Assembly (NCBI RefSeq): GCF_007750395.1
Contig: NZ_CP036281.1
Span: forward strand, 2,069,001 to 2,133,000
Reading direction: 5' to 3'
Length of the DNA stretch: 64,000 nucleotides
DNA from: Polystyrenella longa
Lineage (GTDB): Bacteria; Planctomycetota; Planctomycetia; Planctomycetales; Planctomycetaceae
Below are positions 1-64,000 of the stretch, piece by piece (position 1 is the first letter of the stretch; every line of letters starts with the position of its first letter). Both the position numbers and the translations under genes were made by a program. The notes beneath the pieces were generated by a model that was not told where the DNA came from, made no database searches, and saw only the letters and a program-made list of their open reading frames with translations.

Positions 1-1034
1 TATTGCGTGGCGATCATACGGCGCCGGGTGATCCGGTCGAGCCAGTTCCATTTTCCGTGTTGCGGGATAAGGACGGAAATGGTGCTTTACTCCCATACGA
101 AATTAACCCTCCTCATGAGAATGCGACGGGCCGCCGCACTGCTTGGGTCAATTGGTTGACTGAGCCTGATTCCCGTTCAGCGGCGTTGACGGCGCGAGTG
201 CAGGTGAACCGTCTCTGGCAGCATTATTTCGGTACAGGAATTGTGTCGACAACGGATAACTTCGGGTACAGCGGCGAACGGCCGACCAACCCGCTGTTGC
301 TCGAATACCTGGCGAGTCACTATGTTGAACAGGGCTGGAAGCTTAAGGACGTTCATCGTTTGATCCTGCATTCCCAAGTCTTCAAGCAATCAGGACAACA
401 TCGGGAGGCGGCATATACTGTGGATCCCGACAATAAGTCGTTATGGAAATATCCCCGCCAAAGATTAAATGCAGAAGCGGTCCGTGACGGAATGCTTCAA
501 GTGGCGGGCACATTAGAAAAGGAGCTCGGCGGAGCCTTTGTGCCTACGGCTCGCAGCAGCGGAGGAGAAACTACTGTTGAAGAATCGACTCCGGGTGCTC
601 ATCGTCGTTCACTTTACCTGTACCAACGGCGGACACAGATCGCCGATATGTTACAAGTGTTTGATGCTCCCAAAATCGTATTCAATTGCACTCGACGAAA
701 CGTATCTACGACACCGCTACAATCACTCTCACTCATGAACTCCGAATTCATACGCCTGCGAGCGAGTGAATTAGCCATTCTACTGGAAGAACGGGACTCG
801 TCGGAAAGGCGGATCGACTTGTTGTATCATCTTGTGTATGGACGAGCCCCGGATTCTGAAGAACGAGAATTAGTGACGAATTTCCTAACCCGACAGGTCA
901 TGTTCTATAAGGCTGCAGATGATAGACCAGAACAAGCCGCAAACAAGCCAACAGCCTTAAACCCGGAACATCAGGCTTGGGTCGATTGTTGTCAGATGTT
1001 GCTGGCTTCCAACGAATTTCTCTACATCCCTTGA
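1..1034 (+). CDS. DUF1553 domain protein, C-terminal part (5' end outside window)
   Basis: The reading frame is open from the first base and its start codon lies upstream of the window. The first in-frame TTG at base 3 is an internal Leu in a V-L-R-G-D context, not a start. The 343 visible residues match the C-terminal DUF1553 half of planctomycete DUF1549/DUF1553 proteins: an early GDP-VEP segment, then VNRLWQHYFGTGIV, the P-T-N-P-LL-YLA segment, HRLILHSQVFKQS and, at the end, a LLASNEFLYIP tail. Full-length members usually carry an N-terminal signal peptide and often a cytochrome-c-like domain; that part cannot be seen here. The family is abundant in planctomycetes but its biochemical role is not established. 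It ends 30 bp before a DUF1501 gene, the usual partner, so the two are probably co-transcribed. The family call is firm; the function is open. Confidence 0.93.
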   Translation, partial: LRGDHTAPGDPVEPVPFSVLRDKDGNGALLPYEINPPHENATGRRTAWVNWLTEPDSRSAALTARVQVNRLWQHYFGTGIVSTTDNFGYSGERPTNPLLLEYLASHYVEQGWKLKDVHRLILHSQVFKQSGQHREAAYTVDPDNKSLWKYPRQRLNAEAVRDGMLQVAGTLEKELGGAFVPTARSSGGETTVEESTPGAHRRSLYLYQRRTQIADMLQVFDAPKIVFNCTRRNVSTTPLQSLSLMNSEFIRLRASELAILLEERDSSERRIDLLYHLVYGRAPDSEERELVTNFLTRQVMFYKAADDRPEQAANKPTALNPEHQAWVDCCQMLLASNEFLYIP

Positions 1035-1064
1035 TTCAACTCTTTCGCCCGGAAAGCATTTCGC

Positions 1065-2489
1065 ATGCTGAATCCATTTGACAGTCAAAACCAGGTGAAC
1101 CGACGTGCCTTTCTGGGAAGCTCCGCAACCTGTATGGGAGGGCTGGCTCTATCGCAGTTAATGCAGCAAGCCGTTGAAGCTGGTTCTACTTCTGGGGAAG
1201 GATTGCCCAATAAGACTTTGTTCACGCCCCAAGCAAAGAATATGATCTGCCTGTTTCAGCATGGAGGACCGAGTCAAATGGATTTGTTCGATTACAAACC
1301 TGCTCTTAACAAATGGCATGGGAAACCGTATCCGGGGGGCGACCTCGAAGTTCATTTCGACAAACAGGCCGGGAATGTTCTCGGGGCACCTTATCAATTT
1401 GCGAGTCATGGCGAATGTGGTATGGAGTTGAGCGAACTGTTACCTCATACCGCTAAAATCGTGGATGACATCACTTTGATCCGTTCGATGCAGACTGAGT
1501 CGGTCGATCATGAATCGGCCTTGCGATTAATTCACTCGGGTAAGTTTCTCGCCGGCATGCCCGTGATGGGTTCGTGGGTAGTGTATGCCCTGGGATCCGG
1601 TAATGAAAATCTGCCCGCCTATGTGGTACTGACGGATCCGGGGGGGCTCCCTGTCGATGGTGAACGCAACTGGTCTTCGGAGTGGCTCCCCGCTATCTAT
1701 CAGGGGACCCCATTCCGTTCCGGACCTTCGGTGGTTTCTAATCTGAACACACCCCAGGGGATTCCCTTCGACGCCCGTGTTCATCAGCTCGATTTACTCA
1801 AACAGTTGAATGGACGACATCTACAGCAGGATCCGTACAACACGGAATTGTCAGCCCGTATTCAGAATTTTGAAACAGCAGCACGCATGCAACTGGCCGT
1901 ACCGGAGGTTCTCGATATCTCCCAAGAAACCAAGGAGACGCACGAACTGTACGGACTGAATAATCCGGAGACGGCTGAATATGGCAAACGTTGCCTGTTG
2001 GCTCGTCGCTTAATCGAACGCGGTGTTCGGTTCGTGCAACTGTTTCTTAGTGGTCAACCTTGGGACACGCATAGCAAAAATGCGGCCACCCTGAAGGGGC
2101 TATGTGCCCGCACGGATCAATCGAGTGCTGCTTTGGTGATCGACTTAAAACGCCGGGGTTTACTGGATGACACCATTGTCATGTGGGGAGGTGAATTTGG
2201 TCGGCTGCCAATTTCGCAAGGAACCGATGGTCGTGATCACAACCGTCACGCCTTTTCTTTGTGGTTTGCAGGAGGCGGGTTCAAGTCGGGGAATGTCCAT
2301 GGAGTGACTGATGAGTTCGGATACAGCGCCGTTGAAAACCGTGTGAACGTGCACGATCTGCACGCCACCCTCTTTTCGCTATTGGGCATTAATCACCACC
2401 GATTGACGTTACCCCACGAAGGCCGCGCCGCCAGCCTGACTGACGCGGAAGTCACTCACGCTCAAATAGTGCAGGAGTTACTTGACTGA
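1065..2489 (+). CDS. DUF1501 family protein with Tat signal
   Basis: This protein of 474 residues has an N-terminal twin-arginine motif (NRRAFLG, about residues 13-19) followed by a short hydrophobic stretch, so Tat export is likely. It carries typical DUF1501 features: FQHGGPSQMDLFD near residue 65, a D-D-I-T-LIRSM segment, MGSWVVYALG, QPWDTHS near residue 330, and WGGEFGRLP-S near 375. DUF1501 proteins have an alkaline phosphatase/sulfatase-like fold and almost always sit beside DUF1553 genes in planctomycetes. The substrate is unknown; a role in polysaccharide breakdown or surface chemistry has been suggested for the pair but is inference. The ATG at 1065 is the first start that leaves the Tat motif intact. 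The 3' end overlaps the convergent downstream gene by 12 bp. Confidence 0.93.
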   Translation: MLNPFDSQNQVNRRAFLGSSATCMGGLALSQLMQQAVEAGSTSGEGLPNKTLFTPQAKNMICLFQHGGPSQMDLFDYKPALNKWHGKPYPGGDLEVHFDKQAGNVLGAPYQFASHGECGMELSELLPHTAKIVDDITLIRSMQTESVDHESALRLIHSGKFLAGMPVMGSWVVYALGSGNENLPAYVVLTDPGGLPVDGERNWSSEWLPAIYQGTPFRSGPSVVSNLNTPQGIPFDARVHQLDLLKQLNGRHLQQDPYNTELSARIQNFETAARMQLAVPEVLDISQETKETHELYGLNNPETAEYGKRCLLARRLIERGVRFVQLFLSGQPWDTHSKNAATLKGLCARTDQSSAALVIDLKRRGLLDDTIVMWGGEFGRLPISQGTDGRDHNRHAFSLWFAGGGFKSGNVHGVTDEFGYSAVENRVNVHDLHATLFSLLGINHHRLTLPHEGRAASLTDAEVTHAQIVQELLD

Positions 2490-3146
2490 AGCAGAGAGTT
2501 GCGATTCGTAAAAATTCACCTGCGGCCGTTTCTTCAGTTTGTAAGCGAGATACCCGACGCAAATGACAACGGAAAGTGCGCCGATCGCAATCAGACCTTC
2601 CATGGTGATCATCTCGGCAATCATGTACATAAAGCGTCCACGCCGCGCCGAGCGTGTACTACCTTCGCCCATCTCCTCGGGATGCAGCAGCATGTAGGTG
2701 CCGCCCGCTGCCAGGGCGACAATAATCCCAGTCACCCAGAGCGGTCCCCAGATGATGTCGTTGACGGTCGCGTCCTCCACCCGTGAAGGGCGGGAGCAAC
2801 CAATCATGCTACCGATTTTCTCAACATGAAATAAAGCATCCTCTTTCGAGGCCACTTCAAACTGCGCTTTCTTAGCCTTCTCTTTGTGGTTGATGAAAGA
2901 GACCGAGAATTGCTCACTATCCTGCTGATATCGGAGTTGTGTGATTTTCTCGAGCGGAATAATTTTCGACTTGGAGGGGATGAACTCGGCGAAATCAGTC
3001 TGGGATTGAATCGCCTCTTTCAGGTTTCGCAGAGGCTTCTTGTCCAAAGTCAGGTCATACAAACCCTGGTCAGTAAGAAGGCCGACGCGCGTTCCGTTTT
3101 CCTGTTTCTTTTCCCATAGATCGACGATTTGCAGTTCCGAACTCAT
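2478..3146 (-). CDS. Hypothetical protein with two C-terminal membrane segments
   Basis: The predicted protein has 222 residues and I do not recognise its family. The start was set at the ATG at 3146 (MSSELQIVDL) because TAGGA lies about nine bases upstream on the coding strand; the frame stays open upstream but that part is low-complexity and lacks a ribosome site. Residues 1-120 are soluble and charged, with a segment resembling a small beta domain (GLLTDQGLYDLTLDKKPL). Two hydrophobic stretches follow, one beginning IIWGPLWVTG and one beginning GLIAIGALSVV, separated by a basic loop (STRSARRGRF), which suggests an inner-membrane anchor at the C-terminus. It overlaps the end of the convergent DUF1501 gene by 12 bp and lies 211 bp downstream of the MDR oxidoreductase on the same strand. 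No function can be assigned. Confidence 0.75.
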   Translation of the reverse strand: MSSELQIVDLWEKKQENGTRVGLLTDQGLYDLTLDKKPLRNLKEAIQSQTDFAEFIPSKSKIIPLEKITQLRYQQDSEQFSVSFINHKEKAKKAQFEVASKEDALFHVEKIGSMIGCSRPSRVEDATVNDIIWGPLWVTGIIVALAAGGTYMLLHPEEMGEGSTRSARRGRFMYMIAEMITMEGLIAIGALSVVICVGYLAYKLKKRPQVNFYESQLSASVK

Positions 3147-3357
3147 AAATACCATTCCTAACTTAGAAGTGTTTTCGAAGAAGGGTGTAGATACTGTACT
3201 TATAAGGCAGGGGCGATTCGACGAATCGCAAGATGGGATTAAATCTGCCACAGATGTTTGAAGTGTACAGTAATGACTACATGGTACTCAAGCAGCAAGA
3301 GGATGCAAGGCTAACGGAAAATTCTCAACAGGAATGGAACGCGCCAACACGTTCTAA

Positions 3358-4368
3358 TCATCCGAGTTTGATGACAATTTTTCCAAGATGATCCTGGGAT
3401 GCCAGGTGTTCATAGGCCTGAGGAACTTGATCGAAGGAGAAGGTGCGGTCAATGATGGGTTTCACCTTGTGAGCACTGATCGCTTTATTCATACTTTCAA
3501 ACATGGCGCGGCTACCGACGTAAATACCTCGAACATTGACACTTTTCATCAGGATCGAAATCGGATTGAAGTCCCCTGGTCCACTGAGCACGCCAATCAA
3601 AGCCACATGTCCGCTCATACGAACCGCTTTCATCGATTTGGAAAGCGTACCCGCGCCACCCACTTCGACAACGTGATCTACCCCTTCACCGCCCGACCAT
3701 TGCAGGACCGTTTTATCCCAGTCAGGATCTTTACGGTAATTCACAGTGAAGTCCGCTCCCAGTTTCTGCGCGAAGTTCAATTTGTCGTCGCTGCTGGAAG
3801 TGATCGCGACAGTGGCTCCCGCCAGCTTTGCGAACTGCAAAGCAAAAATGCTGACGCCGCCCGTTCCGAGTAACAGAACTTTGTGGCCCGGCAGGACCGG
3901 TTTGCCGCTCAGGATCGCGTGCCAGGCTGTTACCCCTGCACAAGGCAACGTTGCCGCTTCTTCGAATGAAAGATGCTCCGGAATCGAGACGACTCCTGTT
4001 GCTGGCAAAGTGATGTATTCGGACAGAACTCCATCTACTTCTCCCCCCAGGGCCGTCTTTTGCATAGTGGAATCGCAAGCGCCTCCCTGCCACCCGGGCA
4101 TGAAGCATCCACAGACCCGGTCACCCTTCTGCACGGTATCCACGCCAACGCCCACCTCAACAATCTCGCCGCTGCAGTCGGAAAGAGGGATACGAGGGAC
4201 ATCCATGTTGGGGTTATATTGGCCTCTCAGGATCATCAGGTCTCGAAAGTTCAGCGAGCAAGCCTTCACGCGAACGACAACCTGTCCGGGGCCAGCGGTG
4301 GGTTGGGGCAAATCGACTAATTTTAAACCTGAGATGTCTCCCATAGTTTCTATTTGATACGCACGCAT
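3358..4368 (-). CDS. Zinc-independent MDR alcohol dehydrogenase / quinone oxidoreductase-like protein
   Basis: This 336-residue protein belongs to the medium-chain dehydrogenase/reductase superfamily. Its N-terminal GroES-like domain includes SLNFRDLMILRGQY (about 38-51) and PLSDCSGEIVEVG. The Rossmann domain has the nucleotide-binding GTGGVS at 168-173, followed by FALQFAKLAGA. The catalytic-zinc signatures of true alcohol dehydrogenases (the C-G-T/S-D and G-H-E motifs) are absent: the positions read LNFRD and SDCSGE. It is therefore probably an NAD(P)H-dependent quinone or enone reductase-type enzyme, acting in the cytoplasm; the substrate is unknown. It is the fourth gene in a minus-strand run after the SDR, PCD and DUF6513 genes (148 bp gap), so it could be co-transcribed with them, but no sequence feature proves this. 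The ATG at 4368 gives the standard family N-terminus (MRAYQIE). Confidence 0.9.
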   Translation of the reverse strand: MRAYQIETMGDISGLKLVDLPQPTAGPGQVVVRVKACSLNFRDLMILRGQYNPNMDVPRIPLSDCSGEIVEVGVGVDTVQKGDRVCGCFMPGWQGGACDSTMQKTALGGEVDGVLSEYITLPATGVVSIPEHLSFEEAATLPCAGVTAWHAILSGKPVLPGHKVLLLGTGGVSIFALQFAKLAGATVAITSSSDDKLNFAQKLGADFTVNYRKDPDWDKTVLQWSGGEGVDHVVEVGGAGTLSKSMKAVRMSGHVALIGVLSGPGDFNPISILMKSVNVRGIYVGSRAMFESMNKAISAHKVKPIIDRTFSFDQVPQAYEHLASQDHLGKIVIKLG

Positions 4369-4516
4369 GATTGAACTTCCTGATCAAACGAGTAATTAAT
4401 ATGAAAAGTGAGTAATCGAAAATGAGTTTGAAACCATCCAGAAGCTTAATTCTGGTTCAGTTGGAATCTGTAAAACCGGAATCGAATCGATCGGTCATCA
4501 AGATTCAGGATGATTC

Positions 4517-5962
4517 CTAAATAGGAGGCGATGGGTTTTGCTTCTGGTGCCGGCGACGTTCATGGGCACTGACTTCGGGTACAGTCAGGAACCCCCAACT
4601 GAGTGCCTGGTCCTGACGATATTCTTTACCAAGCGTCAGCGCCGTTACCGCTTTCGACAGTTCGTAACCGATGTAAAAAGCATGTGACGAATCCATTTCA
4701 CCGCTTGCGGCAGTGATCTGATCGAACAACTCATAAGGATCTGATCCATGCCAGTATCCGTCTCTGTTCAGTAAATGCAGTTCACCCCTCTCCGCAAAGA
4801 TACGAAAATTAGGATCACGAATCTGCGCCTGCATTTGTTCCAGGGTTTCTGCACCACGCTCTTTTAAGCGAGCATCACGCAGCATCACCAGATTGGAGTC
4901 GAGGTGTTTTGGTAATGTTTTACGAGCGAAGCAGTAGTGCATCAACCGGCGGGCATGGTCAAATTCTTTCACCGCCGTTCGGCACCAGTTAATGACTTCG
5001 GTCGTCAGCACACTTTCCACCTGCAGCTCCTGACAGATTCCGGCCAGAAGAAAGTTTACGCCAGCAGAATCGACTTCGGATAGTTCCGTCAGGTTGCCAA
5101 TGCCCATCATCATCGCTTTGTCTGGCCACTTCCGGCGAACTTCATAGTAGCGAGCCAGTGATGCCGTGAATCCAAAACTGATCGGTTCCAGAATGGGATC
5201 AATGCGGTAGGGAGTGCCCTGAGCGTCGAGTTCTTCGACCGTTCGCTCAAGCGAATTAAGATCGTCCGGTCGGTCTGGAATCGCCACCAGCTCAGCTCCA
5301 AGCATTTTCGCCCAGGCAATGTTGGTCTGATTACAACTCAGAACAAGTTCCGCACCCTGCTCCACTGCGTCGCTCACTTCTCGCTGATCGAAACTGTCGA
5401 TCGAAACTCGAAATCCCTCCGCAACTAGCATGCGGGTGACCTCACCCACGCGACTCCAGCTCTCTCCCGGAATGCAACCAACGTCAATCAGGTCGGCACC
5501 TGAGTCTCGATAGCGACCGGCCAGTTGCAGGATTTCCCTGTCCGTCATCCGCGGAGCATGATTAATCTCGGCAATGATATCGATGCTGTACTGGCTGAGG
5601 TCCGGTGGTTCTTTCTGAGAGGCTCCAAAAAAGAGAGGCAGATCGTACATATCTTTGGGCCCCCGCTCGAAAGGAAGATCGTATTCGCCTGCCAGCCCGT
5701 CAAGCGAACCCTGGCACCAGCCTGGCAGTACGACTTTCTGGTATCTCTCGGGAGAAATAGGGTCTCGATGTTCCGATTGGCTCAGCTTTCGGGCGACCCA
5801 GTCAGTATGCATTAATGCGGCGACACTGATGCCCAGAACTTCGATCTCATATTCGAACTGATGTTGCTTGGCCAGTTGTGGTAAAAGATCGCGCAAGGCT
5901 GGTTCGGCCAGACGACCGGTCAGGAACAAGATTCGTGCAGAAGAATCTGTTTCAACCGGCAT
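4517..5962 (-). CDS. DUF6513 dihydropteroate synthase-like protein
   Basis: The protein has 481 residues from the ATG at 5962 (MPVETDSSARILFLTG). The frame runs further up to a TTG at 6040, but the family begins close to the ILFLTGRLAEPALR segment, so the shorter form was chosen; there is no clear ribosome site for either. An N-terminal region of about 165 residues precedes a TIM-barrel half that mirrors dihydropteroate synthase: EINHAPRMTD, then GADLIDVGCIPGESW, then VSIDSFDQREV and GAELVLSCNQTN. In established knowledge, such DHPS-like proteins occur in bacteria with tetrahydromethanopterin-linked C1 metabolism, which planctomycetes possess. The upstream neighbour is a pterin-4a-carbinolamine dehydratase, also pterin-related. 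A role in biosynthesis of a methanopterin-type cofactor is a reasonable inference, not proven. The gap to the upstream PCD gene is 138 bp. Confidence 0.87.
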   Translation of the reverse strand: MPVETDSSARILFLTGRLAEPALRDLLPQLAKQHQFEYEIEVLGISVAALMHTDWVARKLSQSEHRDPISPERYQKVVLPGWCQGSLDGLAGEYDLPFERGPKDMYDLPLFFGASQKEPPDLSQYSIDIIAEINHAPRMTDREILQLAGRYRDSGADLIDVGCIPGESWSRVGEVTRMLVAEGFRVSIDSFDQREVSDAVEQGAELVLSCNQTNIAWAKMLGAELVAIPDRPDDLNSLERTVEELDAQGTPYRIDPILEPISFGFTASLARYYEVRRKWPDKAMMMGIGNLTELSEVDSAGVNFLLAGICQELQVESVLTTEVINWCRTAVKEFDHARRLMHYCFARKTLPKHLDSNLVMLRDARLKERGAETLEQMQAQIRDPNFRIFAERGELHLLNRDGYWHGSDPYELFDQITAASGEMDSSHAFYIGYELSKAVTALTLGKEYRQDQALSWGFLTVPEVSAHERRRHQKQNPSPPI

Positions 5963-6100
5963 CGGGTTTACTCGCAAGTCAGAGTGAGAAGAGCGGACGG
6001 AGGGGATTCTGGCAGAGGTCTGCTTCCCTATTGTAAACAAGGTTAACCCATGTCCGAAACCTGCCAGCTCGATCTTCGCCTTTGAAATAGAAAGCTATAT

Positions 6101-6445
6101 TTATTTAACCCAGTTTTTAGATTTGCCTTCCAGAGCGGAATCTTCTCCCGGTTTCCAACCAATGCTGTGTTCGATCTGTGTGGCCAGTTCGATATCTTTC
6201 ATCGTGATCCCCTTGGCACTGTGAGTTTGCAGCTTCACTTTCGCGCGGGCATAACCCAATTCAAGATCAGGATGATGGTCGGCCGCTTCCGCCATGTAAC
6301 CAATCGTATTTGCGACGAGCAGCGTGTGTGGAAACCCGGGGGTTTTATAAACGCGGGTAATCCAACCCTCCTGCAGTTTCCACTCGGGGATTTTCTTCAG
6401 ATGTTCAGCGATCTGTTCTTCCGTTAAAACTTCTTTATCAGCCAT
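6101..6445 (-). CDS. phhB: Pterin-4a-carbinolamine dehydratase
   Basis: This 114-residue protein matches the PCD/DCoH family along its whole length, which is the usual size. The signature E-A-x-D-H-H-P-D (about residues 52-59) is followed by a conserved Tyr, the QTHSAKGIT segment with its His, and D at the start of a helix ending in IEHSIGW. The enzyme dehydrates 4a-hydroxytetrahydropterin to quinonoid dihydropterin; in bacteria without phenylalanine hydroxylase nearby, as here, the physiological pterin is often unclear. The ATG at 6445 is preferred over the one at 6451 because GGAG lies seven bases upstream of it and only one or two from the other. It sits between an SDR gene (83 bp upstream) and the DHPS-like DUF6513 gene, so it is probably part of a pterin-linked transcription unit. 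I see no phenylalanine hydroxylase gene in the window. Confidence 0.95.
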   Translation of the reverse strand: MADKEVLTEEQIAEHLKKIPEWKLQEGWITRVYKTPGFPHTLLVANTIGYMAEAADHHPDLELGYARAKVKLQTHSAKGITMKDIELATQIEHSIGWKPGEDSALEGKSKNWVK

Positions 6446-6528
6446 TGTCATTCTCCATTATCTTAGATGAGAGTCAAAAACGTTGCTGTAGTCCGAAATT
6501 TGTAACCGGATGTGTTTGGTATTCGAAC

Positions 6529-7326
6529 TTATCGGACCACGCCTCCATTTACATTGATGACTTGCCCCGTAACGAAATTCGCTTCCTCGCTGGAGAGAAA
6601 ACGGATCATGCGGGCAATGTCAGTCGGTTCACCCCACCGCTTGAGCGGGGTTTCGTTCAGGACTCGTTGTTGCCAATAACCGCTCGCTCCGTCACCCCAC
6701 GCTGTTCTAATCCAGCCCGGCGAAACACAATTCACGCGAACTTCAGGTGCCAGGCTCAGAGCGAGAGAGCGAGTAAACCCCATGACACTATTTTTGGCCA
6801 TCGAGAACAGTTCTCCACTATCTCCTTCCATGCCACGGTCGGATTGGTCCCAACCAATTGTGATCAGGCTACCGTTGCCGGCCTCTTTCATTCGCGTTCC
6901 CCAGGCACGTCCCAGTACCGCCGTCGAGGTGACGTCAATTTTGAGAAGTGCGTCGAGCTTTCTGTTGTAATCCCAATCCTTCGCGGCACCGGTAAGCAGA
7001 TCAACCCCTGCATTGAGAACCGCGATCTGAAAGCCCCCCTGCTCCTCCCAAGTCTGTTCCGCAAATGCCACAAGTTCAGCTGTCTCGTAGAGATCCTGAC
7101 TGATGACTGTCGCACTTCGGCCAATTAAGCGGATTTCGTCAGCCACCTTTTCAGCTGCCTCGATCGAACGGCGGCAGTGCACAACGATGTCTGAACCCGC
7201 CCGCGCCAGTTCGAGGGCGATCTCTCTCCCGATTCCAGTAGAGGCTCCGGTTACCAAGCTGGTCTGATTCTCCAGCGAGGCGAAGTTATTTGTCGATGTC
7301 GTTCGTGAAGACAATGCGCAGATCAC
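6529..7326 (-). CDS. SDR-family protein lacking the canonical catalytic Ser and Tyr
   Basis: This short-chain dehydrogenase has about 265 residues. From the GTG at 7326, TGASTGIG is at 26-33, an NADPH-type VVHCRRS at 48-54, LNAG at 104-107, the lysine of the Y-x3-K motif at 178, and SPGWIRT and VTGQVINVNGG near the C-terminus. The residue expected to be the catalytic Tyr is Phe174 (FSMAK), and the Ser position reads Trp159 (ITIGWDQ). The cofactor site looks intact, so it may bind NADPH without classical dehydrogenase chemistry, or use different residues. The VHCRRS segment resembles pteridine reductases, which would fit the neighbouring PCD and DUF6513 genes; this is inference. The start is uncertain: no ATG exists in frame, the frame extends to a TTG at 7428, and another TTG lies at 7314. 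Confidence 0.83.
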   Translation of the reverse strand: MICALSSRTTSTNNFASLENQTSLVTGASTGIGREIALELARAGSDIVVHCRRSIEAAEKVADEIRLIGRSATVISQDLYETAELVAFAEQTWEEQGGFQIAVLNAGVDLLTGAAKDWDYNRKLDALLKIDVTSTAVLGRAWGTRMKEAGNGSLITIGWDQSDRGMEGDSGELFSMAKNSVMGFTRSLALSLAPEVRVNCVSPGWIRTAWGDGASGYWQQRVLNETPLKRWGEPTDIARMIRFLSSEEANFVTGQVINVNGGVVR

Positions 7327-7999
7327 TTTCCGAAAATTGGGTTCAATGAGAGTTATCAATTCTGTGACACTCTTCTCAGAATAGCAAGTTACGTCGCTCG
7401 CCAAACATCGTGGAAAGTAGACGTTCAATCCAAAATATGAATCAGCTGCTCCGTTCTCAACTGTGAGAATTTTACCTGTAGCAGGATGAAGCTGTTCAGA
7501 TGTTGTGACGTCCGAATTGAATTCGGGATATGCCTGAAAAACCAGTGTTTTATAAGAGACAGTCGGTTGGTTTTAATGTGCGAATGATGATTTCAAAACT
7601 CTCCTGAAAGAGGATGTTGAGGTTTTCAAAATGCAATGGTTGGATTAATACTGAAAGTCGTTGACGGGTCACTTTCCTGTAGTAATAATGGAGCTGGGCC
7701 GGTATGTCTTACGGGCTCCCGTCTAACCTGAGTTGTCCTCGAGGAAGTCACGCCTCAGCGGTGTGAAGCCTATCTCATTCTCCTCGTGGTCAATGGATAA
7801 CTCCCAGTCACATCCCAGAGTAAATTGAATTCTGCCTTACCTGAACCAGGCTCAAGGACTAATTGTCCTGTTACTGAGCATGGAAATTCGCCGGTTAGAT
7901 GCAGATGGGCCACGGATAATATTCGTCACTCAAAATTAATACGTCATCTACAAGTTGATTTTGCATTGGGTAAGCAAAATCGTCTAAAGGTCCGTACCC
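7327..7999. other. Intergenic region between divergent SDR and ArsR genes
   Basis: About 670 bases lie between the divergently oriented SDR and ArsR genes, so promoters for both should be here. The first 100 bases might code for an N-terminal extension of the SDR. The rest shows no convincing reading frame. A short near-palindrome (ACGGG-CT-CCCGT) lies near 7712. A 62-codon frame from 7825 has no ribosome site and atypical composition, and I do not believe it. Confidence 0.5.
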
Positions 8000-8476
8000 T
8001 TGACAGAACCTGATCATAAATACAGTCAACAAGACTTACCTACATCCAATAACTCCAAATCACAGATTGAGTCACCAGAAATGATCTCCGGACTTGCTGA
8101 TCCTGCTGTCTCCCCTTCCCACTCCATGCTGTCCAATGAGTTGGAAAAAGACCTCGTTCAGGTTTTCAAACTCCTGGCAGATGAGACCCGCTTGAAAATT
8201 CTGCTTTACCTCGTCAAAGAACAGGAAATCCACGTTTCTGCTCTTTGCGAGCGTCTGCAGCAGAGCCAACCTGCCGTCAGCCATCATCTGGCCCTGTTGC
8301 GGGTCGCTGGATTGATTGAAGCGCGACGTGAAGGAAAACACAATTTCTATTCCGTTCGAAAAGGGCATTTCCATCGCATTATGAACGAGCTTTTTAGCAG
8401 CATGATGGGACAGGGAGATGATGCCATCCGCTTCAAAGATTTCATCGTCACCCAGGAAAACCGACTGGCTGAATAA
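8000..8476 (+). CDS. ArsR/SmtB-type winged-helix transcriptional regulator
   Basis: The protein has 158 residues. After a low-complexity N-terminal tail of about 45 residues comes a complete ArsR-type winged helix: VFKLLADETRLKILLYL, VSALCERLQQSQPAVSHHLALLRVAGLIEARREGK and NFYSVRKGH. QPAVSHHLALL is the recognition helix. The metal-binding ELCVCDL motif of arsenic and zinc sensors is replaced by IHVSALCERL, so it is probably not a classic metal sensor. The TTG at 8000 is used because AAAGG sits nine bases before it; ATGs at 8081 and 8126 would trim only the disordered tail and remain possible. It stands alone, divergent from the SDR gene and 271 bp before carA, so its targets cannot be told from context. 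Confidence 0.88.
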   Translation: MTEPDHKYSQQDLPTSNNSKSQIESPEMISGLADPAVSPSHSMLSNELEKDLVQVFKLLADETRLKILLYLVKEQEIHVSALCERLQQSQPAVSHHLALLRVAGLIEARREGKHNFYSVRKGHFHRIMNELFSSMMGQGDDAIRFKDFIVTQENRLAE

Positions 8477-8747
8477 GTTTTAGAAATGCTGATTTTTAAA
8501 TACGCAACTGTTCGAGATACTGAACTTTTCTATCCGAAGGCAAGTCCCTCGGAAAGAAAGCGTTAATTCACAATGGAAGCGGCCTTCAATCATGGAGGTC
8601 GCTTCTTTTTTGCGCCAATCTGTGTAGAATTTGCAACGCATGGAAGTCCTCCGGCGCAAGTACGGATCAGTCTCTCTTCCGACAAATTCAAGCTGAAGCA
8701 GGTTCTCCTGTTTTCAGTGTCATCTCCCTACAGAGTAGAAACGATCA

Positions 8748-9896
8748 ATGACACGCATCGCAAAACTGGCACTGGCTGACGGAACTGTTTTCACCGGTAC
8801 TGCTTTTGGAGCGGAAGGCGAAGTCTACGGTGAAGTCGTCTTTAACACGAGTATGACCGGTTATCAGGAAATTCTGACGGATCCATCGTACTGCGGCCAA
8901 ATCGTCACGATGACTTACCCTCTAATTGGCAACTACGGTATCAATGCCGAAGACTCGGAAAGCCGGGGAATCTTTCTCCGCGGATTTGTCATCCGTGAAC
9001 TGAGCCCAGTTCCCAGTAATTACCGCTCCGAGTTGACTCTCGATGAATATCTGAAACAGAACAGCATCATCGGCATTGAAGGGATCGATACCCGGGCCCT
9101 TGTTCGACGAATTCGTGTTCAGGGGGCCATGACGGGGGTACTTTCGACAACCGACCTTGACGATGATTCATTGATCGCCAAGGCTCAATCCAGTCCGGAA
9201 CTGGTTGGACAGGATTTGGTGCAACAAGTCATGCCGACCGAAAATGCGGACTGGAGCGAAGGACTAAATACTCTCGCTCGACCAACCGCTCTGTTCTCCG
9301 CTGGATGTGACGGAAACGATGCCGAACGACCTCACGTCGTCGCGATTGATTACGGTATGAAATTGAACATCCCCCGCCACCTCCAAGAATCAGGTTGCAA
9401 AGTTACGATCGCACCGGGGACGTCCACAGCGGAAGATATTCTCGCCCTCAACCCGGATGGCATCTTCCTGTCAAACGGACCAGGCGACCCACGACCTCTC
9501 GATTACGCAACGAAAACGATCCAGGATTTGCTTGGAAAGAAACCTGTGTTCGGAATTTGTCTTGGGATGCAGTTACTCGGACTGGCGTCGGGATGTGATA
9601 TCTTCAAGCTTCGCTTTGGTCACCGGGGTGCTAACCAGCCTGTGCTGAACAAAGCGACTGGACGTGTCGAGATTACCACGCAGAACCATGGTTTCGCAGT
9701 GAGTACCGATTCATTGCCCGATAATGTTGAAGTGACACATATCAATCTGAATGATCAGACTGCCGAAGGAATTCGTCTGACTGATGTACCTGCTTTTGGA
9801 GTGCAGTATCATCCGGAAGCAGCTGCAGGACCACACGATAGTCATTACCTGTTCAAAGAGTTCTTTGACATGATGTGTACGCCCGCAACATCGTAA
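8748..9896 (+). CDS. carA: Carbamoyl-phosphate synthase small subunit
   Basis: This 382-residue protein is the glutaminase subunit of carbamoyl-phosphate synthase, which feeds ammonia to CarB for pyrimidine and arginine synthesis. The N-terminal CPSase domain begins KLALADGTVFTGTAFGAEG and contains the MTGYQEILTDPSY segment and GIDTRALVRRIR. The class I glutamine amidotransferase domain follows, with the nucleophile Cys271 in GICLGMQLLGLA, the NHGFAV segment and the C-terminal YHPEAAAGPHDS carrying the His-Glu pair. The length equals that of typical CarA. carB is not in the window, so the subunits are encoded apart. The ATG at 8748 fits the family N-terminus. No pyrimidine or arginine regulatory element could be recognised in the 271-bp upstream gap. 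Confidence 0.97.
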   Translation: MTRIAKLALADGTVFTGTAFGAEGEVYGEVVFNTSMTGYQEILTDPSYCGQIVTMTYPLIGNYGINAEDSESRGIFLRGFVIRELSPVPSNYRSELTLDEYLKQNSIIGIEGIDTRALVRRIRVQGAMTGVLSTTDLDDDSLIAKAQSSPELVGQDLVQQVMPTENADWSEGLNTLARPTALFSAGCDGNDAERPHVVAIDYGMKLNIPRHLQESGCKVTIAPGTSTAEDILALNPDGIFLSNGPGDPRPLDYATKTIQDLLGKKPVFGICLGMQLLGLASGCDIFKLRFGHRGANQPVLNKATGRVEITTQNHGFAVSTDSLPDNVEVTHINLNDQTAEGIRLTDVPAFGVQYHPEAAAGPHDSHYLFKEFFDMMCTPATS

Positions 9897-10161
9897 TTTG
9901 GTCTCATTTAGTCTCAGAGGTATCTCTGCTTATTGAACTCGGACTTATTTGAGTTCTTGCAGGGATAACTTCCTGAAAATCTCCCCCAGACCCGCTTGCC
10001 GTCATTAGGGGCTCCCTGTACAACAGTTAAACTGCAGGGAGACTCCTGTATCTGAGCGTATTTCTCCAGGGAAGCACGGAAATGCAATAGCGTTTTAGTC
10101 TTCTCGTCAGGATTGAAATCAACCGAACATTTTTGAATTGCTGTTTTTAAGGTAAGTGATT

Positions 10162-10629
10162 ATGGCTGTGGAACGCACATTGTTGCTGGTAAAACCGGAT
10201 GGTGTACAACGTCGGCTGGTTGGAACGATTCTTTCTCGTTTTGAATCCAAAGGATTAAAAATCGTCGGATTGAAAATGCTGAATGTGACGCCAGAACTGG
10301 CTCGCAAACACTATGAAGAACATGTCGAAAAACCGTTTTATCCTCTGCTGGAAGAGTTCATCACTGCATCTCCCGTCGTCGCTATTGCGGCTGAGGGTGT
10401 CGATGCCATCTCTGTCGCACGCACGATGATGGGTTCGACAAACGGTCGCGAAGCCGCTCCGGGAACCATCCGTGGCGATCTTTCACAAAGTCGACAGATG
10501 AATCTCGTTCATGGCAGCGACAGCCCCGAAGCTGCCAAGAGAGAGCTCGATATCTACTTCTCGGCTGCCGAGTTACTGGACTACGACCTTAATCTATCTG
10601 TCTATCTTGCTGCCGGCGACGAACAGTAA
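10162..10629 (+). CDS. ndk: Nucleoside diphosphate kinase
   Basis: The enzyme transfers the terminal phosphate between nucleoside triphosphates and diphosphates through a phosphohistidine. The 155-residue product starts MAVERTLLLVKPDGVQRRLVG, and the active-site His117 lies in NLVHGSDSPEAA. GSTNGREAAPGTIRGDL matches the family. It is about 10-15 residues longer than the usual 140-145 through a C-terminal extension (LLDYDLNLSVYLAAGDEQ). The ATG at 10162 is chosen over an in-frame start six bases upstream because AAGG lies nine bases before it. A strong terminator follows directly, and it seems to be a single-gene unit. Confidence 0.97.
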   Translation: MAVERTLLLVKPDGVQRRLVGTILSRFESKGLKIVGLKMLNVTPELARKHYEEHVEKPFYPLLEEFITASPVVAIAAEGVDAISVARTMMGSTNGREAAPGTIRGDLSQSRQMNLVHGSDSPEAAKRELDIYFSAAELLDYDLNLSVYLAAGDEQ

Positions 10630-10677
10630 TTCTCGCACAGCGCGGCGTCCCTCGGGACGAACGCAGGACTGATCAAC

Positions 10678-10716
10678 AAAAGACCCGTCAGTGACTATGC
10701 TGTGCGGGTCTTTTTT
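10678..10716 (+). terminator. Rho-independent terminator of ndk
   Basis: AAAAGACCCG (10678-10687) pairs with CGGGTC followed by six T (10705-10716). It lies 49 bases after the ndk stop codon. Confidence 0.88.
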
Positions 10717-10760
10717 GTGGTATTAGCTGTGCTGGTAAGCTGTATGGTATCGATAGGCAA

Positions 10761-10807
10761 AAAAATACCCCTCCAAAGTTACCTGAACTTAGGAGGGGTT
10801 TGTTTTT
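10761..10807. terminator. Bidirectional terminator between ndk and lexA
   Basis: ACCCCTCC (10767-10774) pairs with GGAGGGGT (10792-10799). It has a T-rich tail on the plus strand and a run of seven T on the minus strand, so it can end transcription from both ndk and the convergent lexA, whose stop lies at 10863. Confidence 0.85.
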
Positions 10808-10862
10808 GGCATTTCTGAAATTCCCGGCGAGTGCATACGGGCTGTCTCAGAATAGTTGCCAG

Positions 10863-11474
10863 TTAGAACTTTCGAATGACGCCGACAACGACACCCAGAA
10901 CTTCAACTTCATTAGAATAGATTGGGCTCATCGTGCTATTGGCGGGTTCAAGACGCACACGCGTTGGTTCCTTATAGAACCGCTTAAGCGTGGCATCATC
11001 ATTGCCGACGAGTGCGACAACGATATCACCATCATGACACGTGGACTGTCGATGAACGACGACGTAATCACCTTCAGCGATCTGGTCTTCGATCATCGAA
11101 TCCCCTTTCACGCGGAGGCAATAATGGTCTTCATTATCCAGCAATGTTGAGAAATCGATTTTCTCGGCTTCTTCAACAGCCAGTACCGGTTGTCCGGCGG
11201 CAATCTGACCTGCCAAAGGCAATGTCATGCGATCCTTGGGAGAATCGGCCAACTGGATAGCGCGAGACATGTGAGATTCGCGAGTAATCAGCCCTTTCTT
11301 TTCCAGGGCTTTCAGATGGCACATTACTCCATTAGGTGAGCGAATGCCAAATTGTGCTCCGATTTCTCGTACAGTTGGGCCGTAGCCTCTGTTCAAAATC
11401 TTGTCGCGTACGAAGTCATAAATTTCCTTCTGACGAGTCGTCAGCGTGGGCCTTTTCAAGCCTAAATCTACCAT
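10863..11474 (-). CDS. lexA: LexA repressor
   Basis: This 203-residue protein is the SOS repressor. An N-terminal winged helix starts LTTRQKEIYDFVRD and includes the recognition region TVREIGAQFGIRSPNGVMCHL (split around residues 34-53). The auto-cleavage site is Ala93-Gly94 (IAAGQP), and the S24-type protease dyad is Ser126 (GDSMIE) and Lys164 (TLKRF). Its length is that of standard LexA. The ATG at 11474 is preferred over the longer frame because AGGAG lies about nine bases upstream and the longer form has no family counterpart. LexA represses DNA-repair genes until RecA filaments trigger self-cleavage; recA lies at 54868. An inverted repeat 47-61 bp upstream of the start (11521-11535) is a candidate autoregulatory operator but is not matched at recA. 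Confidence 0.96.
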   Translation of the reverse strand: MVDLGLKRPTLTTRQKEIYDFVRDKILNRGYGPTVREIGAQFGIRSPNGVMCHLKALEKKGLITRESHMSRAIQLADSPKDRMTLPLAGQIAAGQPVLAVEEAEKIDFSTLLDNEDHYCLRVKGDSMIEDQIAEGDYVVVHRQSTCHDGDIVVALVGNDDATLKRFYKEPTRVRLEPANSTMSPIYSNEVEVLGVVVGVIRKF

Positions 11475-11818
11475 AACTATTTGCTCCTCAGCATTAGTTT
11501 GAAAACGAAGCATTGTGGTTGTGCTAAACGAGCACGTCACCGCTTCCTTTTCCTGCCTCATCGAATACATTTTGATTAATCGTTTCACTGACTACGGCGG
11601 ATCAGTTGTTTGTACCGGTCATTCTACACAATCAAGGTGGAACTGAACATAAATCGGCCAAATAAATGTATAACAATTAATCGTGATATTGAATGTCTAC
11701 TGTAAGAATTACCATGCACTGTACAAATTGCAATAAGAAAGTGCCTGTTTAAGCTAGGTTTTGGTCCAGTAATTGTACTTTAGTGCAGTGTTTACTCGCA
11801 TCTCAGCGAATCAGAACA
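11475..11818. promoter_or_regulatory. lexA upstream region with a candidate operator
   Basis: This is the leader of lexA on the minus strand. GTGCT-AAACG-AGCAC (11521-11535) is a perfect five-base inverted repeat with a five-base spacer, in the right place for autoregulation. The Gram-positive CGAAC-type box and the TGTTC-N4-GAACA type were both looked for and not found. No gene is visible. Confidence 0.3.
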
Positions 11819-11851
11819 CAAAAAAAACCATCCGTACAATTACGGATGGTT
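11819..11851 (-). terminator. Rho-independent terminator of the thioredoxin-fold lipoprotein gene
   Basis: An 11-bp perfect stem, AACCATCCGTA with TACGGATGGTT (11826-11851) and a CAAT loop, is followed on the minus strand by a run of T. It sits 111 bases after the stop of the minus-strand gene at 11962. Confidence 0.88.
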
Positions 11852-11961
11852 AATTCTATTAGACAGTTAGCGTGCTAATCAAGAGAAGCAGCACACCTGT
11901 CTATTGTTGTCGTTGAAACCAGTACTTCATAGGAGCGAGACAAGTCGTTCTCTAGAGCCGA

Positions 11962-13200
11962 TTATTTGATCAATTTTGTGAGTTCCGCAGTGAGATCTTT
12001 TTCGGACACGCTGGTACTGACGACCATGCCGTTCTGGTCGATCAGCCAGATACTGGGAACGTTCAATACGCCGTAATACTTAACCACGGGGTGTTGCCAG
12101 CTCCGTTTTGTCGGATCGGGATCAAAGAGTTGTTTCCAAGCGATTCCGGCGTTGCCTACAGCAATTTCAAGCGGAAGTTCATCGTCATCCAGGCTCACTC
12201 CAACGACTTCAAGTTTTGATGCATCAAACTGGCCGGCGATAGAATCGATTTCCGTGAGGACTTCTTCGATTCCACCGATGTTTGAACTCCAATAGACAAT
12301 GGCGGTGACCTTGCCCCGGTTCTGCTCAATTTTGAAGAATTCACCTTGGTAGGTCGAACCACCAAATTTCAGGCTCTGGCCAGTAAGGCTGAGACGACGC
12401 AAGACACCCTTAGACTGTTCTCCTTGGGGAGTGTCCGGGTATTGGGCGAGGATTTGTGCGTAGCACATTCTCGCTTCTTCTGAAAGCTTGTATCGCTCAC
12501 AGCTTCTTCCAGCGGCCAGTAGTAACGGCATCGTTTTAACTTTTTCTTCCGGAAAAGCCTCACAGAAAGTACGTGCTTGACGAGCGAACTCGGTGATCCA
12601 TTCGGTGTTTTTCTGACTGTATCGCATCGCGTTGGTATTGGCGAAACGAACCACCGCATAAGAAGCTTCCATAGCCGATTTAGAGCCGGGTCGCTGTTTC
12701 TGCAGGTATTCTGCGTCGGCATAGAGCGATTCTCCTTCTGACTGGTCGCCTTGCAGAGCAAGTTGCAATCTCGCTTCCGATAGTCGCTGCACCAGTTGGT
12801 GCATGATTTCTTCAGGCTCCTGATTCTGGTGTGCGACCAGTACACCTTTGGATGCTAAATCGACAATCTTCTTGTTCCGTGCTTTGATGAGCTGGGGAAC
12901 CTGTTTGGGATCGGGAGTACCCGAGCTTGAAGCGAGAGGCTGACGCATCACGTTTGTGATTTGTTTGATAATGCCCGCTGCTGACTCATCTGCCGATTGA
13001 GCAGGTTCAGGTTGGCTAATAGACGCCGTCGGTAACGTATTAGCGGCTGTTTTGACTTTCCCAACGGCATTGGTTTCCGTAGGAGCTGTCTGGCCCGTCG
13101 TATCGGGGGTGGCTTCCGGTTCGGGTGAACCACATCCAACGAGAAGTCCAGCCAACAGACCGGTGACGAGAAGAGTGGGTAACAATCGCATTTGAATCAT
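11962..13200 (-). CDS. Lipoprotein with C-terminal thioredoxin fold lacking the CXXC motif
   Basis: The 412-residue product begins with a lipoprotein signal (LLAGLLVGC, lipid-attached Cys near residue 23), then a Pro/Thr-rich linker of about 60 residues. A helical middle part (about 120-275) looks like TPR-type repeats. The C-terminal 135 residues resemble a TlpA/AhpC thioredoxin domain: TAIVYWSS, VVGVSLDDD, WKQLFDP, YYGVLNVPSIWLID with the cis-proline. Where TlpA proteins have W-C-x-x-C, this one reads YWSSNIGG, so it cannot do dithiol chemistry. It may be a chaperone-like or structural periplasmic protein. The ATG at 13200 has AAGGA about nine bases upstream. It is monocistronic and followed by a strong terminator. 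Related TlpA-like lipoproteins are common in planctomycetes; that statement is from memory of the group. Confidence 0.85.
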   Translation of the reverse strand: MIQMRLLPTLLVTGLLAGLLVGCGSPEPEATPDTTGQTAPTETNAVGKVKTAANTLPTASISQPEPAQSADESAAGIIKQITNVMRQPLASSSGTPDPKQVPQLIKARNKKIVDLASKGVLVAHQNQEPEEIMHQLVQRLSEARLQLALQGDQSEGESLYADAEYLQKQRPGSKSAMEASYAVVRFANTNAMRYSQKNTEWITEFARQARTFCEAFPEEKVKTMPLLLAAGRSCERYKLSEEARMCYAQILAQYPDTPQGEQSKGVLRRLSLTGQSLKFGGSTYQGEFFKIEQNRGKVTAIVYWSSNIGGIEEVLTEIDSIAGQFDASKLEVVGVSLDDDELPLEIAVGNAGIAWKQLFDPDPTKRSWQHPVVKYYGVLNVPSIWLIDQNGMVVSTSVSEKDLTAELTKLIK

Positions 13201-13737
13201 TTTATTCCATCCTTGGAGCAGCTGAAGCCTGACATCCCTATCGCAACGTGATTTCCCACAGTGTAAACATTCCGCGATCCTGGTTGTGAAAGGATCAGTC
13301 AGTCTGCTGTGAAAATCAGCTGTTTCAATGCTGTTTGAGAGAGCGTTTTACGACAAAAACGGAGTTTATGGCAATGCGAGTTTGGCCATTCTGCCCCCTC
13401 TTCTTTGGAAAAATTACAAAGTTCTTCAAGTAGAAATTACTAAGACCTGGGATCAATAAGCGTTCGTTCCTGCTCAGGACAGGTGAATCGGAAGGGACTT
13501 TAGCGAATGCGAAGAACAGGGGTATTGAGTTGATGTATCTGAATGGGAGAAGTGCGGTAGGTACTCGGGCAGGAGTCGGATTTTAGAGCTCAAACCGGCA
13601 GGAATTGCCGGTCAGGAAGCGGTCTATCCTAGATTTGGCCGATCCTTAGAATTACGGAATGCTCCTTGCATCAAGGAAGCAATGCGTAAGGAGAATTTGT
13701 CTCGATACCGCTGAATACGAAACGTGAGTTGATGACC
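13201..13737. other. Intergenic region between two divergent genes
   Basis: About 540 bases lie between the divergent thioredoxin-fold lipoprotein and AsmA-like genes and presumably hold both promoters. No reading frame, repeat or RNA signature stands out. The AAGGAGAA near 13688 is too far from the next start codon to serve as its ribosome site. Confidence 0.5.
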
Positions 13738-16700
13738 ATGGCAGAGCAAAACGAACTTGAAGAGCTCGATCAACAGATGTCCGAGAAACCGGAAAAAACA
13801 ACTGGCCGAAAGAAACGCGGGTTCGGTGTTGCCTGGCTGGCAGGTCCGATCATCCTTCTGACCGCAGGCTGGGTCGCGCCGATGATCATCGCCAACACCG
13901 ATTTACGAGAGCCAGTGCTGGTTCGATTGATCCCCGGATTCGATCAGCAACTGAAAATCAAATACGCCTCTCTCGACTGGATGTCTCCTGTCGTCATGCA
14001 TGAGGTCACGGTTTCGGACGCAAACAATGAACCGATCGCAACCGTATCCGAGATGCGAACCGAGCGGACGCTCTTCCAGCTCGTTTTCCAATCAGGCGAC
14101 TTGGGTACGATCGAACTGACTTCACCTGTGCTCAAAGTGAAACTACGAGAGAATGGGAGCAACGTCGAAGATTTATTGAATCCAATATTGGCAGCACAAG
14201 ATCCGGAGGCCGAGTCTTCCCAGCTCAAACTGGTCGTGAAAGAGGCCACGTTGGAGCTGTATGATCCTGCCGATCAATTGGTGAATACCACAGTTGTGGA
14301 ACAGCTGACGTTGCAGCAGACCCCTTCAAAACTGGAAATGGAGCTTCAGGGAACAGTCAATGAGGCTTCCATCCATGTCGCGGGTGAATTTGAACCGACG
14401 TTTGAGTCGGGATCTGTTCGTTGGAAAACCGAACGTCTGGATCTCGCCAGTTGGAAACCATTGTTGAGCCGCATGCAGCCCGGCGCCCGATTAAGTGGAT
14501 TTGTGACGGCCGAACAGACATGCCTGTGGGATCAATCGACCACCCTGCCCTCGGTCGCTCTGAGTGGACCAATGCAGGTTGATCAACTGGAACTGCTTCT
14601 TCCGGATCAAATGGGTGGTGATGCTTTTCAGTTGGATGAGTTGAAGACAGGTGGAGCATTCCATGTTTCTTCTCAGCAGCTCCGTTTTGAAAACGCGACA
14701 TTCGATTCTGCTCTGGGGCATTTCCGTATGCAGGGGGAAGTGAACCTTGCAGAGGTGCAGTCGCAGCAGAACTGGCAGCAGCAGCTGGCAACTTTGATTA
14801 ATTCCGATCTGGCGATTCAAGGGTACGTTGATCTGGCGGAACTCGCTTCGTTATTTCCGCAGGCCTTGTCTGTTAAAGAGGACATGAAGATCGTCGCGGG
14901 TCAAGCTGATCTTTCGCTTCATGCCCGTGATTTAAATGGTCGACGCGTGTTGGAGGCCCGTTTGGGAACCACTGATCTCCTTGCTGAACAAGGTGGCAAA
15001 TCGATTGCCTGGAAAGAACCACTCAAGTTCGATTGTCAGGTCCATCTCGAAGACGAATGGCCCGTTGTTGATCGCTTACGTGGTTCTTCTGAATTTATGG
15101 AATTCCAGGGCGAAGGTTCGTTGGAGTCAGCCAAGTTTCAACTGACGGCCGATCTGCAGAAATTCTCGGCACAACTGACTCAGTTTATCGATCCTGGATT
15201 CGATACACTGCAGGGGAGCCTCAATGCTCAATTCCAAACTCAATTATTGAATGGTTCTGACTGGAATGCCGAAAGTCGATTGATCGTTGAGAACTTTGTT
15301 TTGAATTGGCCCGGTAGTCCGTCTTGGCGGGAAGAACGTCTGGTCGTCGATGGCAATATACAAGGCGAGTTTATTGATCGTGAACTGCGTAAGATCCAAA
15401 CGGCGAAGTTCATCGTTAGTAGTGGTACAGACCGTCTGCAAACGGTTCTCACTGCACCCGTTGAACTGGGACAGCCTCCTTATCTGTTTGCGACGACTTT
15501 ACAGGGAAGTCTGGCAAACTGGCAGAATCGTCTGCGCCCTCTAACCACGCTTGAACCGTGGCAGTTGGGGGGAGAAATCAACTTGACATCCCAAACCAGT
15601 CTATCAGACGACCATGTTCGGTTTGTCGATACCAGTGTCGATATCAGTTCCTTCGTCGCCCGGCAACCCGGAGTTGCTATTCAAGAACCCAAACTCCGTT
15701 TACAAACGGCAGGCGAGTATGACCGTCACACCGGCACGCTGTCCGTCGACGACATGACGTTGGCCAGTTCCAGCTTGGGAGTCCGTACAGTTGATCTGGT
15801 GGTGAAGCCTGTTTCGGGGGCGACACCGGAACTCTCTGGTAACTTGGCACTCAAGGCTGATCTCAATCGAATTTCAAGCTGGTTCGCCGAGCATCCTCTG
15901 TTGAAACAATTACGGTTAGGTGGACTCGCTAAATTCCAGTTGCAATTTGATCGCGGTCAAGAAATCGCACAGACGGTCGGTCAGCTGACCCTCGATAACT
16001 TCTCGATCTCTTCGTCTGCTCCGGCTCCTTCTTCCGGTAGTCGAACTGCGTTGAACGGAACTGCCGCTGTTACCCCCAGCAGCAATACGATCTGGGCGGA
16101 GGAAGCATTTCAAGTTACCTGGAAGACATCCCGAAAAGCGGAGCAACTGGATCTGGAGCAACTAACGGTCGATTCGAAGTTACTTAAGCTGCATACCTAC
16201 GGAAAAGTTTCCGAACTAAGCACTGTTCGCAATGTGGAACTCTCGGGGAATGTGGAGTACGACCTCGAAAACCTGATGCGAATCCTTCAGAAATCAAACG
16301 ATCCTGCTGTGCAGATGACAGGACGTCACCAGAAGTCGTTTGTTCTGTCGGGACCACTCACAAGCTGGGCGGCGAATGCCCCTGCTCCGTCAATGAATCC
16401 CGATGGCAGCTATGGCATTCCTGGATCTGTGCAGAACGTCAGTCAATCAGATGGCAAGTTGACGGGGCAAGCAGCGTTTGGCTGGGATACGGCAAAACTA
16501 TATGGATTGCCCGTCGGTCCGGGTGAATTGGCGTTACAGCTCGATGACAAAATTGTGCGTATTGAACCCGTCTCTCTGCAGGTCGCGGAAGGTCGCGTGA
16601 ATTTGTCATCTCACATTCGATTTGATCAGGCTTCCCCCACGTTGCATCTTGATCCGGCAAAGATCATGGAGAACATTCGACTCACCCCTGAATTGTGTGG

Positions 16701-17313
16701 CGAGTTTCTGCAATACGTTGCCCCGATGCTCTCGGATGTTTCGCAGATCGAGGGACATTTCTCGATGGATCTGAACAGTGCACAAATTCCGCTGTTAACT
16801 CCTGCTGGTTCCGACATCACTGGGAAACTTCAGATTGAACGGGCCGAGGTTCGTTCAGGTCAAATGGCGAACCAGTTAACCACAATGGTGCAACAGGTGA
16901 AAAGCATCATTAGTCGCACCTCGTTGCAGGGTGCCAGCCCCGGTGGCAGCACCTGGATTGTAATGCCTAAGCAGGAAAGCGAATTCCGAGTCACTGGCGG
17001 TCGTGTTTATCACAAGCGGCTTGAGTTTCATGTCGACGACGCGATTCTGTTCACCACCGGCTCGGTTGGTTTGGACAACTCTTTGAACTTGGTTGCCGAG
17101 ATTCCCATTCAGGAAAAATGGTTGGGCAACAATCGCCTAGCCGCTTCGATGAAGGGACAACTGCTGCGTGTTCCGATTTCCGGTACGATGAAGCAACCAA
17201 TTCTCGATCAACAGGCCCTCGCCGTCTTTGCCAGTCAGTTTGCGGGTTCCGCTGCTCAGAATTATCTGCAGGAAGAACTGGACAAACAGCTGAAAAACCT
17301 GTTTTCACGCTAA
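13738..17313 (+). CDS. AsmA/TamB-like large membrane-anchored protein
   Basis: The 1,191-residue product has an acidic N-terminal cytoplasmic tail, one membrane helix (about residues 30-51) and then over 1,100 residues of repetitive beta-strand sequence without Cys motifs. This is the layout of AsmA-like proteins (AsmA, TamB, YhdP), which form long hydrophobic grooves that carry lipids between the inner and outer membranes. The C-terminal segment, VAEIPIQEKWLGN then GTMKQPILD, resembles the AsmA-like C-terminal domain. The ATG at 13738 follows GTGAG by nine bases; starts at 13729 (TTG) and 13732 differ by only a few residues. A long terminator-like hairpin follows. Placement in the family rests on architecture and the C-terminal motif; the transported lipid is unknown. 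Confidence 0.8.
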   Translation: MAEQNELEELDQQMSEKPEKTTGRKKRGFGVAWLAGPIILLTAGWVAPMIIANTDLREPVLVRLIPGFDQQLKIKYASLDWMSPVVMHEVTVSDANNEPIATVSEMRTERTLFQLVFQSGDLGTIELTSPVLKVKLRENGSNVEDLLNPILAAQDPEAESSQLKLVVKEATLELYDPADQLVNTTVVEQLTLQQTPSKLEMELQGTVNEASIHVAGEFEPTFESGSVRWKTERLDLASWKPLLSRMQPGARLSGFVTAEQTCLWDQSTTLPSVALSGPMQVDQLELLLPDQMGGDAFQLDELKTGGAFHVSSQQLRFENATFDSALGHFRMQGEVNLAEVQSQQNWQQQLATLINSDLAIQGYVDLAELASLFPQALSVKEDMKIVAGQADLSLHARDLNGRRVLEARLGTTDLLAEQGGKSIAWKEPLKFDCQVHLEDEWPVVDRLRGSSEFMEFQGEGSLESAKFQLTADLQKFSAQLTQFIDPGFDTLQGSLNAQFQTQLLNGSDWNAESRLIVENFVLNWPGSPSWREERLVVDGNIQGEFIDRELRKIQTAKFIVSSGTDRLQTVLTAPVELGQPPYLFATTLQGSLANWQNRLRPLTTLEPWQLGGEINLTSQTSLSDDHVRFVDTSVDISSFVARQPGVAIQEPKLRLQTAGEYDRHTGTLSVDDMTLASSSLGVRTVDLVVKPVSGATPELSGNLALKADLNRISSWFAEHPLLKQLRLGGLAKFQLQFDRGQEIAQTVGQLTLDNFSISSSAPAPSSGSRTALNGTAAVTPSSNTIWAEEAFQVTWKTSRKAEQLDLEQLTVDSKLLKLHTYGKVSELSTVRNVELSGNVEYDLENLMRILQKSNDPAVQMTGRHQKSFVLSGPLTSWAANAPAPSMNPDGSYGIPGSVQNVSQSDGKLTGQAAFGWDTAKLYGLPVGPGELALQLDDKIVRIEPVSLQVAEGRVNLSSHIRFDQASPTLHLDPAKIMENIRLTPELCGEFLQYVAPMLSDVSQIEGHFSMDLNSAQIPLLTPAGSDITGKLQIERAEVRSGQMANQLTTMVQQVKSIISRTSLQGASPGGSTWIVMPKQESEFRVTGGRVYHKRLEFHVDDAILFTTGSVGLDNSLNLVAEIPIQEKWLGNNRLAASMKGQLLRVPISGTMKQPILDQQALAVFASQFAGSAAQNYLQEELDKQLKNLFSR

Positions 17314-17340
17314 TTAAAAACAGTTTCTGCTGTAGCGAAC

Positions 17341-17403
17341 CAGAGCCGGTCGCTTCGAGGTGAGTCATCGATATTCACCTTGGAGCGATCGGCTCTGTTT
17401 GTT
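17341..17403 (+). terminator. Long hairpin terminator after the AsmA-like gene
   Basis: CAGAGCCG (17341-17348) pairs with CGGCTCTG (17390-17397). Additional pairing inside (TCGCT with AGCGA, AGGTGA with TCACCT) is followed by TTTGTT. It is the likely end of the AsmA-like transcript. Confidence 0.7.
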
Positions 17404-17474
17404 AATATCCCCGCCTCTACTCTCTCTCCTTATGAATATTTTATGTGATGATTACCGGCAGGGACGTCCGGCTT

Positions 17475-17702
17475 ATGACCAGGTTACGTATTGTACTATC
17501 TGCTTTTTTGATCTCCGCATCGGTGGCGAGCAGCACTGGCTGCAATTTGTTGCATAATTTGCAACCGCACCGCTTGCATCGATTGAATCGCCAACCCTCC
17601 TCGGCCAGCGCCGCGATGTTCTCCGTACAGGATGGAGCCACAGGTGAGAGCCCTGTTGAGGAATTCATGTCCTCCACAGAACTCGTTGAGATGGAAGAAT
17701 AG
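17475..17702 (+). CDS. Small predicted lipoprotein
   Basis: This 75-residue product starts at the ATG at 17475. It has a basic N-terminus (MTRLR), a hydrophobic stretch and a lipobox-like ASSTGC, so it should be a lipoprotein with a mature part of only about 52 residues. The mature region is His/Arg-rich (PHRLHRLNR), then Ser/Ala-rich, then acidic at the end (ELVEMEE). I recognise no family. A GTG at 17445 would add ten residues before the signal and is less likely. It follows the terminator of the AsmA-like gene, so it needs its own promoter. Many planctomycete genomes carry such short lipoproteins with little conservation. Being real is plausible because of the clean signal peptide, but the small size leaves doubt. 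Confidence 0.58.
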   Translation: MTRLRIVLSAFLISASVASSTGCNLLHNLQPHRLHRLNRQPSSASAAMFSVQDGATGESPVEEFMSSTELVEMEE

Positions 17703-17959
17703 TTGACGCGGAAGTCAACATCCTCCCCTTCTCTGATTGTGCGTAAAAGGAACCCTTCAGCTGCGTTCGATTTTTAAGGAACGAACTTTCTGAATAGTGG
17801 AGTTCCGCGCACTTCATATGCTCTTCCAACGCTCGCGACTTGGCTACAATTGCGCACAGTCTGACTCACTGAGTCGTAAGGGGCGATCTACTTAAGCAAG
17901 GGCGCTCAGTTGCTGTCTCTTGGGCACTGACGATTAAGAACTGACTCTGTCAGTACAGC

Positions 17960-18421
17960 CTATTGGCCGAATTCAGCTTGAGACCGGAATGAGCGACCCC
18001 GTTGGATCAGTTCGTTCGACGGCGGCACCTGTTGTCGCTGCATCGTGTAACGGAACGTTTGCCGATCAGTGATCTTCTGGGGAGAGAAGTTGTCCGCCAG
18101 AAACTCGATTCCGGGCCACTGGTACCAGGGAGTCTGCACTTTCTGCATGACAGTCAATGTCTGGTAACCATCTTTGAGAAGCTGGATTTCCCGCGTTCCG
18201 TAATAGAGAAACGAAAACGAACAGGGCGTGTATCCCACTTCCTTACCATCCACTTTGGCCAATGCCCCAGGTGGATCGGATTCAATCGTCATTCGGCGAA
18301 ATACGCATCCACTACCCATCGTGACCAACAGGCAACCCAACACTGCCCCAACGGCCATTCGCCGCAGACGGGAGGTTCTTACTGGTTGACTGTGAACAGT
18401 TAAGGGCATGAGACGCATCAT
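17960..18421 (-). CDS. PEGA-domain lipoprotein
   Basis: The 153-residue product has a lipoprotein signal peptide with the lipobox MGSGC near residue 39. A single PEGA domain follows: MTIESDPPGALAKVDGKEVGYTP (split around residues 44-66), then YYGTREIQLLKDGYQTL. PEGA domains are small beta-sandwich modules, often found on surface or periplasmic proteins, with a proposed structural or binding role. The C-terminal 60 residues (WYQWPGIEFLADNFSPQK and a Gln/Arg-rich tail) have no domain I recognise. The ATG at 18421 (followed at once by another ATG) lacks a clear ribosome site. A 257-bp gap separates it from the convergent small lipoprotein gene. The function is unknown beyond envelope attachment. 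Confidence 0.85.
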   Translation of the reverse strand: MMRLMPLTVHSQPVRTSRLRRMAVGAVLGCLLVTMGSGCVFRRMTIESDPPGALAKVDGKEVGYTPCSFSFLYYGTREIQLLKDGYQTLTVMQKVQTPWYQWPGIEFLADNFSPQKITDRQTFRYTMQRQQVPPSNELIQRGRSFRSQAEFGQ

Positions 18422-18658
18422 ACTTTTGAACGGACGGAGGGCGATGAAGGTAATCTGAGGCTGCGAATATTAACGATTTGAGGAAAACGGGCCAAGACGG
18501 ATTCCAGAAGGGAGATGTTTGTTCATTTTTGCCTCTTTACCCCAGCTTTATTTGGTGGATTTGGATGCCGGTCTGTTAGCATGGTAAGACATTGGAAACT
18601 CTTGGAAACGAGGTATGTTCGGCAAGGGATTCGAAGTTCGATTTCACAGGGGTAACCG

Positions 18659-19248
18659 ATGGATAGAGATCTGAGCGTCGTGGGAGCCTTTCTAGGCTCG
18701 TTTATGATTTTACATCTTGCATGGACAATCTTCAAATTGATCAACTCATGTGTCGTTATAAAGCGTAACGGTCCTGTTCTGTTCTATCTGAATGACTATT
18801 CCTTCCAAAGCATGGCAGCGCCTCAAGCAATATACCTCTGCTTATTTGTTCTCGGAGTGTTGATATTTTTAGTGATCGCTTCTCTTGCGGGTTGGGCAGG
18901 TATTCCTGTTTACCTTTTTCTAATAGTCGCTCCCACGCCTTTATTTTGTAACATGTTGCAATTCGCCTTCTGCTCCAGAGTGGGCGTAACCCGACAGGGA
19001 TTGATTTACTCAAGGCTCTCGTTGGACAATGTTTTGTGCCGTGGGATGAATTGGAGTCGATTGAAAAGATGAAATATCAAATTCCGATGGTGATTCAATT
19101 CCTATTCAGAGACAGCACGATTAAAACAGGATTTTCATTGGAAAACGTGGATCAGGAATTTATGTCGACTCAGTTAGCTCAGCTTCTGCCGGATAGAATT
19201 GACCTCTCCCTATTAGAAACAGAAAGTGAACCAACACATGTTTGCTGA
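18659..19248 (+). pseudogene. Frameshifted tandem paralogue of the membrane protein at 19238
   Basis: The first frame (from the ATG at 18659) gives two membrane segments and ends in GVTRQGLIYSRLSLDN before sliding into unrelated sequence. A second, overlapping frame then gives VPWDELESIEKMKYQIPMV and runs to 19248. Joined together they match the intact neighbour: RNGPVLFYLND aligns with DHGPILFSLNE, VGVTRQGLIYSR with VTVTRTGVIART, and VPWDELESIE with LPWASISDVE. The break falls at the TGTTTTGTG run near 19030-19036, where one missing base explains both frames. The copy is therefore either a recent pseudogene, a sequencing or assembly error, or a programmed shift. The stop codon overlaps the ATG of the next gene, as in an operon. 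Membrane topology and C-terminal fold are as for the intact copy. Confidence 0.82.
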
Positions 19249-19837
19249 TTTGACACAGGCCAAAATGGGTTGGTTGATGGTGGTTGCGGCCATTGTCATC
19301 ATTTCACAGCATTACTTCTATCATCGTCAGTTGCGTCAATTGATGAGAGTCACTCGGGACCACGGCCCTATTCTGTTTTCCCTCAATGAAAACACAACGA
19401 TGTCCTCATGCCGGTGGACTTGTCTCCATCTGCATCGCATGACGATGTTCATCGTGGCGTTGCTCGGCATCGTCGGAGTCTTTGCAGAGCAAGTGCCCGC
19501 TTTTGCAGCGATGATCGTGCTCTGTCTCGGGACCAGTTCCTTTCTTCATTACCTCAAAGTATCCAGTGAGAAAGTAACCGTCACGCGAACCGGAGTGATT
19601 GCCCGAACCTCCTCCACCCACGTCGGTTTTCTTCCGTGGGCGTCCATCTCAGATGTTGAACGAGTACCGTCGGAAGAAAAACTGATATATCAAATTGTGA
19701 CCGACGCCTACCCTGAGAGCGATATCCGGTTTTGCATTGAGCTCGAAGATATCGATTTCATCACTGAGCAAATTAATCAATTCCTGCCTGAAGGGGTGTA
19801 CTTCGAACCCGAACAGGAGGCGGCGCTCGTCAGTTAA
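19238..19837 (+). CDS. Membrane protein with PH-like C-terminal domain (intact paralogue)
   Basis: The 199-residue product starts at the ATG at 19238, whose position agrees with the paralogue just upstream (MFADLT aligning with MDRDLS). It has an N-terminal membrane segment (WLMVVAAIVIISQHY), a second hydrophobic pair at about 70-115, then a soluble C-terminal part of about 85 residues: VTVTRTGVIART, GFLPWASISDVE and DFITEQINQFLPEG. That pattern (strand, 'G-I' turn, 'PW-x-x-I' and a final helix) resembles membrane-anchored bacterial PH-like domains such as YcxB; this is my inference from the pattern. The gene overlaps the preceding copy by 11 bp, which suggests translational coupling. The function is unknown. 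Confidence 0.78.
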   Translation: MFADLTQAKMGWLMVVAAIVIISQHYFYHRQLRQLMRVTRDHGPILFSLNENTTMSSCRWTCLHLHRMTMFIVALLGIVGVFAEQVPAFAAMIVLCLGTSSFLHYLKVSSEKVTVTRTGVIARTSSTHVGFLPWASISDVERVPSEEKLIYQIVTDAYPESDIRFCIELEDIDFITEQINQFLPEGVYFEPEQEAALVS

Positions 19838-19990
19838 TTCTGCGACTCATCCAGAGAATTCAAGGGAAAATTAATCATCAGAGTGATCCGACTTCCCCAA
19901 TCGAGCGTTTAATGTCGATGTGCAATCTTATCCGAAGGCATTCAGGCTATTCACATATCGCATCTTTAAAGAAAACAAGGAAATCCCCTC

Positions 19991-20854
19991 ATGTCCTTCT
20001 TCAGCCGAATCGGAAATACCTGGGAACTGATGGGGGCGAGTTGGGATTTGCTCAAGCAGGATAAGGAACTGCTCTTCTTTCCCATCTTTTCTTCGATCAG
20101 TTGCCTGCTCGTCTCGGCGACTTTCCTGCTCCCCTTTTACATGGTGAGCGAATCGTTCGTTCCGCCTTCGCAAGAGGCTCCACTGGAGGATCAGATCTTC
20201 TACTACCTGGTTCTGTTCCTGTTTTACGTCGTGAATTATTTTGTCATGACGTACTTCAATGCGGCAGTGATCGGGGCGGCGATAAAACGAATGATGGGGG
20301 ATGACCCGACGATGAGTGATGGGTTCCGATTCGCCAACAAACGGTTGTCCCAGATTCTCGGTTGGGCGATCGTCAGTGCGACTGTGGGGCTCATTCTGCG
20401 ATTGATTGAAGATCGGTCGCAGAAAATTGGAGCGATCGTGGCGGGTCTGTTGGGGGCCGTTTGGACTTTATCCAGTTTCCTGGTGATTCCGATTCTGGTC
20501 GTTGAAGGAGTTGGACCGATCGACGCGCTGACTAAATCGACCAAGCTGCTCAAAAAGACTTGGGGCGAGCAACTCGTCAGTAACTTTGGCTTTGGGGTGA
20601 TCTTCTTCTTTCTAAGCCTGCCCCTGTTCCTGCTGATCGGTGGCGGAGTCTACCTGATCGCCCTCGCAGAAATGCTGGTCCCTGGCATCGCCCTATTCGC
20701 CATTGGAGTTGTCCTGCTGATTCTCCTGGGCGTCATCCAAACTTGTTTGCAGTCGATCTTTCAGGCCGCTCTCTACGTCTACATCCGCAAAGGCCACATC
20801 CCCGGCACCCGCTTCCACGACAACCTGATGCAAAACACGGTGGTGCACCGGTAG
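19991..20854 (+). CDS. DUF6159 family integral membrane protein
   Basis: The 287-residue protein starts MSFFSRIGNTWELMGASWDL, characteristic of DUF6159 proteins. About six membrane helices follow: near residues 30-52, 63-92, 115-132, 142-168, 195-220 and 230-258. Between them are conserved-looking loops such as AAIKRMMGDDPTMSDGF and GPIDALTKSTKLLKKTWGEQ. The protein resembles the glycerophosphoryl-diester-type/YciC-like membrane-domain proteins in overall organisation, but no activity is known. The start ATG at 19991 has AAGGAAAT about six to ten bases upstream. It lies 153 bp after the PH-like membrane protein gene on the same strand, so it could be in the same transcript. It converges with the DUF3592 gene, 44 bp away, without an obvious terminator. 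Confidence 0.85.
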   Translation: MSFFSRIGNTWELMGASWDLLKQDKELLFFPIFSSISCLLVSATFLLPFYMVSESFVPPSQEAPLEDQIFYYLVLFLFYVVNYFVMTYFNAAVIGAAIKRMMGDDPTMSDGFRFANKRLSQILGWAIVSATVGLILRLIEDRSQKIGAIVAGLLGAVWTLSSFLVIPILVVEGVGPIDALTKSTKLLKKTWGEQLVSNFGFGVIFFFLSLPLFLLIGGGVYLIALAEMLVPGIALFAIGVVLLILLGVIQTCLQSIFQAALYVYIRKGHIPGTRFHDNLMQNTVVHR

Positions 20855-20898
20855 AGTTGGAGGGCATTCAGTCTTTCAAAATCTAGCTGGTCGGAGCT

Positions 20899-22266
20899 TC
20901 ATGGAGAAATGGATGGGCTTCCATCAGCTTGTCTCATCTTTTTTGATGAATTCACAACAGAATTACCGCACCAGTGCTTCCAGACATCCGGAATTAGGAT
21001 TGCACAACAAACCAGTAGTCCAAGCGACCAGAGAAGCTTGGTGTAGACGTCGTTCATATCTCCCCTAGAGAGTGTTGATTCTTCTGGATTAAAGGGATCA
21101 TAGAAAACATTGACCCGAGTTCCAATCGGATATTGAGCGACAATCTCTGCAGCGGCCGTCCTATCTGTATCTTTGGAGGGAAAGAACTCAATGCGATTGC
21201 CGGTAAACTCCGCTCCTTCAACAGTGTATTCATAAATAATGTTGGGGACAAATATTGCCTTTTGGCCGTTGAGTGTTTTCTTAATATTGGACTGGCTGAT
21301 CATTCCCTTCGTCACTGTCCGGGATTGGCTAGCCTGAACTGAATGGTAGTCGCTAACTGTTAAATACAGTAACCATCCGCTCAACGCGATCCCCCCTATC
21401 AGCATCACGGTGTAGACATACTTGTTCATTCTTTTGTTGTTGTGTGCCAATTTAAGATTAGCGTCTTTTAATTTCTTGTTTATTGCCGTTTGTTGGTGAC
21501 GCCACTCTTCGCTCACTGAATCTTCAAACTTGATTTGAGAGTCACTTGCGTCATGAGTAGGTGGTTTTTGGAGGAGTGCTTTCATCTCATTGAGAATACG
21601 ATGTTCTGGAACACGTTCTCCAACATGAACAAGTAAGGGCCAGTCCATTAGTTTTGATACTCTTTGGGCCAATATCAGCGTATTGAGATTGTTAGCATTG
21701 CACATGATCGGATAGCGAACATACCCCTTGTCCTCCTTGATGATGTAGTTGAATTCAACGTCATCATGCGGTTCTAATTGAGGAGTATTTCTTGATAGGA
21801 GTTCAAGCTGCTCTTCCGAGAATTGAATGAATTTGCTTTTGATGTCATGAACGAGTTCCAGATAAACTTCTTGTGTATCCGAAAGATTGATACCCAAATC
21901 AGGGATGTGCAGTTCACCTTTCCGGCTACACGAGAGACAAACTATCTCTCCTTTCTTTCGCTGTCGATTATTTCTCCACTCAAACACTGGGTAAGATAAA
22001 AACAGTACGAGTACGAGAGATGGGGAGACGAGACTTGCGAGAATATCTATGAGACCAGTGATGTCGATCTTTACTGGTAGATTCAAGCCCGTAAATAACC
22101 ACAACAGAATGGCAGCAATCGGACTCAGGATAATAAGCCAGCGAGAAACAACGGACATTCGAGTATCGTAAATGGCGGTCAATGTGCCGTTCGGATCTTC
22201 TTCAATGCTACCGTTGAAGTAGATGGACCTCTCCGGTTCCAGTAGTTTTGAATGGCTAGTCGTCAT
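20899..22266 (-). CDS. DUF3592-containing membrane protein
   Basis: The 455-residue product has two membrane segments in its N-terminal third (LIILSPIAAILLWLF and a LVSPSLVLVLFLSY segment), a soluble middle of about 150 residues, a membrane helix (VYTVMLIGGIALSGWLLYL), the DUF3592 segment and a final helix (LLWSLGLLVCCAIL). The DUF3592 core is recognised by YEYTVEGAEFTGNRIEF and IGTRVNVFYDPFNPEES. DUF3592 forms a small extracytoplasmic beta domain of unknown role. The ATG at 22266 is preferred to 22290 because GAGAAGAA stands just upstream of it. It is 75 bp after another DUF3592 gene on the same strand, and the two are likely co-transcribed. Full-length function is unknown. Confidence 0.83.
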   Translation of the reverse strand: MTTSHSKLLEPERSIYFNGSIEEDPNGTLTAIYDTRMSVVSRWLIILSPIAAILLWLFTGLNLPVKIDITGLIDILASLVSPSLVLVLFLSYPVFEWRNNRQRKKGEIVCLSCSRKGELHIPDLGINLSDTQEVYLELVHDIKSKFIQFSEEQLELLSRNTPQLEPHDDVEFNYIIKEDKGYVRYPIMCNANNLNTLILAQRVSKLMDWPLLVHVGERVPEHRILNEMKALLQKPPTHDASDSQIKFEDSVSEEWRHQQTAINKKLKDANLKLAHNNKRMNKYVYTVMLIGGIALSGWLLYLTVSDYHSVQASQSRTVTKGMISQSNIKKTLNGQKAIFVPNIIYEYTVEGAEFTGNRIEFFPSKDTDRTAAAEIVAQYPIGTRVNVFYDPFNPEESTLSRGDMNDVYTKLLWSLGLLVCCAILIPDVWKHWCGNSVVNSSKKMRQADGSPSISP

Positions 22267-22341
22267 TTCTTCTCGGTCAAATACCCTCATAGTCCGGGCT
22301 CATTTTGAGTTATCACAATGGTTGTGGTCGGTGACGCCCTC

Positions 22342-23394
22342 TTATTGCTCACGGTTTTGATCGTGTGTTCCGTCTGTAAACTCTTGTGGGATCAAAGTTG
22401 TTCGGCGGTTATCGAGTCGGAGGATCGTCATTACCAAGGTCGATACAATGATGGCAAAGGATCCATCAAACAGGTACCTGTAAGCATTTTCTTCGTCCCC
22501 TTGAATGAGGACTGCCCAGCTCGGGTCATCAGGTTTGTAGAATACATTGACTTCGCGACCAACGGGGTATTCTTCGACGATTGTCTGGGAAAATTCCCAA
22601 GTGCTGGACTCGGGATAAAACATTCTTATGCGGTCCCCTTCGTGTCGAATTTCATCCACAACGTACTCATACTTGACTTGGGGGGCATAAGAGGTTTCCT
22701 CATCATTTACACGGGTATCGACGAGTGACTCGATAATGGTCCCCTGCACCGACGGCCATGTGCTGCTATCAAGTGCCAGATAGTAACCCAGGATCGCCGA
22801 TCCGCTGAGGATAATTGCAGATCCATACATGAGTCGTAAGAAGAAGGGAAATACCCATTTTCTGAAAAATCTGCCCATAAAATCAGGATAGTTGACGGGG
22901 GGGGACTTCCTCGCTCGGAAAAATAGATAAAGGGCCAGTCCCAGGAAAACCAGAATAAAGAAACTACTGAGACCGATTTCAATGAACGTCTCAAAACTGG
23001 CCTCACTTCGCGGAATCAACACTGAGTTGGCGTGCTGGTCGGGATCATAAAAAACAGGAATTTGTACGCCTGCCGTATATTCTTTGATACTATTTTCGGC
23101 ACCCTCCCGATTACAGTAGCGCAGGTTGTCGATTCGTAAACGGTCACTCTCATATTCCGTTTCATTCACTTCGAACTTATAAGTGACAACCGGTACATAG
23201 GTGACGTGGACTCCTGAGTGGTCGAGGTGAATTGAAACATCTGAATTGAGAATCTCCCCCTGCACGGTGGGCCAGTTCATGCTTTCGTACGCTTTTTGAT
23301 ATTCGTACCAGCAAACCCACAGGAACGAAGCCACTGCAAAAAAGAAGACGCCGACATACAGGGTCAGGAAAAATTGCTTAAGATATTTGGTCAT
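22342..23394 (-). CDS. Membrane protein with two DUF3592 modules
   Basis: The 350-residue product contains two copies of the DUF3592 unit, each bracketed by membrane helices. The first is WPTVQGEILNSDVS, then PVVTYKFEVNETEYESDRLR and VFYDPDQHANSVL. The second is WPSVQGTIIESLVD, then PQVKYEYVVDEIRHEGDRIRM and VFYKPDDPSWAVL. Membrane helices lie near residues 10-30, 138-160, 185-207 and 307-325. The internal duplication is clear by eye and points to a gene fusion of two ancestral units. It starts at the ATG at 23394. With the downstream DUF3592 gene it forms a two-gene unit. The function is unknown. A role in envelope biology is likely only because of the topology. Confidence 0.87.
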   Translation of the reverse strand: MTKYLKQFFLTLYVGVFFFAVASFLWVCWYEYQKAYESMNWPTVQGEILNSDVSIHLDHSGVHVTYVPVVTYKFEVNETEYESDRLRIDNLRYCNREGAENSIKEYTAGVQIPVFYDPDQHANSVLIPRSEASFETFIEIGLSSFFILVFLGLALYLFFRARKSPPVNYPDFMGRFFRKWVFPFFLRLMYGSAIILSGSAILGYYLALDSSTWPSVQGTIIESLVDTRVNDEETSYAPQVKYEYVVDEIRHEGDRIRMFYPESSTWEFSQTIVEEYPVGREVNVFYKPDDPSWAVLIQGDEENAYRYLFDGSFAIIVSTLVMTILRLDNRRTTLIPQEFTDGTHDQNREQ

Positions 23395-23520
23395 CGATTT
23401 GTCTTACGGGTGAAGTTTTTACGATGCATCCGAGAAATTGACTTAAAATTCTCTCCTGTCGAGCATACTCAAGATAACGTATTTCTCGTGCAGATGGTTC
23501 AGCACAATTCCGGAATTCCA

Positions 23521-23560
23521 CAAAAAAACGCTCCTGTTGCCGAAGCAACAGAAGCGTTTT
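23521..23560 (-). terminator. Rho-independent terminator of acnA
   Basis: On the minus strand, AAACGCT-x-CTGTTGC pairs across a CGAA-type tetraloop (stem 23526-23559, one mismatch), followed by a run of seven T. It lies about 40 bases after the aconitase stop codon. Confidence 0.9.
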
Positions 23561-23599
23561 GGTTTAATACGTTATCTGCGAGATGGAGAACAGCGAGAT

Positions 23600-26269
23600 T
23601 TAGTTTTTCGCCAGCTGTCGCAGGACTGTGTGGAGGATACCACCGTTGCGGTAGTATTCGACTTCGACGGGGGTGTCGATACGACAGACCGTGGTGAAGT
23701 GAACGACGTCGCCGTTGGTTTTCGTCGCGGTGACTTCGATGGTCTGCTGAGGTTTGAGGTTGTCATCCAGTTGGATATCGAACGTCTCGGAACCATCCAG
23801 ACCCAGGCTCTCGCGGGATTCGCTCTCGCGGAACTGGAGAGGCAGCACGCCCATACCGACCAGGTTTGACCGGTGGATACGTTCGTACGATGCGGCGATT
23901 ACCGCCTTCACGCCCAACAGGTAAGTTCCCTTAGCAGCCCAGTCACGGGAAGACCCCGTTCCGTATTCGGCACCAGCAAGAACCACCAGTGGAGTTCCGG
24001 CTTCTTTGTACTTCATGGCGGCATCGTAGATCGATGTCTGTTCGTCCGTGGGTAAGTACTTGGTGACTCCCCCTTCTGTCCCGGGACAGAGCAGGTTTTT
24101 CAGACGGATGTTGGCGAACGTTCCGCGAGTCATTACGCGGTCGTTACCACGACGGGAACCGTAGCTGTTGAAGTCTTTCGGTCCAATGCCGTTTTCCTGC
24201 AAGTACAGTCCGGCGGGGGAATCGGGTTTAATCGCTCCGGCGGGGCTGATGTGGTCCGTGGTAGTGGAATCGCCAACGGAGACCAGCACGCGGGCTCCGG
24301 TAATTGATTCAACAGGACCGGGTGTCAGAGGCATATCAACGAAGAAGGGAGGCTCCTGCACGTAGGTGCTTTTGTCTTCCCATTCGTAGAGAGAACCTTC
24401 GCTGCTCTCGATCGCCTGCCACTCGGGCGGACCATCGGCAGCATGCGAATACTGTTCAACGAACATTTCCGGAGTAATGGCTCCGGCCATGGTGTCGATG
24501 ATTTCTTTCTGAGTCGGCCAGATATCTTTCAGGAAGACATCGTTTCCGTCCTGGTCTTGTCCGAGTGGTTCCGTAACCAGATCGACGTCGGTTGAGCCAG
24601 CGATTGCGTAAGCGACGACCAGCGGCGGTGAAGCGAGGTAGTTCGCTTTAATGTGCTGGTTGATTCGGCCTTCGAAGTTACGGTTACCAGACAGCACGGC
24701 GGAGGCGACGAGGTCTCCTTTAACAATCGCATTGGCGATGGGATCCGGCAGCGGTCCACTGTTTCCAATACAGGTAGTGCAACCATAGCCTACAGTTTGG
24801 AAACCAAGCTCATCGAGAGACTTGTCGAGGCCCGATTTTTCCAAGTACTCGGTGACGACCCGGCTACCAGGAGCCAGGCTGGTTTTGACCCAGGGTTTAG
24901 GCTTGAGCCCTTTGGCGGCGGCTTTCTGAGCCACCAGGCCAGCAGCAAGCATTACCGAGGGGTTACTCGTGTTCGTACAACTGGTGATGGCGGCGATCAC
25001 GACGGCACCGTCGGTGATGGCGACATCGTCGGAACCTTCGATATCCACAGGAGCAGTCATCGTTGGTTTGTCGAAGGTCTCTTTGAGATCTTTTTCAAAC
25101 TGCGATTTCATGTCGGTCAGCAGGATACGGTCCTGAGGACGTTTGGGACCTGCCATCGAGGGGACGACGGTGGAGAGATCGAGTTCGAGCGTGCTCGTGA
25201 ATTCCGGATCGGGCGAATCGACCGTGTGGAACATTTCCTGAGCTTTAAAGTACTCTTCCATCAGTTCTGCTGCGGCCTTGTCGCGACCGGTACGCAGCAG
25301 GTACTGGACTGTCTCGTGGTCGACAGGGAAGAAGCCCATGGTTGCTCCGTATTCGGGAGCCATGTTGGCTAATGTCGCCCGGTCGGGCAAGCTCATGCTG
25401 TTGAGGCCTGGTCCGAAGTATTCGACGAATTTGCCGACCACACCATGCTTACGCAGCATCTGGGTAACCATCAGCACGAGGTCTGTTGCGGTGGCTCCTT
25501 CAGGCAGTTTACCCGTCAGTTTGAAACCGACGACTTCGGGAAGCAGCATGTAAATGGGTTGCCCCAGCATGACTGCTTCCGCTTCGATACCACCAACACC
25601 CCAACCAACGACGCCCAGGCCATTGATCATGGTTGTGTGGCTGTCTGTTCCCACAAGGCTGTCAGGATAGACGACGCCATCTTTGACGAGCGTACCGTTG
25701 GCCAGGTATTCGAGGTTCACCTGGTGGACGATCCCGGTGGCGGGAGGCACGACGCGGAAATTATCAAACGCCTGCTGACCCCAGCGGAGGAACTGGTATC
25801 GTTCCTGGTTTCGTTCGAATTCGATATCGACGTTCGTCTGCAAAGCAAATCGGCTTGCGAATGCATCAACCTGCACTGAGTGGTCGATGACAAGGTCACA
25901 TTGAACGAGTGGGTTAATTTTGGTTGGGTCACCACCCATGCGGACCATTGCGGCACGCAGTGCAGCCAGGTCAACGACGGCAGGGACACCGGTGAAGTCC
26001 TGCAGAACAACACGCCCTGGGGTGAATGGGATTTCGACCTGTTTTACATTTTTGGCATCCCAGCCAGCAATGTTTTTGACGTCGTCTTCGCTAACGATGA
26101 AGTCGTCCAGATTTCGCAGGCAGGATTCGAGCAGCACGCGGATCGAATAGGGAAGTTTTTGGAAATCGATACCCAGCTTTTTGCCCAAGGCAGGCAGGCT
26201 GTAGTATGTGTATTCTCCGCTTTTTGTTTTTAAACGTGCCTCGGCACCGAATTTGTCCTCGGTCGCCAT
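23600..26269 (-). CDS. acnA: Aconitate hydratase A
   Basis: The 889-residue enzyme interconverts citrate and isocitrate in the TCA cycle. The three cysteines that bind the [4Fe-4S] cluster are Cys431 (TSCTNTSNP) and Cys497/Cys500 ([13 protein letters not shown]), almost the same positions as in E. coli AcnA. Other signatures are [46 protein letters not shown] and [14 protein letters not shown], where the last holds the catalytic Ser of the swivelling domain. The length is that of the AcnA/IRP1 class. The ATG at 26269 follows GGGAGG by seven bases, a strong ribosome site; the frame runs 14 residues further without one. It is a single-gene unit with its own terminator. The bifunctional RNA-binding role known for some aconitases cannot be judged from sequence. 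Confidence 0.98.
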
Positions 26270-26736
26270 ATGGGAACCTCCCTCTAACGGTCTATTGCGA
26301 GCCGCAATCATGTGCGGCTGTTTTAGCGGCTTCTCCCATGCTGGTCACAATGTCGAGAGTGAGAGCGCCGCCACACTGAATTTTGGACGGGTTTGTCTTG
26401 AACGAGTTTTCATCGCGTGAATTCCCCTCGGAACGCAAGGGTGCCGCAGGAAGATCACTGATCGAATGCTAGCAATACGAGCGCGGAAAATGAAGTGACG
26501 CCCCCCTTGAAAAGGGGTGTGGTACTGCTTTCGTAGGGAAAAACTGATGTAACAGCAGTCAGTTACGTCCAAGGTCCCAACCGGGAGTAATTCGGCTGAA
26601 GTCGGGAATAAAAAACAGGACAATCGCTGAAAATCTTTATTCTGGAACTATTTCCAACCTGTAAATCCATTCATTAGAATCAAGCTGCATTCTAATGCTT
26701 GAGAATGACCTTTCTGAATAGAGAATGATCCCCACG
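26270..26736. other. Intergenic region between divergent acnA and moaD-like genes
   Basis: About 470 bases lie between the divergent aconitase and MoaD-like genes and should hold both promoters. A small hairpin (CCCCTT-GAA-AAGGGG, near 26504-26519) is visible. I find no coding frame I trust and no recognisable iron or redox regulator site. Confidence 0.5.
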
Positions 26737-27006
26737 ATGCCCCGTGTCTGTTTCACTCCGAATCTGCATAAGCTGGTCGACGTCCACGAATATGAGGTTG
26801 CCGGTTCGACCATCGCTCAGGCTCTCGAAGACGTCTTTTCCCGGCAGCCCACGTTGCAAAGTTATATCGTCGACGATCAGAAACGATTGCGGCGTCACAT
26901 CAACGTGTTTGTAGACGGCGAGCTGATTCGGGGGGCTCACCCTCTTAATACAGAGATTCGTCCTGAATCTGAAATCTACATCATGCAGGCATTATCTGGC
27001 GGGTGA
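26737..27006 (+). CDS. MoaD/ThiS-type ubiquitin-like protein
   Basis: The 89-residue product begins MPRVCFTPNLHKLVDVHEYE and ends in ALSGG. The size, beta-grasp pattern (RVCFTP, GSTIAQALEDVF, RRHINVFVDGELI, SEIYIMQALSGG) and exposed C-terminal Gly-Gly are the marks of sulfur-carrier/ubiquitin-like proteins of the MoaD/ThiS family. Their C-terminal glycine is adenylated by an E1-like enzyme and made a thiocarboxylate. No E1-like partner or MoaE is seen nearby, so it may serve a pathway other than molybdopterin synthesis. It lies 72 bp before a BNR-repeat protein gene on the same strand. That pairing occurs in other bacteria as far as I recall, which suggests a shared job. The ATG at 26737 matches the family N-terminus better than the one at 26725. 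Confidence 0.88.
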   Translation: MPRVCFTPNLHKLVDVHEYEVAGSTIAQALEDVFSRQPTLQSYIVDDQKRLRRHINVFVDGELIRGAHPLNTEIRPESEIYIMQALSGG

Positions 27007-27078
27007 CTTCCTGCTCTTTCATTTCCCTTCTTATTCCATTCACTGATTTATCCTATTCAATGTTCAGGAACCAAAGTC

Positions 27079-28194
27079 ATGAGTGAAGAACTCTACGTTG
27101 GAACTCGAAAAGGTTTGTTTATTCTGGAACAAAACGAAGAAGATTGGTCGATCAAACGACATGAGTTTCCGGGGGAGCCAGTTTCGATGATAATGCCCGA
27201 TCCGCGAGACGGAATGCTATATGCCGCATTAACTCATGGGCATTTTGGCGCGAAACTCCATCGTTCGGCGGATAGTGGAGAGAGCTGGGAAGAGTGTGGA
27301 CTTCCCACTTATCCGGAGACGGCTGAAACGGAATCGGTGGTGGCCGAGACGACCGGCGAGAAACCCAAAGGAGATTCGCTCGAAGAGATTTGGGCGATGG
27401 AACCAGGATCAGGATCGCGTCTCTGGGCAGGGACGATTCCGGGTGGGCTTTTTTACTCAGACGATCAGGGGACGAACTGGCAGCTCGTCGAGTCATTATG
27501 GAACGACCCGCAGCGACCGCAGTGGATGGGGGGCGGGAAAGACCATGCCGGGTTGCATTCCATCTGCGTCGACCCTCGCAATCCAGATCGGATCACTGTC
27601 GCTGTTTCAGTGGGGGGCGTTTGGCAGACGAATGATGGCGGGACAAGCTGGGATTTGATTGGCGAGGGCTTACGAGCCGAATATATGCCTCCCGACCAGG
27701 CAAGCAGTTTGCTCATGCAGGATCCACATCTCTTAGTCCACTGCCCTGCCTCGCCCGATCATATGTGGATTCAGCATCATAATGGTATCTTCCGTTCAGA
27801 AAATGGGGGCCTCAACTGGAGCGAAATCACGGATGTCGATCCGGCGGTCTTTGGTTTTGCCGTCGCGGTTCATCCCGACAAACCTGATCTGGCTTGGTTT
27901 GTTCCGGCGATCAAAGATGAAACCCGAATTCCCTTCCAAGGAGAATTTGTGGTCACTCGGACACAAGATGGTGGGAAGTCATTCGATAAGCTGACTTCAG
28001 GGCTTCCGCAGAATAATGCTTTCGACATCGTATACAGGCATGCTCTGGCGGTGGATCCCATCGGTACGACTCTGGCAATGGGTTCCACAACGGGGAATTT
28101 ATGGATTTCGCAAAACAGCGGAGATGACTGGAAATCAATTTCCAATCACCTTCCGCCTGTCTATTGCCTGAAGTTTAATCCTACGAGAAATTGA
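27079..28194 (+). CDS. WD40/YVTN/BNR-like repeat protein (exo-sialidase fold)
   Basis: The 371-residue product has at least six Asp-box (BNR) repeats that form the blades of a beta-propeller: SADSGESW, SDDQGTNW, TNDGGTSW, SENGGLNW, TQDGGKSF and SQNSGDDW, spaced about 40-65 residues apart. It begins EELYVGTRKGLFIL. There is no signal peptide, so it is probably cytoplasmic, unlike secreted sialidases, and the catalytic residues of sialidases (Arg triad, Tyr/Glu pair) are not apparent. The label sialidase would therefore be misleading. It stands directly after the MoaD/ThiS-like gene and likely works with it. A terminator-like hairpin follows. Confidence 0.87.
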   Translation: MSEELYVGTRKGLFILEQNEEDWSIKRHEFPGEPVSMIMPDPRDGMLYAALTHGHFGAKLHRSADSGESWEECGLPTYPETAETESVVAETTGEKPKGDSLEEIWAMEPGSGSRLWAGTIPGGLFYSDDQGTNWQLVESLWNDPQRPQWMGGGKDHAGLHSICVDPRNPDRITVAVSVGGVWQTNDGGTSWDLIGEGLRAEYMPPDQASSLLMQDPHLLVHCPASPDHMWIQHHNGIFRSENGGLNWSEITDVDPAVFGFAVAVHPDKPDLAWFVPAIKDETRIPFQGEFVVTRTQDGGKSFDKLTSGLPQNNAFDIVYRHALAVDPIGTTLAMGSTTGNLWISQNSGDDWKSISNHLPPVYCLKFNPTRN

Positions 28195-28250
28195 CATGTT
28201 CACTTCTCTGAGAAGATTCCCCTTGTTGGACTGATATGATTTCCTAAAAT

Positions 28251-28292
28251 TACTTGTTCCCTCCATTTCGTTAGGTAGGGACTTTTTTTTCT
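28251..28292 (+). terminator. Terminator after the BNR-repeat gene
   Basis: GTTCCCT pairs with AGGGAC (imperfect stem, 28255-28284), followed by eight T. It lies about 60 bases after the BNR gene stop and 30 before the DUF454 gene start. Confidence 0.72.
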
Positions 28293-28320
28293 ACAGGCAG
28301 ATTGCCTGAAATGGGTAATC

Positions 28321-28866
28321 ATGATTCGTCAGGTTCATTCGACACCACCAGATCAGCAGCCAGGGCAAGCTTCGTCGGAAAACAACGCCGAAGTCAAAGG
28401 CGAGCGTCGTGACGAGTCAGAGCAGAAAGCCTCCAAGCCTGAGACTCGATTGGTCCGATTGAAATCGCCTGTTCAGCCTGTCACTGGTCTTAGGCGGGTG
28501 ATCTATATTTTTCTGGCAACATTCTTTTTCATTCTCGGGATCATCGGTGCGATTCTGCCCGTGATTCCGACGACCCCTTTTCTATTGTTAACCAGTTTCT
28601 TTCTTATTCGCGTTTCACCACATCTGAATGAAACGCTGATCAATGCTCCCCTGGTGGGGCCGATTCTTTATGACTGGCAGGAACAGCGCGGCGTTCGATT
28701 AACCGTGAAAATACAGGCCATTGTGATTGTCCTATGTGCGGTGGCTTCCTCCATGTATTTTGCAAACATGTCCTACGTTGGAAATTCCATCCTGGTCGTT
28801 TTGGCTCTGATTGGAATTGGAGTCATTCTGCGGATTCCTAGCTTGGCGAATAAAGACAACTCCTGA
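28321..28866 (+). CDS. DUF454 (YbaN-type) small membrane protein
   Basis: The 181-residue product has a disordered, charged N-terminal tail of about 55 residues, then the DUF454 core. The core has a membrane hairpin (VIYIFLATFFFILGIIGAILP), the conserved PVIPTTPFLLLTSFFLIR loop (split over residues about 79-97), the FYDWQ-like element (ILYDWQEQRGVRL) and two more membrane helices. E. coli YbaN is the best-known member; its function is not established. The ATG at 28321 begins the frame. The core length matches the family, and the extended N-terminus is unusual. It lies between a terminator and a strong ribosome site for the next gene, so it is probably transcribed alone or with that gene. Confidence 0.88.
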   Translation: MIRQVHSTPPDQQPGQASSENNAEVKGERRDESEQKASKPETRLVRLKSPVQPVTGLRRVIYIFLATFFFILGIIGAILPVIPTTPFLLLTSFFLIRVSPHLNETLINAPLVGPILYDWQEQRGVRLTVKIQAIVIVLCAVASSMYFANMSYVGNSILVVLALIGIGVILRIPSLANKDNS

Positions 28867-28945
28867 AGACGTAGCGGGTTGCCTCGGCCAAACAGTTCCT
28901 GATACAAGAGATAGATCGAATCTCTTCATTCAGGAAAGGTCTAGT

Positions 28946-30586
28946 ATGCTTCGCTTTCTTCTCTTCGCTTTATCAGCTCTGTTTTGTCTGTCTCCCCTTG
29001 CAGCTCAAGAGGGACTTGTCGGTCATTTCAAACTCAGTACCAACGCGAAAGATTCCTCGTCGCAACACCTGCAAGGCAAAGCTGTCGAACTGAAGTTTGT
29101 CAAAGGGAAGGAGTTCTCCTCCACCCGATTCGATGGCCTGAAAAGCGAACTGATCTTCGAAGAATCGTCACTTGCGAAGATTGGGACCAAACCATTTTCC
29201 GTTTCTATGTGGGTTAATCTTTCAGAAGAAACGGATGATGTCATTGGGGACTTGATCAGCCAATACGATCCGGCAACTCGACGTGGATTCAATCTGTCAG
29301 TCAAAACGAATTCAGGGGTGACTTCCAGTCAGTCGAACTACCGCCAGCTCCAGTTTGGGATCGATGACGGACAGCTCGAGACGGAATGGACAGACCATGG
29401 GCAACCGGGCAACGCAGTCTTCATCTATTCGCTGGCAACTCATCAAGGAGAGCTATACGCGGGGACCTGTGAATCGGGAGTCGATGGCGTCGGTCACCTT
29501 TACCGCTGGCTGGAAGGCAAGAGCTGGCATGACTGCGGGGCCCCGGATAAGTCGAATGCAGTCAGTGCACTGGCCGAATTCGACGGTAATTTATACGTCG
29601 CCACTTCCAAGTATCGGTTACGTGGTTCTGCATTAGATGAGTCCCCCAACGAGAATCTGGGTGGAAAGATTTTCCGATACGACGTGGACGGTACCTGGAC
29701 TCATTGCGGCACTCTGTCAGAGATTGAAGCGATCAACGGCCTCGTTGTTTATAAAGACAAACTTTATGCCTCCTCGACCTACGCTCCAGGAGGACTCTTT
29801 CGTTTTGACGGAGGAACGACTTGGACAAACTGTGGGCTGCCGGATGGGAAACGAGTGGAAGCGCTGACAGTCTACAATGGTTATCTATACGCGACCGGCT
29901 ACGACGAAGCTGGGATTTATCGTTACGACGGTACAGACTGGAGCCAGGTCGGATTGCTTCCTGACGCGACTCAGACTTACGGTTTCGCTGTCTACGAAGG
30001 AGATCTCTACGTCAGCGAATGGCCGAACTCGCGTGTCTATCGATATGAAGGAGGCGATAGCTGGAAGAATGTTGGTAGTCTGGACGATGAACTCGAGTCG
30101 ATGCCGTTGATCGTTTATAACGGGAAGATGTACTGCGGTTCCCTTCCCTTAGCCGCCGTGTTTCGTTTTGACGGAGATGACAACTGGTCTAATCTGGGAC
30201 GCATCGATTTGACTCCCGATGTCAAATATCGTCGAGCCTGGTCGATGTCTATTTTCGAGGGACGATTGTTCGCTGGAACAATTCCCTCGGGACGAGTCTG
30301 GTCCATTGCGGCAGGTGCCAATGCAACGCACGATCAGACTTTTCCGAGTGGTTGGCACCACGTTAGTGCAGTGAAAGAAATGAATCGACTCAAATTATAT
30401 GTGGATGGAAAGTTGGTTGCTAAATCGGAGCAATTCGATGCAGAGACGTATGACCTCAGCACGGAGCAACCTTTACGTATTGGTAATGGTCAGCACGATC
30501 ATTTCAACGGTCAGATGCGAGACGTCCGTTTATTCAACCAGGCATTGCAGCCTGCTGATATTCAGGAATTGATCCAACAGAATTGA
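28946..30586 (+). CDS. Secreted LamG-type protein with an inserted kelch-like beta-propeller
   Basis: The 546-residue product has a Sec signal peptide (MLRFLLFALSALFCLSPLAAQ) and starts at the ATG at 28946, six bases after AGGAAAGG. The frame extends upstream into the DUF454 gene, but that part is not coding. Residues about 22-150 are the first half of a concanavalin/LamG fold (GLVGHFKLS, GTKPFSVSMWVNLS). Residues about 150-455 are a run of seven or so kelch-like repeats of the type 'VYNGYLYATGYDEAGIYRYDG'. Residues 460-546 complete the LamG fold (WHHVSAVKEMNRLKLYVDGKL, PLRIGNGQHDHFNGQMRDVRLF). The propeller thus seems to be inserted inside one lectin-like domain. It probably binds a carbohydrate outside the cell. 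A terminator follows. Confidence 0.83.
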   Translation: MLRFLLFALSALFCLSPLAAQEGLVGHFKLSTNAKDSSSQHLQGKAVELKFVKGKEFSSTRFDGLKSELIFEESSLAKIGTKPFSVSMWVNLSEETDDVIGDLISQYDPATRRGFNLSVKTNSGVTSSQSNYRQLQFGIDDGQLETEWTDHGQPGNAVFIYSLATHQGELYAGTCESGVDGVGHLYRWLEGKSWHDCGAPDKSNAVSALAEFDGNLYVATSKYRLRGSALDESPNENLGGKIFRYDVDGTWTHCGTLSEIEAINGLVVYKDKLYASSTYAPGGLFRFDGGTTWTNCGLPDGKRVEALTVYNGYLYATGYDEAGIYRYDGTDWSQVGLLPDATQTYGFAVYEGDLYVSEWPNSRVYRYEGGDSWKNVGSLDDELESMPLIVYNGKMYCGSLPLAAVFRFDGDDNWSNLGRIDLTPDVKYRRAWSMSIFEGRLFAGTIPSGRVWSIAAGANATHDQTFPSGWHHVSAVKEMNRLKLYVDGKLVAKSEQFDAETYDLSTEQPLRIGNGQHDHFNGQMRDVRLFNQALQPADIQELIQQN

Positions 30587-30610
30587 GTCATCAAACTGGT
30601 TCGATATAAA

Positions 30611-30645
30611 AAAAGACCTGCCGATTTCCGGCAGGTCTTTTGATT
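30611..30645. terminator. Bidirectional terminator between the LamG gene and the Cys-rich lipoprotein gene
   Basis: AAAAGACCTGCCG pairs perfectly with CGGCAGGTCTTTT over 13 bp (30611-30641, ATTTC loop). T-runs follow on both strands, so it can serve both convergent genes. Confidence 0.92.
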
Positions 30646-30666
30646 GATCAACATGGCTTCGAGTGA

Positions 30667-31446
30667 TTAATCTTCTTCTGTGGTGCTCGGAGCGGTGTAA
30701 TTGATTCGAGGCTCAGGCATAGATTCAATTTCGGCTTTACGAATCGTGTCGATTTCGAGTGCCGGACGACCGTAGTTACGTCCTGATTTCAGCTCGATGC
30801 AGATACCAGAGGACTCGACGCCGACCAGTTCGATCAGGGCATTGCGAACGGTTTCCACGCGAGCTGCGTTGGTGCCATCACCCACAATTTTCTGGACGTA
30901 AATCTGGTTGCGTCGCTTTGGAGGCGCTTCTTCCAGGATCCAGATCAGTTGTTCTCTACCAGAGTGGGTCAGCTCGTTGGTGTACTCATCGAAGTGATAG
31001 TCAAACAACGTGGTCAGTCGCTGCCAGCCTTTGTCTTCTTGAAGAGCCATAACGTTTCGCACATAAGCCCGGTCCTGGCAGACGTACGGATAAGGCCAGT
31101 AATGAGCAGCATGGTACTTGTGGCTGAACTGTTGTTTCGGTCCTGTTGGACGCGGATAGGGAGGCCACATTTTTCCCTTTTTGTAAACCTGTCGGGAACC
31201 GACCGGAGCTTCGGCCTGCATGGCCCACCACTCGTCGCTTCCTTTTTTGACGTCGCATCCGTAGTTGCACGATTCGCAGTTTGCGCCTGCTATGCAGCTT
31301 TCGCATTCCATGCACGCATTCTGGCAAGTTCCCGACTCGCAGTCCGTACAAACACTATTCGAACTCTTGCCGTGCATGCTAGCACAGCCTACCAGTAAAC
31401 CACTCAACACGAGGACTATACAGCCCCTCCCTGTTGCTGTGAACAT
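30667..31446 (-). CDS. Cysteine-rich lipoprotein of unknown function
   Basis: The 259-residue product has a lipoprotein signal with the lipobox LLVGCAS. The mature N-terminus contains nine cysteines within about 34 residues (VCTDC, TCQNAC, MECESC, ANCESC, YGCD), then a basic/Pro-rich linker (YPRPTGPKQQFSHKY). A folded C-terminal domain of about 130 residues has no family I recognise, though YHFDEYTNELTHSG and QIYVQKIVGDGTNAARV look conserved. The cysteine cluster could bind metal or form disulfides in the periplasm; that is inference. The ATG at 31446 follows GGGGAGG by about six bases, a strong ribosome site. It is a lone gene ending at a two-way terminator. Confidence 0.82.
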   Translation of the reverse strand: MFTATGRGCIVLVLSGLLVGCASMHGKSSNSVCTDCESGTCQNACMECESCIAGANCESCNYGCDVKKGSDEWWAMQAEAPVGSRQVYKKGKMWPPYPRPTGPKQQFSHKYHAAHYWPYPYVCQDRAYVRNVMALQEDKGWQRLTTLFDYHFDEYTNELTHSGREQLIWILEEAPPKRRNQIYVQKIVGDGTNAARVETVRNALIELVGVESSGICIELKSGRNYGRPALEIDTIRKAEIESMPEPRINYTAPSTTEED

Positions 31447-31756
31447 CCTTGCCTCCCCTTATGTACCTTACGGTACGGCTGCAGTCAGATTCGCACGATG
31501 GCGTCGTGACTGCGAAATGATCATCCGTTATCGTTGCGCATCGCCTTGCGCGGAGTTTTACTTTTTTAATATCGGACGGTCAGGGGGTTAGCATCACTCG
31601 AATAATGTTCGTCTCTGCCAAATCGTATTTTTCGTCACAACCGTTAACATGCGAACGATCTGCAGATTAGCCTGTATCTCGCCAGTAGAAGCCGGGATCA
31701 GGTGCAAAGGAAGTCCTGCCACATCAAATTTGATAAATCGAGACGATGAATCAATT
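31447..31756. other. Gap upstream of the Cys-rich lipoprotein gene
   Basis: About 310 bases between two minus-strand genes. It should contain the promoter of the Cys-rich lipoprotein gene. A minus-strand frame of 68 codons overlaps the Rieske gene and is not credible. I see nothing else. Confidence 0.5.
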
Positions 31757-32077
31757 TTATGCGCAGGGGGGAAGATCGATGTAGAGATCAACGCCTTCAA
31801 TGGAAACGGGGAATGTTTCCTGACAGATGTTGGGCGTCAGGCCGTGTTGGCCATTGGTGACGTCGAACTGCCAACCATGCCACGGGCAGGTCACTGTGGT
31901 ACCGGTGAGCTGACCTGCTCCCAATGGGCCGCCTGCGTGCGGACAGATTCCATCGAGAGCAAAATATTCACCGCCTTGTTCAAAAACGGCGATGATTCGA
32001 TCGGCCACGGTAAATTCCCGCCCTCCACCAGCGGGAATTTCATCCTTGGAGCATAACTTAATTCGACTAGTTTCCAC
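31757..32077 (-). CDS. Rieske [2Fe-2S] ferredoxin-like protein
   Basis: The 106-residue protein is a stand-alone Rieske domain of the nitrite-reductase-small-subunit/dioxygenase-ferredoxin type. Cluster ligands are Cys45 and His47 (CPHAGG) and Cys64 and His67 (CPWHGW). It has no signal peptide or membrane segment, so it should be a soluble cytoplasmic electron carrier. No oxygenase, reductase or NirB gene lies beside it, so its partner is unknown. It lies 76 bp downstream of the cyclophilin gene on the same strand and could be co-transcribed with it. The ATG at 32077 gives the normal family N-terminus (RIKLCSKDEIPAGG). Confidence 0.94.
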   Translation of the reverse strand: METSRIKLCSKDEIPAGGGREFTVADRIIAVFEQGGEYFALDGICPHAGGPLGAGQLTGTTVTCPWHGWQFDVTNGQHGLTPNICQETFPVSIEGVDLYIDLPPCA

Positions 32078-32153
32078 GGAACGACGTTTCCTGTTCCTGA
32101 GGTGCCTGTTCTTAATGCAGTTGCGGAGTGATCTCGACCCATTGCCAGCTTGA

Positions 32154-32696
32154 TTAGGCGGCCTTGGGGTTTACCAGAACTTCGGCGGACTCAATCTTCA
32201 CTTCGTCGAGTGGGCGGTCCTGGGCATTCGTTTTAACATTGCCGATCTCGAGAACGTTCTTCAAGCTTTCTTCATCAGCAGTTTTGCCGAAAACGGTGTA
32301 CTGATTGTCGAGATGAGGAACGCGAGCAACGCATAAAAAGAATTGTGATCCGGCGGAGTCGGGGTCCGATGTTCGAGCCATCGAGAGAACGCCCGGTTCA
32401 TGAGATTTGCTGTTGAATTCGGCGGGGATGGTGTAGCCGGGTCCACCCGTTCCTGTTCCCTGAGGGCAGCCGCCCTGAATCATAAATCCTTCAATCACCC
32501 GGTGGAAAACGACTCCATCGTAGAACCCGATGCGGGCCAGTCCGATGATATTCTTCGCATGCCCGGGGGCAGTGTCGCCGTACACATCGAGAACGATCTT
32601 CCCTTTAGATGTATTCAGGACAACCTGGTAATCATTCTGGCTGAAGTCAACATCTTCAACAGCCTTTTCTACTTCGGCTTTGCGGTTGGCACTCAT
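32154..32696 (-). CDS. Cyclophilin-type peptidyl-prolyl cis-trans isomerase
   Basis: The 180-residue protein is a cytoplasmic cyclophilin: TSKGKIVLDVYGDTAP, then FHRVIEGFMIQGG with the catalytic Arg, then SMARTSDPDSAGSQFFLCVARVPHLDNQYTVFG (split across residues about 105-138). A 25-residue N-terminal extension (MSANRKAEVEKAVEDVDF) precedes the fold. No signal peptide is seen, so it acts in the cytoplasm on newly made or refolding proteins. The ATG at 32696 is chosen over a TTG at 32717. The usual Trp of the drug-binding site is replaced by His (VPHLD), a common feature of bacterial cyclophilins. The Rieske gene follows 76 bp downstream. Confidence 0.96.
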   Translation of the reverse strand: MSANRKAEVEKAVEDVDFSQNDYQVVLNTSKGKIVLDVYGDTAPGHAKNIIGLARIGFYDGVVFHRVIEGFMIQGGCPQGTGTGGPGYTIPAEFNSKSHEPGVLSMARTSDPDSAGSQFFLCVARVPHLDNQYTVFGKTADEESLKNVLEIGNVKTNAQDRPLDEVKIESAEVLVNPKAA

Positions 32697-33050
32697 AGCA
32701 CAGTTTTCTATCTGCAAATTAGAGTCAAAACGGGAGTTCTATTTCAATCCGGTGAGTGGTCGGTGGAGCATGTCTGGAAACGCTTGAAACAACGTAAAAT
32801 CAGGCCGTCCACGACAGCGACAGGTTAACAGGATGTGCCCCAAAATGTAAGTCTCTGGCGATTCTAACTGACCTCCATTGACTGCGATCCGACTGAGAGT
32901 GTTCGCAGTGTTCATCTCGCACACTGAAACCCCATTTTCACAAGGGGGAAGATGCGTTATAAAAGATGCCTGAGTTGTACAGGAGATCGCTCGATAACCA
33001 GTCCGTTACCAGATTCAAGAGTAACGCAACACTGAAGACAGGAAGTTGAA
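32697..33050. other. Intergenic region between divergent genes
   Basis: About 350 bases between the divergent cyclophilin and secreted-protein genes, presumably holding their promoters. No conserved element could be identified. AGGAAG just before 33051 is the ribosome site of the plus-strand gene. Confidence 0.5.
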
Positions 33051-34397
33051 ATGTCTTACCTTGCCCTGCACCGTCGGTTTGTATTTGTCACGTTGATGGC
33101 CACTTTACTGTTTCAGCTAGAGGCATTTCGCCTGAACGTTCTGCTGGCCGCCGACACCTATCGTCTGGAAGAGACGGTGAGTAACGCAGATATCTTTGGC
33201 GTTGATTCAACGATTACCATCAAGGGCGAATTGTTGACCCCTCAACAGGATACGGCTCTCTCTCATACGTTGGATGCGAAAGCACAGGTCAAGTTTGTCG
33301 AACAGCGACTAGAAGGTGCTGGCCGTGATGCACGTGCGTTTCGGTCTCTACGTCAGTATGGAAAGTGCGAAGCTCAAATCAACGTTTCCGATAACCAGAT
33401 CAAGTCGGTATTGCGACCCGAGCGGAGTAAAGTCGCTGTCCATGGTTATCGTCAGGGGTTAAAGCGAGTTGCCGTGGAAGGTCCTCTTACACGTAACGAA
33501 CTCGATCTTCTGGAGACGCCGGGCGACAGCTTGGCCATCACTGCCCTGTTACCAGGTGAATCCGTCGAAGTTGGTGATAGCTGGTCTGTCCCCGATTGGG
33601 CTTTTCAGATGTTGACGGCGACTGAAGCGGTTCTGAAAAGCAAAATGAGCTGTACCTTGGATCGCGTGGAGGGCAACGTCGCTCACATCTCATTTAAAGG
33701 AGATTTGGAAGGAGCGACAGGGGGCTCCCCCTGTACTGTTCAGATCCAGGGAGAGTTTACGTTTCTAACAGATCTCAAGTACGTTAAATCGTTGAAGCTC
33801 ACGCAGAAAGAAGATCGATCCGCAGGCCCTGTCAGTGCAGGGTTAAAAGTTACGGCGACTGTAGACTTGGAGCGGTACCCCGCAGTAAACCCCGACGTTA
33901 TTCCAGCCAATGCAGACGAGCTTGTGCCAGTGCAACCAACGGTGGAGGAGTTGGCGTTAGAGTTGAAAACGCCGTGGAATTTTACTTTCAAACATAGTCG
34001 CAACTGGCATGTTTTTCAGCAAACCGTCAGCTCCACTACTTTGAGATACATAGAAGATGGTAACTTTGTCGCTCAATGTGATCTGATGAAATTGAGCGAT
34101 GTCCTTCCTGGACGCCATGTCGCCGCGAAACAATTCCAAGCTGATATTCGTTCTTCGTTGGGAGGACAGCTTACTGAGTTGAGCGAGCTGAAAGAAGACA
34201 AATTGGAAAACGGTGTGACAACCTATCAGGTAAACGCGACCGGCACGGCCCGTGATCTGGACATGACCTGGATTTACTACCTCACGGCGTCACCGAAGGG
34301 AAATCAAACATCTTTCGTTTATTCCGTGGAGTCGAAGCTCTTGCCTGATTTAGGACAAGAAGATGAAAGAATGATTCAGTCAGTCGAATTTAAGTGA
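33051..34397 (+). CDS. Secreted protein of unknown function
   Basis: The 448-residue product has an N-terminal signal sequence (LMATLLFQLEA segment, cleaved probably near LLAADTYR). The rest is mainly beta-strand: an N-terminal half containing KFVEQRLEGAGRDARAFRSL, a middle with PGESVEVGDSWSVPDWAF, and a C-terminal region of about 150 residues beginning TPWNFTFKHSRNW that looks like a separate domain and has a conserved-looking GNQTSFVYSVESKLL end. I recognise no named family. Similar secreted proteins are seen in planctomycete genomes, to my memory. The ATG at 33051 follows AGGAAG by six bases. It converges with the YiiX-like gene, 94 bp away. The function is unknown. Confidence 0.8.
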   Translation: MSYLALHRRFVFVTLMATLLFQLEAFRLNVLLAADTYRLEETVSNADIFGVDSTITIKGELLTPQQDTALSHTLDAKAQVKFVEQRLEGAGRDARAFRSLRQYGKCEAQINVSDNQIKSVLRPERSKVAVHGYRQGLKRVAVEGPLTRNELDLLETPGDSLAITALLPGESVEVGDSWSVPDWAFQMLTATEAVLKSKMSCTLDRVEGNVAHISFKGDLEGATGGSPCTVQIQGEFTFLTDLKYVKSLKLTQKEDRSAGPVSAGLKVTATVDLERYPAVNPDVIPANADELVPVQPTVEELALELKTPWNFTFKHSRNWHVFQQTVSSTTLRYIEDGNFVAQCDLMKLSDVLPGRHVAAKQFQADIRSSLGGQLTELSELKEDKLENGVTTYQVNATGTARDLDMTWIYYLTASPKGNQTSFVYSVESKLLPDLGQEDERMIQSVEFK

Positions 34398-34461
34398 TTG
34401 CGGTTGGATGAATTGAATTTAATCTCGCAGATTAAACCTGTCGGCCTGTTTAGAAATTCGA

Positions 34462-34490
34462 AAAAGAGGGCTCGTCCGATGTCGACGAGC
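34462..34490 (-). terminator. Terminator immediately after the YiiX-like gene
   Basis: On the minus strand GCTCGTC pairs with GACGAGC (34470-34490), followed by CCTCTTTTT. It begins one base after the stop codon. The stem is short, so confidence is moderate. Confidence 0.6.
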
Positions 34491-34491
34491 A

Positions 34492-35304
34492 TCAATGGCA
34501 AAAGACGAGTTTTCGGAAGCGGATCCAACTGTAGGACGTGCAATCACAAGTATCGACCCACAACTGCTCGCACCAGCTGTTTGCCACTTCGACAGGTGCT
34601 AAGGGAGGTTGGATAGCGAATGATCGCACAGGCTGATACAGGCCGGCTCCGATACTTCCTCGAAGTAAGCTGGCTGGTGAGACTCGCGGCGGATTTTCGG
34701 CACGCATCAGATCGCATTCGTTGAGTGCATCAATCACGTATTCGGCGCAATGGACTCCCTCTGCTCGATTACCTGTTAGGTGATGTCTGACACTGTAAGG
34801 CGTTCCTATTTTTGCTTCGAGTGCGTCTGTAAATGCTTTTTCCTGATTGGAAGTCAATTTTGCCTGCGGGTGGAGAAGATGCAGTTCGTCTGGTAATTGG
34901 GTTGATAAATACTCGGAAAGGGAGAGTCGCCGTACTCCCATCGGATTCATGGAATCGTAAACATACTCGCCAGTGGGTTCTTTGACGACTGCTGCTACGT
35001 GGGTGTAATTGCTGCGTGTGTACATCCTAACGGCCAAACAATCCCCTTTTGTGAAAATCAGTGAACCTGTTTGCAACTCGGGGGCGATGGATGTCACGGC
35101 TTCCTCAGGTGTCGAGAAAATTTCGATATAGTCCGGGCTGTTTTCCTCGGTACCAACGCCAACGCAACTGCAATCCGCCTCTATATTATCCGATTCGATC
35201 CCTGCCGGTACTGGTTTAGCTGGTTTCGCCTCTGCAGCGATCAGGCTATGACCGTAGAGAACGAGGCTCAGGCAGACGAACAAGGTTTTGATTATCGGGT
35301 TCAT
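34492..35304 (-). CDS. YiiX-like secreted cysteine hydrolase (NlpC/P60 superfamily)
   Basis: The 270-residue product has a signal peptide (IIKTLFVCLSLVLYGHSLIAAEA). Its catalytic domain begins at about residue 78 with TGSLIFTKGDCLAVRMYTRSNYTH, carrying His102 (YTHVA), and the nucleophile Cys186 stands in EGVHCAEYVIDAL. This permuted NlpC/P60 (YiiX/YebB) layout fits a peptidase or amidase of the cell envelope; the substrate is unknown. Another Cys pair (DCSCVG, 45-47) lies before the domain. The ATG at 35304 follows GGAG by seven bases, which decides it over the upstream ATG at 35316. The C-terminal 40 residues contain four more Cys, perhaps disulfide-bonded. Confidence 0.87.
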   Translation of the reverse strand: MNPIIKTLFVCLSLVLYGHSLIAAEAKPAKPVPAGIESDNIEADCSCVGVGTEENSPDYIEIFSTPEEAVTSIAPELQTGSLIFTKGDCLAVRMYTRSNYTHVAAVVKEPTGEYVYDSMNPMGVRRLSLSEYLSTQLPDELHLLHPQAKLTSNQEKAFTDALEAKIGTPYSVRHHLTGNRAEGVHCAEYVIDALNECDLMRAENPPRVSPASLLRGSIGAGLYQPVRSFAIQPPLAPVEVANSWCEQLWVDTCDCTSYSWIRFRKLVFCH

Positions 35305-35722
35305 GGTTGACTCCATTATTTTGAACGGAGAGTTCAGATGATTGAGTGATTCTTCCGGAATTGCACAACGAAATAGTGTGCGCAACAGATCAAAATGAAA
35401 TTAATGAAGAAGAACAACCTCTTCAATTCAGGCGACTCAGGATTCATCAAAAGTGTGCATTCTAGATCGCATACCAGATAACCGTAGCGTGTTCTGGTGG
35501 CGTAGCCTGCTGTTTTTAGGGGCTTTTCGGGACCGATAGCCGCCACACTTATCCTGGACAGGATCTAATGTTGATTGAATAATTATGGCGCCATTTTAAT
35601 TGTCTCAGTATACGAAGCACGGATTCAGTCGTCTTGAGGGATTTCACTGTTTCAGGGTGACCAGACCTGGGCAGCAGCCATGTAAGACTGAGAAGGATTA
35701 CTGTTTCTGGATTCATGATCTA

Positions 35723-35763
35723 AAGAAAAAAGCGTGTTACGAATATGAATCGTAACACGCTTT
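35723..35763 (-). terminator. Orphan rho-independent terminator
   Basis: AAAGCGTGTTACGA (35729-35742) pairs perfectly over 14 bp with TCGTAACACGCTTT (35750-35763), and the minus strand continues with a run of T (35725-35732). The nearest solid minus-strand gene ends 274 bases away, at 36037, so this either ends a long 3' UTR or marks an unrecognised small gene or RNA. Confidence 0.85.
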
Positions 35764-35801
35764 AAAATTTTGTATCAACTTAACTGACTCTGGGAAATCC
35801 G

Positions 35802-35993
35802 TTACCGCATCCAATCACATGAATAGGGAGTGAAGCAAGGTGGAGTAATCCGAGTCCAAGAATGAGAGCGCGATTGTTCATCCATTTCTGATTTCTTAAT
35901 TTGTGTCTGGCAATTCATACATAGAACCTGAACACATGGTTTTTTGCTCAGAGATTGAATGTCAGGGGAGACGAACTTAAGAATGAAACTCAA
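35802..35993 (-). CDS. Doubtful small Cys-containing reading frame
   Basis: The frame codes for 63 residues with a C-x4-C-x2-C group (PCVQVLCMNC) and a later C-x5-C (CFTPYSC). It starts with TTG and has no ribosome site. The only support is its position 38 bases before an orphan terminator on the same strand. It may equally be part of a non-coding transcript. I would not rely on it. Confidence 0.2.
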   Translation of the reverse strand: MSFILKFVSPDIQSLSKKPCVQVLCMNCQTQIKKSEMDEQSRSHSWTRITPPCFTPYSCDWMR

Positions 35994-36036
35994 GTGAAAG
36001 CTCGCGCCTTCATTTGTAAGTTACGGATTCTCAGCC

Positions 36037-36429
36037 CTATTCTCCTCCTTCTTTGGGTTTGTTGATATCGGCTTCAATTTTCTCAATCGCACCTTGAATA
36101 GCAACTCGGACTTCTTCAATAGGATGATCTTTGAGTACTTTCAGGTCATCAAGCACTGGAGCTGCCTTTGCCCCCATAGAGCCTAGAGTCGTTGCGGAAC
36201 GTCTGGCTTTATTGGCACTTTCTCCTTTGACTAGCCCGATGAGATGTGTCAATTTTTGTTCCAGCATCTCGGGGGAGTTTAAGTCCACATAATCACCAGT
36301 ACGCTCAGAGTCTTCCGTAAAACGTACGCCCGGACGATCCTGACCACATCCAGATAAGTTCGTCAGGATCATGATGACTCCGAACAATCCTGCACCGATT
36401 ATTGTAAACTGACTCGAAAACTTAGGCAT
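36037..36429 (-). CDS. Small lipoprotein with HEAT-like helical repeat
   Basis: The 130-residue product has a lipoprotein signal ending in the lipobox NLSGCG (lipid-attached Cys near residue 28). The mature part has an acidic segment (EDSERTGDYVDLNSPE), then helices with ANKARRSATTLGSMGAKAAPVLDDLKVL (split across residues about 72-99) and PIEEVRVAIQGAIEKI, a pattern that looks like one or two HEAT-type repeats. HEAT-repeat proteins usually act as binding scaffolds. The ATG at 36429 follows GGGAG by eight bases, which decides it over the ATG at 36444. The gap upstream is 1.2 kb, so it has its own promoter. The function is unknown. Confidence 0.78.
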   Translation of the reverse strand: MPKFSSQFTIIGAGLFGVIMILTNLSGCGQDRPGVRFTEDSERTGDYVDLNSPEMLEQKLTHLIGLVKGESANKARRSATTLGSMGAKAAPVLDDLKVLKDHPIEEVRVAIQGAIEKIEADINKPKEGGE

Positions 36430-37472
36430 ACTTAGATCTCCCATTCAAAGAGTGGATAAATAAAACTGTTAGATACCAATAAATATTAGCAAAAAACTCT
36501 GATCAAACAACTGACTTCAGGGCAAAGAAACGGTCAAAAGAGACGCTGTCTTCAGTTTGGGTTGTTCCATGATTTTCTGCGAGATCGATTGGCTGTTGGA
36601 AGTTCCGAATCATGTAAATGCAAATAGAGAACAACACTTGCCTGATTATATGAATGCAATGAATAAAAAAAACAAGAAAAATGATGGTGTCAATAGTTCA
36701 AAACCGAAATCTTCCCTGCTGTCTCAGAATAATCCTTATTGATCGAAAAGTTGGCGATGTTTGCGACTTGGAACTGTCATTGATTGGATATCACCCTATG
36801 GGAGCCAGGAGGCATGTAGAGTAAACTCTAAGCCAAGTTTCACTCTTAGCTGTAGCCGCTCTAACAGTGCTTGAGCTATTTTAGCTTTTCTCACTTTCAG
36901 TCTGTCTGACTAGACTGTAATTCTCAATTCTGATGCGCTTTTGTTTAGTTATTTGCTCTTCGGAAACGTCAATTCAATCGCAAATCAGTCCGGATTGAAA
37001 GTATCAAAATACCATCACGCTGCATCCTCTGTTTCGTTTGGTGATCGGGTATGTACTTCCTGTTTTGCTGCTCGAATTGTAAATAACGAGAATTTTCATA
37101 ACTTCGGACAGGTCCCTGTCAGCAATAATCCGGGAAAAGGTCGCCATAGATCGCTCCCAATCGTGAGCAGAACACAAGGCCTTTGATATTGAGAATTCAT
37201 GAGGTGTCAATCAGGCCACTAGTTACTTTCCGAGACCACTCTAGAGTGCGGGTTCTGACGGAAGTTACGCATCTTTCTAACCAGGAGTAGAAATCGATTA
37301 GATTTTAACTACTCACGTCTGAATATCCACTCTGTCCGGAGATGCCTAATATTACAGAGGCAACTATGACTTTCCATAAAGGGCAGATAGATCAAATTAA
37401 GTTCGCTGAGTATTATTGAATGATTCTTTTAAATCTGAATTGCAATAGTTTAGCTAGCTATTTGTAAACGCA
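36430..37472. other. Long region without recognisable gene
   Basis: About 1.0 kb, AT-richer than its surroundings. Frames of 61 and 81 codons (from 36557 and 36941) have no ribosome site, signal peptide or familiar motif. A short palindrome (CAGTCTG-TCTGACT-AGACTG, near 36898-36917) is seen. It may carry a non-coding RNA or a decayed gene; I can support neither. Confidence 0.4.
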
Positions 37473-37520
37473 TAAAAAAAGACTACCGCAAATTGGATAA
37501 ATCCAACTCACGGTAGTCTT
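37473..37520 (-). terminator. Rho-independent terminator of the DUF1559 gene
   Basis: AAGACTACCG (37479-37488) pairs with CGGTAGTCTT (37511-37520). An inner TTGGA-TCCAA pair extends the stem, and the minus strand continues with seven T. It lies about 90 bases after the DUF1559 stop codon. Confidence 0.88.
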
Positions 37521-37610
37521 GATCGAGTACCTTCTCTAACTTTCAGCAGAACTTTGTAGGTCCGGTGTCTGAATAGAGTAGGCAAATGATTGGTACATTA
37601 AGAGACAAAA

Positions 37611-38804
37611 CTAGTCAACAATGGAACCAATGTTGAAGGTTTCGCCACCGTTAACAGAACCAAGAGCTTGGCGTGGAGTAGTATCCATCGTTTCGCCGAA
37701 CCACTGAACTGAACCGTCACACATCAGGAAGAAACATCCACCTGGGTGTGGGCTACGGAAGTTACCGACAACATGATCGGCATTATCGCAGTCACGAATG
37801 TTGTCACCGTTTGTGCGTGTTGCACCAGAAGCTGCTACAGACATGTGGTTGTCGATAACTGGGTTACGGTTGAAACTCTCGAAAGTACTGGCCAAACCGC
37901 TGGAAGCGATGATGGAGTTAACTGACTGGTCAGTGTCACCAGGCTGTCCAACCGCCCATCCAAAGTCAGCAGTGATGAAGTCACCAAGGACAGTGGTGTC
38001 TGGGTTTTCGTAGGAAGTACTGTCGTTACAGTCACGACCGTGGCAAAGAGGCCAGTCACCACCACCAACAGCTTCACCCATACAGATTGTATTGCTGGTA
38101 CCGTCTTTGATAGAAACCAAGCTGAATGCACGAGAACGCATGAATGGTCCGAGGATTCTTTCATCAGGAATATTGATGTAACCAGATTTGGGTCCAACTT
38201 CAGGAGTAGAGTTCCAGTCTGGTTTATATCCATTGCCGCGGTCATCACGACTCCAGTCCATACACCATGACTGCAAGTTACCTGAACTGAAGGCATAGGT
38301 CATGGGAGCGTATTGTCCATTGGACTCAGTGTTATCGCCGTTTGGACCCCAAACAGTCACATTGACGGTGTCGTCCTGTGATGTCGAGGGACATTTAGCG
38401 AAAGCGAGAGGGGTACCAACGATTACGGTAGTACAGCTCCACCAGTCAGTGTGAACATTAGTGTCGTTTACTGGATCGACTGTATCGTAGACGTTGACAG
38501 CTTCCATGAAGGGAAGCAGGTCAGTTCCAGCCCAAGTTTGAGTGTAGAAGAAACCGTCGCCCGCAGCTTTAGCAAGGTCGTAGTAAGGCAGCTTCTGGTA
38601 GAGGTCGTGGAAGGAGTGAATTGCGATACCGTACTGTTTCAGGTTGTTACGACACTGAGTACGACGAGCAGCTTCACGAGCCTGTTGCACAGCAGGAAGA
38701 AGCAGTGCAATAAGAATTGAGATAATAGCCATGACAACCAGCAGTTCGATCAAGGTGAAACCTCGACGAGTTGTAGGTTGCATAATGCGAGTGTATTTAC
38801 GCAT
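37611..38804 (-). CDS. DUF1559 protein with prepilin-type N-terminus
   Basis: The 397-residue product has a class III (type IV pilin-like) signal: [19 protein letters not shown], with predicted cleavage after the Gly before Phe and N-methylation of Phe. It continues with the DUF1559 hallmark [23 protein letters not shown]. The C-terminal '[21 protein letters not shown]' block with its H-x-G/G and DGS elements is the second family mark. DUF1559 proteins are multi-copy in planctomycetes, and they are thought to be secreted through type II-like machinery, but their job is not known. The ATG at 38804 has GAAAGG about seven bases upstream. No assembly genes are adjacent. A terminator follows. Confidence 0.95.
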
Positions 38805-39722
38805 TCGACAAGCCTTTCAAATAACTGAAGTGAAAAGAAGATGAAGAAAATGTGATAGAGATGATGCAGTTGAAATCAATTAGAAATTAGATTTCGTTTT
38901 TCGGGAGGCACTTAGATAATGTGTTTCCCATACAGGACCTGTCTATTTAGATTGCCAAAAGAAGAGCAACCTGTCAATCAAATAAACCTTAATTCTGATT
39001 CTTTTTGAAAAAAGCTCAAAAATTTCCAACGCCCCACAAATCCGTCATTTCATGGAATTCATCAGGCGAGGACGTTTCCTGTCTGGATCAAGAGATGGCA
39101 CCGCAGCGTAACTCAGTTCCAGAAGCTGTAATAAGAGGGTTTTGATCGTCTGTAGGACGAGGTTTAAGTCGTTCTGTTTCGGTCAAGTTATCGTTGATTT
39201 CTGGAGTCGAGATAGGTGTCATTGTCCTCTGTCGAGAAACATTAATAAAGGAAATTAGAGGTTGGTCTTGTCAGTTATCAGGCTTTTTTGCACGTCTCCA
39301 TGATACAGCAATTCGTTGTCAGTTCGGGTGATATATAGTGAAGGTACTAGTCCCCTCTGTTTGTCTTTGATCGATAATGATCGTACTGCTTCGGGATGAA
39401 TTTAGATTGGTTGGCAGACGAAGAATTAAGACTTTAAAGCAGCCTGGTGAGCGATCTTGAGATGATACCGAATGGTTGTCTCTTGGCATGCTTTCTTCGC
39501 CTGTTGGCGGTACAAGGTCTTATCGAATTATTGCAGAATGATCCTGCATGTTGATTTGAGTTCCGGGCAAGAGTCGAAGCAGTCTGTTGATTCTGAAGAC
39601 GATATCCGTATAAACCGATAGAGGGTCCTTAGTCGGCACTCTGTGAATGTGATGCAGTACCCGTTTCGTCGGATCGTAAACCTTACGAATTGGGTGAAGT
39701 GAAAAAGAAAATGCTTGCAAAT
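38805..39722. other. Long intergenic region upstream of the DUF1559 gene
   Basis: About 920 bases. It must hold the DUF1559 promoter. TTTTTGAAAAAAGC near 39002-39015 is a weak hairpin. A 66-codon minus-strand frame (39520-39720) lacks a start context and I do not accept it. Nothing else stands out. Confidence 0.45.
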
Positions 39723-39756
39723 AAAAAAACAGCCCGACGTTTAATGTCGGGCTGTT
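39722..39756 (-). terminator. Rho-independent terminator of the coiled-coil secreted protein gene
   Basis: AACAGCCCGAC (39728-39738) pairs perfectly with GTCGGGCTGTT (39746-39756), followed on the minus strand by a run of seven T. It is about 100 bases after the stop codon at 39855. Confidence 0.9.
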
Positions 39757-39854
39757 AAAGATGAGTTTAATCGTCCCCTGCTCCGCACTCAGCTCTGATC
39801 CTGAGGGCGCGAAGTTTAATTCAGAAGTCGATCTGCTGTGACAAGCCGTTTTGT

Positions 39855-41486
39855 TTAAAGTGTCAGTTGTGACTGAATTTTAACCAGTTCGGCCGTGATT
39901 TCCTGCGACAACTGGTTCAAGTGATCCCGGTCACTGGTGGTACACTGTCCGATCCCGGTGAGAAGTTTCAACCAGCGTGACAACAGAGCTGTCGATGTCG
40001 ATTTGAGCGCGTTCTGATCGGTATAGCCATTGGAGAGCTTCTGGTGGAAGTCGCGTGAAAGTGTGACGAATTGCGTGGTGTCCGTCAGGTAGTCGCGACG
40101 TCCTGGGACTGCACTGCCCGCACTTGAATTCAACCAGCGTTGCATATCGAACTGCAGATGTTCTGCCATCGACTCCAATTCGGAAGCCGACTCTACGAGC
40201 GAATCGTTATCGTAGTTGGCCGGTTTGATTAATAATGCAGAACGTAATGACACGATGCTATTATTGATCTGCTTCATCCTGTTCCAGGTTTCGGTCCCCT
40301 TCAATTCGATCATATCGGTCGCGAAGACTTTCCAGGCGTTGTCCAATTTCTGGAATTCATTGGAGAGGACGTTTTCAGGACGTTGCTCACTGATCAGTCG
40401 TTTGAAGGAATCGCACAGATCTCGATAGATTCGACCTGTTTTGATCGCTTCCTGAGATTTGGACAACGTCATCAATTCTGTAAGTGTGATGCTGTCGAAA
40501 AGATCTCGAACATCGCGATGCAGTATGTGAGCCAGTTCAGTCAACTGTGCCCAATCGGCCTGTTTAGGAATCCAGAGCAATTCGTTAATGCTGCTGTCCG
40601 TTTTGTAAACCGCCATGATATCGCGTTCGATGTAGCGGTTATCAAAAGCGTGCAACTGCTGGACGAAGTTTCGCCAGAGACTACTGAATGATTTGTAGGA
40701 CAGAACGATTTCGTCGTAGCTGTTTCCTGCGGCAATCTGATCAGAGAGGCGTTGTGCATCGGACCGGACTGTTCCACCCATTTTTGTCAGTTCAGTGATT
40801 TTCTGAGTGTGCCCTAATTCAAAAAGAATATCGTTATTCAGATTTCGCAATTGCTCTTCCAGAATGTAAGCCTGTCGCTGCATTTCTTTGCGGTCGAGTT
40901 GTGGGGCAACATTTAATGCCTGACTGATTTGGGTCGCGTAATCGTTAATGATCTGCACGCTTCGTTTTGCTTGCGTGCTGATGTCTCGCATCTGAGATAA
41001 TTGGTACGCGAGTGCTCTCCAGTCTTTGTCCAGATTCTTAAGATCGTCCATCAGTTCACGATGATCGTGTACCATGTTAGCGCGATCGGTGAGTACTTTT
41101 AAATCTGATTTCAATGTAAGCGTCTGGCCGAAGACCTGACTCATCCCGGGGATACCCGCATACAGACTGTTACGAAGTTCGTTGACCAGGATATCTGCTT
41201 CCCGTGATACCTGAATCAGCATTTGCCGGGTGAGAACAATTTCCTTGTTATCGCTCTGACGAGCATTAGTCGGTAATTTATCGAGAGCGTTGTTGTTCAC
41301 TTTCGATTTCGTCAACGCTTCCATCAACTTGTCGATAACCTCCTGTTGTTGCGGAGTAATATCGGCCGCTTGAACTGAGGATGGCAACAGCGATGGCAGA
41401 CTGAGAAGTCCGATGGTTGCCAGACAGATTGCGTTTCGCAATCGAGGAGATGACCAGGCATTTTGAGGTGCAGTCATGACGAGCAT
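39855..41486 (-). CDS. Secreted helical protein of unknown function
   Basis: The 543-residue product starts at the ATG at 41486, five bases after GGAG; the frame continues upstream for 67 codons without a signal or motif and was discarded. A signal peptide is present (CLATIGLLSLPSLLPSSVQAA). The mature protein is almost wholly helical with heptad-like patterns, for example LKSDLKVLTDRANMVHDH and RQAYILEEQLRNLNND, and no cysteines. It resembles a long periplasmic coiled-coil protein. I recognise no family. Two halves look vaguely alike (each with a WRALAYQLSQM or WKVFATDMIEL type element), which may reflect an old duplication. It is a lone gene with its own terminator. Confidence 0.8.
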   Translation of the reverse strand: MLVMTAPQNAWSSPRLRNAICLATIGLLSLPSLLPSSVQAADITPQQQEVIDKLMEALTKSKVNNNALDKLPTNARQSDNKEIVLTRQMLIQVSREADILVNELRNSLYAGIPGMSQVFGQTLTLKSDLKVLTDRANMVHDHRELMDDLKNLDKDWRALAYQLSQMRDISTQAKRSVQIINDYATQISQALNVAPQLDRKEMQRQAYILEEQLRNLNNDILFELGHTQKITELTKMGGTVRSDAQRLSDQIAAGNSYDEIVLSYKSFSSLWRNFVQQLHAFDNRYIERDIMAVYKTDSSINELLWIPKQADWAQLTELAHILHRDVRDLFDSITLTELMTLSKSQEAIKTGRIYRDLCDSFKRLISEQRPENVLSNEFQKLDNAWKVFATDMIELKGTETWNRMKQINNSIVSLRSALLIKPANYDNDSLVESASELESMAEHLQFDMQRWLNSSAGSAVPGRRDYLTDTTQFVTLSRDFHQKLSNGYTDQNALKSTSTALLSRWLKLLTGIGQCTTSDRDHLNQLSQEITAELVKIQSQLTL

Positions 41487-41833
41487 CCTTTCTCCGCACG
41501 AGGTAGGCATTTTCAACTTGTTATGGGTAATTCGCTTCGACATGCGCAAGCCGTGGAAAAGAACCGGACCTGGCAGAAAGCTTTTATGAAATGCTTGGCT
41601 GGATTCGTTCGGGAACATGCATGGCGTTTCCCAGAGTTCATCCAGACGGCAGACAATCCTTTGTATGTCGAGGCTGTAGAAGTACACGACCTTGGGGAAA
41701 ATAGTAAAATCGGCAAGTTGGGGATAGCCCAGCTTTGCTGATTCTACAATGATCGACGTAACTTACCTGACAGCAATACTTAATCAGAAGTTACTCTTCA
41801 TGTCAGACGAACTCGAAACGCTACTAGTAGCTA
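41487..41833. other. Gap between two minus-strand genes
   Basis: About 350 bases, which should include the promoter of the coiled-coil secreted protein gene. The sequence CTACTAGTAGCTACTAGCTT near 41821 contains a short repeat (CTACTAG twice). No gene is visible. Confidence 0.45.
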
Positions 41834-43060
41834 CTAGCTTGGAGGAACAGTGTTGTTTTGGGTGGCTTGGTCACTTGGGGGAGGGGTTTTATTCAAAGTG
41901 ACTCGTCGCGAAGAAATCTCTTCTGTATTCGCTGGTTCGTCGTTCTGTTGTTTTGGGCCGTTTTTTTGTTCTTGCTCTGAAGAGAGTAACTGAATTCCTT
42001 CTTTCTCGATGGGAATTTCAAACCATTGCTGGTACTCCGAAACAGCGTCTCGAACAGAGATGCGAACGTGAAGCATTTCTTTTTCCAACTGTTGAAGATC
42101 GATTTCCGGCTTCAGTTCGAGAGTGCGTTCCCTGATTTGAAACAGGCTGTTGTCCTCGCCCCCTTCTCCTTCCACTAATTGGAACTCGTGATGATCATTG
42201 CTGTCTTGATCAATAACTGTGAGTTCGCCAACGGCGACTGGATCGCTATTTAATGCCACCAGTCGGACAGTTCCCTGTGACAACAGCAATCCTTCCGGAG
42301 GCTTATTCTGCTTAAAGGTTTTGCGGGAGTGCATCTGTTCGATTTCATCAGAAATCTTGACAACTCCCTGCTCTTCTTCGGTGGCGATTTGCAGTTTGCT
42401 GCCAGCAAACTTAGTTCCATCATAGATCTCACCTCGTTGGAACGGGCCGGCACCGAAGACCCACATGTTCTTCGCTGTGCTTTCCGATTTTGATAAACCC
42501 GATTGCCAGACGGCTTCACGCGTGGTGCGATCATAGGCAAAAACTCCGATTTTCGAGGAGGCCGAGTGGGAGTTCTTTTTCATAAAAGCCATCTCGGGGA
42601 TCGCCGGCAATGACGGTGCACCGGGGATCATTGAAGAAGCGACTGTTGAGAAATTGTTCGGAGGAATTCCGTAGATGATTTCATGTCCGTCGGCTCCCAT
42701 TGTTCCCACGCGAGCTTCGACAACCAGGTCGGCCTCATCCTTTGTTTCCTGTAGATAGCAACCTGCTCCAATAATCTGCTGCCGTATTGTACTGACAATG
42801 TATTCTTTGTTGACGTAGTCGATCGTCTTCACTGGAACGATATAGGTGGTATCCAGAAAAACTTTTCGTCCGGCTAGCGGTGTGAAATCAATTGAGGCAA
42901 TGGCGCGATCAACAGAGTCGGAGGCGGTGAGCTGGTCCGTTGCATTTCGGCTGATTGTCGTTCCGCATCCTGCGAGTAGAAATAAGTAGAGAATCAGCGT
43001 AGATAAGGGCATCCCCACCCTGAAACAACCGAACGGAGTTTCCGACGAGGATGCAGCCAT
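41834..43060 (-). CDS. DUF6655 family lipoprotein
   Basis: The 408-residue product has a lipoprotein signal (LILYLFLLAGCGT). The mature N-terminal half is a DUF6655 domain: ATDQLTASDSVDRAIASIDFTPLAGRKVFLD (split at residues about 40-70), then IVSTIRQQIIGAGC and DEADLVVEARVG, with the GIPPNNFSTVASS segment. The C-terminal 150 residues contain a cadherin-like or beta-sandwich segment (VAVGELTVIDQDSNDHHEF, FQIRERTLELK), and a Gln/Thr/Pro-rich tail follows. The domain is planctomycete-typical with no known role; the C-terminal extension is longer than I would expect from family knowledge. The ATG at 43060 follows GGAGAGGAAG, a strong site that decides it over the upstream ATG at 43114. Confidence 0.87.
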   Translation of the reverse strand: MAASSSETPFGCFRVGMPLSTLILYLFLLAGCGTTISRNATDQLTASDSVDRAIASIDFTPLAGRKVFLDTTYIVPVKTIDYVNKEYIVSTIRQQIIGAGCYLQETKDEADLVVEARVGTMGADGHEIIYGIPPNNFSTVASSMIPGAPSLPAIPEMAFMKKNSHSASSKIGVFAYDRTTREAVWQSGLSKSESTAKNMWVFGAGPFQRGEIYDGTKFAGSKLQIATEEEQGVVKISDEIEQMHSRKTFKQNKPPEGLLLSQGTVRLVALNSDPVAVGELTVIDQDSNDHHEFQLVEGEGGEDNSLFQIRERTLELKPEIDLQQLEKEMLHVRISVRDAVSEYQQWFEIPIEKEGIQLLSSEQEQKNGPKQQNDEPANTEEISSRRVTLNKTPPPSDQATQNNTVPPS

Positions 43061-43887
43061 ACTTCCTCTCCTGCTGTTCTCAAACAGTGTTAAAAGTTGT
43101 CGACAAGTATTCATGTTGGTCTACTTCAAGAGCTGTTTTAAATCTCGTTGCGAAACGAAAGTATGCTGACTATGTATGTCACCTGATTCTTTGAACGCGT
43201 GAATCAGTTTAAAATTTCAGATCGATTGAGCACGAATGAAACTCGATAGTTACGGGAGGAATACATCCCGAACAATGCATAGAATCAGTGTTTTAGACTG
43301 TAAAATACGGGATAACGATTTATCGATGCAGCCTGTTTTTTTGAAAAGCAGGTCTGCCAATGCTTAGAGGAATCTGCATGGCAGTGCCGTGCAAAGTCGA
43401 GCGCATTAAAAGCGCAAAAGACCTCTGCATTCAGGCTCGAAAACGGATATTCCGAGAAGTCATAGGGGTGGGCGATTGAGGAGAGAGGCGGGGAATATAG
43501 TTCGTCCCGCGAAATCGTCCTAGAGCAATTGAGTCTCAGGTGTGGTCACGCGTATAGTTGTGGGCGGGTCGCTGTGGAGACGATAGGTCTTGAAGCGACA
43601 TTAGCGATTGGACCGCATTTCGAAGGCAGACGTCGTATCTGCTGCTGCTGCGGTCGCCGGGGTTATTCTTTCCACAGAGAGATAAATTACACAAGGTGGG
43701 TTTATCTATGTGAGTTCATCTGTAGACAGCCATTTTCATAGACGTTAATGGCTGGGTGAAAAGGAATAACAGCATTCAGTTTCATAAGGGAGTCAAGGCA
43801 ACGATGGTTGTCTTCGTCGTGCGCTGTTTTGTTAATTGAAACGGGTTGGAAAACAGTCGCGGTTGAACCGAGCGAACAAGCAGATAA
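43061..43887. other. Region without recognisable gene
   Basis: About 830 bases between the DUF6655 gene and the TPR protein gene. It should contain the DUF6655 promoter. A 70-codon plus-strand frame from 43529 contains several Cys but no ribosome site or start context, and I do not accept it. Confidence 0.45.
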
Positions 43888-44298
43888 CTACCAGCTCATT
43901 TGCTCAAATTCATTGAACTCATCGTAATCCATCATGGCGGCGTGCTGAGCAACCAATTCGGGGGGCTCTTCGGCGAAGTACTCAACGACCTCGGCCAGTT
44001 CGTCCTGCCCCTGTTCGCGGAAGCAGTCTGCGAGGAGGGTCCAGGCGAGTTGGCTGAATGGAGCGGGAATGTTTTCTGCCGCACGCTGCAGAACTTCGAC
44101 AGCTTCGTCAAACTGTTGATGCATCATAAGGGCCTGCCCCATGACATAATCGACAGCGGGTTGCATATCACCGGCGGATTCAATCGCGGCCAGTTCTTCA
44201 ATTGCCTGCACGGGGAGACGTAAGTCGAGGTATCCATCGGCGGCAACGATGCGACGAGTGACTTTATGAGAAACTGTAGAGCTAATGTGATTTCGCAT
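43888..44298 (-). CDS. Small TPR-type protein
   Basis: The 136-residue product has no signal peptide. It shows a helical repeat pattern of TPR type: AIEELAAIESAGDMQPAV, DYVMGQALMMHQQFDEAVEVLQRAAE (split around residues 50-75) and PFSQLAWTLLADCFREQGQDELAEVVEYF, that is two to three repeats, then an acidic tail (DYDEFNEFEQ). TPRs mediate protein contacts. The ATG at 44298 follows AGGAAG by nine bases, which decides it over the ATG at 44328. It stands alone. Its partner is unknown. Confidence 0.8.
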   Translation of the reverse strand: MRNHISSTVSHKVTRRIVAADGYLDLRLPVQAIEELAAIESAGDMQPAVDYVMGQALMMHQQFDEAVEVLQRAAENIPAPFSQLAWTLLADCFREQGQDELAEVVEYFAEEPPELVAQHAAMMDYDEFNEFEQMSW

Positions 44299-45052
44299 GA
44301 TGAAGAACTTCCTGAACTTGGTTTGCATTTAGGACTGTATGACTTAGAGAGTGAAAACAGTCAGTTAAGTTGTGCCCCTCGTAGGACAGCAACCTTTAAA
44401 GCAAGTGGAGTGCCAATCTTCATCGAATCAGAGTGCAACGGATGTAACTTCATATATATCCGTTGGTTAAGAGAACAAAGAAAAAAGCGACGACGGGTGG
44501 ATTTGCAATTATGACATGGTACTGAATGCATTAACTTATTCTTCTCTGTAAATTCTCCAATGCAAACAATCAGTTTTGGTCAGGATTCGATTTGCCAATG
44601 GTGGATGGAAACCGAGTGCCACCTTCGCTTGGGAAGGCGAAGGGGACGCTACTAGAGAAGGACTTCTGGTCAGTCGATTGGCAGATCGAGAGTAAAGAGA
44701 CCAGAATTCGGTTCAAACCCTCTATTTAGCTCCTCATTCGGAATGAATGGGGTTCTTAATGCAACTTGATGCAAAGAGAGGTTGTTTCGTCAGTAGCGAC
44801 TGTCTGGAGCCTTAGAGTCCTCTCAGTGACCCACGTGGAGCACTCTGTCAGGACTTTTAAAACGCCAGAGCAGGCATTGCCGTAATTATCGCTGAATCAT
44901 CTGATTGAAGGCCGCGCCGCTACTCCCTTGCCTGCACAGGAGGATCTCCATTATGTTGAATGACGATGTTATGTTACAGAAAACATCCGCTTTTTCCTGT
45001 CGGGGTGTGGTTCATTTCGACCAGTCGATTTGTTTGAATTGAGGTTTTCAAA
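44299..45052. other. Region between divergent TPR and sulfatase genes
   Basis: About 750 bases. Promoters of the two divergent genes should lie here. No coding frame, repeat or RNA motif is convincing. Confidence 0.45.
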
Positions 45053-46516
45053 ATGATTACACGGCCCTCTTTGGTTTTCTGGTCGATGGTGGTGGTTGGT
45101 CTGGTTATGGTGGGAGCCCCCTCCGTTTTCGCTGGAGAACCTGCTTACCAGAGGAGTGAACTCAAGCAGTCCAAACAGCCAAACATTCTGTTTATCTTTT
45201 CTGACGATCATGCTGCTCAGGCAATCGGTTGTTACGGTTCGAAGATCAATCAAACGCCCAATATCGATCGCATCGCTGCGGGTGGGATGGTTTTTGAAAA
45301 CTGCTTTTGCACGAATTCGATTTGTGGACCTTCGCGAGCTGTCATTCTCACAGGGAAGCATAGCCATTTGAATGGCTTCAGGCAGAACGGCGATCGCTTT
45401 GATGGAAGCCAGCTGACCTTCCCCAAGCTGTTGCAGAAGTCAGGATATCAAACAGCCGTCTTTGGAAAGTGGCATCTACGGACTGAACCAACCGGTTTTG
45501 ATCAGTACGAAGTTCTGATAGGTCAGGGTCCTTACTACAACCCGCCGATGCTTAAAAATGGAAAGCGCGTGAAGCATGAAGGTTACACGACCGACATCAT
45601 CACCGACCTGGCTTTAGATTTCCTTAAGGAAAAGCGAGACGTTTCCAAACCTTTCATGGTGATGTATCAACACAAAGCGCCGCATCGAAACTGGCAGCCA
45701 GCACCGGAATACCTTCACAAATACGACGATGTGACTATTCAGGAGCCGCCAACGTTGTTCGATGACTATGCGACGCGTGGTCGACCGGCGCGAGAGCAGG
45801 AAATGTCGATCGCCAATGATTTGAACGAAAAAGACCTGAAGCTTGTTCCGCCAGACAATCTGACAGAATCACAGTTGCAGGCCTGGAATGCAGCCTACGA
45901 ACCCAAAAACGAAGCGTTCCGAGCACAGAATCTGAAGGGTAAAGAACTCGTACGATGGAAGTATCAGCGTTATATGAAAGATTACCTGCGCTGCATTGCT
46001 TCGATGGATGACAACATCGGGCGGGTACTTGACTACCTCGATGAATCCGGGCTCGCCGAGAACACGATTGTGATTTACTCCTCGGATCAGGGCTTCTATC
46101 TGGGAGAACATGGTTGGTTTGATAAAAGGTTCATGTACGAAGAGTCCTATCGAATGCCATTTGTGATTCGTTGGCCGGGCAAAACGGAGCCTGGCTCCCG
46201 TAGTACTGCACTTGTTTCCAACCTCGATTTTGCTGAGACTTTTCTGGATGCGGCTTATGTCGAGATTCCCAAAGAGATGCAGGGCCTGAGCCTGCAACCG
46301 CTGATGGATGGAAGTACCCCTGAGGACTGGCGCGAAAGCCTGTATTATCAGTATTACGAATACCCGGCAGTTCATATGGTTCATAAGCACAAAGGTGTCC
46401 GCACCGACAGATACAAGCTGATTGATTTCTACGGCATTGATGAAATGGAGTTGTACGACCTGCAAGAAGATCCTCTTGAACTTAATAACATTTACGGCAA
46501 GCCCGAAGTTGCCTAG
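45053..46516 (+). CDS. Sulfatase with an in-frame amber codon near its C-terminus
   Basis: The 487-residue product has a Sec signal ([20 protein letters not shown]) and a type I sulfatase domain. The formylglycine-bearing motif is CGPSR in [16 protein letters not shown]. Calcium and catalytic residues are seen in [26 protein letters not shown] and [18 protein letters not shown]. It removes sulfate from carbohydrates in the periplasm or outside; the exact sugar cannot be told. The frame ends at TAG (46514-46516) after IYGKPEVA, but the same frame continues for 22 codons to TAA at 46583-46585 with VQSKLASELDRLQKMYNVPQD, which is exactly the usual sulfatase C-terminal helix. So the TAG is probably a recent nonsense change, an error or a read-through codon. 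The ATG at 45053 has GAGG upstream. Confidence 0.93.
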
Positions 46517-46647
46517 GTTCAGTCCAAATTGGCATCCGAGTTGGATCGCCTGCAGAAAATGTATAATGTACCTCAGGATCAATAAGCAATTCTGAGTAGC
46601 CTCGTCCCCTCCCCGCTGAGCCTCTGAAGCGAAGTCAGTATCCACGC

Positions 46648-47856
46648 ATGATTCCTTACATTCTGGCCAGCGCAGGAAGTTCCTTTGTATTGTCACTGTT
46701 ACTGACAGGGTTGATGAGGTGGCTCGCTCCCAAGTTGGGGTTCGTCGATCAGCCCGCTGCCCGCAAACTTCATTTACAAGCGAAACCGCTGGGCGGTGGA
46801 ATTGCCATTTTTCTGGGAGTCCTGTTTCCGCTCTTGTCAGGACTGGCAATAGCGTATGCTCTGGAAGAAGGAAGGGACGCTATACTGGTTCGTCAGGCGT
46901 TGGAGTTCTTACACCTCGATGAACTCTTCAGTTTACTTTCTTCTGGAATCCTGTATCGCTCCACCCTGCTCTGGAAGATACTTGCCGGTGGTTCCTGCCT
47001 TGTTCTATTAGGCTTACTTGATGACCGGTTTCATCTCGCTTGGTGGAGTCGATTAATTGCTCAATTGCTCATAGCGGGTTGGCTTGTTTCGTCGGGGATC
47101 GAGCTGACATTGTTCCTGCCGCTACCGTGGATAACCATATCGCTCTCCGTATTGTGGATTGTCGTGTTAATCAATGCATTCAATTTCATCGACAATATGG
47201 ATGGGCTCTCCGCCGGTACGGGATTGATCAGTGCGAGCATGTTTGCGGCCTTGATGTTGTCCTATCCCAATGAACCCCGCTGGTTGGTTGCTGGATTATT
47301 GCTGAGTCTGATTGGAAGCCTCGCCGGATTTCTGGTTCACAATTGGACACCGGCCCAGATTTTCATGGGAGATGCGGGCAGCACATTTATCGGTCTGAGC
47401 ATGGCGGCTGTTACGATGCTTGGAACTTACTACAGTTCTGCGTCCGGACGGCAACACGCGGTACTCGCTCCGCTGTGCATTCTGGCGGTCCCTTTGTATG
47501 ACTTTAGTTCGGTGATCTGTATCCGGCTGTGGGAAGGTCGCAGCCCCTTTCAGCCGGATAAAAATCATTTTTCTCATCGGTTAGTCGCGCTCGGTCTGAA
47601 TAACTGGCAAGCGGTACTGACTATCTATTTGACGACCTTGATCACCGGTTTGACGGGGATTCTTCTGTTTCATGCGGACTCCTGGTTCACTGCGATCGTG
47701 GCTCTGCTGGCGACGTTGGGTGTCCTGTTACTGATTGCCATCCTGGAACTAGCCGCCGCTATGAAAGTCCGCAAACTGCTGCAATCGGGAAGCTCTCCCG
47801 AGACTTCGTTGGATTCCGGTACCTGGCGCGATCCTTCCGTTCGTGACACTGTCTAA
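46648..47856 (+). CDS. WecA/MraY-type glycosyl-1-phosphate transferase
   Basis: The 402-residue integral membrane protein has about ten helices and the family motifs LLDDRFH (residues about 120-126), NAFNFIDNMDGL (about 173-184) and HNWTPAQIFMGDAGS (about 231-245). The first and second hold the Mg2+-binding aspartates. Such enzymes move a sugar-1-phosphate (GlcNAc for WecA/TagO) from a UDP-sugar to undecaprenyl phosphate and so start an O-antigen-like, teichoic or other surface glycan. The C-terminus carries about 30 extra residues. The gene is followed closely by an O-antigen ligase-like gene, which fits a glycan pathway. The ATG at 46648 gives the first membrane helix directly. Confidence 0.93.
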   Translation: MIPYILASAGSSFVLSLLLTGLMRWLAPKLGFVDQPAARKLHLQAKPLGGGIAIFLGVLFPLLSGLAIAYALEEGRDAILVRQALEFLHLDELFSLLSSGILYRSTLLWKILAGGSCLVLLGLLDDRFHLAWWSRLIAQLLIAGWLVSSGIELTLFLPLPWITISLSVLWIVVLINAFNFIDNMDGLSAGTGLISASMFAALMLSYPNEPRWLVAGLLLSLIGSLAGFLVHNWTPAQIFMGDAGSTFIGLSMAAVTMLGTYYSSASGRQHAVLAPLCILAVPLYDFSSVICIRLWEGRSPFQPDKNHFSHRLVALGLNNWQAVLTIYLTTLITGLTGILLFHADSWFTAIVALLATLGVLLLIAILELAAAMKVRKLLQSGSSPETSLDSGTWRDPSVRDTV

Positions 47857-47896
47857 CCTCTCTATTAATCATTCTAAAGCCTTAGTAACCCGTTAC

Positions 47897-50254
47897 ATGC
47901 CTGCCAAGCGAATCCAAAGAACCCCTACTGCTGGTGAATCCCTAAAAGCTGGAGATACGTTTGCCGCTCCATTGGAGCAACTCGCACTTGGGCTCGCTGG
48001 ATTGGGATGGATGCTGCGTTGGTTGACGATAACGGAGGCAGCTAATGCGGGAGAAACATTGTGGGTCGCCCTGCTCTGGTTTCTTGCGGCCACTCTCTTC
48101 TGTTGGTCTGATTTCCGAAATCTTCCTTCTGCTGGCGAAACCGATGGCGATTTCTCAGGCCAGGAGCGGCAAGTTCTTGAAGTCGACCTTCTTAGTGCAG
48201 GTGTGATGCTCATCACCGTCGGTCATGTTGTTGGTTGCATCTGGTTGTATTTCTACGGGGGGCAACTCCGATTCGCCCTAAATTTGAGTTGGGAATGGAT
48301 TGGTCTCTTAGTCTCGTTTTTAATACTCCGCCGCATTGTTCGTAATCTGGAATGGCGACGGGATCTATTTGCGATCCTGCTGGCCAGCGCTGTTCCGTTT
48401 GCCTTCGTCGGGCTGTGGCAGCATTACGTCTGGTATGAGCAGTCGAGCCAGGAGTATCGAAGCCAGAAAGAAGTCTATCTTGAACTCGAAGGGACAGATC
48501 CGACCGTTTGGAATGAACAGGAACGGAAAGACTATTCCGAGGCGATCAACTATTTCCAGCAACAGGAAATTCCTCTGGGAAGTGAGTCTCTGCAAAGCTG
48601 GGAGAACCGGCTACTTGCCAGCCGGGAGCCCCTCGGTTTTTTCGCTCTGACAAATTCCTTCGCCGCCTTGCTGCTCTTTCTGCTGGGAGTCTGGTTGGCA
48701 CTGGCGAATTTTATGACGAATGATCAATCAAAAAGACTAAAGACTGGAAAGTGGCAATGTCTCGGTTGGTTAATCGCCACGGGAACTATTTTCTATGTTC
48801 TGCTACTGACAAAAAGTCGCTCTGCCTGGGCAGCGTTTATAATAACCGCCGCTATGTTTTGTCTGTTTTACTGGACCAGGCGTGCGTTCAGGGGGCTTTT
48901 ATATGGCGGAGCCGGCCTTCTCTGTTTGACAGTCTTTGCGTGGTTGAGTGGGGCTATCGACACGGAGGTCTTCTCAGAAGCCCCGCGTTCCTTGCAGTAT
49001 CGATTCATTTACTGGACGACGACTTGGGAGTTGTTGCAGGATTCACTGTTTTTCGGAACAGGCCCTGGTAATTTTCGCACCAGCTATCTTCAATATCGAC
49101 CAGAAGGTGCGAGCGAAGAAGTTGCCGATCCACATCAGTTTCTGCTTGATCTCTGGGCGAATGGAGGCTTACTGGCTTTACTGGGAATTGCATTCATTGT
49201 TTTTTATCTGATCAAATCCGGTCGCCAAAATGCTGTTTCAGTACAGAATATACCAACAAGCGATTCGTCTTTTCCCCTTGGAAGTGGACTCAGCCATTCT
49301 ATCATCACGGGGGGATTGGCGGCGTTTCCATTGGTGGGGGCGATGCATTGGTTAAACTTAAGCGGACTTGAATGGGCTCTGTTCGCTGCAGGCGTAGGTG
49401 CTTCAATCTGCTTACTTTTACTCAGTCGGTTTGCTTTACCCTTTGTGAATCAGGTGACTTTGTTCGCGCCCCGTCTCGCTCCTTGGCTGCTCGTCGCATT
49501 ATTGATTCATCTCTGCGCATCGGGTGGAATTGAAATGCCCGGCATCGTGCAAATGTTGCTGCTGCTCCTTGCGCTTATCCCGTCGACAGCAACTTTTGGG
49601 AGTTTTTCCATCTCCAGAAGAACGAGTTCTGCCGTGGGTGCAAGCAGTGGGGTCGTCCTGATGGGACTACTGTACTGGACCAGCTGGCTGCCGGTTCAAC
49701 AGGCGGCTTGGAATCTCGAACTTGCCGAACAGGCTCGCCTCGACAATGCAAACGGTCAAGATATTCAGGCTCTATTCAATCAGGCGGTGCATGCTGATCC
49801 GCTTGATCCTCAGCCATCAAAGCGACAAGGTGACTTTCTCCTTTCGACTGCGCTCGGGCGTACTCTCGGTGGAGGTAATGAAAGCACGCTGGTAGACCTG
49901 AGTATCGAGTCTTATAAAGAATCGCTGAAGCGTGATCCTCGAAATGCGAGACGCTTCATCGATGTTGGTCGAGCCTACGAGGAGCGATACCGGCGGACAA
50001 ATGAAAAGGAGGCGGGAAATCAGGCGGTAAGCTGGTATCAAAAAGGAATCGACCGGTACCCGACTCACCCGGGATTGCGTGCCCAGTTTGGACTGCTTTT
50101 AGAAGAAACGGGGCAAATGGTGGAAGCTCGGGACCAGGCGCGCGAGGCATTGCGGTTGGATGAACTGAATAATCAGGCGGGTCATACCGATCAACGGCTG
50201 GACTCCGGTACACAAGAGAGGTTAAAACACGTCATTGAAACAAGTTCAGAATAA
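47897..50254 (+). CDS. O-antigen ligase/polymerase-like membrane protein with C-terminal TPRs
   Basis: The 785-residue product has about a dozen membrane helices and the Wzy_C/O-antigen ligase marks: the TKSRSAWAAF element, FFGTGPGNFRTSYLQYRPEG (split) and ADPHQFLLDLWANGG, typical of WaaL/RfaL-type proteins. From about residue 560 a soluble region with TPR repeats follows: LFNQAVHADPLDPQ, SYKESLKRDPRNA, WYQKGIDRYPTHPGLRAQFG. Such proteins join or polymerise lipid-linked glycans on the periplasmic side, and TPRs may recruit partners. The ATG at 47897 was chosen, although a GTG at 47843 would overlap the WecA-like gene by 14 bases; no ribosome site favours either. Translational coupling with the upstream gene is likely. 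Confidence 0.86.
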   Translation: MPAKRIQRTPTAGESLKAGDTFAAPLEQLALGLAGLGWMLRWLTITEAANAGETLWVALLWFLAATLFCWSDFRNLPSAGETDGDFSGQERQVLEVDLLSAGVMLITVGHVVGCIWLYFYGGQLRFALNLSWEWIGLLVSFLILRRIVRNLEWRRDLFAILLASAVPFAFVGLWQHYVWYEQSSQEYRSQKEVYLELEGTDPTVWNEQERKDYSEAINYFQQQEIPLGSESLQSWENRLLASREPLGFFALTNSFAALLLFLLGVWLALANFMTNDQSKRLKTGKWQCLGWLIATGTIFYVLLLTKSRSAWAAFIITAAMFCLFYWTRRAFRGLLYGGAGLLCLTVFAWLSGAIDTEVFSEAPRSLQYRFIYWTTTWELLQDSLFFGTGPGNFRTSYLQYRPEGASEEVADPHQFLLDLWANGGLLALLGIAFIVFYLIKSGRQNAVSVQNIPTSDSSFPLGSGLSHSIITGGLAAFPLVGAMHWLNLSGLEWALFAAGVGASICLLLLSRFALPFVNQVTLFAPRLAPWLLVALLIHLCASGGIEMPGIVQMLLLLLALIPSTATFGSFSISRRTSSAVGASSGVVLMGLLYWTSWLPVQQAAWNLELAEQARLDNANGQDIQALFNQAVHADPLDPQPSKRQGDFLLSTALGRTLGGGNESTLVDLSIESYKESLKRDPRNARRFIDVGRAYEERYRRTNEKEAGNQAVSWYQKGIDRYPTHPGLRAQFGLLLEETGQMVEARDQAREALRLDELNNQAGHTDQRLDSGTQERLKHVIETSSE

Positions 50255-50481
50255 TAAGGGTACAGAATGCCACTGCATTTGGTTTCCGGTTAATTTCCAA
50301 CGTTTTCCCGTGAAATCAGGTATGTAAAGTAAGGAGTCGATTCTGCTCTTTAATCGGGATTCGTCTCTCACATCTATTGGGCAGCGATACACAGCGGCTC
50401 TTTCTTTTCTGTTTCTCCTGTCTTCTTCTCTCAGAGTGTCCTTTTCATCTTCCGGTCTGAAATCGTCTTAAGAGTAATTCA

Positions 50482-51675
50482 ATGAACCCGAAAACATTGA
50501 TGATCACCATATTGGTGATCGTAGTTGCAATCGTCGCCTATTCCATGGTCACGTCACCTTCAATAGACGAAAAATTGCTTCCGCCTTCCGATTCCAAAGA
50601 GAAGTTGCCCCCCCCACCGGAAATTAAAAAGGGAGAGAAGCAGCCCAATGCGGTGACAGAGTCAGTCGATTTTGATTTTGGAAGTCAGGCCCGATACGAA
50701 ACCGGTCGGCATAAATTTAAAATCTATAATAAAGGAGAAGCTCCCCTCGAATTAACCCAGGGAGATTCGAGCTGTAAATGCACCATTGGTAGCTTGGACA
50801 AGAATGTTGTCGCACCAGGAGAATTTACCGAAGTTGAATTAGAGTGGACACCTGAGTCAGTGAGTACGGCAGGGTCTTCTGATAAGTTCAGGCAATATGC
50901 AGTCGTGTATACTAACGACCCGGACCGTCCCGAGATTGGGTTTAATATCACTGGTTTTGTCTATATGTTGTTCGAGATTATTCCTGAGAAGGAATGGCCA
51001 TTGGGCGAAATGACCATGACCCAAACCAAAACGGTCACAGGCAGGATCACTTCATTGCTGGACCCATTTAAAATCGAATCAATTGAAACAACAAGCGAAT
51101 TCATTACTGCTGAACCACGTCAGCTAACCGATGAGGAATTGAAACTCTTTGAAATTAAAAATGGATATGAGATTAGTGTGACCGTTCAGCCCGGGTTCAA
51201 TTACGGCACTTTCGAAGAATCTCTGATTTTGCAAACGGATTACAAAGAGGGAACCGAGGTTCGTATCCATGTACAGGGATTTATCAAGGGCCCCTTTACG
51301 TTCCTGAAAACGTCCCGTCAGAAAGGAATTCTCTGGTCGGCAAATTCTTGGATGCTCGATATGGGGTCCTTCGCGGCACAGGAAGGACGGAAAGTTGATA
51401 TGCGGGTTTTCGTGGCAGAGTTGGATCAGATGCCTGAAGGAGAGAATTTTAAAGTTCTTTCTGCGGAAACGGATTTGGAATTTCTGCGAGTCAATGTCAC
51501 CGGTGATGATCAGCCTGCAGAAAATGATCGACTCGAATTGCAGATGCAGTTCGAGTATGTAGCCGGATCTCCTGCCGTTTTACGTACAGCCCAGAAGCCA
51601 GTGACTGTTACGTTGAGGACGAATCATCCAGAGGCGAAAGAATTCAAAATACGAGTGCTATTTTCGGCGAATTGA
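50482..51675 (+). CDS. DUF1573 domain protein, membrane-anchored
   Basis: The 397-residue product has one N-terminal membrane helix (TLMITILVIVVAIVAYS), a short Pro/Lys-rich linker (LPPPPEIKKGEK), then a DUF1573 domain: DFDFGSQARYETGRHKFKIYNKGEAPLEL (split at about 62-90), DSSCKCTIGS and PGEFTEVELEWTP. Two further beta-sandwich segments (IIPEKEWPLGEMTM, VRIHVQGFIKGPF) follow. DUF1573 folds like immunoglobulin-type ASH/HYDIN domains and is thought to bind other proteins. It faces the periplasm if the single helix is an inner-membrane anchor. It lies 81 bp before the metallophosphatase/cytochrome lipoprotein gene on the same strand and may act with it. Confidence 0.87.
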   Translation: MNPKTLMITILVIVVAIVAYSMVTSPSIDEKLLPPSDSKEKLPPPPEIKKGEKQPNAVTESVDFDFGSQARYETGRHKFKIYNKGEAPLELTQGDSSCKCTIGSLDKNVVAPGEFTEVELEWTPESVSTAGSSDKFRQYAVVYTNDPDRPEIGFNITGFVYMLFEIIPEKEWPLGEMTMTQTKTVTGRITSLLDPFKIESIETTSEFITAEPRQLTDEELKLFEIKNGYEISVTVQPGFNYGTFEESLILQTDYKEGTEVRIHVQGFIKGPFTFLKTSRQKGILWSANSWMLDMGSFAAQEGRKVDMRVFVAELDQMPEGENFKVLSAETDLEFLRVNVTGDDQPAENDRLELQMQFEYVAGSPAVLRTAQKPVTVTLRTNHPEAKEFKIRVLFSAN

Positions 51676-51755
51676 TCACTCGCTAAACTGCGCATTCTCA
51701 GCAGACCGGAGGAACTGGTCTGTCCCCTCAGATTTGTGGATCAAGGACTTTTATT

Positions 51756-53384
51756 ATGGTCAACTTCAGGGTGCTCCCCGTGTTGAGCTGTCTGGTGCTG
51801 TTCTCTCTGTTTTCCGGATGCGATTCAACTGGATCCAGTGGTTCACCGGTGAGCAACGCCAGTGGAATCAATACGGAACCTGACAGTCAGAAATCGGAAG
51901 AGACAGATTCGGGAGCAGATGAAACCACTACTGCGACGCCTGCACCTGTAGAGAGGCCTCCCAAACCGATCCTGGAAGGTTGGGAAAAGCCAGCAGTCGC
52001 ATTCATTCTATCGGGAGAGCAGAATGGCTATCTGGAACCATGCGGCTGCTCGGACACTCAATCAGGAGGGATGGCCCGTCGGGCAGATTTGTTTGCTCAA
52101 CTTAAATCCAAAGACTGGCCTCTTACTGCTTTAGATGTCGGAGGATTTCTGCGGCATTCTCGGAGACAGTCTCAACTGAAAATGGACGCCATTTTTAATT
52201 CCCTGACCGACCTTGAATATGCCGCGACGGGCATTGGGCCGTCTGATATCGCCATCGGTTCGACTAAGCTCCTGGAACGGGGAATGATGGAACCCGGATC
52301 CGAAGACCAAATGATGCCCCAATTGGTTTCGGCGAATGTGACTTTGTTCAACGACCCTGAATTGGGCGCCATTCACAGAACACGTGTGTATGAAGTTAAT
52401 GGTGTAAAGATCGGCGTTACAGGTGTGATTGGAGAGTCCGTCCAGCAATCCATGCTTCAGTCCAGTGGAGAGGAAGTACAGGTTCTCCCTGTGGAAGAAA
52501 CTTTGCCCCTGGCTGTTGAAGAATTGAAAGCGGCCGAGGCCGACTTGTACATCCTGCTTTCTTTTTCCGAAACTGAAGAGAGCCAGAAGTTAGCGGAGCA
52601 ATACGAGCTATTCGATGTGGTGCTCACGGCCAGAAGTGCTGAAGACCCCGACCCTCGTGCGATTCCCATTGGCGATTCCGGTCGTCTTTTGGTGAAAGTC
52701 GGCCAGAAAGGGAAGAACGTCGGCGTGCTTGGCTATTATCCCGATGAAGAAGAGAAACTCCGCTGGGAATTGATCGATCTAGACAATCGACGTTTTGAAA
52801 GTCATCCGAGTATGGCGGTTCACATGCAATCCTATCAGGATAACATTGCATTTGAAGATCTGGCTAAAACCGAACCCACGATGACGCATTCCAGTGGCAA
52901 CACCTTCATTGGTGCTAGATCCTGTAGACAATGTCATTCCAAAGCGTATGCGAAATGGGAAAGTACCAAACACTCTCATGCCTTCGATACCTTGAAAAAA
53001 GGACACGAGGGTGATGGCGATTCCTGGATACCGCGTGTGGATGACCCGGAGTGTCTCAGTTGTCACGTGGTCGGCTGGGAGCCTCAAGAGTACATTCGGT
53101 TTGAGTCTGGGTTCATCAATGAAGAACTCACTCCCGATCTCAAAGGGCAACAATGTGAAAACTGTCACGGTCCGGCCAGCCAGCATGTGAAAATGGAGGC
53201 TCAATGGCTGATTGACCGGGATGCTGTTGATAAATCATTGGTGGATGCCGCACGTAAAGAATTGCATCTCGATGTGAAAACGGCAGAGAAACAGGTCTGC
53301 TCGAAATGTCACGACCACGAGAACAGTCCCAAGTTTAACTTTGAAGAATACTGGGAAAAAGTAAAACACCCCTACCGCGACTAG
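51756..53384 (+). CDS. Lipoprotein joining a metallophosphatase-like domain to a tetrahaem c554-type cytochrome domain
   Basis: The 542-residue product has a lipoprotein signal (lipobox LFSGC) and a Ser/Thr/Glu-rich linker (residues 25-65). Residues about 75-340 resemble the N-terminal domain of UshA-type 5'-nucleotidases in overall pattern: AFILSGEQNGYLEPCGCSDTQSGG (split), LDVGGFLRH, VSANVTLFN, VNGVKIGVTGVIG and LYILLSFS. Usual metal-binding His/Asp residues (D-x-H, GNHE) are absent, so catalysis is doubtful. The C-terminal 155 residues carry four CXXCH haem motifs at residues 390 (CRQCH), 433 (CLSCH), 467 (CENCH) and 515 (CSKCH), as in cytochrome c554. It should be an outer-surface or periplasmic electron carrier. 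The ATG at 51756 begins the signal peptide. Confidence 0.87.
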   Translation: MVNFRVLPVLSCLVLFSLFSGCDSTGSSGSPVSNASGINTEPDSQKSEETDSGADETTTATPAPVERPPKPILEGWEKPAVAFILSGEQNGYLEPCGCSDTQSGGMARRADLFAQLKSKDWPLTALDVGGFLRHSRRQSQLKMDAIFNSLTDLEYAATGIGPSDIAIGSTKLLERGMMEPGSEDQMMPQLVSANVTLFNDPELGAIHRTRVYEVNGVKIGVTGVIGESVQQSMLQSSGEEVQVLPVEETLPLAVEELKAAEADLYILLSFSETEESQKLAEQYELFDVVLTARSAEDPDPRAIPIGDSGRLLVKVGQKGKNVGVLGYYPDEEEKLRWELIDLDNRRFESHPSMAVHMQSYQDNIAFEDLAKTEPTMTHSSGNTFIGARSCRQCHSKAYAKWESTKHSHAFDTLKKGHEGDGDSWIPRVDDPECLSCHVVGWEPQEYIRFESGFINEELTPDLKGQQCENCHGPASQHVKMEAQWLIDRDAVDKSLVDAARKELHLDVKTAEKQVCSKCHDHENSPKFNFEEYWEKVKHPYRD

Positions 53385-53554
53385 AACAACTGGATGTTGT
53401 TGCCTGTATTGTTGCTGTCTGTTGCCCGTGAGACTAAGGTTTACGAGACCCTTTCCAGGGTTCCTGGACAGCTTCCGAATATTATAATCGCTGGTTTACC
53501 GCGTTAATTCATACGAAATCAAATAACACAGAAGGGATTAAAATCACCTTTACG

Positions 53555-53872
53555 ATGGCCGCTCCTCCTCAGAATATTCGAGCTTTGAAAGACAAGTCTG
53601 TCCTGGAAATCGTTTGGCCATTAGAAAGGGTCGATCAACTTCCTTTCCAATTCCTGAGGGGAAGATGCCCCTGTGCTGTTTGCGTTAACGAACTTACTGG
53701 TGTCCGTATGGTCGGGCCGGAAAATATTGGCAGTGACGTGCACCCTGTGAAAATGGGCTTTTCCGGTAACTATGCTTTAACAGTCGAGTGGAGTGACGGT
53801 CATCATACCGGTTTATTTACCTGGGATTACCTCGAAACGATTTCAAACGAATGGCGCGATGCAAACGCCTGA
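53555..53872 (+). CDS. DUF971 domain protein
   Basis: The 105-residue protein consists of a single DUF971 domain: LEIVWPLERVDQLPFQFLRGRCPCAVCVNE (split across residues about 17-46), then YALTVEWSDGHHTGLFTWDYL. The CPCAVCV element may bind a metal such as zinc or iron through three cysteines. The domain is found on its own and as the N-terminus of gamma-butyrobetaine hydroxylases and near iron-sulfur carrier proteins of the Mrp/ApbC class, but its role is not proven. It lies 75 bp before the CYTH protein gene. The ATG at 53555 is the only reasonable start. Single-gene conservation is high in the family, so the call is firm. Confidence 0.92.
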   Translation: MAAPPQNIRALKDKSVLEIVWPLERVDQLPFQFLRGRCPCAVCVNELTGVRMVGPENIGSDVHPVKMGFSGNYALTVEWSDGHHTGLFTWDYLETISNEWRDANA

Positions 53873-53947
53873 TGTTTCTGCAGATCCCCAAAAGTAAATC
53901 ACACCGACTCTGGTGCGAATCAGAGTAAGCAGAGAATTAATTTATTT

Positions 53948-54523
53948 ATGACGTATGAAGTCGAGTTGAAGTTCGAATTGAAAGATCGCGATGCGATCAG
54001 GGTTGCCCTGCAAAAGCTGGGAGCTGTTGAACAGGCTACAGAGGTGCAGCAGGATCATTATTTCAACCATCCTCAGCGAGACTTCGCTCAAACGGACGAA
54101 GCGTTTCGCATTCGCTCTAGCGGTGAACAGAATCGAGTCACCTATAAGGGACCAATCCTCGACAGCCAGACGAAGACCCGTAAGGAAATTGAAATCCCCT
54201 TTGCTTCAGGTCAGTCAACAGTCACTCAGCTTGAAGAAATGCTTGTCGATCTCGGTTTTAGACCTGTCTACAAAGTGACCAAGACACGAACCAGTTTCTC
54301 ACTTGAGTGGGAAAATCGGCATCTGGAAATCACTCTCGATCGAGTTAATCAGGTGGGAGACTATCTGGAAATTGAAACGATGACCAATGAAGCGGACCGT
54401 GACGAAGGACGCGAGGCGATTTTAAAACTAGCGAAGCATCTCGGATTCAAGCACCCGGAACGACGCTCCTATTTAAGATTGCTTCTAGAAAAACTGGAAA
54501 TCGATGGTACTGCCGACGTTTGA
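53948..54523 (+). CDS. cyaB: Class IV adenylate cyclase-like CYTH domain protein
   Basis: The 191-residue protein is a CYTH triphosphate-tunnel enzyme. The ExExK metal/triphosphate motif is E4-V-E6-L-K8, and further conserved tunnel residues occur in FRIRSSGEQNRVTYKGP, RKEIEIPF, KVTKTRTSF, LEITLDRVNQVGDYLEIET and PERRSYLRLLLE. CyaB-type members have adenylate cyclase or thiamine-triphosphatase-like and inorganic triphosphatase activity, so the true substrate is unknown. The length is standard. The ATG at 53948 is the first codon of the family N-terminus. It lies downstream of the DUF971 gene on the same strand, with a 344-bp gap before recA. Confidence 0.88.
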   Translation: MTYEVELKFELKDRDAIRVALQKLGAVEQATEVQQDHYFNHPQRDFAQTDEAFRIRSSGEQNRVTYKGPILDSQTKTRKEIEIPFASGQSTVTQLEEMLVDLGFRPVYKVTKTRTSFSLEWENRHLEITLDRVNQVGDYLEIETMTNEADRDEGREAILKLAKHLGFKHPERRSYLRLLLEKLEIDGTADV

Positions 54524-54867
54524 GTCGACGCTCTAGAGAATTTGGACCATTTGTTCATTGTTTTCCATCAGGTTATTGAAATCGGTAAATGTCGCGGGTA
54601 AGATTACGCCTGTACACTGATTTCGGTTGATTATCTAATTGAGATTAGAAGCAGACCGTTATCCATTTGGCGAGCCCGATTTCGCTTTACGTTGGTTCGT
54701 TGATTTCCAGCAAATCGACTGAAAGTACGAGATCGAAGTCCTCTGGAGAAATATTTTCTCCAGAGCGGATAACTTTACTCTTTCGCCTCTTCAATCTAAA
54801 TTCTATGCAGGTCGAGCCCTTCTTTTCATCGCCGGTTCGATTTTTGAACACATAAAAGGAATGAGTC
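54524..54867 (+). promoter_or_regulatory. recA upstream region
   Basis: This 344-base region must hold the recA promoter and any LexA operator. Two inverted repeats are visible: TCTAAT-TGAG-ATTAGA (54634-54649), a candidate operator by position, and the hairpin at 54741-54765, listed separately. No motif shared with the lexA upstream region was found, so the SOS box of this organism stays unknown. No gene is credible here. Confidence 0.35.
54741..54765 (+). repeat. Perfect inverted repeat in the recA leader
   Basis: CTCTGGAGAAA pairs with TTTCTCCAGAG over 11 bp with a three-base TAT centre, about 100 bases before the recA start codon. In RNA it would form a stable hairpin; as DNA it could be a protein-binding palindrome. 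No T-run follows, so it is not a terminator. Confidence 0.7.
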
Positions 54868-55959
54868 ATGGCCAAAGCAAGATCTCGCAAAGCTCCCTCT
54901 GCTCCTAAGAACGAGCCTCCCGATACTATGCTGGATAATGCTCTCGGCCAGATCGAGAAAGCATTCGGCAAAGGGTCTATTATGAAACTTTCGGGGTCGG
55001 CAGCAGGCCGAATCCCGGGAATTTCAACCGGAGCCCTTTCACTGGACCTGGCTCTCGGTGGCCAGGGGATTCCCCGCGGACGTATCGTCGAATTTTACGG
55101 CCCGGAATCAAGTGGTAAAACCACGTTGGCTCTGCATGTCATTGCTAGTGCCCAGAAGACAGGAGGTGTCGCTGCTTTCATCGATGCTGAGCACGCACTT
55201 GATCCTACCTGGGCGAAACGACTTGGTGTAAAGCTCGAGGATTTACTGGTTAGTCAGCCCTCTTATGGTGAAGAGGCTCTGCAGATTGCCGAGATGCTGA
55301 TCAAGTCTAACGCCGTCGATGTGATTGTTATCGACTCCGTCGCAGCCCTGGTTCCCAAGACGGAACTAGATGGCGAGATTGGCGATACGCACGTCGGTTT
55401 ACAGGCCCGTATGATGAGCCAGGCGATGCGAAAATTGACGGGGGCAATCTCTCGCTCAAAAACCAGCGTAATTTTCATCAACCAGATTCGTGAAAAAATC
55501 GGCGTAATGTTCGGAAGTCCGGAAACGACTCCGGGTGGCCGGGCACTGAAATTCTACAGTACATGTCGTATTGATCTCCGTAGAGTCAGCACCTTGAAGG
55601 ATGGCGACGCAACTGCCGGTATCCGCATGAAAGCGAAGATCGTCAAAAATAAGGTCGCGCCCCCCTTCCGCGTGACTGAGTTCGATATGCTTGTCACCAG
55701 CGGTATCAGTTACGAGGGTGATATCATCGACATGGCGGTCGAAGATCGTATTATCAAACAGAGTGGTAGCTGGTTCAGCTACGGCGAAACTCGACTGGGA
55801 CAAGGTCGCGATCGAGTCCGGGAGTTCCTCAAGGAGAATCCAGAAACAACCGAGGAAATCAGACAGCTGATTCTCGAATTTCGTGGATTTGCTGCCCCTG
55901 CAGAGGGAGCTGAGGGGGATTCGGAAGAGGCTACAACTGAAGAAGCCAGTTCTAAGTAG
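54868..55959 (+). CDS. recA: Recombinase A
   Basis: The 363-residue product is the recombination and SOS co-protease RecA. Walker A is GPESSGKT (residues 78-85), Walker [11 protein letters not shown], and further marks are [11 protein letters not shown], the L1 loop region [19 protein letters not shown]2 [22 protein letters not shown] (split) and [14 protein letters not shown]. It forms filaments on single-stranded DNA, drives strand exchange and stimulates LexA self-cleavage. The acidic C-terminal tail ([15 protein letters not shown]) is typical. Its repressor LexA is encoded at 10863. The ATG at 54868 follows AAAAGGAATGAG by a few bases. A terminator lies about 100 bases downstream. Confidence 0.98.
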
Positions 55960-56318
55960 CGACTTCTTGTCAGTATCAGGCACTCAAAAGTTCCCCATAA
56001 AGGGGAAGGTCCTTCGGCTTTCCTGAGTTCTCTACTCTCGCTATTACAATTCACGCTGATCCCGGAAGCGAACCCCTTCCGGGATTTTTTTGTCTAAGGC
56101 GATAGATCTGTGGATTCTCAGCGTCTGTCTGTGGGCCGAAATAGCTTGCCTGCCCTGTAATTGTTATGATTTCGCATTGGAATCCAGGCCTGTCGCTTGC
56201 GAATGACGAAGTCGATACCAACAGGCGAATTCCGAATCGCCCCCAATGTCGCTCAGACGCCTGGTTTCTATCCTTTTTTGATTAACCCTAGTTATTCCTT
56301 GAGTTCTAGAACTGACCC
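55960..56318. other. Region between recA and alaS
   Basis: About 360 bases. It holds the recA terminator (56059-56091, listed separately), a small hairpin (TTCCCC-ATAAA-GGGGAA, near 55991-56007) and presumably the alaS promoter. I see no T-box-like or other tRNA-sensing structure. Confidence 0.5.
56059..56091 (+). terminator. Rho-independent terminator of recA
   Basis: ATCCCGGAAG (56059-56068) pairs with CTTCCGGGAT (56076-56085) and is followed by seven T. It lies about 100 bases after the recA stop codon. Confidence 0.9.
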
Positions 56319-58943
56319 ATGCTTACCAACGAACTTCGTGAAAAATACCTGGAATTTTTTGAATCCAAAGGGTGTATCCGCCGTCCGTCGGACGTGTTGA
56401 TCCCCAAGGATGACAAAACGGTACTGTTCACTCCGGCCGGAATGAATCAGTTTAAAAATCAGTTTCTGGGAATCGGTAAGCTCGATTTCACTCGGGCCAC
56501 GACCTGTCAGAAATGCCTGCGAACGGGCGATATTGAAAACGTGGGGGTAACTGCCTATCACCACACGTTCTTTGAAATGTTGGGTAACTTTTCGTTTGGA
56601 GATTACTTCAAACGAGAAGCAATTCACTGGGCTTGGGAGTTTCTGACAGACAAGAAATGGTTGGGGCTCAATGCGGATAAGCTCACCGTCACTGTTTTCC
56701 AGGAAGACGATGAAGCTTTCGATATCTGGAACAAAGAAATCAAACTCGATTCCAGTCGTATTCGACGCGACAACGAGTACGAAAACTTCTGGCCTGCTGG
56801 AGCTCCTACGGAAGGACCTGATGGAGTCTGTGGTCCCTGTAGCGAAATCTTCTATCATCCCGATAAGGGACAAAAAGAAGTCGAGATCTGGAACCTCGTT
56901 TTCACGCAGTTCAATCGAGTAGGCGACCCACCCGACAACTTGCGACCACTGCCGAAGAAAAACATCGATACCGGAATGGGGCTGGAGCGATGTGCCGCTG
57001 TCCTGCAGGGAGTCGAATCCAATTTTGAGATCGATACGTTGCGACAGTTGTGTGAAGCTGCTGCGGATACCGTGAAGGTCAAATACGATTTCCATAACCC
57101 GGAAGGTCGCGCGATCCGTCGTATTGCCGATCATGTTCGTGCGATTACGATGTGCATCCATGAAGGCGCGGTACCGGGAAGTGACAAGGAAAGCTATGTC
57201 ATCCGGCAACTGCTTCGCCGGGCTGTTTTGGAAGGTTACCTGTTGGGCCGCGAAACGCCGTTTCTTTCGACGCTTGTGCCCAAGGTGGTCGAGATCATGA
57301 AGCAGCCTTACCCCGAACTGACGGAAACAGTTCAGTCCGTATCGGACATTATCCACGAAGAAGAAAGTCAGTTCCTGGATACGGTTGAACGAGGCGTGAA
57401 TCGGTTTAACCAGATCGTGCAGAAATCAGACGTACAAAGTAGTAAGACGATTTCAGGAGATGACGCTTTCGATCTGCACCAGACATATGGATTTCTGGTG
57501 GAATTGACAGTCGCAATGGCCAAAAAGAATGGGGTGGAAGTCGATCGCCTTGCGTTCGAAAACCGGGTCAAAGAACAGAAAAACATTAGCGGTTCTGGCC
57601 TGTTTGCTAATTCCGTCATGTCCGCAGGTCCGCTCGATTCAATTCGGAATGAAGCGGGTGCGACTATATTCAAAGGTTATGACTCGTCGACCTGTGAAGC
57701 TAAAGTCGTCGGTCTAATTCGCGATGAAAAACAAATTGAAAAAGTTGATTCGCCTAACCATGCCGACCGTGTCGGTGTGATTCTTGATCAGTCACCGTTC
57801 TATGGAGAAGCGGGTGGTCAGGTTGGCGATGTTGGGACTTTTTCCAGCGACGATACTCAGTTTGAAGTCGTTGATACTCAGCGGCATGGCGACTTACTGG
57901 TTCACATTGGCAAACTGAAAGCGGGTACAATTAAGCTTGGCCAGAAAGTCACCGCGGTAGTCAAAGGCGAACGTCGCGCCGGCATTCAACGGGCTCACTC
58001 GGCGACTCACATTCTGCATCATGCATTGCATCAAGTGCTCGGCAAGCACGCGACCCAGCGTGGATCGAAAGTGCAACAAGATGAGCTACGATTTGACTTC
58101 GCCCATCGTTCGTCCATGACACGCGAGGAGATTGATCGAGTTGAAGATATTGTGAACCAGCGCATCGCCGAAGGGGCGTCGGTCCACACTCAATTGCTGC
58201 CCATTGAAGAGGCACGTAAACTTGGAGCCATGGCTCTCTTCGGAGAGAAATATCCGGATGAAGTTCGAGTCGTGAAAATGGGTGAGTTCAGTACCGAGCT
58301 CTGCGGTGGAACGCACCTGACCAGCACTGGTCAGGTGGGGCTCTGTAAGGTGATCAGCGAAGAGCCTGTCGGGAAAGGGGTTCGTCGAATCACGGCCTAC
58401 ACAGGCGAGAAAGCGGTCGAACAGATGCGGCAGTCGGACGAACTGCTGCGGGAGCTGAGTCAGTTACTCAAAACGCCACAGGTCCAGGATCTTCCACAAC
58501 GTATTCAGACTTTGCAAGATGAACTAAAATCGGTTAAACAGCAATTGGCGGCTCAATCGAAACAGTCTGTATCCGGAGTTCTGGACGAGCTGTTGAGTCA
58601 GGCAGAAGAAGTGAACGGCGTGAAGGTCATTACCTATCAACCCGAAAACGCCGATCGTGATATGCTTCGAGAGTTTGCCGATCAACTTCGTGCTTCTCGT
58701 ACTCCCGTTGCCGTTCTATTGGGAGCGGAAATCGATGGCAAAGTGGCTTTGCTGGCGACGGTCAGCAAAGAGCTGATCAAACAGGGTGTCAAAGCGAACG
58801 ACTGCATCAAAGTCGCTTCTAAAGTGGCTGGTGGTGGTGGCGGAGGCCGCCCCGATTTGGCCGAAGCGGGAGGCCGTTTTATTGATAAAATCCCGGAAGC
58901 CCTGGAAGCAGGTGCCGCGTTCTATAAAGAGCAGCTGGGATAA
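56319..58943 (+). CDS. alaS: Alanyl-tRNA synthetase
   Basis: The 874-residue class II synthetase charges tRNA-Ala. Motif 2 region ([16 protein letters not shown]) and motif 3 ([13 protein letters not shown]) mark the aminoacylation domain. The editing domain has zinc ligands His560 and His564 (HSATH), Cys662 and His666 (CGGTH), matching E. coli positions within about five residues. The DHHA1-type C-terminal domain ends [15 protein letters not shown], with a helical linker before it. The length equals the bacterial norm. The ATG at 56319 gives the family N-terminus ([18 protein letters not shown]). It is a single-gene unit between two terminators. Confidence 0.98.
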
Positions 58944-58978
58944 TTCCTTCCTGCTGTTAAATGAAAATGAAGCATAAA

Positions 58979-59025
58979 AGAACCCGGAAGAGATCCTGAT
59001 GATTTCTTCCGGGTTGTTATTTTGT
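58979..59025. terminator. Bidirectional terminator between alaS and the DapA-family gene
   Basis: AACCCGGAAGA (58981-58991) pairs with TCTTCCGGGTT (59005-59015), followed by T-rich sequence on both strands. It lies between the two convergent stop codons. Confidence 0.8.
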
Positions 59026-59042
59026 GCCTGTGTTTGGATGTC

Positions 59043-60062
59043 TTACAGCATTCCTTTTTTCTGTAACTCTGACACGACGGTCATGACAATGTTTCGAACG
59101 TCGGCGGTCTCATCAGCAGAGCCTTCTCCGACCGGGCATCCGCCAATGGGCTCCTGCGTAAAACCGTGATCGGCCAGAGAGCACTGCAATGTCCGTCGCA
59201 AAATGCTGAGGTCTTGCTCTTGGTGTTCTGATCGTGGCTGGCGCCCATGTCCCATGTCGAATCCACGCAGTTTTACCGCTTCTCGGAAGCCATCGGGGAA
59301 TTCGGCTGAGTAAAGCATGGTGTCGAATAAAGTGACAAGGTCGTATTGAATTTTGCGGGCATCATCCAGTTTGCCGGCGAGCGTCAAGTCGTACAGCTTA
59401 CGAGTGATTTCGGGAACAACTCCGGAACTCGCGTTGGTTCCTCCGTCACAACCGACCAGGATCATCGGCATCAATGCCGCATCCCAACCTGTCAGAAAGG
59501 CGAAGTCCGGCCGATTGGGACGCACTGCCTGGATCATTCGAATCATGTGTGGAAGTTCGCCCGAACTATCTTTGATGGCTGTGATTCGTTCGCATTCGTC
59601 AGCCAATCGTTGAACAGTGGGGACATCGATCGGGCTGGCGAACATCGGAATGTTGTACAAGGTCACATCGACGGGAGTATTCCGGCCTATCTCTCGGAAG
59701 TAAGCGAAAACGGCTTCCGGTCCAAGCTTGTAATAAAACGGGGCGACAATGGCGACGGCCCGCACACCAAGTTCCGCGTAATATTCACACGCTTTGAGTG
59801 TTTCTTTAACATTTGCCTCGGCAGCTCCCGCCAGAATGGGAACCCTGCCCCGTGTCTGATCGGCAATGATGCTGACGATTCGTTTTCGTTCTTCGAAAGT
59901 AAAACGAGTGAATTCCCCTGTCGAGCCGTTGGGGTACAGGCCATGGACCCCTTTTTCGATCAACCAGTCGACGTACTTTCGCAGTACTTCTTCGTTGATA
60001 TCACCCTTGCTGTCGAGCGGAACCAGATTCGGAGTGAAAATTCCCTGGAGACGTTCAGCCAT
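59043..60062 (-). CDS. DapA/NanA-family aldolase
   Basis: The 339-residue product is a class I pyruvate-type aldolase/synthase with a TIM barrel. GSTGEF (about residues 46-51), LYNIP with the active Tyr and [12 protein letters not shown] with the Schiff-base Lys are all present, and a glycine-rich [10 protein letters not shown] segment follows. The family includes dihydrodipicolinate synthase, N-acetylneuraminate lyase and various sugar-acid aldolases; sequence alone cannot choose. A C-terminal tail of about 37 residues (from [13 protein letters not shown] to the end) goes beyond the usual 300 residues. The ATG at 60062 starts [16 protein letters not shown]. No lysine or sialic acid genes are near, so a catabolic aldolase is more likely than DapA itself. 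Confidence 0.9.
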
Positions 60063-60353
60063 TGTTGAAAACTCATGTAGAATGTGGGGATGCGTGAATG
60101 GTCCGACCGGTCAGAATGATGCAAGAAAATGAGCTTCTTTGACCAATTCTGCACGGAACGGAGGTCAGAACTCTCAGTATCTGGCCTCTCATAAATACTT
60201 TACCCAGCAAAAGGTGTCGACCGCGAGAGAACCGCAGGAAAACTTTACCTCTCCTGCACAAACTGCCCTAACTTTTTGTCTATTGCTGTTTGTATGGGTT
60301 ATAAGGGTTCAGTAGCGAGCTGCTGATTCATCTGAAAAGAGTCCCTGCGTTCG

Positions 60354-61562
60354 CTAAATTGGCTGGTGCGTCGTCTTTTCAGAGGCTTTGGGCCAATGGA
60401 CGGTTACTTTTGTTCCCTGAGAGGGATGGGAGCTGACCGCGATGGTGGCGTCGTGCAGGCGGGCAATTTGCCAGGCTTTGGAGAGGCCGAAGCCAAGTCC
60501 CCGTCCGGCCTGTTGCCCCGAGTAAAACGGATCAAACATATGTAGTTGGTTCAAGTCGGACAGGCTGCTGCCCGGACTGGTAATCTCAATCTGGACTCGA
60601 CCCTCATAACCAGGACGGTATTCGATTCGCAATATTTTCTCTGTATCATCCGGACTGTGGATCAATCCGTTTTCCAGAAGAGAACAGACGACTTGCTCCA
60701 GTTGCGTTCGGTCGGCAAGCAAAAAGTAGTCTTCAGACGAAGCGATCTCGAATGAGATCTCATTTCCAAAACGTGCTTTTAATTTCCGGATGACATCATC
60801 GAAAACTTCCCGCAGTGGAACAGATTCAAATTGCGGAACCGGTGGGCGACCGAAAAGCATTAAGTCACCAATCATATCGCGGATTCGCAGAGCTTGAGCT
60901 CCGATGTTGGTAAGCATCTCTCGACGTTCCGGATCGGCCTCATTCTTTAAGAGCAGTTGAGCGCGACCGCTTATGGTCGCCAGGGGGTTGTTGATTTCGT
61001 GCCCTGCCCCGGCTGCGAATTCTGCCAGGGACTGCAGTTTGAGTTCCTGGAGTTGAACGAGCGATGCCGGACGATGTGCCAGACGGACCTGTTCTAAAAA
61101 TCGGCAGGTGACTTCGGCTGCTTTTTCGAAATCATCCGATAGAGAAGAGACGGGGATTGCGCAGGCGAGCATTCCCCGGACGGGGCCGGAAATGTGTAGT
61201 GGAATGAACTGGAGTTGGTGAAGGTCGGAGGCAGGAAAAAATTCGCCCCATTGTTGTTCCACTAAAGCGAGGAAGTTTTCCGCCCAGTCACTGTCACACG
61301 GAAACTTCGTGCCCAATTCCACGATCGATCTCTGTTGATCATAAAAATGAAACCACAGAGACTGCTCCCCCGGACTGGGGGTGATCAGGAGAACGGCGTG
61401 GGATGTCGTCTCTTCCCACCAAATTTCCACGACGCGTTGCAGCGCATTTGGGAAATCGAGGGTCGGCATGAGTTGCCAGTATCGCTGGCTCAACCGATTG
61501 ACGAGACTGGTCTCTGTTGTATTAGACGACGCAGTCGATAGGGTATCGGCGGACAAGGACAT
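60354..61562 (-). CDS. Soluble sensor histidine kinase
   Basis: The 402-residue kinase has no membrane segment or signal peptide. An N-terminal GAF-like sensory region (about residues 25-165) precedes the dimerisation/phosphoacceptor domain with His188 in GAGHEINNPLATISG. The ATP-binding domain shows the N-box (LLENGLIHSP), an atypical G1 and the G2 element GRGLGFGLSKAW. It probably autophosphorylates on His188 and passes the phosphate to a receiver domain, most likely the HTH-REC regulator encoded just upstream. The signal sensed is unknown. A terminator (61691-61724) lies between the two genes, so it may have its own promoter or be read through. The ATG at 61562 gives the full N-terminal domain. 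Confidence 0.9.
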   Translation of the reverse strand: MSLSADTLSTASSNTTETSLVNRLSQRYWQLMPTLDFPNALQRVVEIWWEETTSHAVLLITPSPGEQSLWFHFYDQQRSIVELGTKFPCDSDWAENFLALVEQQWGEFFPASDLHQLQFIPLHISGPVRGMLACAIPVSSLSDDFEKAAEVTCRFLEQVRLAHRPASLVQLQELKLQSLAEFAAGAGHEINNPLATISGRAQLLLKNEADPERREMLTNIGAQALRIRDMIGDLMLFGRPPVPQFESVPLREVFDDVIRKLKARFGNEISFEIASSEDYFLLADRTQLEQVVCSLLENGLIHSPDDTEKILRIEYRPGYEGRVQIEITSPGSSLSDLNQLHMFDPFYSGQQAGRGLGFGLSKAWQIARLHDATIAVSSHPSQGTKVTVHWPKASEKTTHQPI

Positions 61563-61690
61563 GGTCGGCAGGAAACTTTCGATAATCAGCAGATGAAGTC
61601 CGCTATGTTAATGAAAAGCAGAGCGCTTGTTGATGGGGGGGCATCCATGACTGCTTCTATTCCTGACTTAATACTCTTGTGTAATATAAC

Positions 61691-61724
61691 AAAAACGTCC
61701 CATTCGAAGACTTCGAATGGGACG
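61691..61724 (-). terminator. Rho-independent terminator of the HTH-receiver regulator gene
   Basis: CGTCCCATTCGAAG (61696-61709) pairs perfectly with CTTCGAATGGGACG (61711-61724), 14 bp around a single A. The minus strand continues with five T. It lies about 90 bases after the regulator's stop codon. Confidence 0.85.
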
Positions 61725-61812
61725 AATATGTATCGTATTACCGGAGTGGACTCTCTGCAACAGTTGATAAATTGCCTGTTGAAAAAGTCTGTTTGGCAAG
61801 GCGTTCCTGTGA

Positions 61813-62394
61813 TCAGGCTGCTTCCACTGGCTCCATATCGAGCAGGTGGCAAACATGTTCAATCAGTTTTTCAATTTCGAAGGGCTTCTGCATAAATTCA
61901 TTGGCACCCGACTTGATCAATTCCTGAATCTTGTCCGCCTCGACCATCCCGCTAATGCAAATGATTTTGACATCGTCGAGCGTGGAGTCAGATCGAACAC
62001 GGTGGCAAACTTCTTTACCATTAATGTCCGGCAGCATCACGTCCAGGACGATGATATCGGGATGATATTCTTTCACCATCATTCCAGCATCAAATCCATT
62101 GTTCGCCACACGGACCTCGAAACGGGAATCGAGTTCCAGAGCGTCGCGGATCAATTCTACCAATTCCTCGTCATCATCGACAATTAAGGCTTTGCGGCGT
62201 CCGCTTTCCAAAGCATCGGTTGGGATGCCATTGTCTTTCATGAACTTAAAGAGAATGTCGCGCGGAATGCGGCGAAAACGGCTACCTGGTACGCGAAAAC
62301 CCTTCAACTGGCCTGAATCAAAACAGCGAATGATTGTTTGTTGGCTGACCTTGCAAATCTTTGCGGCCTCGCCGGTTGTAAAAACTGTTTTCAT
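61813..62394 (-). CDS. Response regulator with N-terminal excisionase/BldC-type HTH and C-terminal receiver
   Basis: The 193-residue product starts at the ATG at 62394; the frame extends upstream but codes for low-complexity sequence only. Residues 1-55 form an excisionase/MerR-like winged helix (VFTTGEAAKICKVSQQTIIRCFDSG, split). Residues 68-187 are a full receiver domain: acidic pocket Asp73-75 (IVDDDEE), phosphoacceptor Asp118 (IVLDVMLPD), Ser148 and Lys170 (QKPF). The usual order in bacterial response regulators is receiver then DNA-binding; here the DNA-binding domain comes first. Its partner is likely the histidine kinase downstream. Targets are unknown. GGATGG lies about 11 bases before the start. 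It is followed by a terminator. Confidence 0.92.
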   Translation of the reverse strand: MKTVFTTGEAAKICKVSQQTIIRCFDSGQLKGFRVPGSRFRRIPRDILFKFMKDNGIPTDALESGRRKALIVDDDEELVELIRDALELDSRFEVRVANNGFDAGMMVKEYHPDIIVLDVMLPDINGKEVCHRVRSDSTLDDVKIICISGMVEADKIQELIKSGANEFMQKPFEIEKLIEHVCHLLDMEPVEAA

Positions 62395-63117
62395 GCTGAG
62401 TATCCATCCTATGCTATGGCCATCGACGTAGACGGCTGGCCCGTTTAATGTCCTCGTCAACGACACGACGTCGAGGAGGTTCCCTCCTGGAAAACCCGGA
62501 AACCCGGCAAGGAGATTTAGCTCACAAACCGTCAAGTTGAGCGATGGCGCTCCCCAAGGTGACGATGGTGAGGACTTGGCTCCTTCCAAATCAATTGCTG
62601 GTTTTAACAGGGCTTTCACGGGCCATCCGGGCCGTCAATGAAGAGGATACCCTACCAGTTCTTGGTTCAATTTCAGGGCTATGTCTAACCAATCAATGCA
62701 GATTCCGCCGGGGTGGAAGCATGTTCCCCACTGATTTAAGTAACAGCAGTATACGATACAAAGGACTTTCGCTTCGCCCGGAGGGTGTTGATTCAAGATT
62801 ACCTCTTTTCTCAACACGACCGATTGTATCTAATCTATGGAATCGGTCAACAGGACTTCTCTTCCCCTTATCTTCCCCACTCTACACCAGTTTTCTAGAC
62901 GCAAACTCCTGCTATTACTAAATCTTGGCTCTGCAATGAATTAAGATGAGCATGCTAATTAGCTGTTGATGCGAAAAAAATGAGGAAAAAAAGTTCTTTA
63001 CGCGTAAGTGTTTCGATTGAAAATACTTAGGAAGAGTTTCCTCTCATTTGCGGAGATTAGGAGCATCCGTCGAAATTTCAGCAATCGACAGCTGGTGAAC
63101 GAGGATGGATGCGGGGT
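62395..63117. other. Region between the HTH-receiver gene and mnmG
   Basis: About 720 bases, with the promoter of the regulator at its left end. An ORF of 125 codons (62544-62921) lacks a ribosome site and a recognisable domain, and looks like chance. No RNA gene or repeat is seen. Confidence 0.45.
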
Positions 63118-64000
63118 TCAGCGAGGCTGCTTTAGATACATCGTCACCACGGCCAAGTCGGCGGGCGTAATTCCACTGATGCGAGAGGCCTGCCCCAAAT
63201 TGATTGGACGTACCCGATCGAGCTTCTCACGGGCCTCGATTCGTAATTGGGTAATTCCCTTGTAGTTGAGCGCCTCCGGAATTCGAAGCTGTGTGATCTT
63301 GGCCTGCTTTTCAACGTCGGCCAACTGGCGGCGGATGTAACCCGAATACTTGGTCTCAATACAGACCTGATCGCGTGCTCGTTCGGAAATCTCCAATTCA
63401 GCAAGACGGGGAGAGATCTGACAGAGAGAGGACCAGTCGGCATCCTGACGCCGCAAGCGGTCTTCCAGTGAGTTCCCGTGGTATCGCTCGGTGCGTAGGA
63501 TTTCGAGAGCATGATCGATCTCGACTTCATACTTCTTAAGTCGAGCTATGCGGTCAGCAGAGGCCAGGCCAATCTCGGCAGCAAGAGGCGTCAAGCGTCG
63601 ATCTGCATTATCATGACGTAAAAGCAGACGGTACTCGGCACGAGAAGTAAACATGCGGTAGGGTTCGTCGACCCCTTTGGTTACGAGGTCGTCAATTAAA
63701 ACACCGAGATACGCCTGGTTACGATCAAGAACAAAGGGTTCATCTCCCCGCAGTTTAAGGGCGGCATTGATTCCCGCGATGAGCCCCTGCCCTGCTGCTT
63801 CTTCGTATCCCGTGGTCCCATTGAGCTGGCCCGCGAAATACAAACCTTGAACGGCTTTTGTTTCGAGTGTGGGGGTCAACTGAGTTGGTGGAGCGAAGTC
63901 ATATTCAACAGCATATCCGTAACGCATAATCTCCGCTTTTTCGAGTCCGCGAATCGAATGAATCATCTGGTCCTGAACATCGCGCGGCAAACTCGTCGAG
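63118..64000 (-). CDS. mnmG: tRNA uridine-5-carboxymethylaminomethyl modification protein MnmG, 3' part (5' end outside window)
   Basis: The visible 294 residues are the C-terminal two thirds of MnmG (GidA), the FAD enzyme that with MnmE makes the carboxymethylaminomethyl group at U34 of certain tRNAs. Clear marks are LPRDVQDQMIHSI, GLYFAGQLNGTTGYEEAAGQGL (split; the Gly-rich FAD contact), PYRMFTSRAEYRLLLRHDNAD and the C-terminal helical domain ending YKGITQLRIEAREKLDRVRP and SGITPADLAVV. The start codon lies beyond base 64000; the first in-frame TTG at 63990 is internal. It is alone on this strand here. The C-terminal end has the normal length. Confidence 0.97.
   Translation of the reverse strand, partial: STSLPRDVQDQMIHSIRGLEKAEIMRYGYAVEYDFAPPTQLTPTLETKAVQGLYFAGQLNGTTGYEEAAGQGLIAGINAALKLRGDEPFVLDRNQAYLGVLIDDLVTKGVDEPYRMFTSRAEYRLLLRHDNADRRLTPLAAEIGLASADRIARLKKYEVEIDHALEILRTERYHGNSLEDRLRRQDADWSSLCQISPRLAELEISERARDQVCIETKYSGYIRRQLADVEKQAKITQLRIPEALNYKGITQLRIEAREKLDRVRPINLGQASRISGITPADLAVVTMYLKQPR

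Follow-up and report, generated by a model that had tools for sequence, protein, structure and literature searches.

The window, a stretch of 64,000 nucleotides from the planctomycete Polystyrenella longa, carries three adjacent genes on the minus strand, each of which lies where the original prediction had placed it and is recognized by a Pfam model above its cut-off. They code for an SDR of a subfamily designated here GWDQ-GMEG (6529 to about 7326; adh_short_C2, 143.9 bits, cut-off 27), a pterin-4a-carbinolamine dehydratase (PCD) of a tetrahydromethanopterin (H4MPT)-associated subtype (6101-6451; PF01329, 90 bits, cut-off 26), and a DUF6513/TIGR00284-like protein resembling dihydropteroate synthase (DHPS; 4517-5962; PF20123, 73.8 bits, cut-off 23.9). 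The DUF6513 gene starts at the ATG at 5962, which matches the starts of its relatives, the listed open reading frame extending to a TTG at 6040. The PCD gene probably starts at the ATG at 6445, which by eye is better spaced from a ribosome-binding site than 6451. The intergenic gaps of about 83 and 138 nt make a shared transcript possible; promoter-like and terminator-like matches at the locus are no more frequent than expected by chance. The adjoining minus-strand gene (3358-4368) codes for an MDR (alcohol-dehydrogenase-like) oxidoreductase that had been suggested as a possible extension of the unit. None of the other loci compared yielded a homologue, and it was rejected as a member. The three remaining genes appear to belong to the H4MPT pathway of a planctomycete that carries formaldehyde-activating enzyme (Fae).

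DUF6513 and the H4MPT genes

The window's DUF6513 protein has the same domains (DUF6513 and PterinBD-DUF4346) and the same co-occurrence with Fae as the TIGR00284/DUF6513 proteins of H4MPT users, but it differs from that group in scoring 179.3 bits (E 1e-52) against TIGR00284, under the curated cut-off of 256.65. Judged by its sequence, it is a divergent bacterial relative outside the TIGR00284 equivalog. DUF6513 was also present in the M. jannaschii control. Its presumed role is to join pterin to arylamine in H4MPT biosynthesis, 6-hydroxymethyl-dihydropterin diphosphate and a ribofuranosyl-aminobenzene unit giving the joined product; this role is suggested by the DHPS-like domains and by the RFAP-synthase and pab genes found nearby in relatives.

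The genome-wide searches covered Fae, DUF6513, the SDR, PCD, AfpA, and DHFR. Among 149 genomes of the phylum, DUF6513 was found in 14, all of which carry Fae, and in none of the 134 Fae-negative ones. The link drawn earlier between this DHPS-like family and H4MPT users is thus borne out, and the occurrence in genomes devoid of H4MPT genes that would have spoken against it was not seen in the Fae-negative set.

The SDR follows the same distribution. Its DNA signature was detected by pattern scan in 13 of the 14 DUF6513 genomes and in none of the other 135, which were screened by this pattern only; a reversed control pattern gave 0 matches. In the fourteenth genome (G087), the SDR was recovered by profile (371.9 bits). 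The pattern was built on the SDRs of seven of these genomes; independent of it are G087 and the other six matches, in none of which the SDR is linked to DUF6513. In the window's own class (n = 148), with presence of the SDR set at E<=1e-70, 132 genomes have both genes, 7 neither, 3 DUF6513 only and 6 the SDR only (Fisher p 7e-7, phylogeny ignored). The three genomes with DUF6513 and no SDR at that threshold are G156, G223, and G266, the first being a 99%-complete single contig. Among the nine exceptions are some fragmented assemblies. A gene for any dedicated H4MPT step would fit this phyletic pattern too.

Gene Neighborhood and FolK Fusions

In other planctomycete families, the SDR, PCD, and DUF6513 genes lie in one run with mch, MptN-like, CitG-like, and PabB genes. 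These runs, the co-occurrence with Fae and, in the phylum sample, the confinement of the SDR signature and the PCD subtype to DUF6513 genomes uphold the predicted link to a methanopterin-type cofactor. The expectation of a conserved gene order held in that the genes recur in runs with H4MPT genes; the exact SDR-PCD-DUF6513 triple is a minority arrangement, found in 5/148 own-class genomes and in 4 of the 14 H4MPT-type genomes of the phylum sample. In 58 of 132 own-class genomes, a same-strand SDR gene is found no more than 1.7 kb upstream of DUF6513, with PCD between them in five; the SDR lies directly upstream of PCD in six own-class genomes and in G133, G117, and G148.

A pattern scan gave 119 loci among the matches listed, of which 32 with less than 1.6 kb downstream of the SDR were set aside. 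In the 87 kept among these listed matches, PCD and/or DUF6513 stands next to the SDR on the same strand in 29 and neither does in 58. Other neighbors among the matches listed (119 loci) are DUF447 (7), RFAP-synthase-like (6), and PabA-like (6) genes, one of each having been identified. In 13 of the 119 loci among the matches listed, FolK (HPPK) is in frame with the SDR; two of these fusions were confirmed by Pfam, one of them also by NCBIfam. Another 11 loci, including L056 from the phylum sample, have long open frames upstream of the SDR with no FolK match and were rejected as further N-terminal fusions. By eye, ten of these frames resemble non-coding open frame and one (L142) resembles SDR sequence.

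Sequence and Fold of the SDR

The motif TGxxxGxG is present in the SDR as TGASTGIG, and the YxxxK of classical SDRs is replaced by FxxxK. Of the 132 sequences compared, 130, the window's included, have Phe in place of the catalytic Tyr, and all 132 keep the Lys. This set includes at least one contig in duplicate (G148:C171 and L108 agree in length and offset), and the invariance of GWDQ and GMEG reflects selection by the search pattern; invariant Trp residues in the alignment of homologues lie outside that pattern. The alignment of the SDR cluster from the compared loci (A1) holds seven of eight members, L041 having been excluded for its ordinary YxxxK. For the larger alignment (A2), 56 of the 132 sequences were lost to a start-finding pattern that was too narrow, 74 were full-length, 62 non-redundant and 48 used, L059 being represented by the copy from the window. 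Because profiles were made from A2 and from the PCD alignment A3, the members of these alignments necessarily match them.

The AlphaFold2 model of the SDR (mean pLDDT 94) has a Rossmann fold, and its best PDB match is an SDR (Z 33.8, rmsd 2.1 over 243 residues). The nearest PDB relatives are FabG-like and other classical SDRs; TbPTR1 is among the Foldseek matches (E about 1e-20). Pfam matches were confined to SDR-type families and one weak, sub-cut-off F420_oxidored match, and the same search found in this protein no DHFR-type (DmrA) or AfpA/DmrB flavoprotein domain.

PTR1 and FolM, SDRs that reduce dihydropterins or dihydrofolate, provide a precedent for a pterin substrate, and SDR-type pteridine reductases have the catalytic set Asp-Tyr-Lys. 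The window's SDR shares the superfamily with PTR1, FolM, and TmpR but departs from them in its Phe for the catalytic Tyr, in its own GWDQ-GMEG signature and in scores below their cut-offs: the pteridine-reductase model NF006598 (NCBIfam) gave 137.9 bits against 288 (147.9 in one relative, also under cut-off), and the TmpR model did not reach its cut-off either. GWDQ does hold an Asp, a possible equivalent of the Asp of PTR1. The VHCRRS segment on which a pteridine-reductase likeness had been based is indeed there, but it varies across the 132 homologues, and FabG-type NCBIfam models, though under their own cut-offs, outscore the pteridine-reductase model; it was therefore rejected as proof of a pterin substrate. 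The pterin link of the SDR instead comes from its co-occurrence pattern and the FolK-SDR fusions.

A PCD Subtype Associated with H4MPT Genes

The dehydratase motif of PCDs consists of two adjacent His plus a third His or Trp. It is intact in the window's PCD (from Glu55 on) and in 7/7 sequences of A3, the window's among them. The protein is a member of the PCD/PhhB family (COG2154), scoring 91.4 bits against NF002017 (cut-off 80), yet it differs from the general family in forming a separate subtype found with H4MPT genes in planctomycetes and sometimes linked to DUF6513. Any PCD at all is found in 14/14 H4MPT-type genomes and also in 83 of the 135 phylum genomes without DUF6513, so that only the subtype is informative. 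The subtype is present in 12 of the 14 DUF6513-positive phylum genomes at 178-217 bits, against a best score of 75.9 elsewhere. Seven of these 12 supplied the profile, and the PCD of G048 is identical to that of G069, which leaves G024, G087, G130, and G137 as independent matches (178-191 bits). A3 excluded the L037 PCD (the same as that of L034) and the 119-residue PCD of L019; in G130, a second PCD besides the L019 one matches the subtype. The PCD and CitG-like profiles likewise left out two sequences, the PCD of L019 and, from L044, a PTPS-like open reading frame of 167 residues that had been joined to the CitG-like cluster.

In the own class, the subtype occurs in 59 of 148 genomes and never where DUF6513 and the SDR are both missing; two genomes have it without DUF6513, the SDR being present. 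It is absent from 78 of 135 DUF6513-positive own-class genomes, and its scores there fall into two groups (179-209 and 124-154 bits). Given these absences and the two groups, the subtype may not be one function.

A Candidate Dihydromethanopterin Reductase

DmrA is related to DHFR, while DmrB/AfpA/DmrX are FMN flavoproteins, as described in PMC6193120. A profile search of the 15 Fae-positive phylum genomes found AfpA/DmrB above cut-off in none of them, and weak sub-cut-off AfpA matches (24-31 bits) in five. DHFR (PF00186, a DHFR model that may miss DmrA) was found once each in five of the 15; the other ten, the window's genome included, had no PF00186 match. The known dihydromethanopterin reductases thus look absent from these genomes. 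That Afp goes unrecognized in planctomycete genomes has been in print since 2016, according to a paper on how the H4MPT pathway arose (Chistoserdova, 2016; PMC5020050), and a candidate gene makes this gap testable.

The gene identities, co-occurrence, linkage, FolK fusion and Tyr-to-Phe exchange are computed; the substrates and reactions of the SDR, PCD, and DUF6513 proteins we infer. Our preferred reading, to which we assign a probability of roughly 0.55, is that the SDR represents a third type of dihydromethanopterin reductase, not homologous to the other two, and that the PCD acts on H4MPT, perhaps in its repair. The three genes would then serve to make and maintain (dephospho-)tetrahydromethanopterin. 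With NAD(P)H, the SDR would bring the DUF6513 product from the 7,8-dihydro to the tetrahydro state, the last step of the pathway, catalyzing the same reaction as DmrA and DmrB/AfpA/DmrX and replacing them while being unrelated to both. In a DHFR-like reduction, the hydride goes to C6 and the N5 proton comes from solvent. Such chemistry would make the SDR Tyr unnecessary and would fit a Phe in its place. The PCD would dehydrate H4MPT that has become 4a-hydroxylated by oxidation, yielding a dihydropterin that a reductase could restore. The strengths of the SDR as a candidate are its natural FolK fusion and strong phyletic pattern, and the PCD subtype offers a lead that certain carbinolamine dehydratases of bacteria may serve to maintain H4MPT. 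The excerpts of openly licensed literature searched (e.g., PMC6787355, PMC8305020) name neither an SDR-type dihydromethanopterin reductase nor a FolK-SDR fusion. More tentatively, and at somewhat less than even odds, planctomycetes may have an independently evolved, SDR-derived third H2MPT reductase that functions despite lacking the catalytic Tyr, fused to FolK in some lineages, together with a dedicated PCD that salvages oxidized H4MPT.

Mammalian PCD pairs with dihydropteridine reductase, itself an SDR. By analogy, SDR and PCD could form a repair pair, the PCD turning 4a-hydroxy-H4MPT into a quinonoid dihydro form that the SDR reduces, while another enzyme makes the tetrahydro cofactor. The genomes with the SDR gene directly upstream of PCD agree with this, as does the fact that both subfamilies track H4MPT genes. 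We nevertheless consider it unlikely, because the biosynthetic reductase would stay missing and because the SDR, present in 138/148 own-class genomes, is far more widespread there than the PCD subtype, which argues for a main role independent of the latter; another PCD type could substitute in such a pair, however, some PCD being present in every H4MPT-type phylum genome.

It is likewise improbable that the SDR catalyzes a different reductive step of H4MPT synthesis, such as the conversion of the ribofuranosyl unit into the ribitol side chain by opening and reduction, or the reduction of an earlier dihydropterin. SDR relatives of the isoflavone-reductase type, which lack the catalytic Tyr, act on quinone methides, reducing a benzylic carbon; the ribofuranosyl-to-ribitol step could need such chemistry, and the near-universal Phe, the invariant Trp outside the pattern and a distribution compatible with any dedicated step would all suit such an enzyme. 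On the other hand, fusion to FolK suggests action on the pterin part of the molecule. H4MPT is also made in proteobacteria and archaea, yet among the matches listed no proteobacterium or archaeon appears in the titles of the 119 loci, and a lineage-specific replacement is likelier for the reductase step, of which two unrelated types already exist.

Since the window's genome and nine others of the 15 Fae-positive ones have no PF00186 DHFR, the SDR might be thought to stand in for DHFR, but this is very doubtful and was rejected on distribution: DHFR is equally patchy with and without DUF6513 (5/14 H4MPT-type and 49/135 other phylum genomes), and the SDR signature, found in 0/135 of the latter, follows H4MPT genes rather than DHFR loss. 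Least credible of all is that chance alone has placed a plain FabG-like SDR and a PCD with a housekeeping role beside an H4MPT gene, for, highly variable as the gene order is and rare as the triple is, the SDR and DUF6513 co-occur even when unlinked, the PCD subtype stands about 100 bits apart from other PCDs in the phylum sample, and the SDR is found fused to FolK.

Gene arrangement in the window

The genome that contains the window is 6.1 Mb long and assembled as a single contig, and the close homologues of the window genes come from named planctomycetes. The minus-strand trio of the original prediction is present, with Pfam scores far over cut-off: in order of transcription, it comprises an SDR, a reductase of the "GWDQ-GMEG" subfamily (about 7326-6529), a pterin-4a-carbinolamine dehydratase (PCD; 6451-6101) and the dihydropteroate synthase (DHPS)-like protein DUF6513 (5962-4517). 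The spacers between the genes are about 83 nt and 138 nt long, and promoter and terminator matches around the cluster are at chance level, so an operon is plausible at most. The suggestion that an MDR oxidoreductase gene, which lies beyond DUF6513, extends the unit did not hold, as its homologue is absent from the other loci compared. An ArsR-type regulator gene (8000-8476) lies divergent and upstream of the SDR gene, and an ArsR look-alike was recognized by eye upstream on the opposite strand at 9 of 119 SDR loci among the matches listed; this is possibly a regulator or plain synteny.

Co-occurrence with a marker of H4MPT use

In a draw of 149 genomes from the phylum, the formaldehyde-activating enzyme Fae, a marker of tetrahydromethanopterin (H4MPT) use, was found in 15 (in the window's genome at C1:1679450) and DUF6513 in 14, which span six families. 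Every genome with DUF6513 is Fae-positive, and the proposed tie of DUF6513 to H4MPT users is thereby borne out in this sample. The sole Fae-positive genome without DUF6513, G051, yielded a pair of divergent Fae matches that nonetheless exceed the Pfam cut-off, and profile and DNA pattern searches found neither DUF6513 nor the SDR signature in it. Its Fae-like matches lie about 1 kb apart on contig C193, in open frames of 488 and 496 residues.

A DNA pattern for the GWDQxxxGMEG segment of the SDR, designed on seven of the positive genomes with one mismatch allowed, matched 13 of the 149 phylum genomes, each one of the 14 with DUF6513, the 135 genomes without DUF6513 being tested for the SDR through this pattern only; a reversed control pattern matched none of the 149. 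Six of the matches are new beyond the design set (G024, G048, G069, G105, G130, and G137), all located away from DUF6513, and in the fourteenth DUF6513 genome (G087) the SDR was recovered by profile at 371.9 bits.

In the window's class (148 genomes), 135 genomes gave a DUF6513 match and 138 an SDR match, both being present in 132, neither in 7, DUF6513 without the SDR in 3 and the SDR without DUF6513 in 6 (Fisher p 7e-7, kinship of genomes ignored), some absences being blurred by fragmented assemblies. In the three genomes with DUF6513 only (G156, G223, and G266), the SDR subfamily was not found in the stretches fetched around DUF6513. One of these stretches (L194, on G156:C1) belongs to a near-complete genome assembled as one contig, in which DUF6513 adjoins PabB.

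Gene order in relatives

Longer runs occur in other families: two genomes (G133 and G148) share a run of mch, MptN-like ATP-grasp, CitG-like, SDR, PCD, DUF6513 and PabB, the last truncated at the contig end in G148, and a third (G117) has the same run minus mch within the stretch read. The run of a fourth (G064) is without PCD there and has a PTPS homologue. One member per family was identified in these runs, and the MptN-like protein scores under the MptN equivalog cut-off. Among the matches listed, DUF447 (7/119 loci), RFAP-synthase-like (6/119) and PabA-like (6/119) neighbors were seen near the SDR, one of each being identified. PTPS-like (6-pyruvoyl-tetrahydropterin synthase) proteins lie within the H4MPT run at L044:5283-5786 (by Pfam) and L149:1987-2478 (by eye), and perhaps provide a step towards the pterin precursor.

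The expectation that the three genes stay together in planctomycetes stood in part: in the class, the SDR lies upstream of DUF6513 on the same strand within 1.7 kb in 58 of 132 genomes, PCD precedes DUF6513 in 18 of 57, and the complete SDR-PCD-DUF6513 triple occurs in 5. Neither PCD nor DUF6513 adjoins the SDR in 58 of the 87 loci with enough flank, among the matches listed. Gene order is thus partly conserved, and co-occurrence persists where order fails.

A cluster-type PCD

PCD as a whole family is widespread (97/149 phylum genomes). A profile of the cluster type, built from seven of the 12 positive genomes (G048 duplicates one of those), scored 178-217 bits in 12 of the 14 DUF6513 genomes and at most 75.9 bits elsewhere in the phylum sample; four matches are independent (G024, G087, G130, and G137; 178-191 bits), and the profile search did not find the subtype in G121 and G061. 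In the class it occurs in 59 of 148 genomes, namely 57 of 135 with DUF6513 and 2 of 13 without, each having DUF6513 or the SDR, and its scores form two groups (179-209 and 124-154 bits). Since PCD is optional, a predicted role in repair, in which it would handle 4a-hydroxylated H4MPT, fits better than an essential step. That PCD and the SDR act together as a repair pair appears unlikely.

A candidate dihydromethanopterin reductase

The final step of H4MPT synthesis is the reduction of dihydromethanopterin. The known reductases, in the passages cited, are DmrA, which is DHFR-related and almost exclusively alpha-proteobacterial, and the flavoproteins AfpA/DmrB/DmrX; planctomycete DHFR homologues group with DfrA in the published tree (PMC6193120), and Chistoserdova (2016; PMC5020050) reports planctomycete genomes as having no recognized Afp. 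AfpA was not found above cut-off in any of the 15 Fae-positive genomes, 5 of which gave sub-cut-off matches of 24-31 bits. Pfam DHFR (PF00186) was not found in 10 of the 15, the window's own (G000) among them, and is single-copy in the remaining 5. DHFR is just as patchy where DUF6513 is absent (49/135 phylum genomes), so the SDR does not track DHFR loss.

A pattern scan of public genomes recovered at least 119 SDR loci, nearly all with planctomycete titles among the matches listed; four are titled just "bacterium" and one is a "Bacteroidales" contig (L090), probably mis-binned, with an ORF 74% identical to one from a planctomycete locus (L131). Together with the 13 phylum-sample pattern matches, these loci give 132 homologues, of which, among the matches listed, 130 carry Phe at the catalytic Tyr position and all 132 retain the Lys. 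The invariance of GWDQ and GMEG is a product of selection by the search pattern; PGW and TxW, which lie outside it, are invariant or nearly so. The structure model is confident (pLDDT 94) and resembles classical SDRs most, FabG-like ones included; trypanosomal PTR1 is also among its matches.

Among the matches listed, 13 of the 119 loci have one open frame with an N-terminal match to the dihydropterin kinase FolK/HPPK and the SDR as its C-terminal half (L069, L082, L089, L090, L111, L116, L119, L131, L144, L147, L150, L155, and L164). Pfam bore out two of the fusions (PF01288, 135 and 126 bits), and NCBIfam one of these as well (TIGR01498, 144 against a cut-off of 54.1). This fusion counts as independent evidence for placing the SDR in a pterin pathway. 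On the simplest reading, the missing dihydromethanopterin reductase would be this SDR. Phe at the Tyr position would be compatible with a DHFR-like reduction that draws the N5 proton from solvent. That the SDR instead serves another reductive step is about as unlikely as the repair pair. In the class search, many genomes of family f78 have SDR open frames of at least 400 residues, and the FolK-SDR fusion may be the rule in that family.
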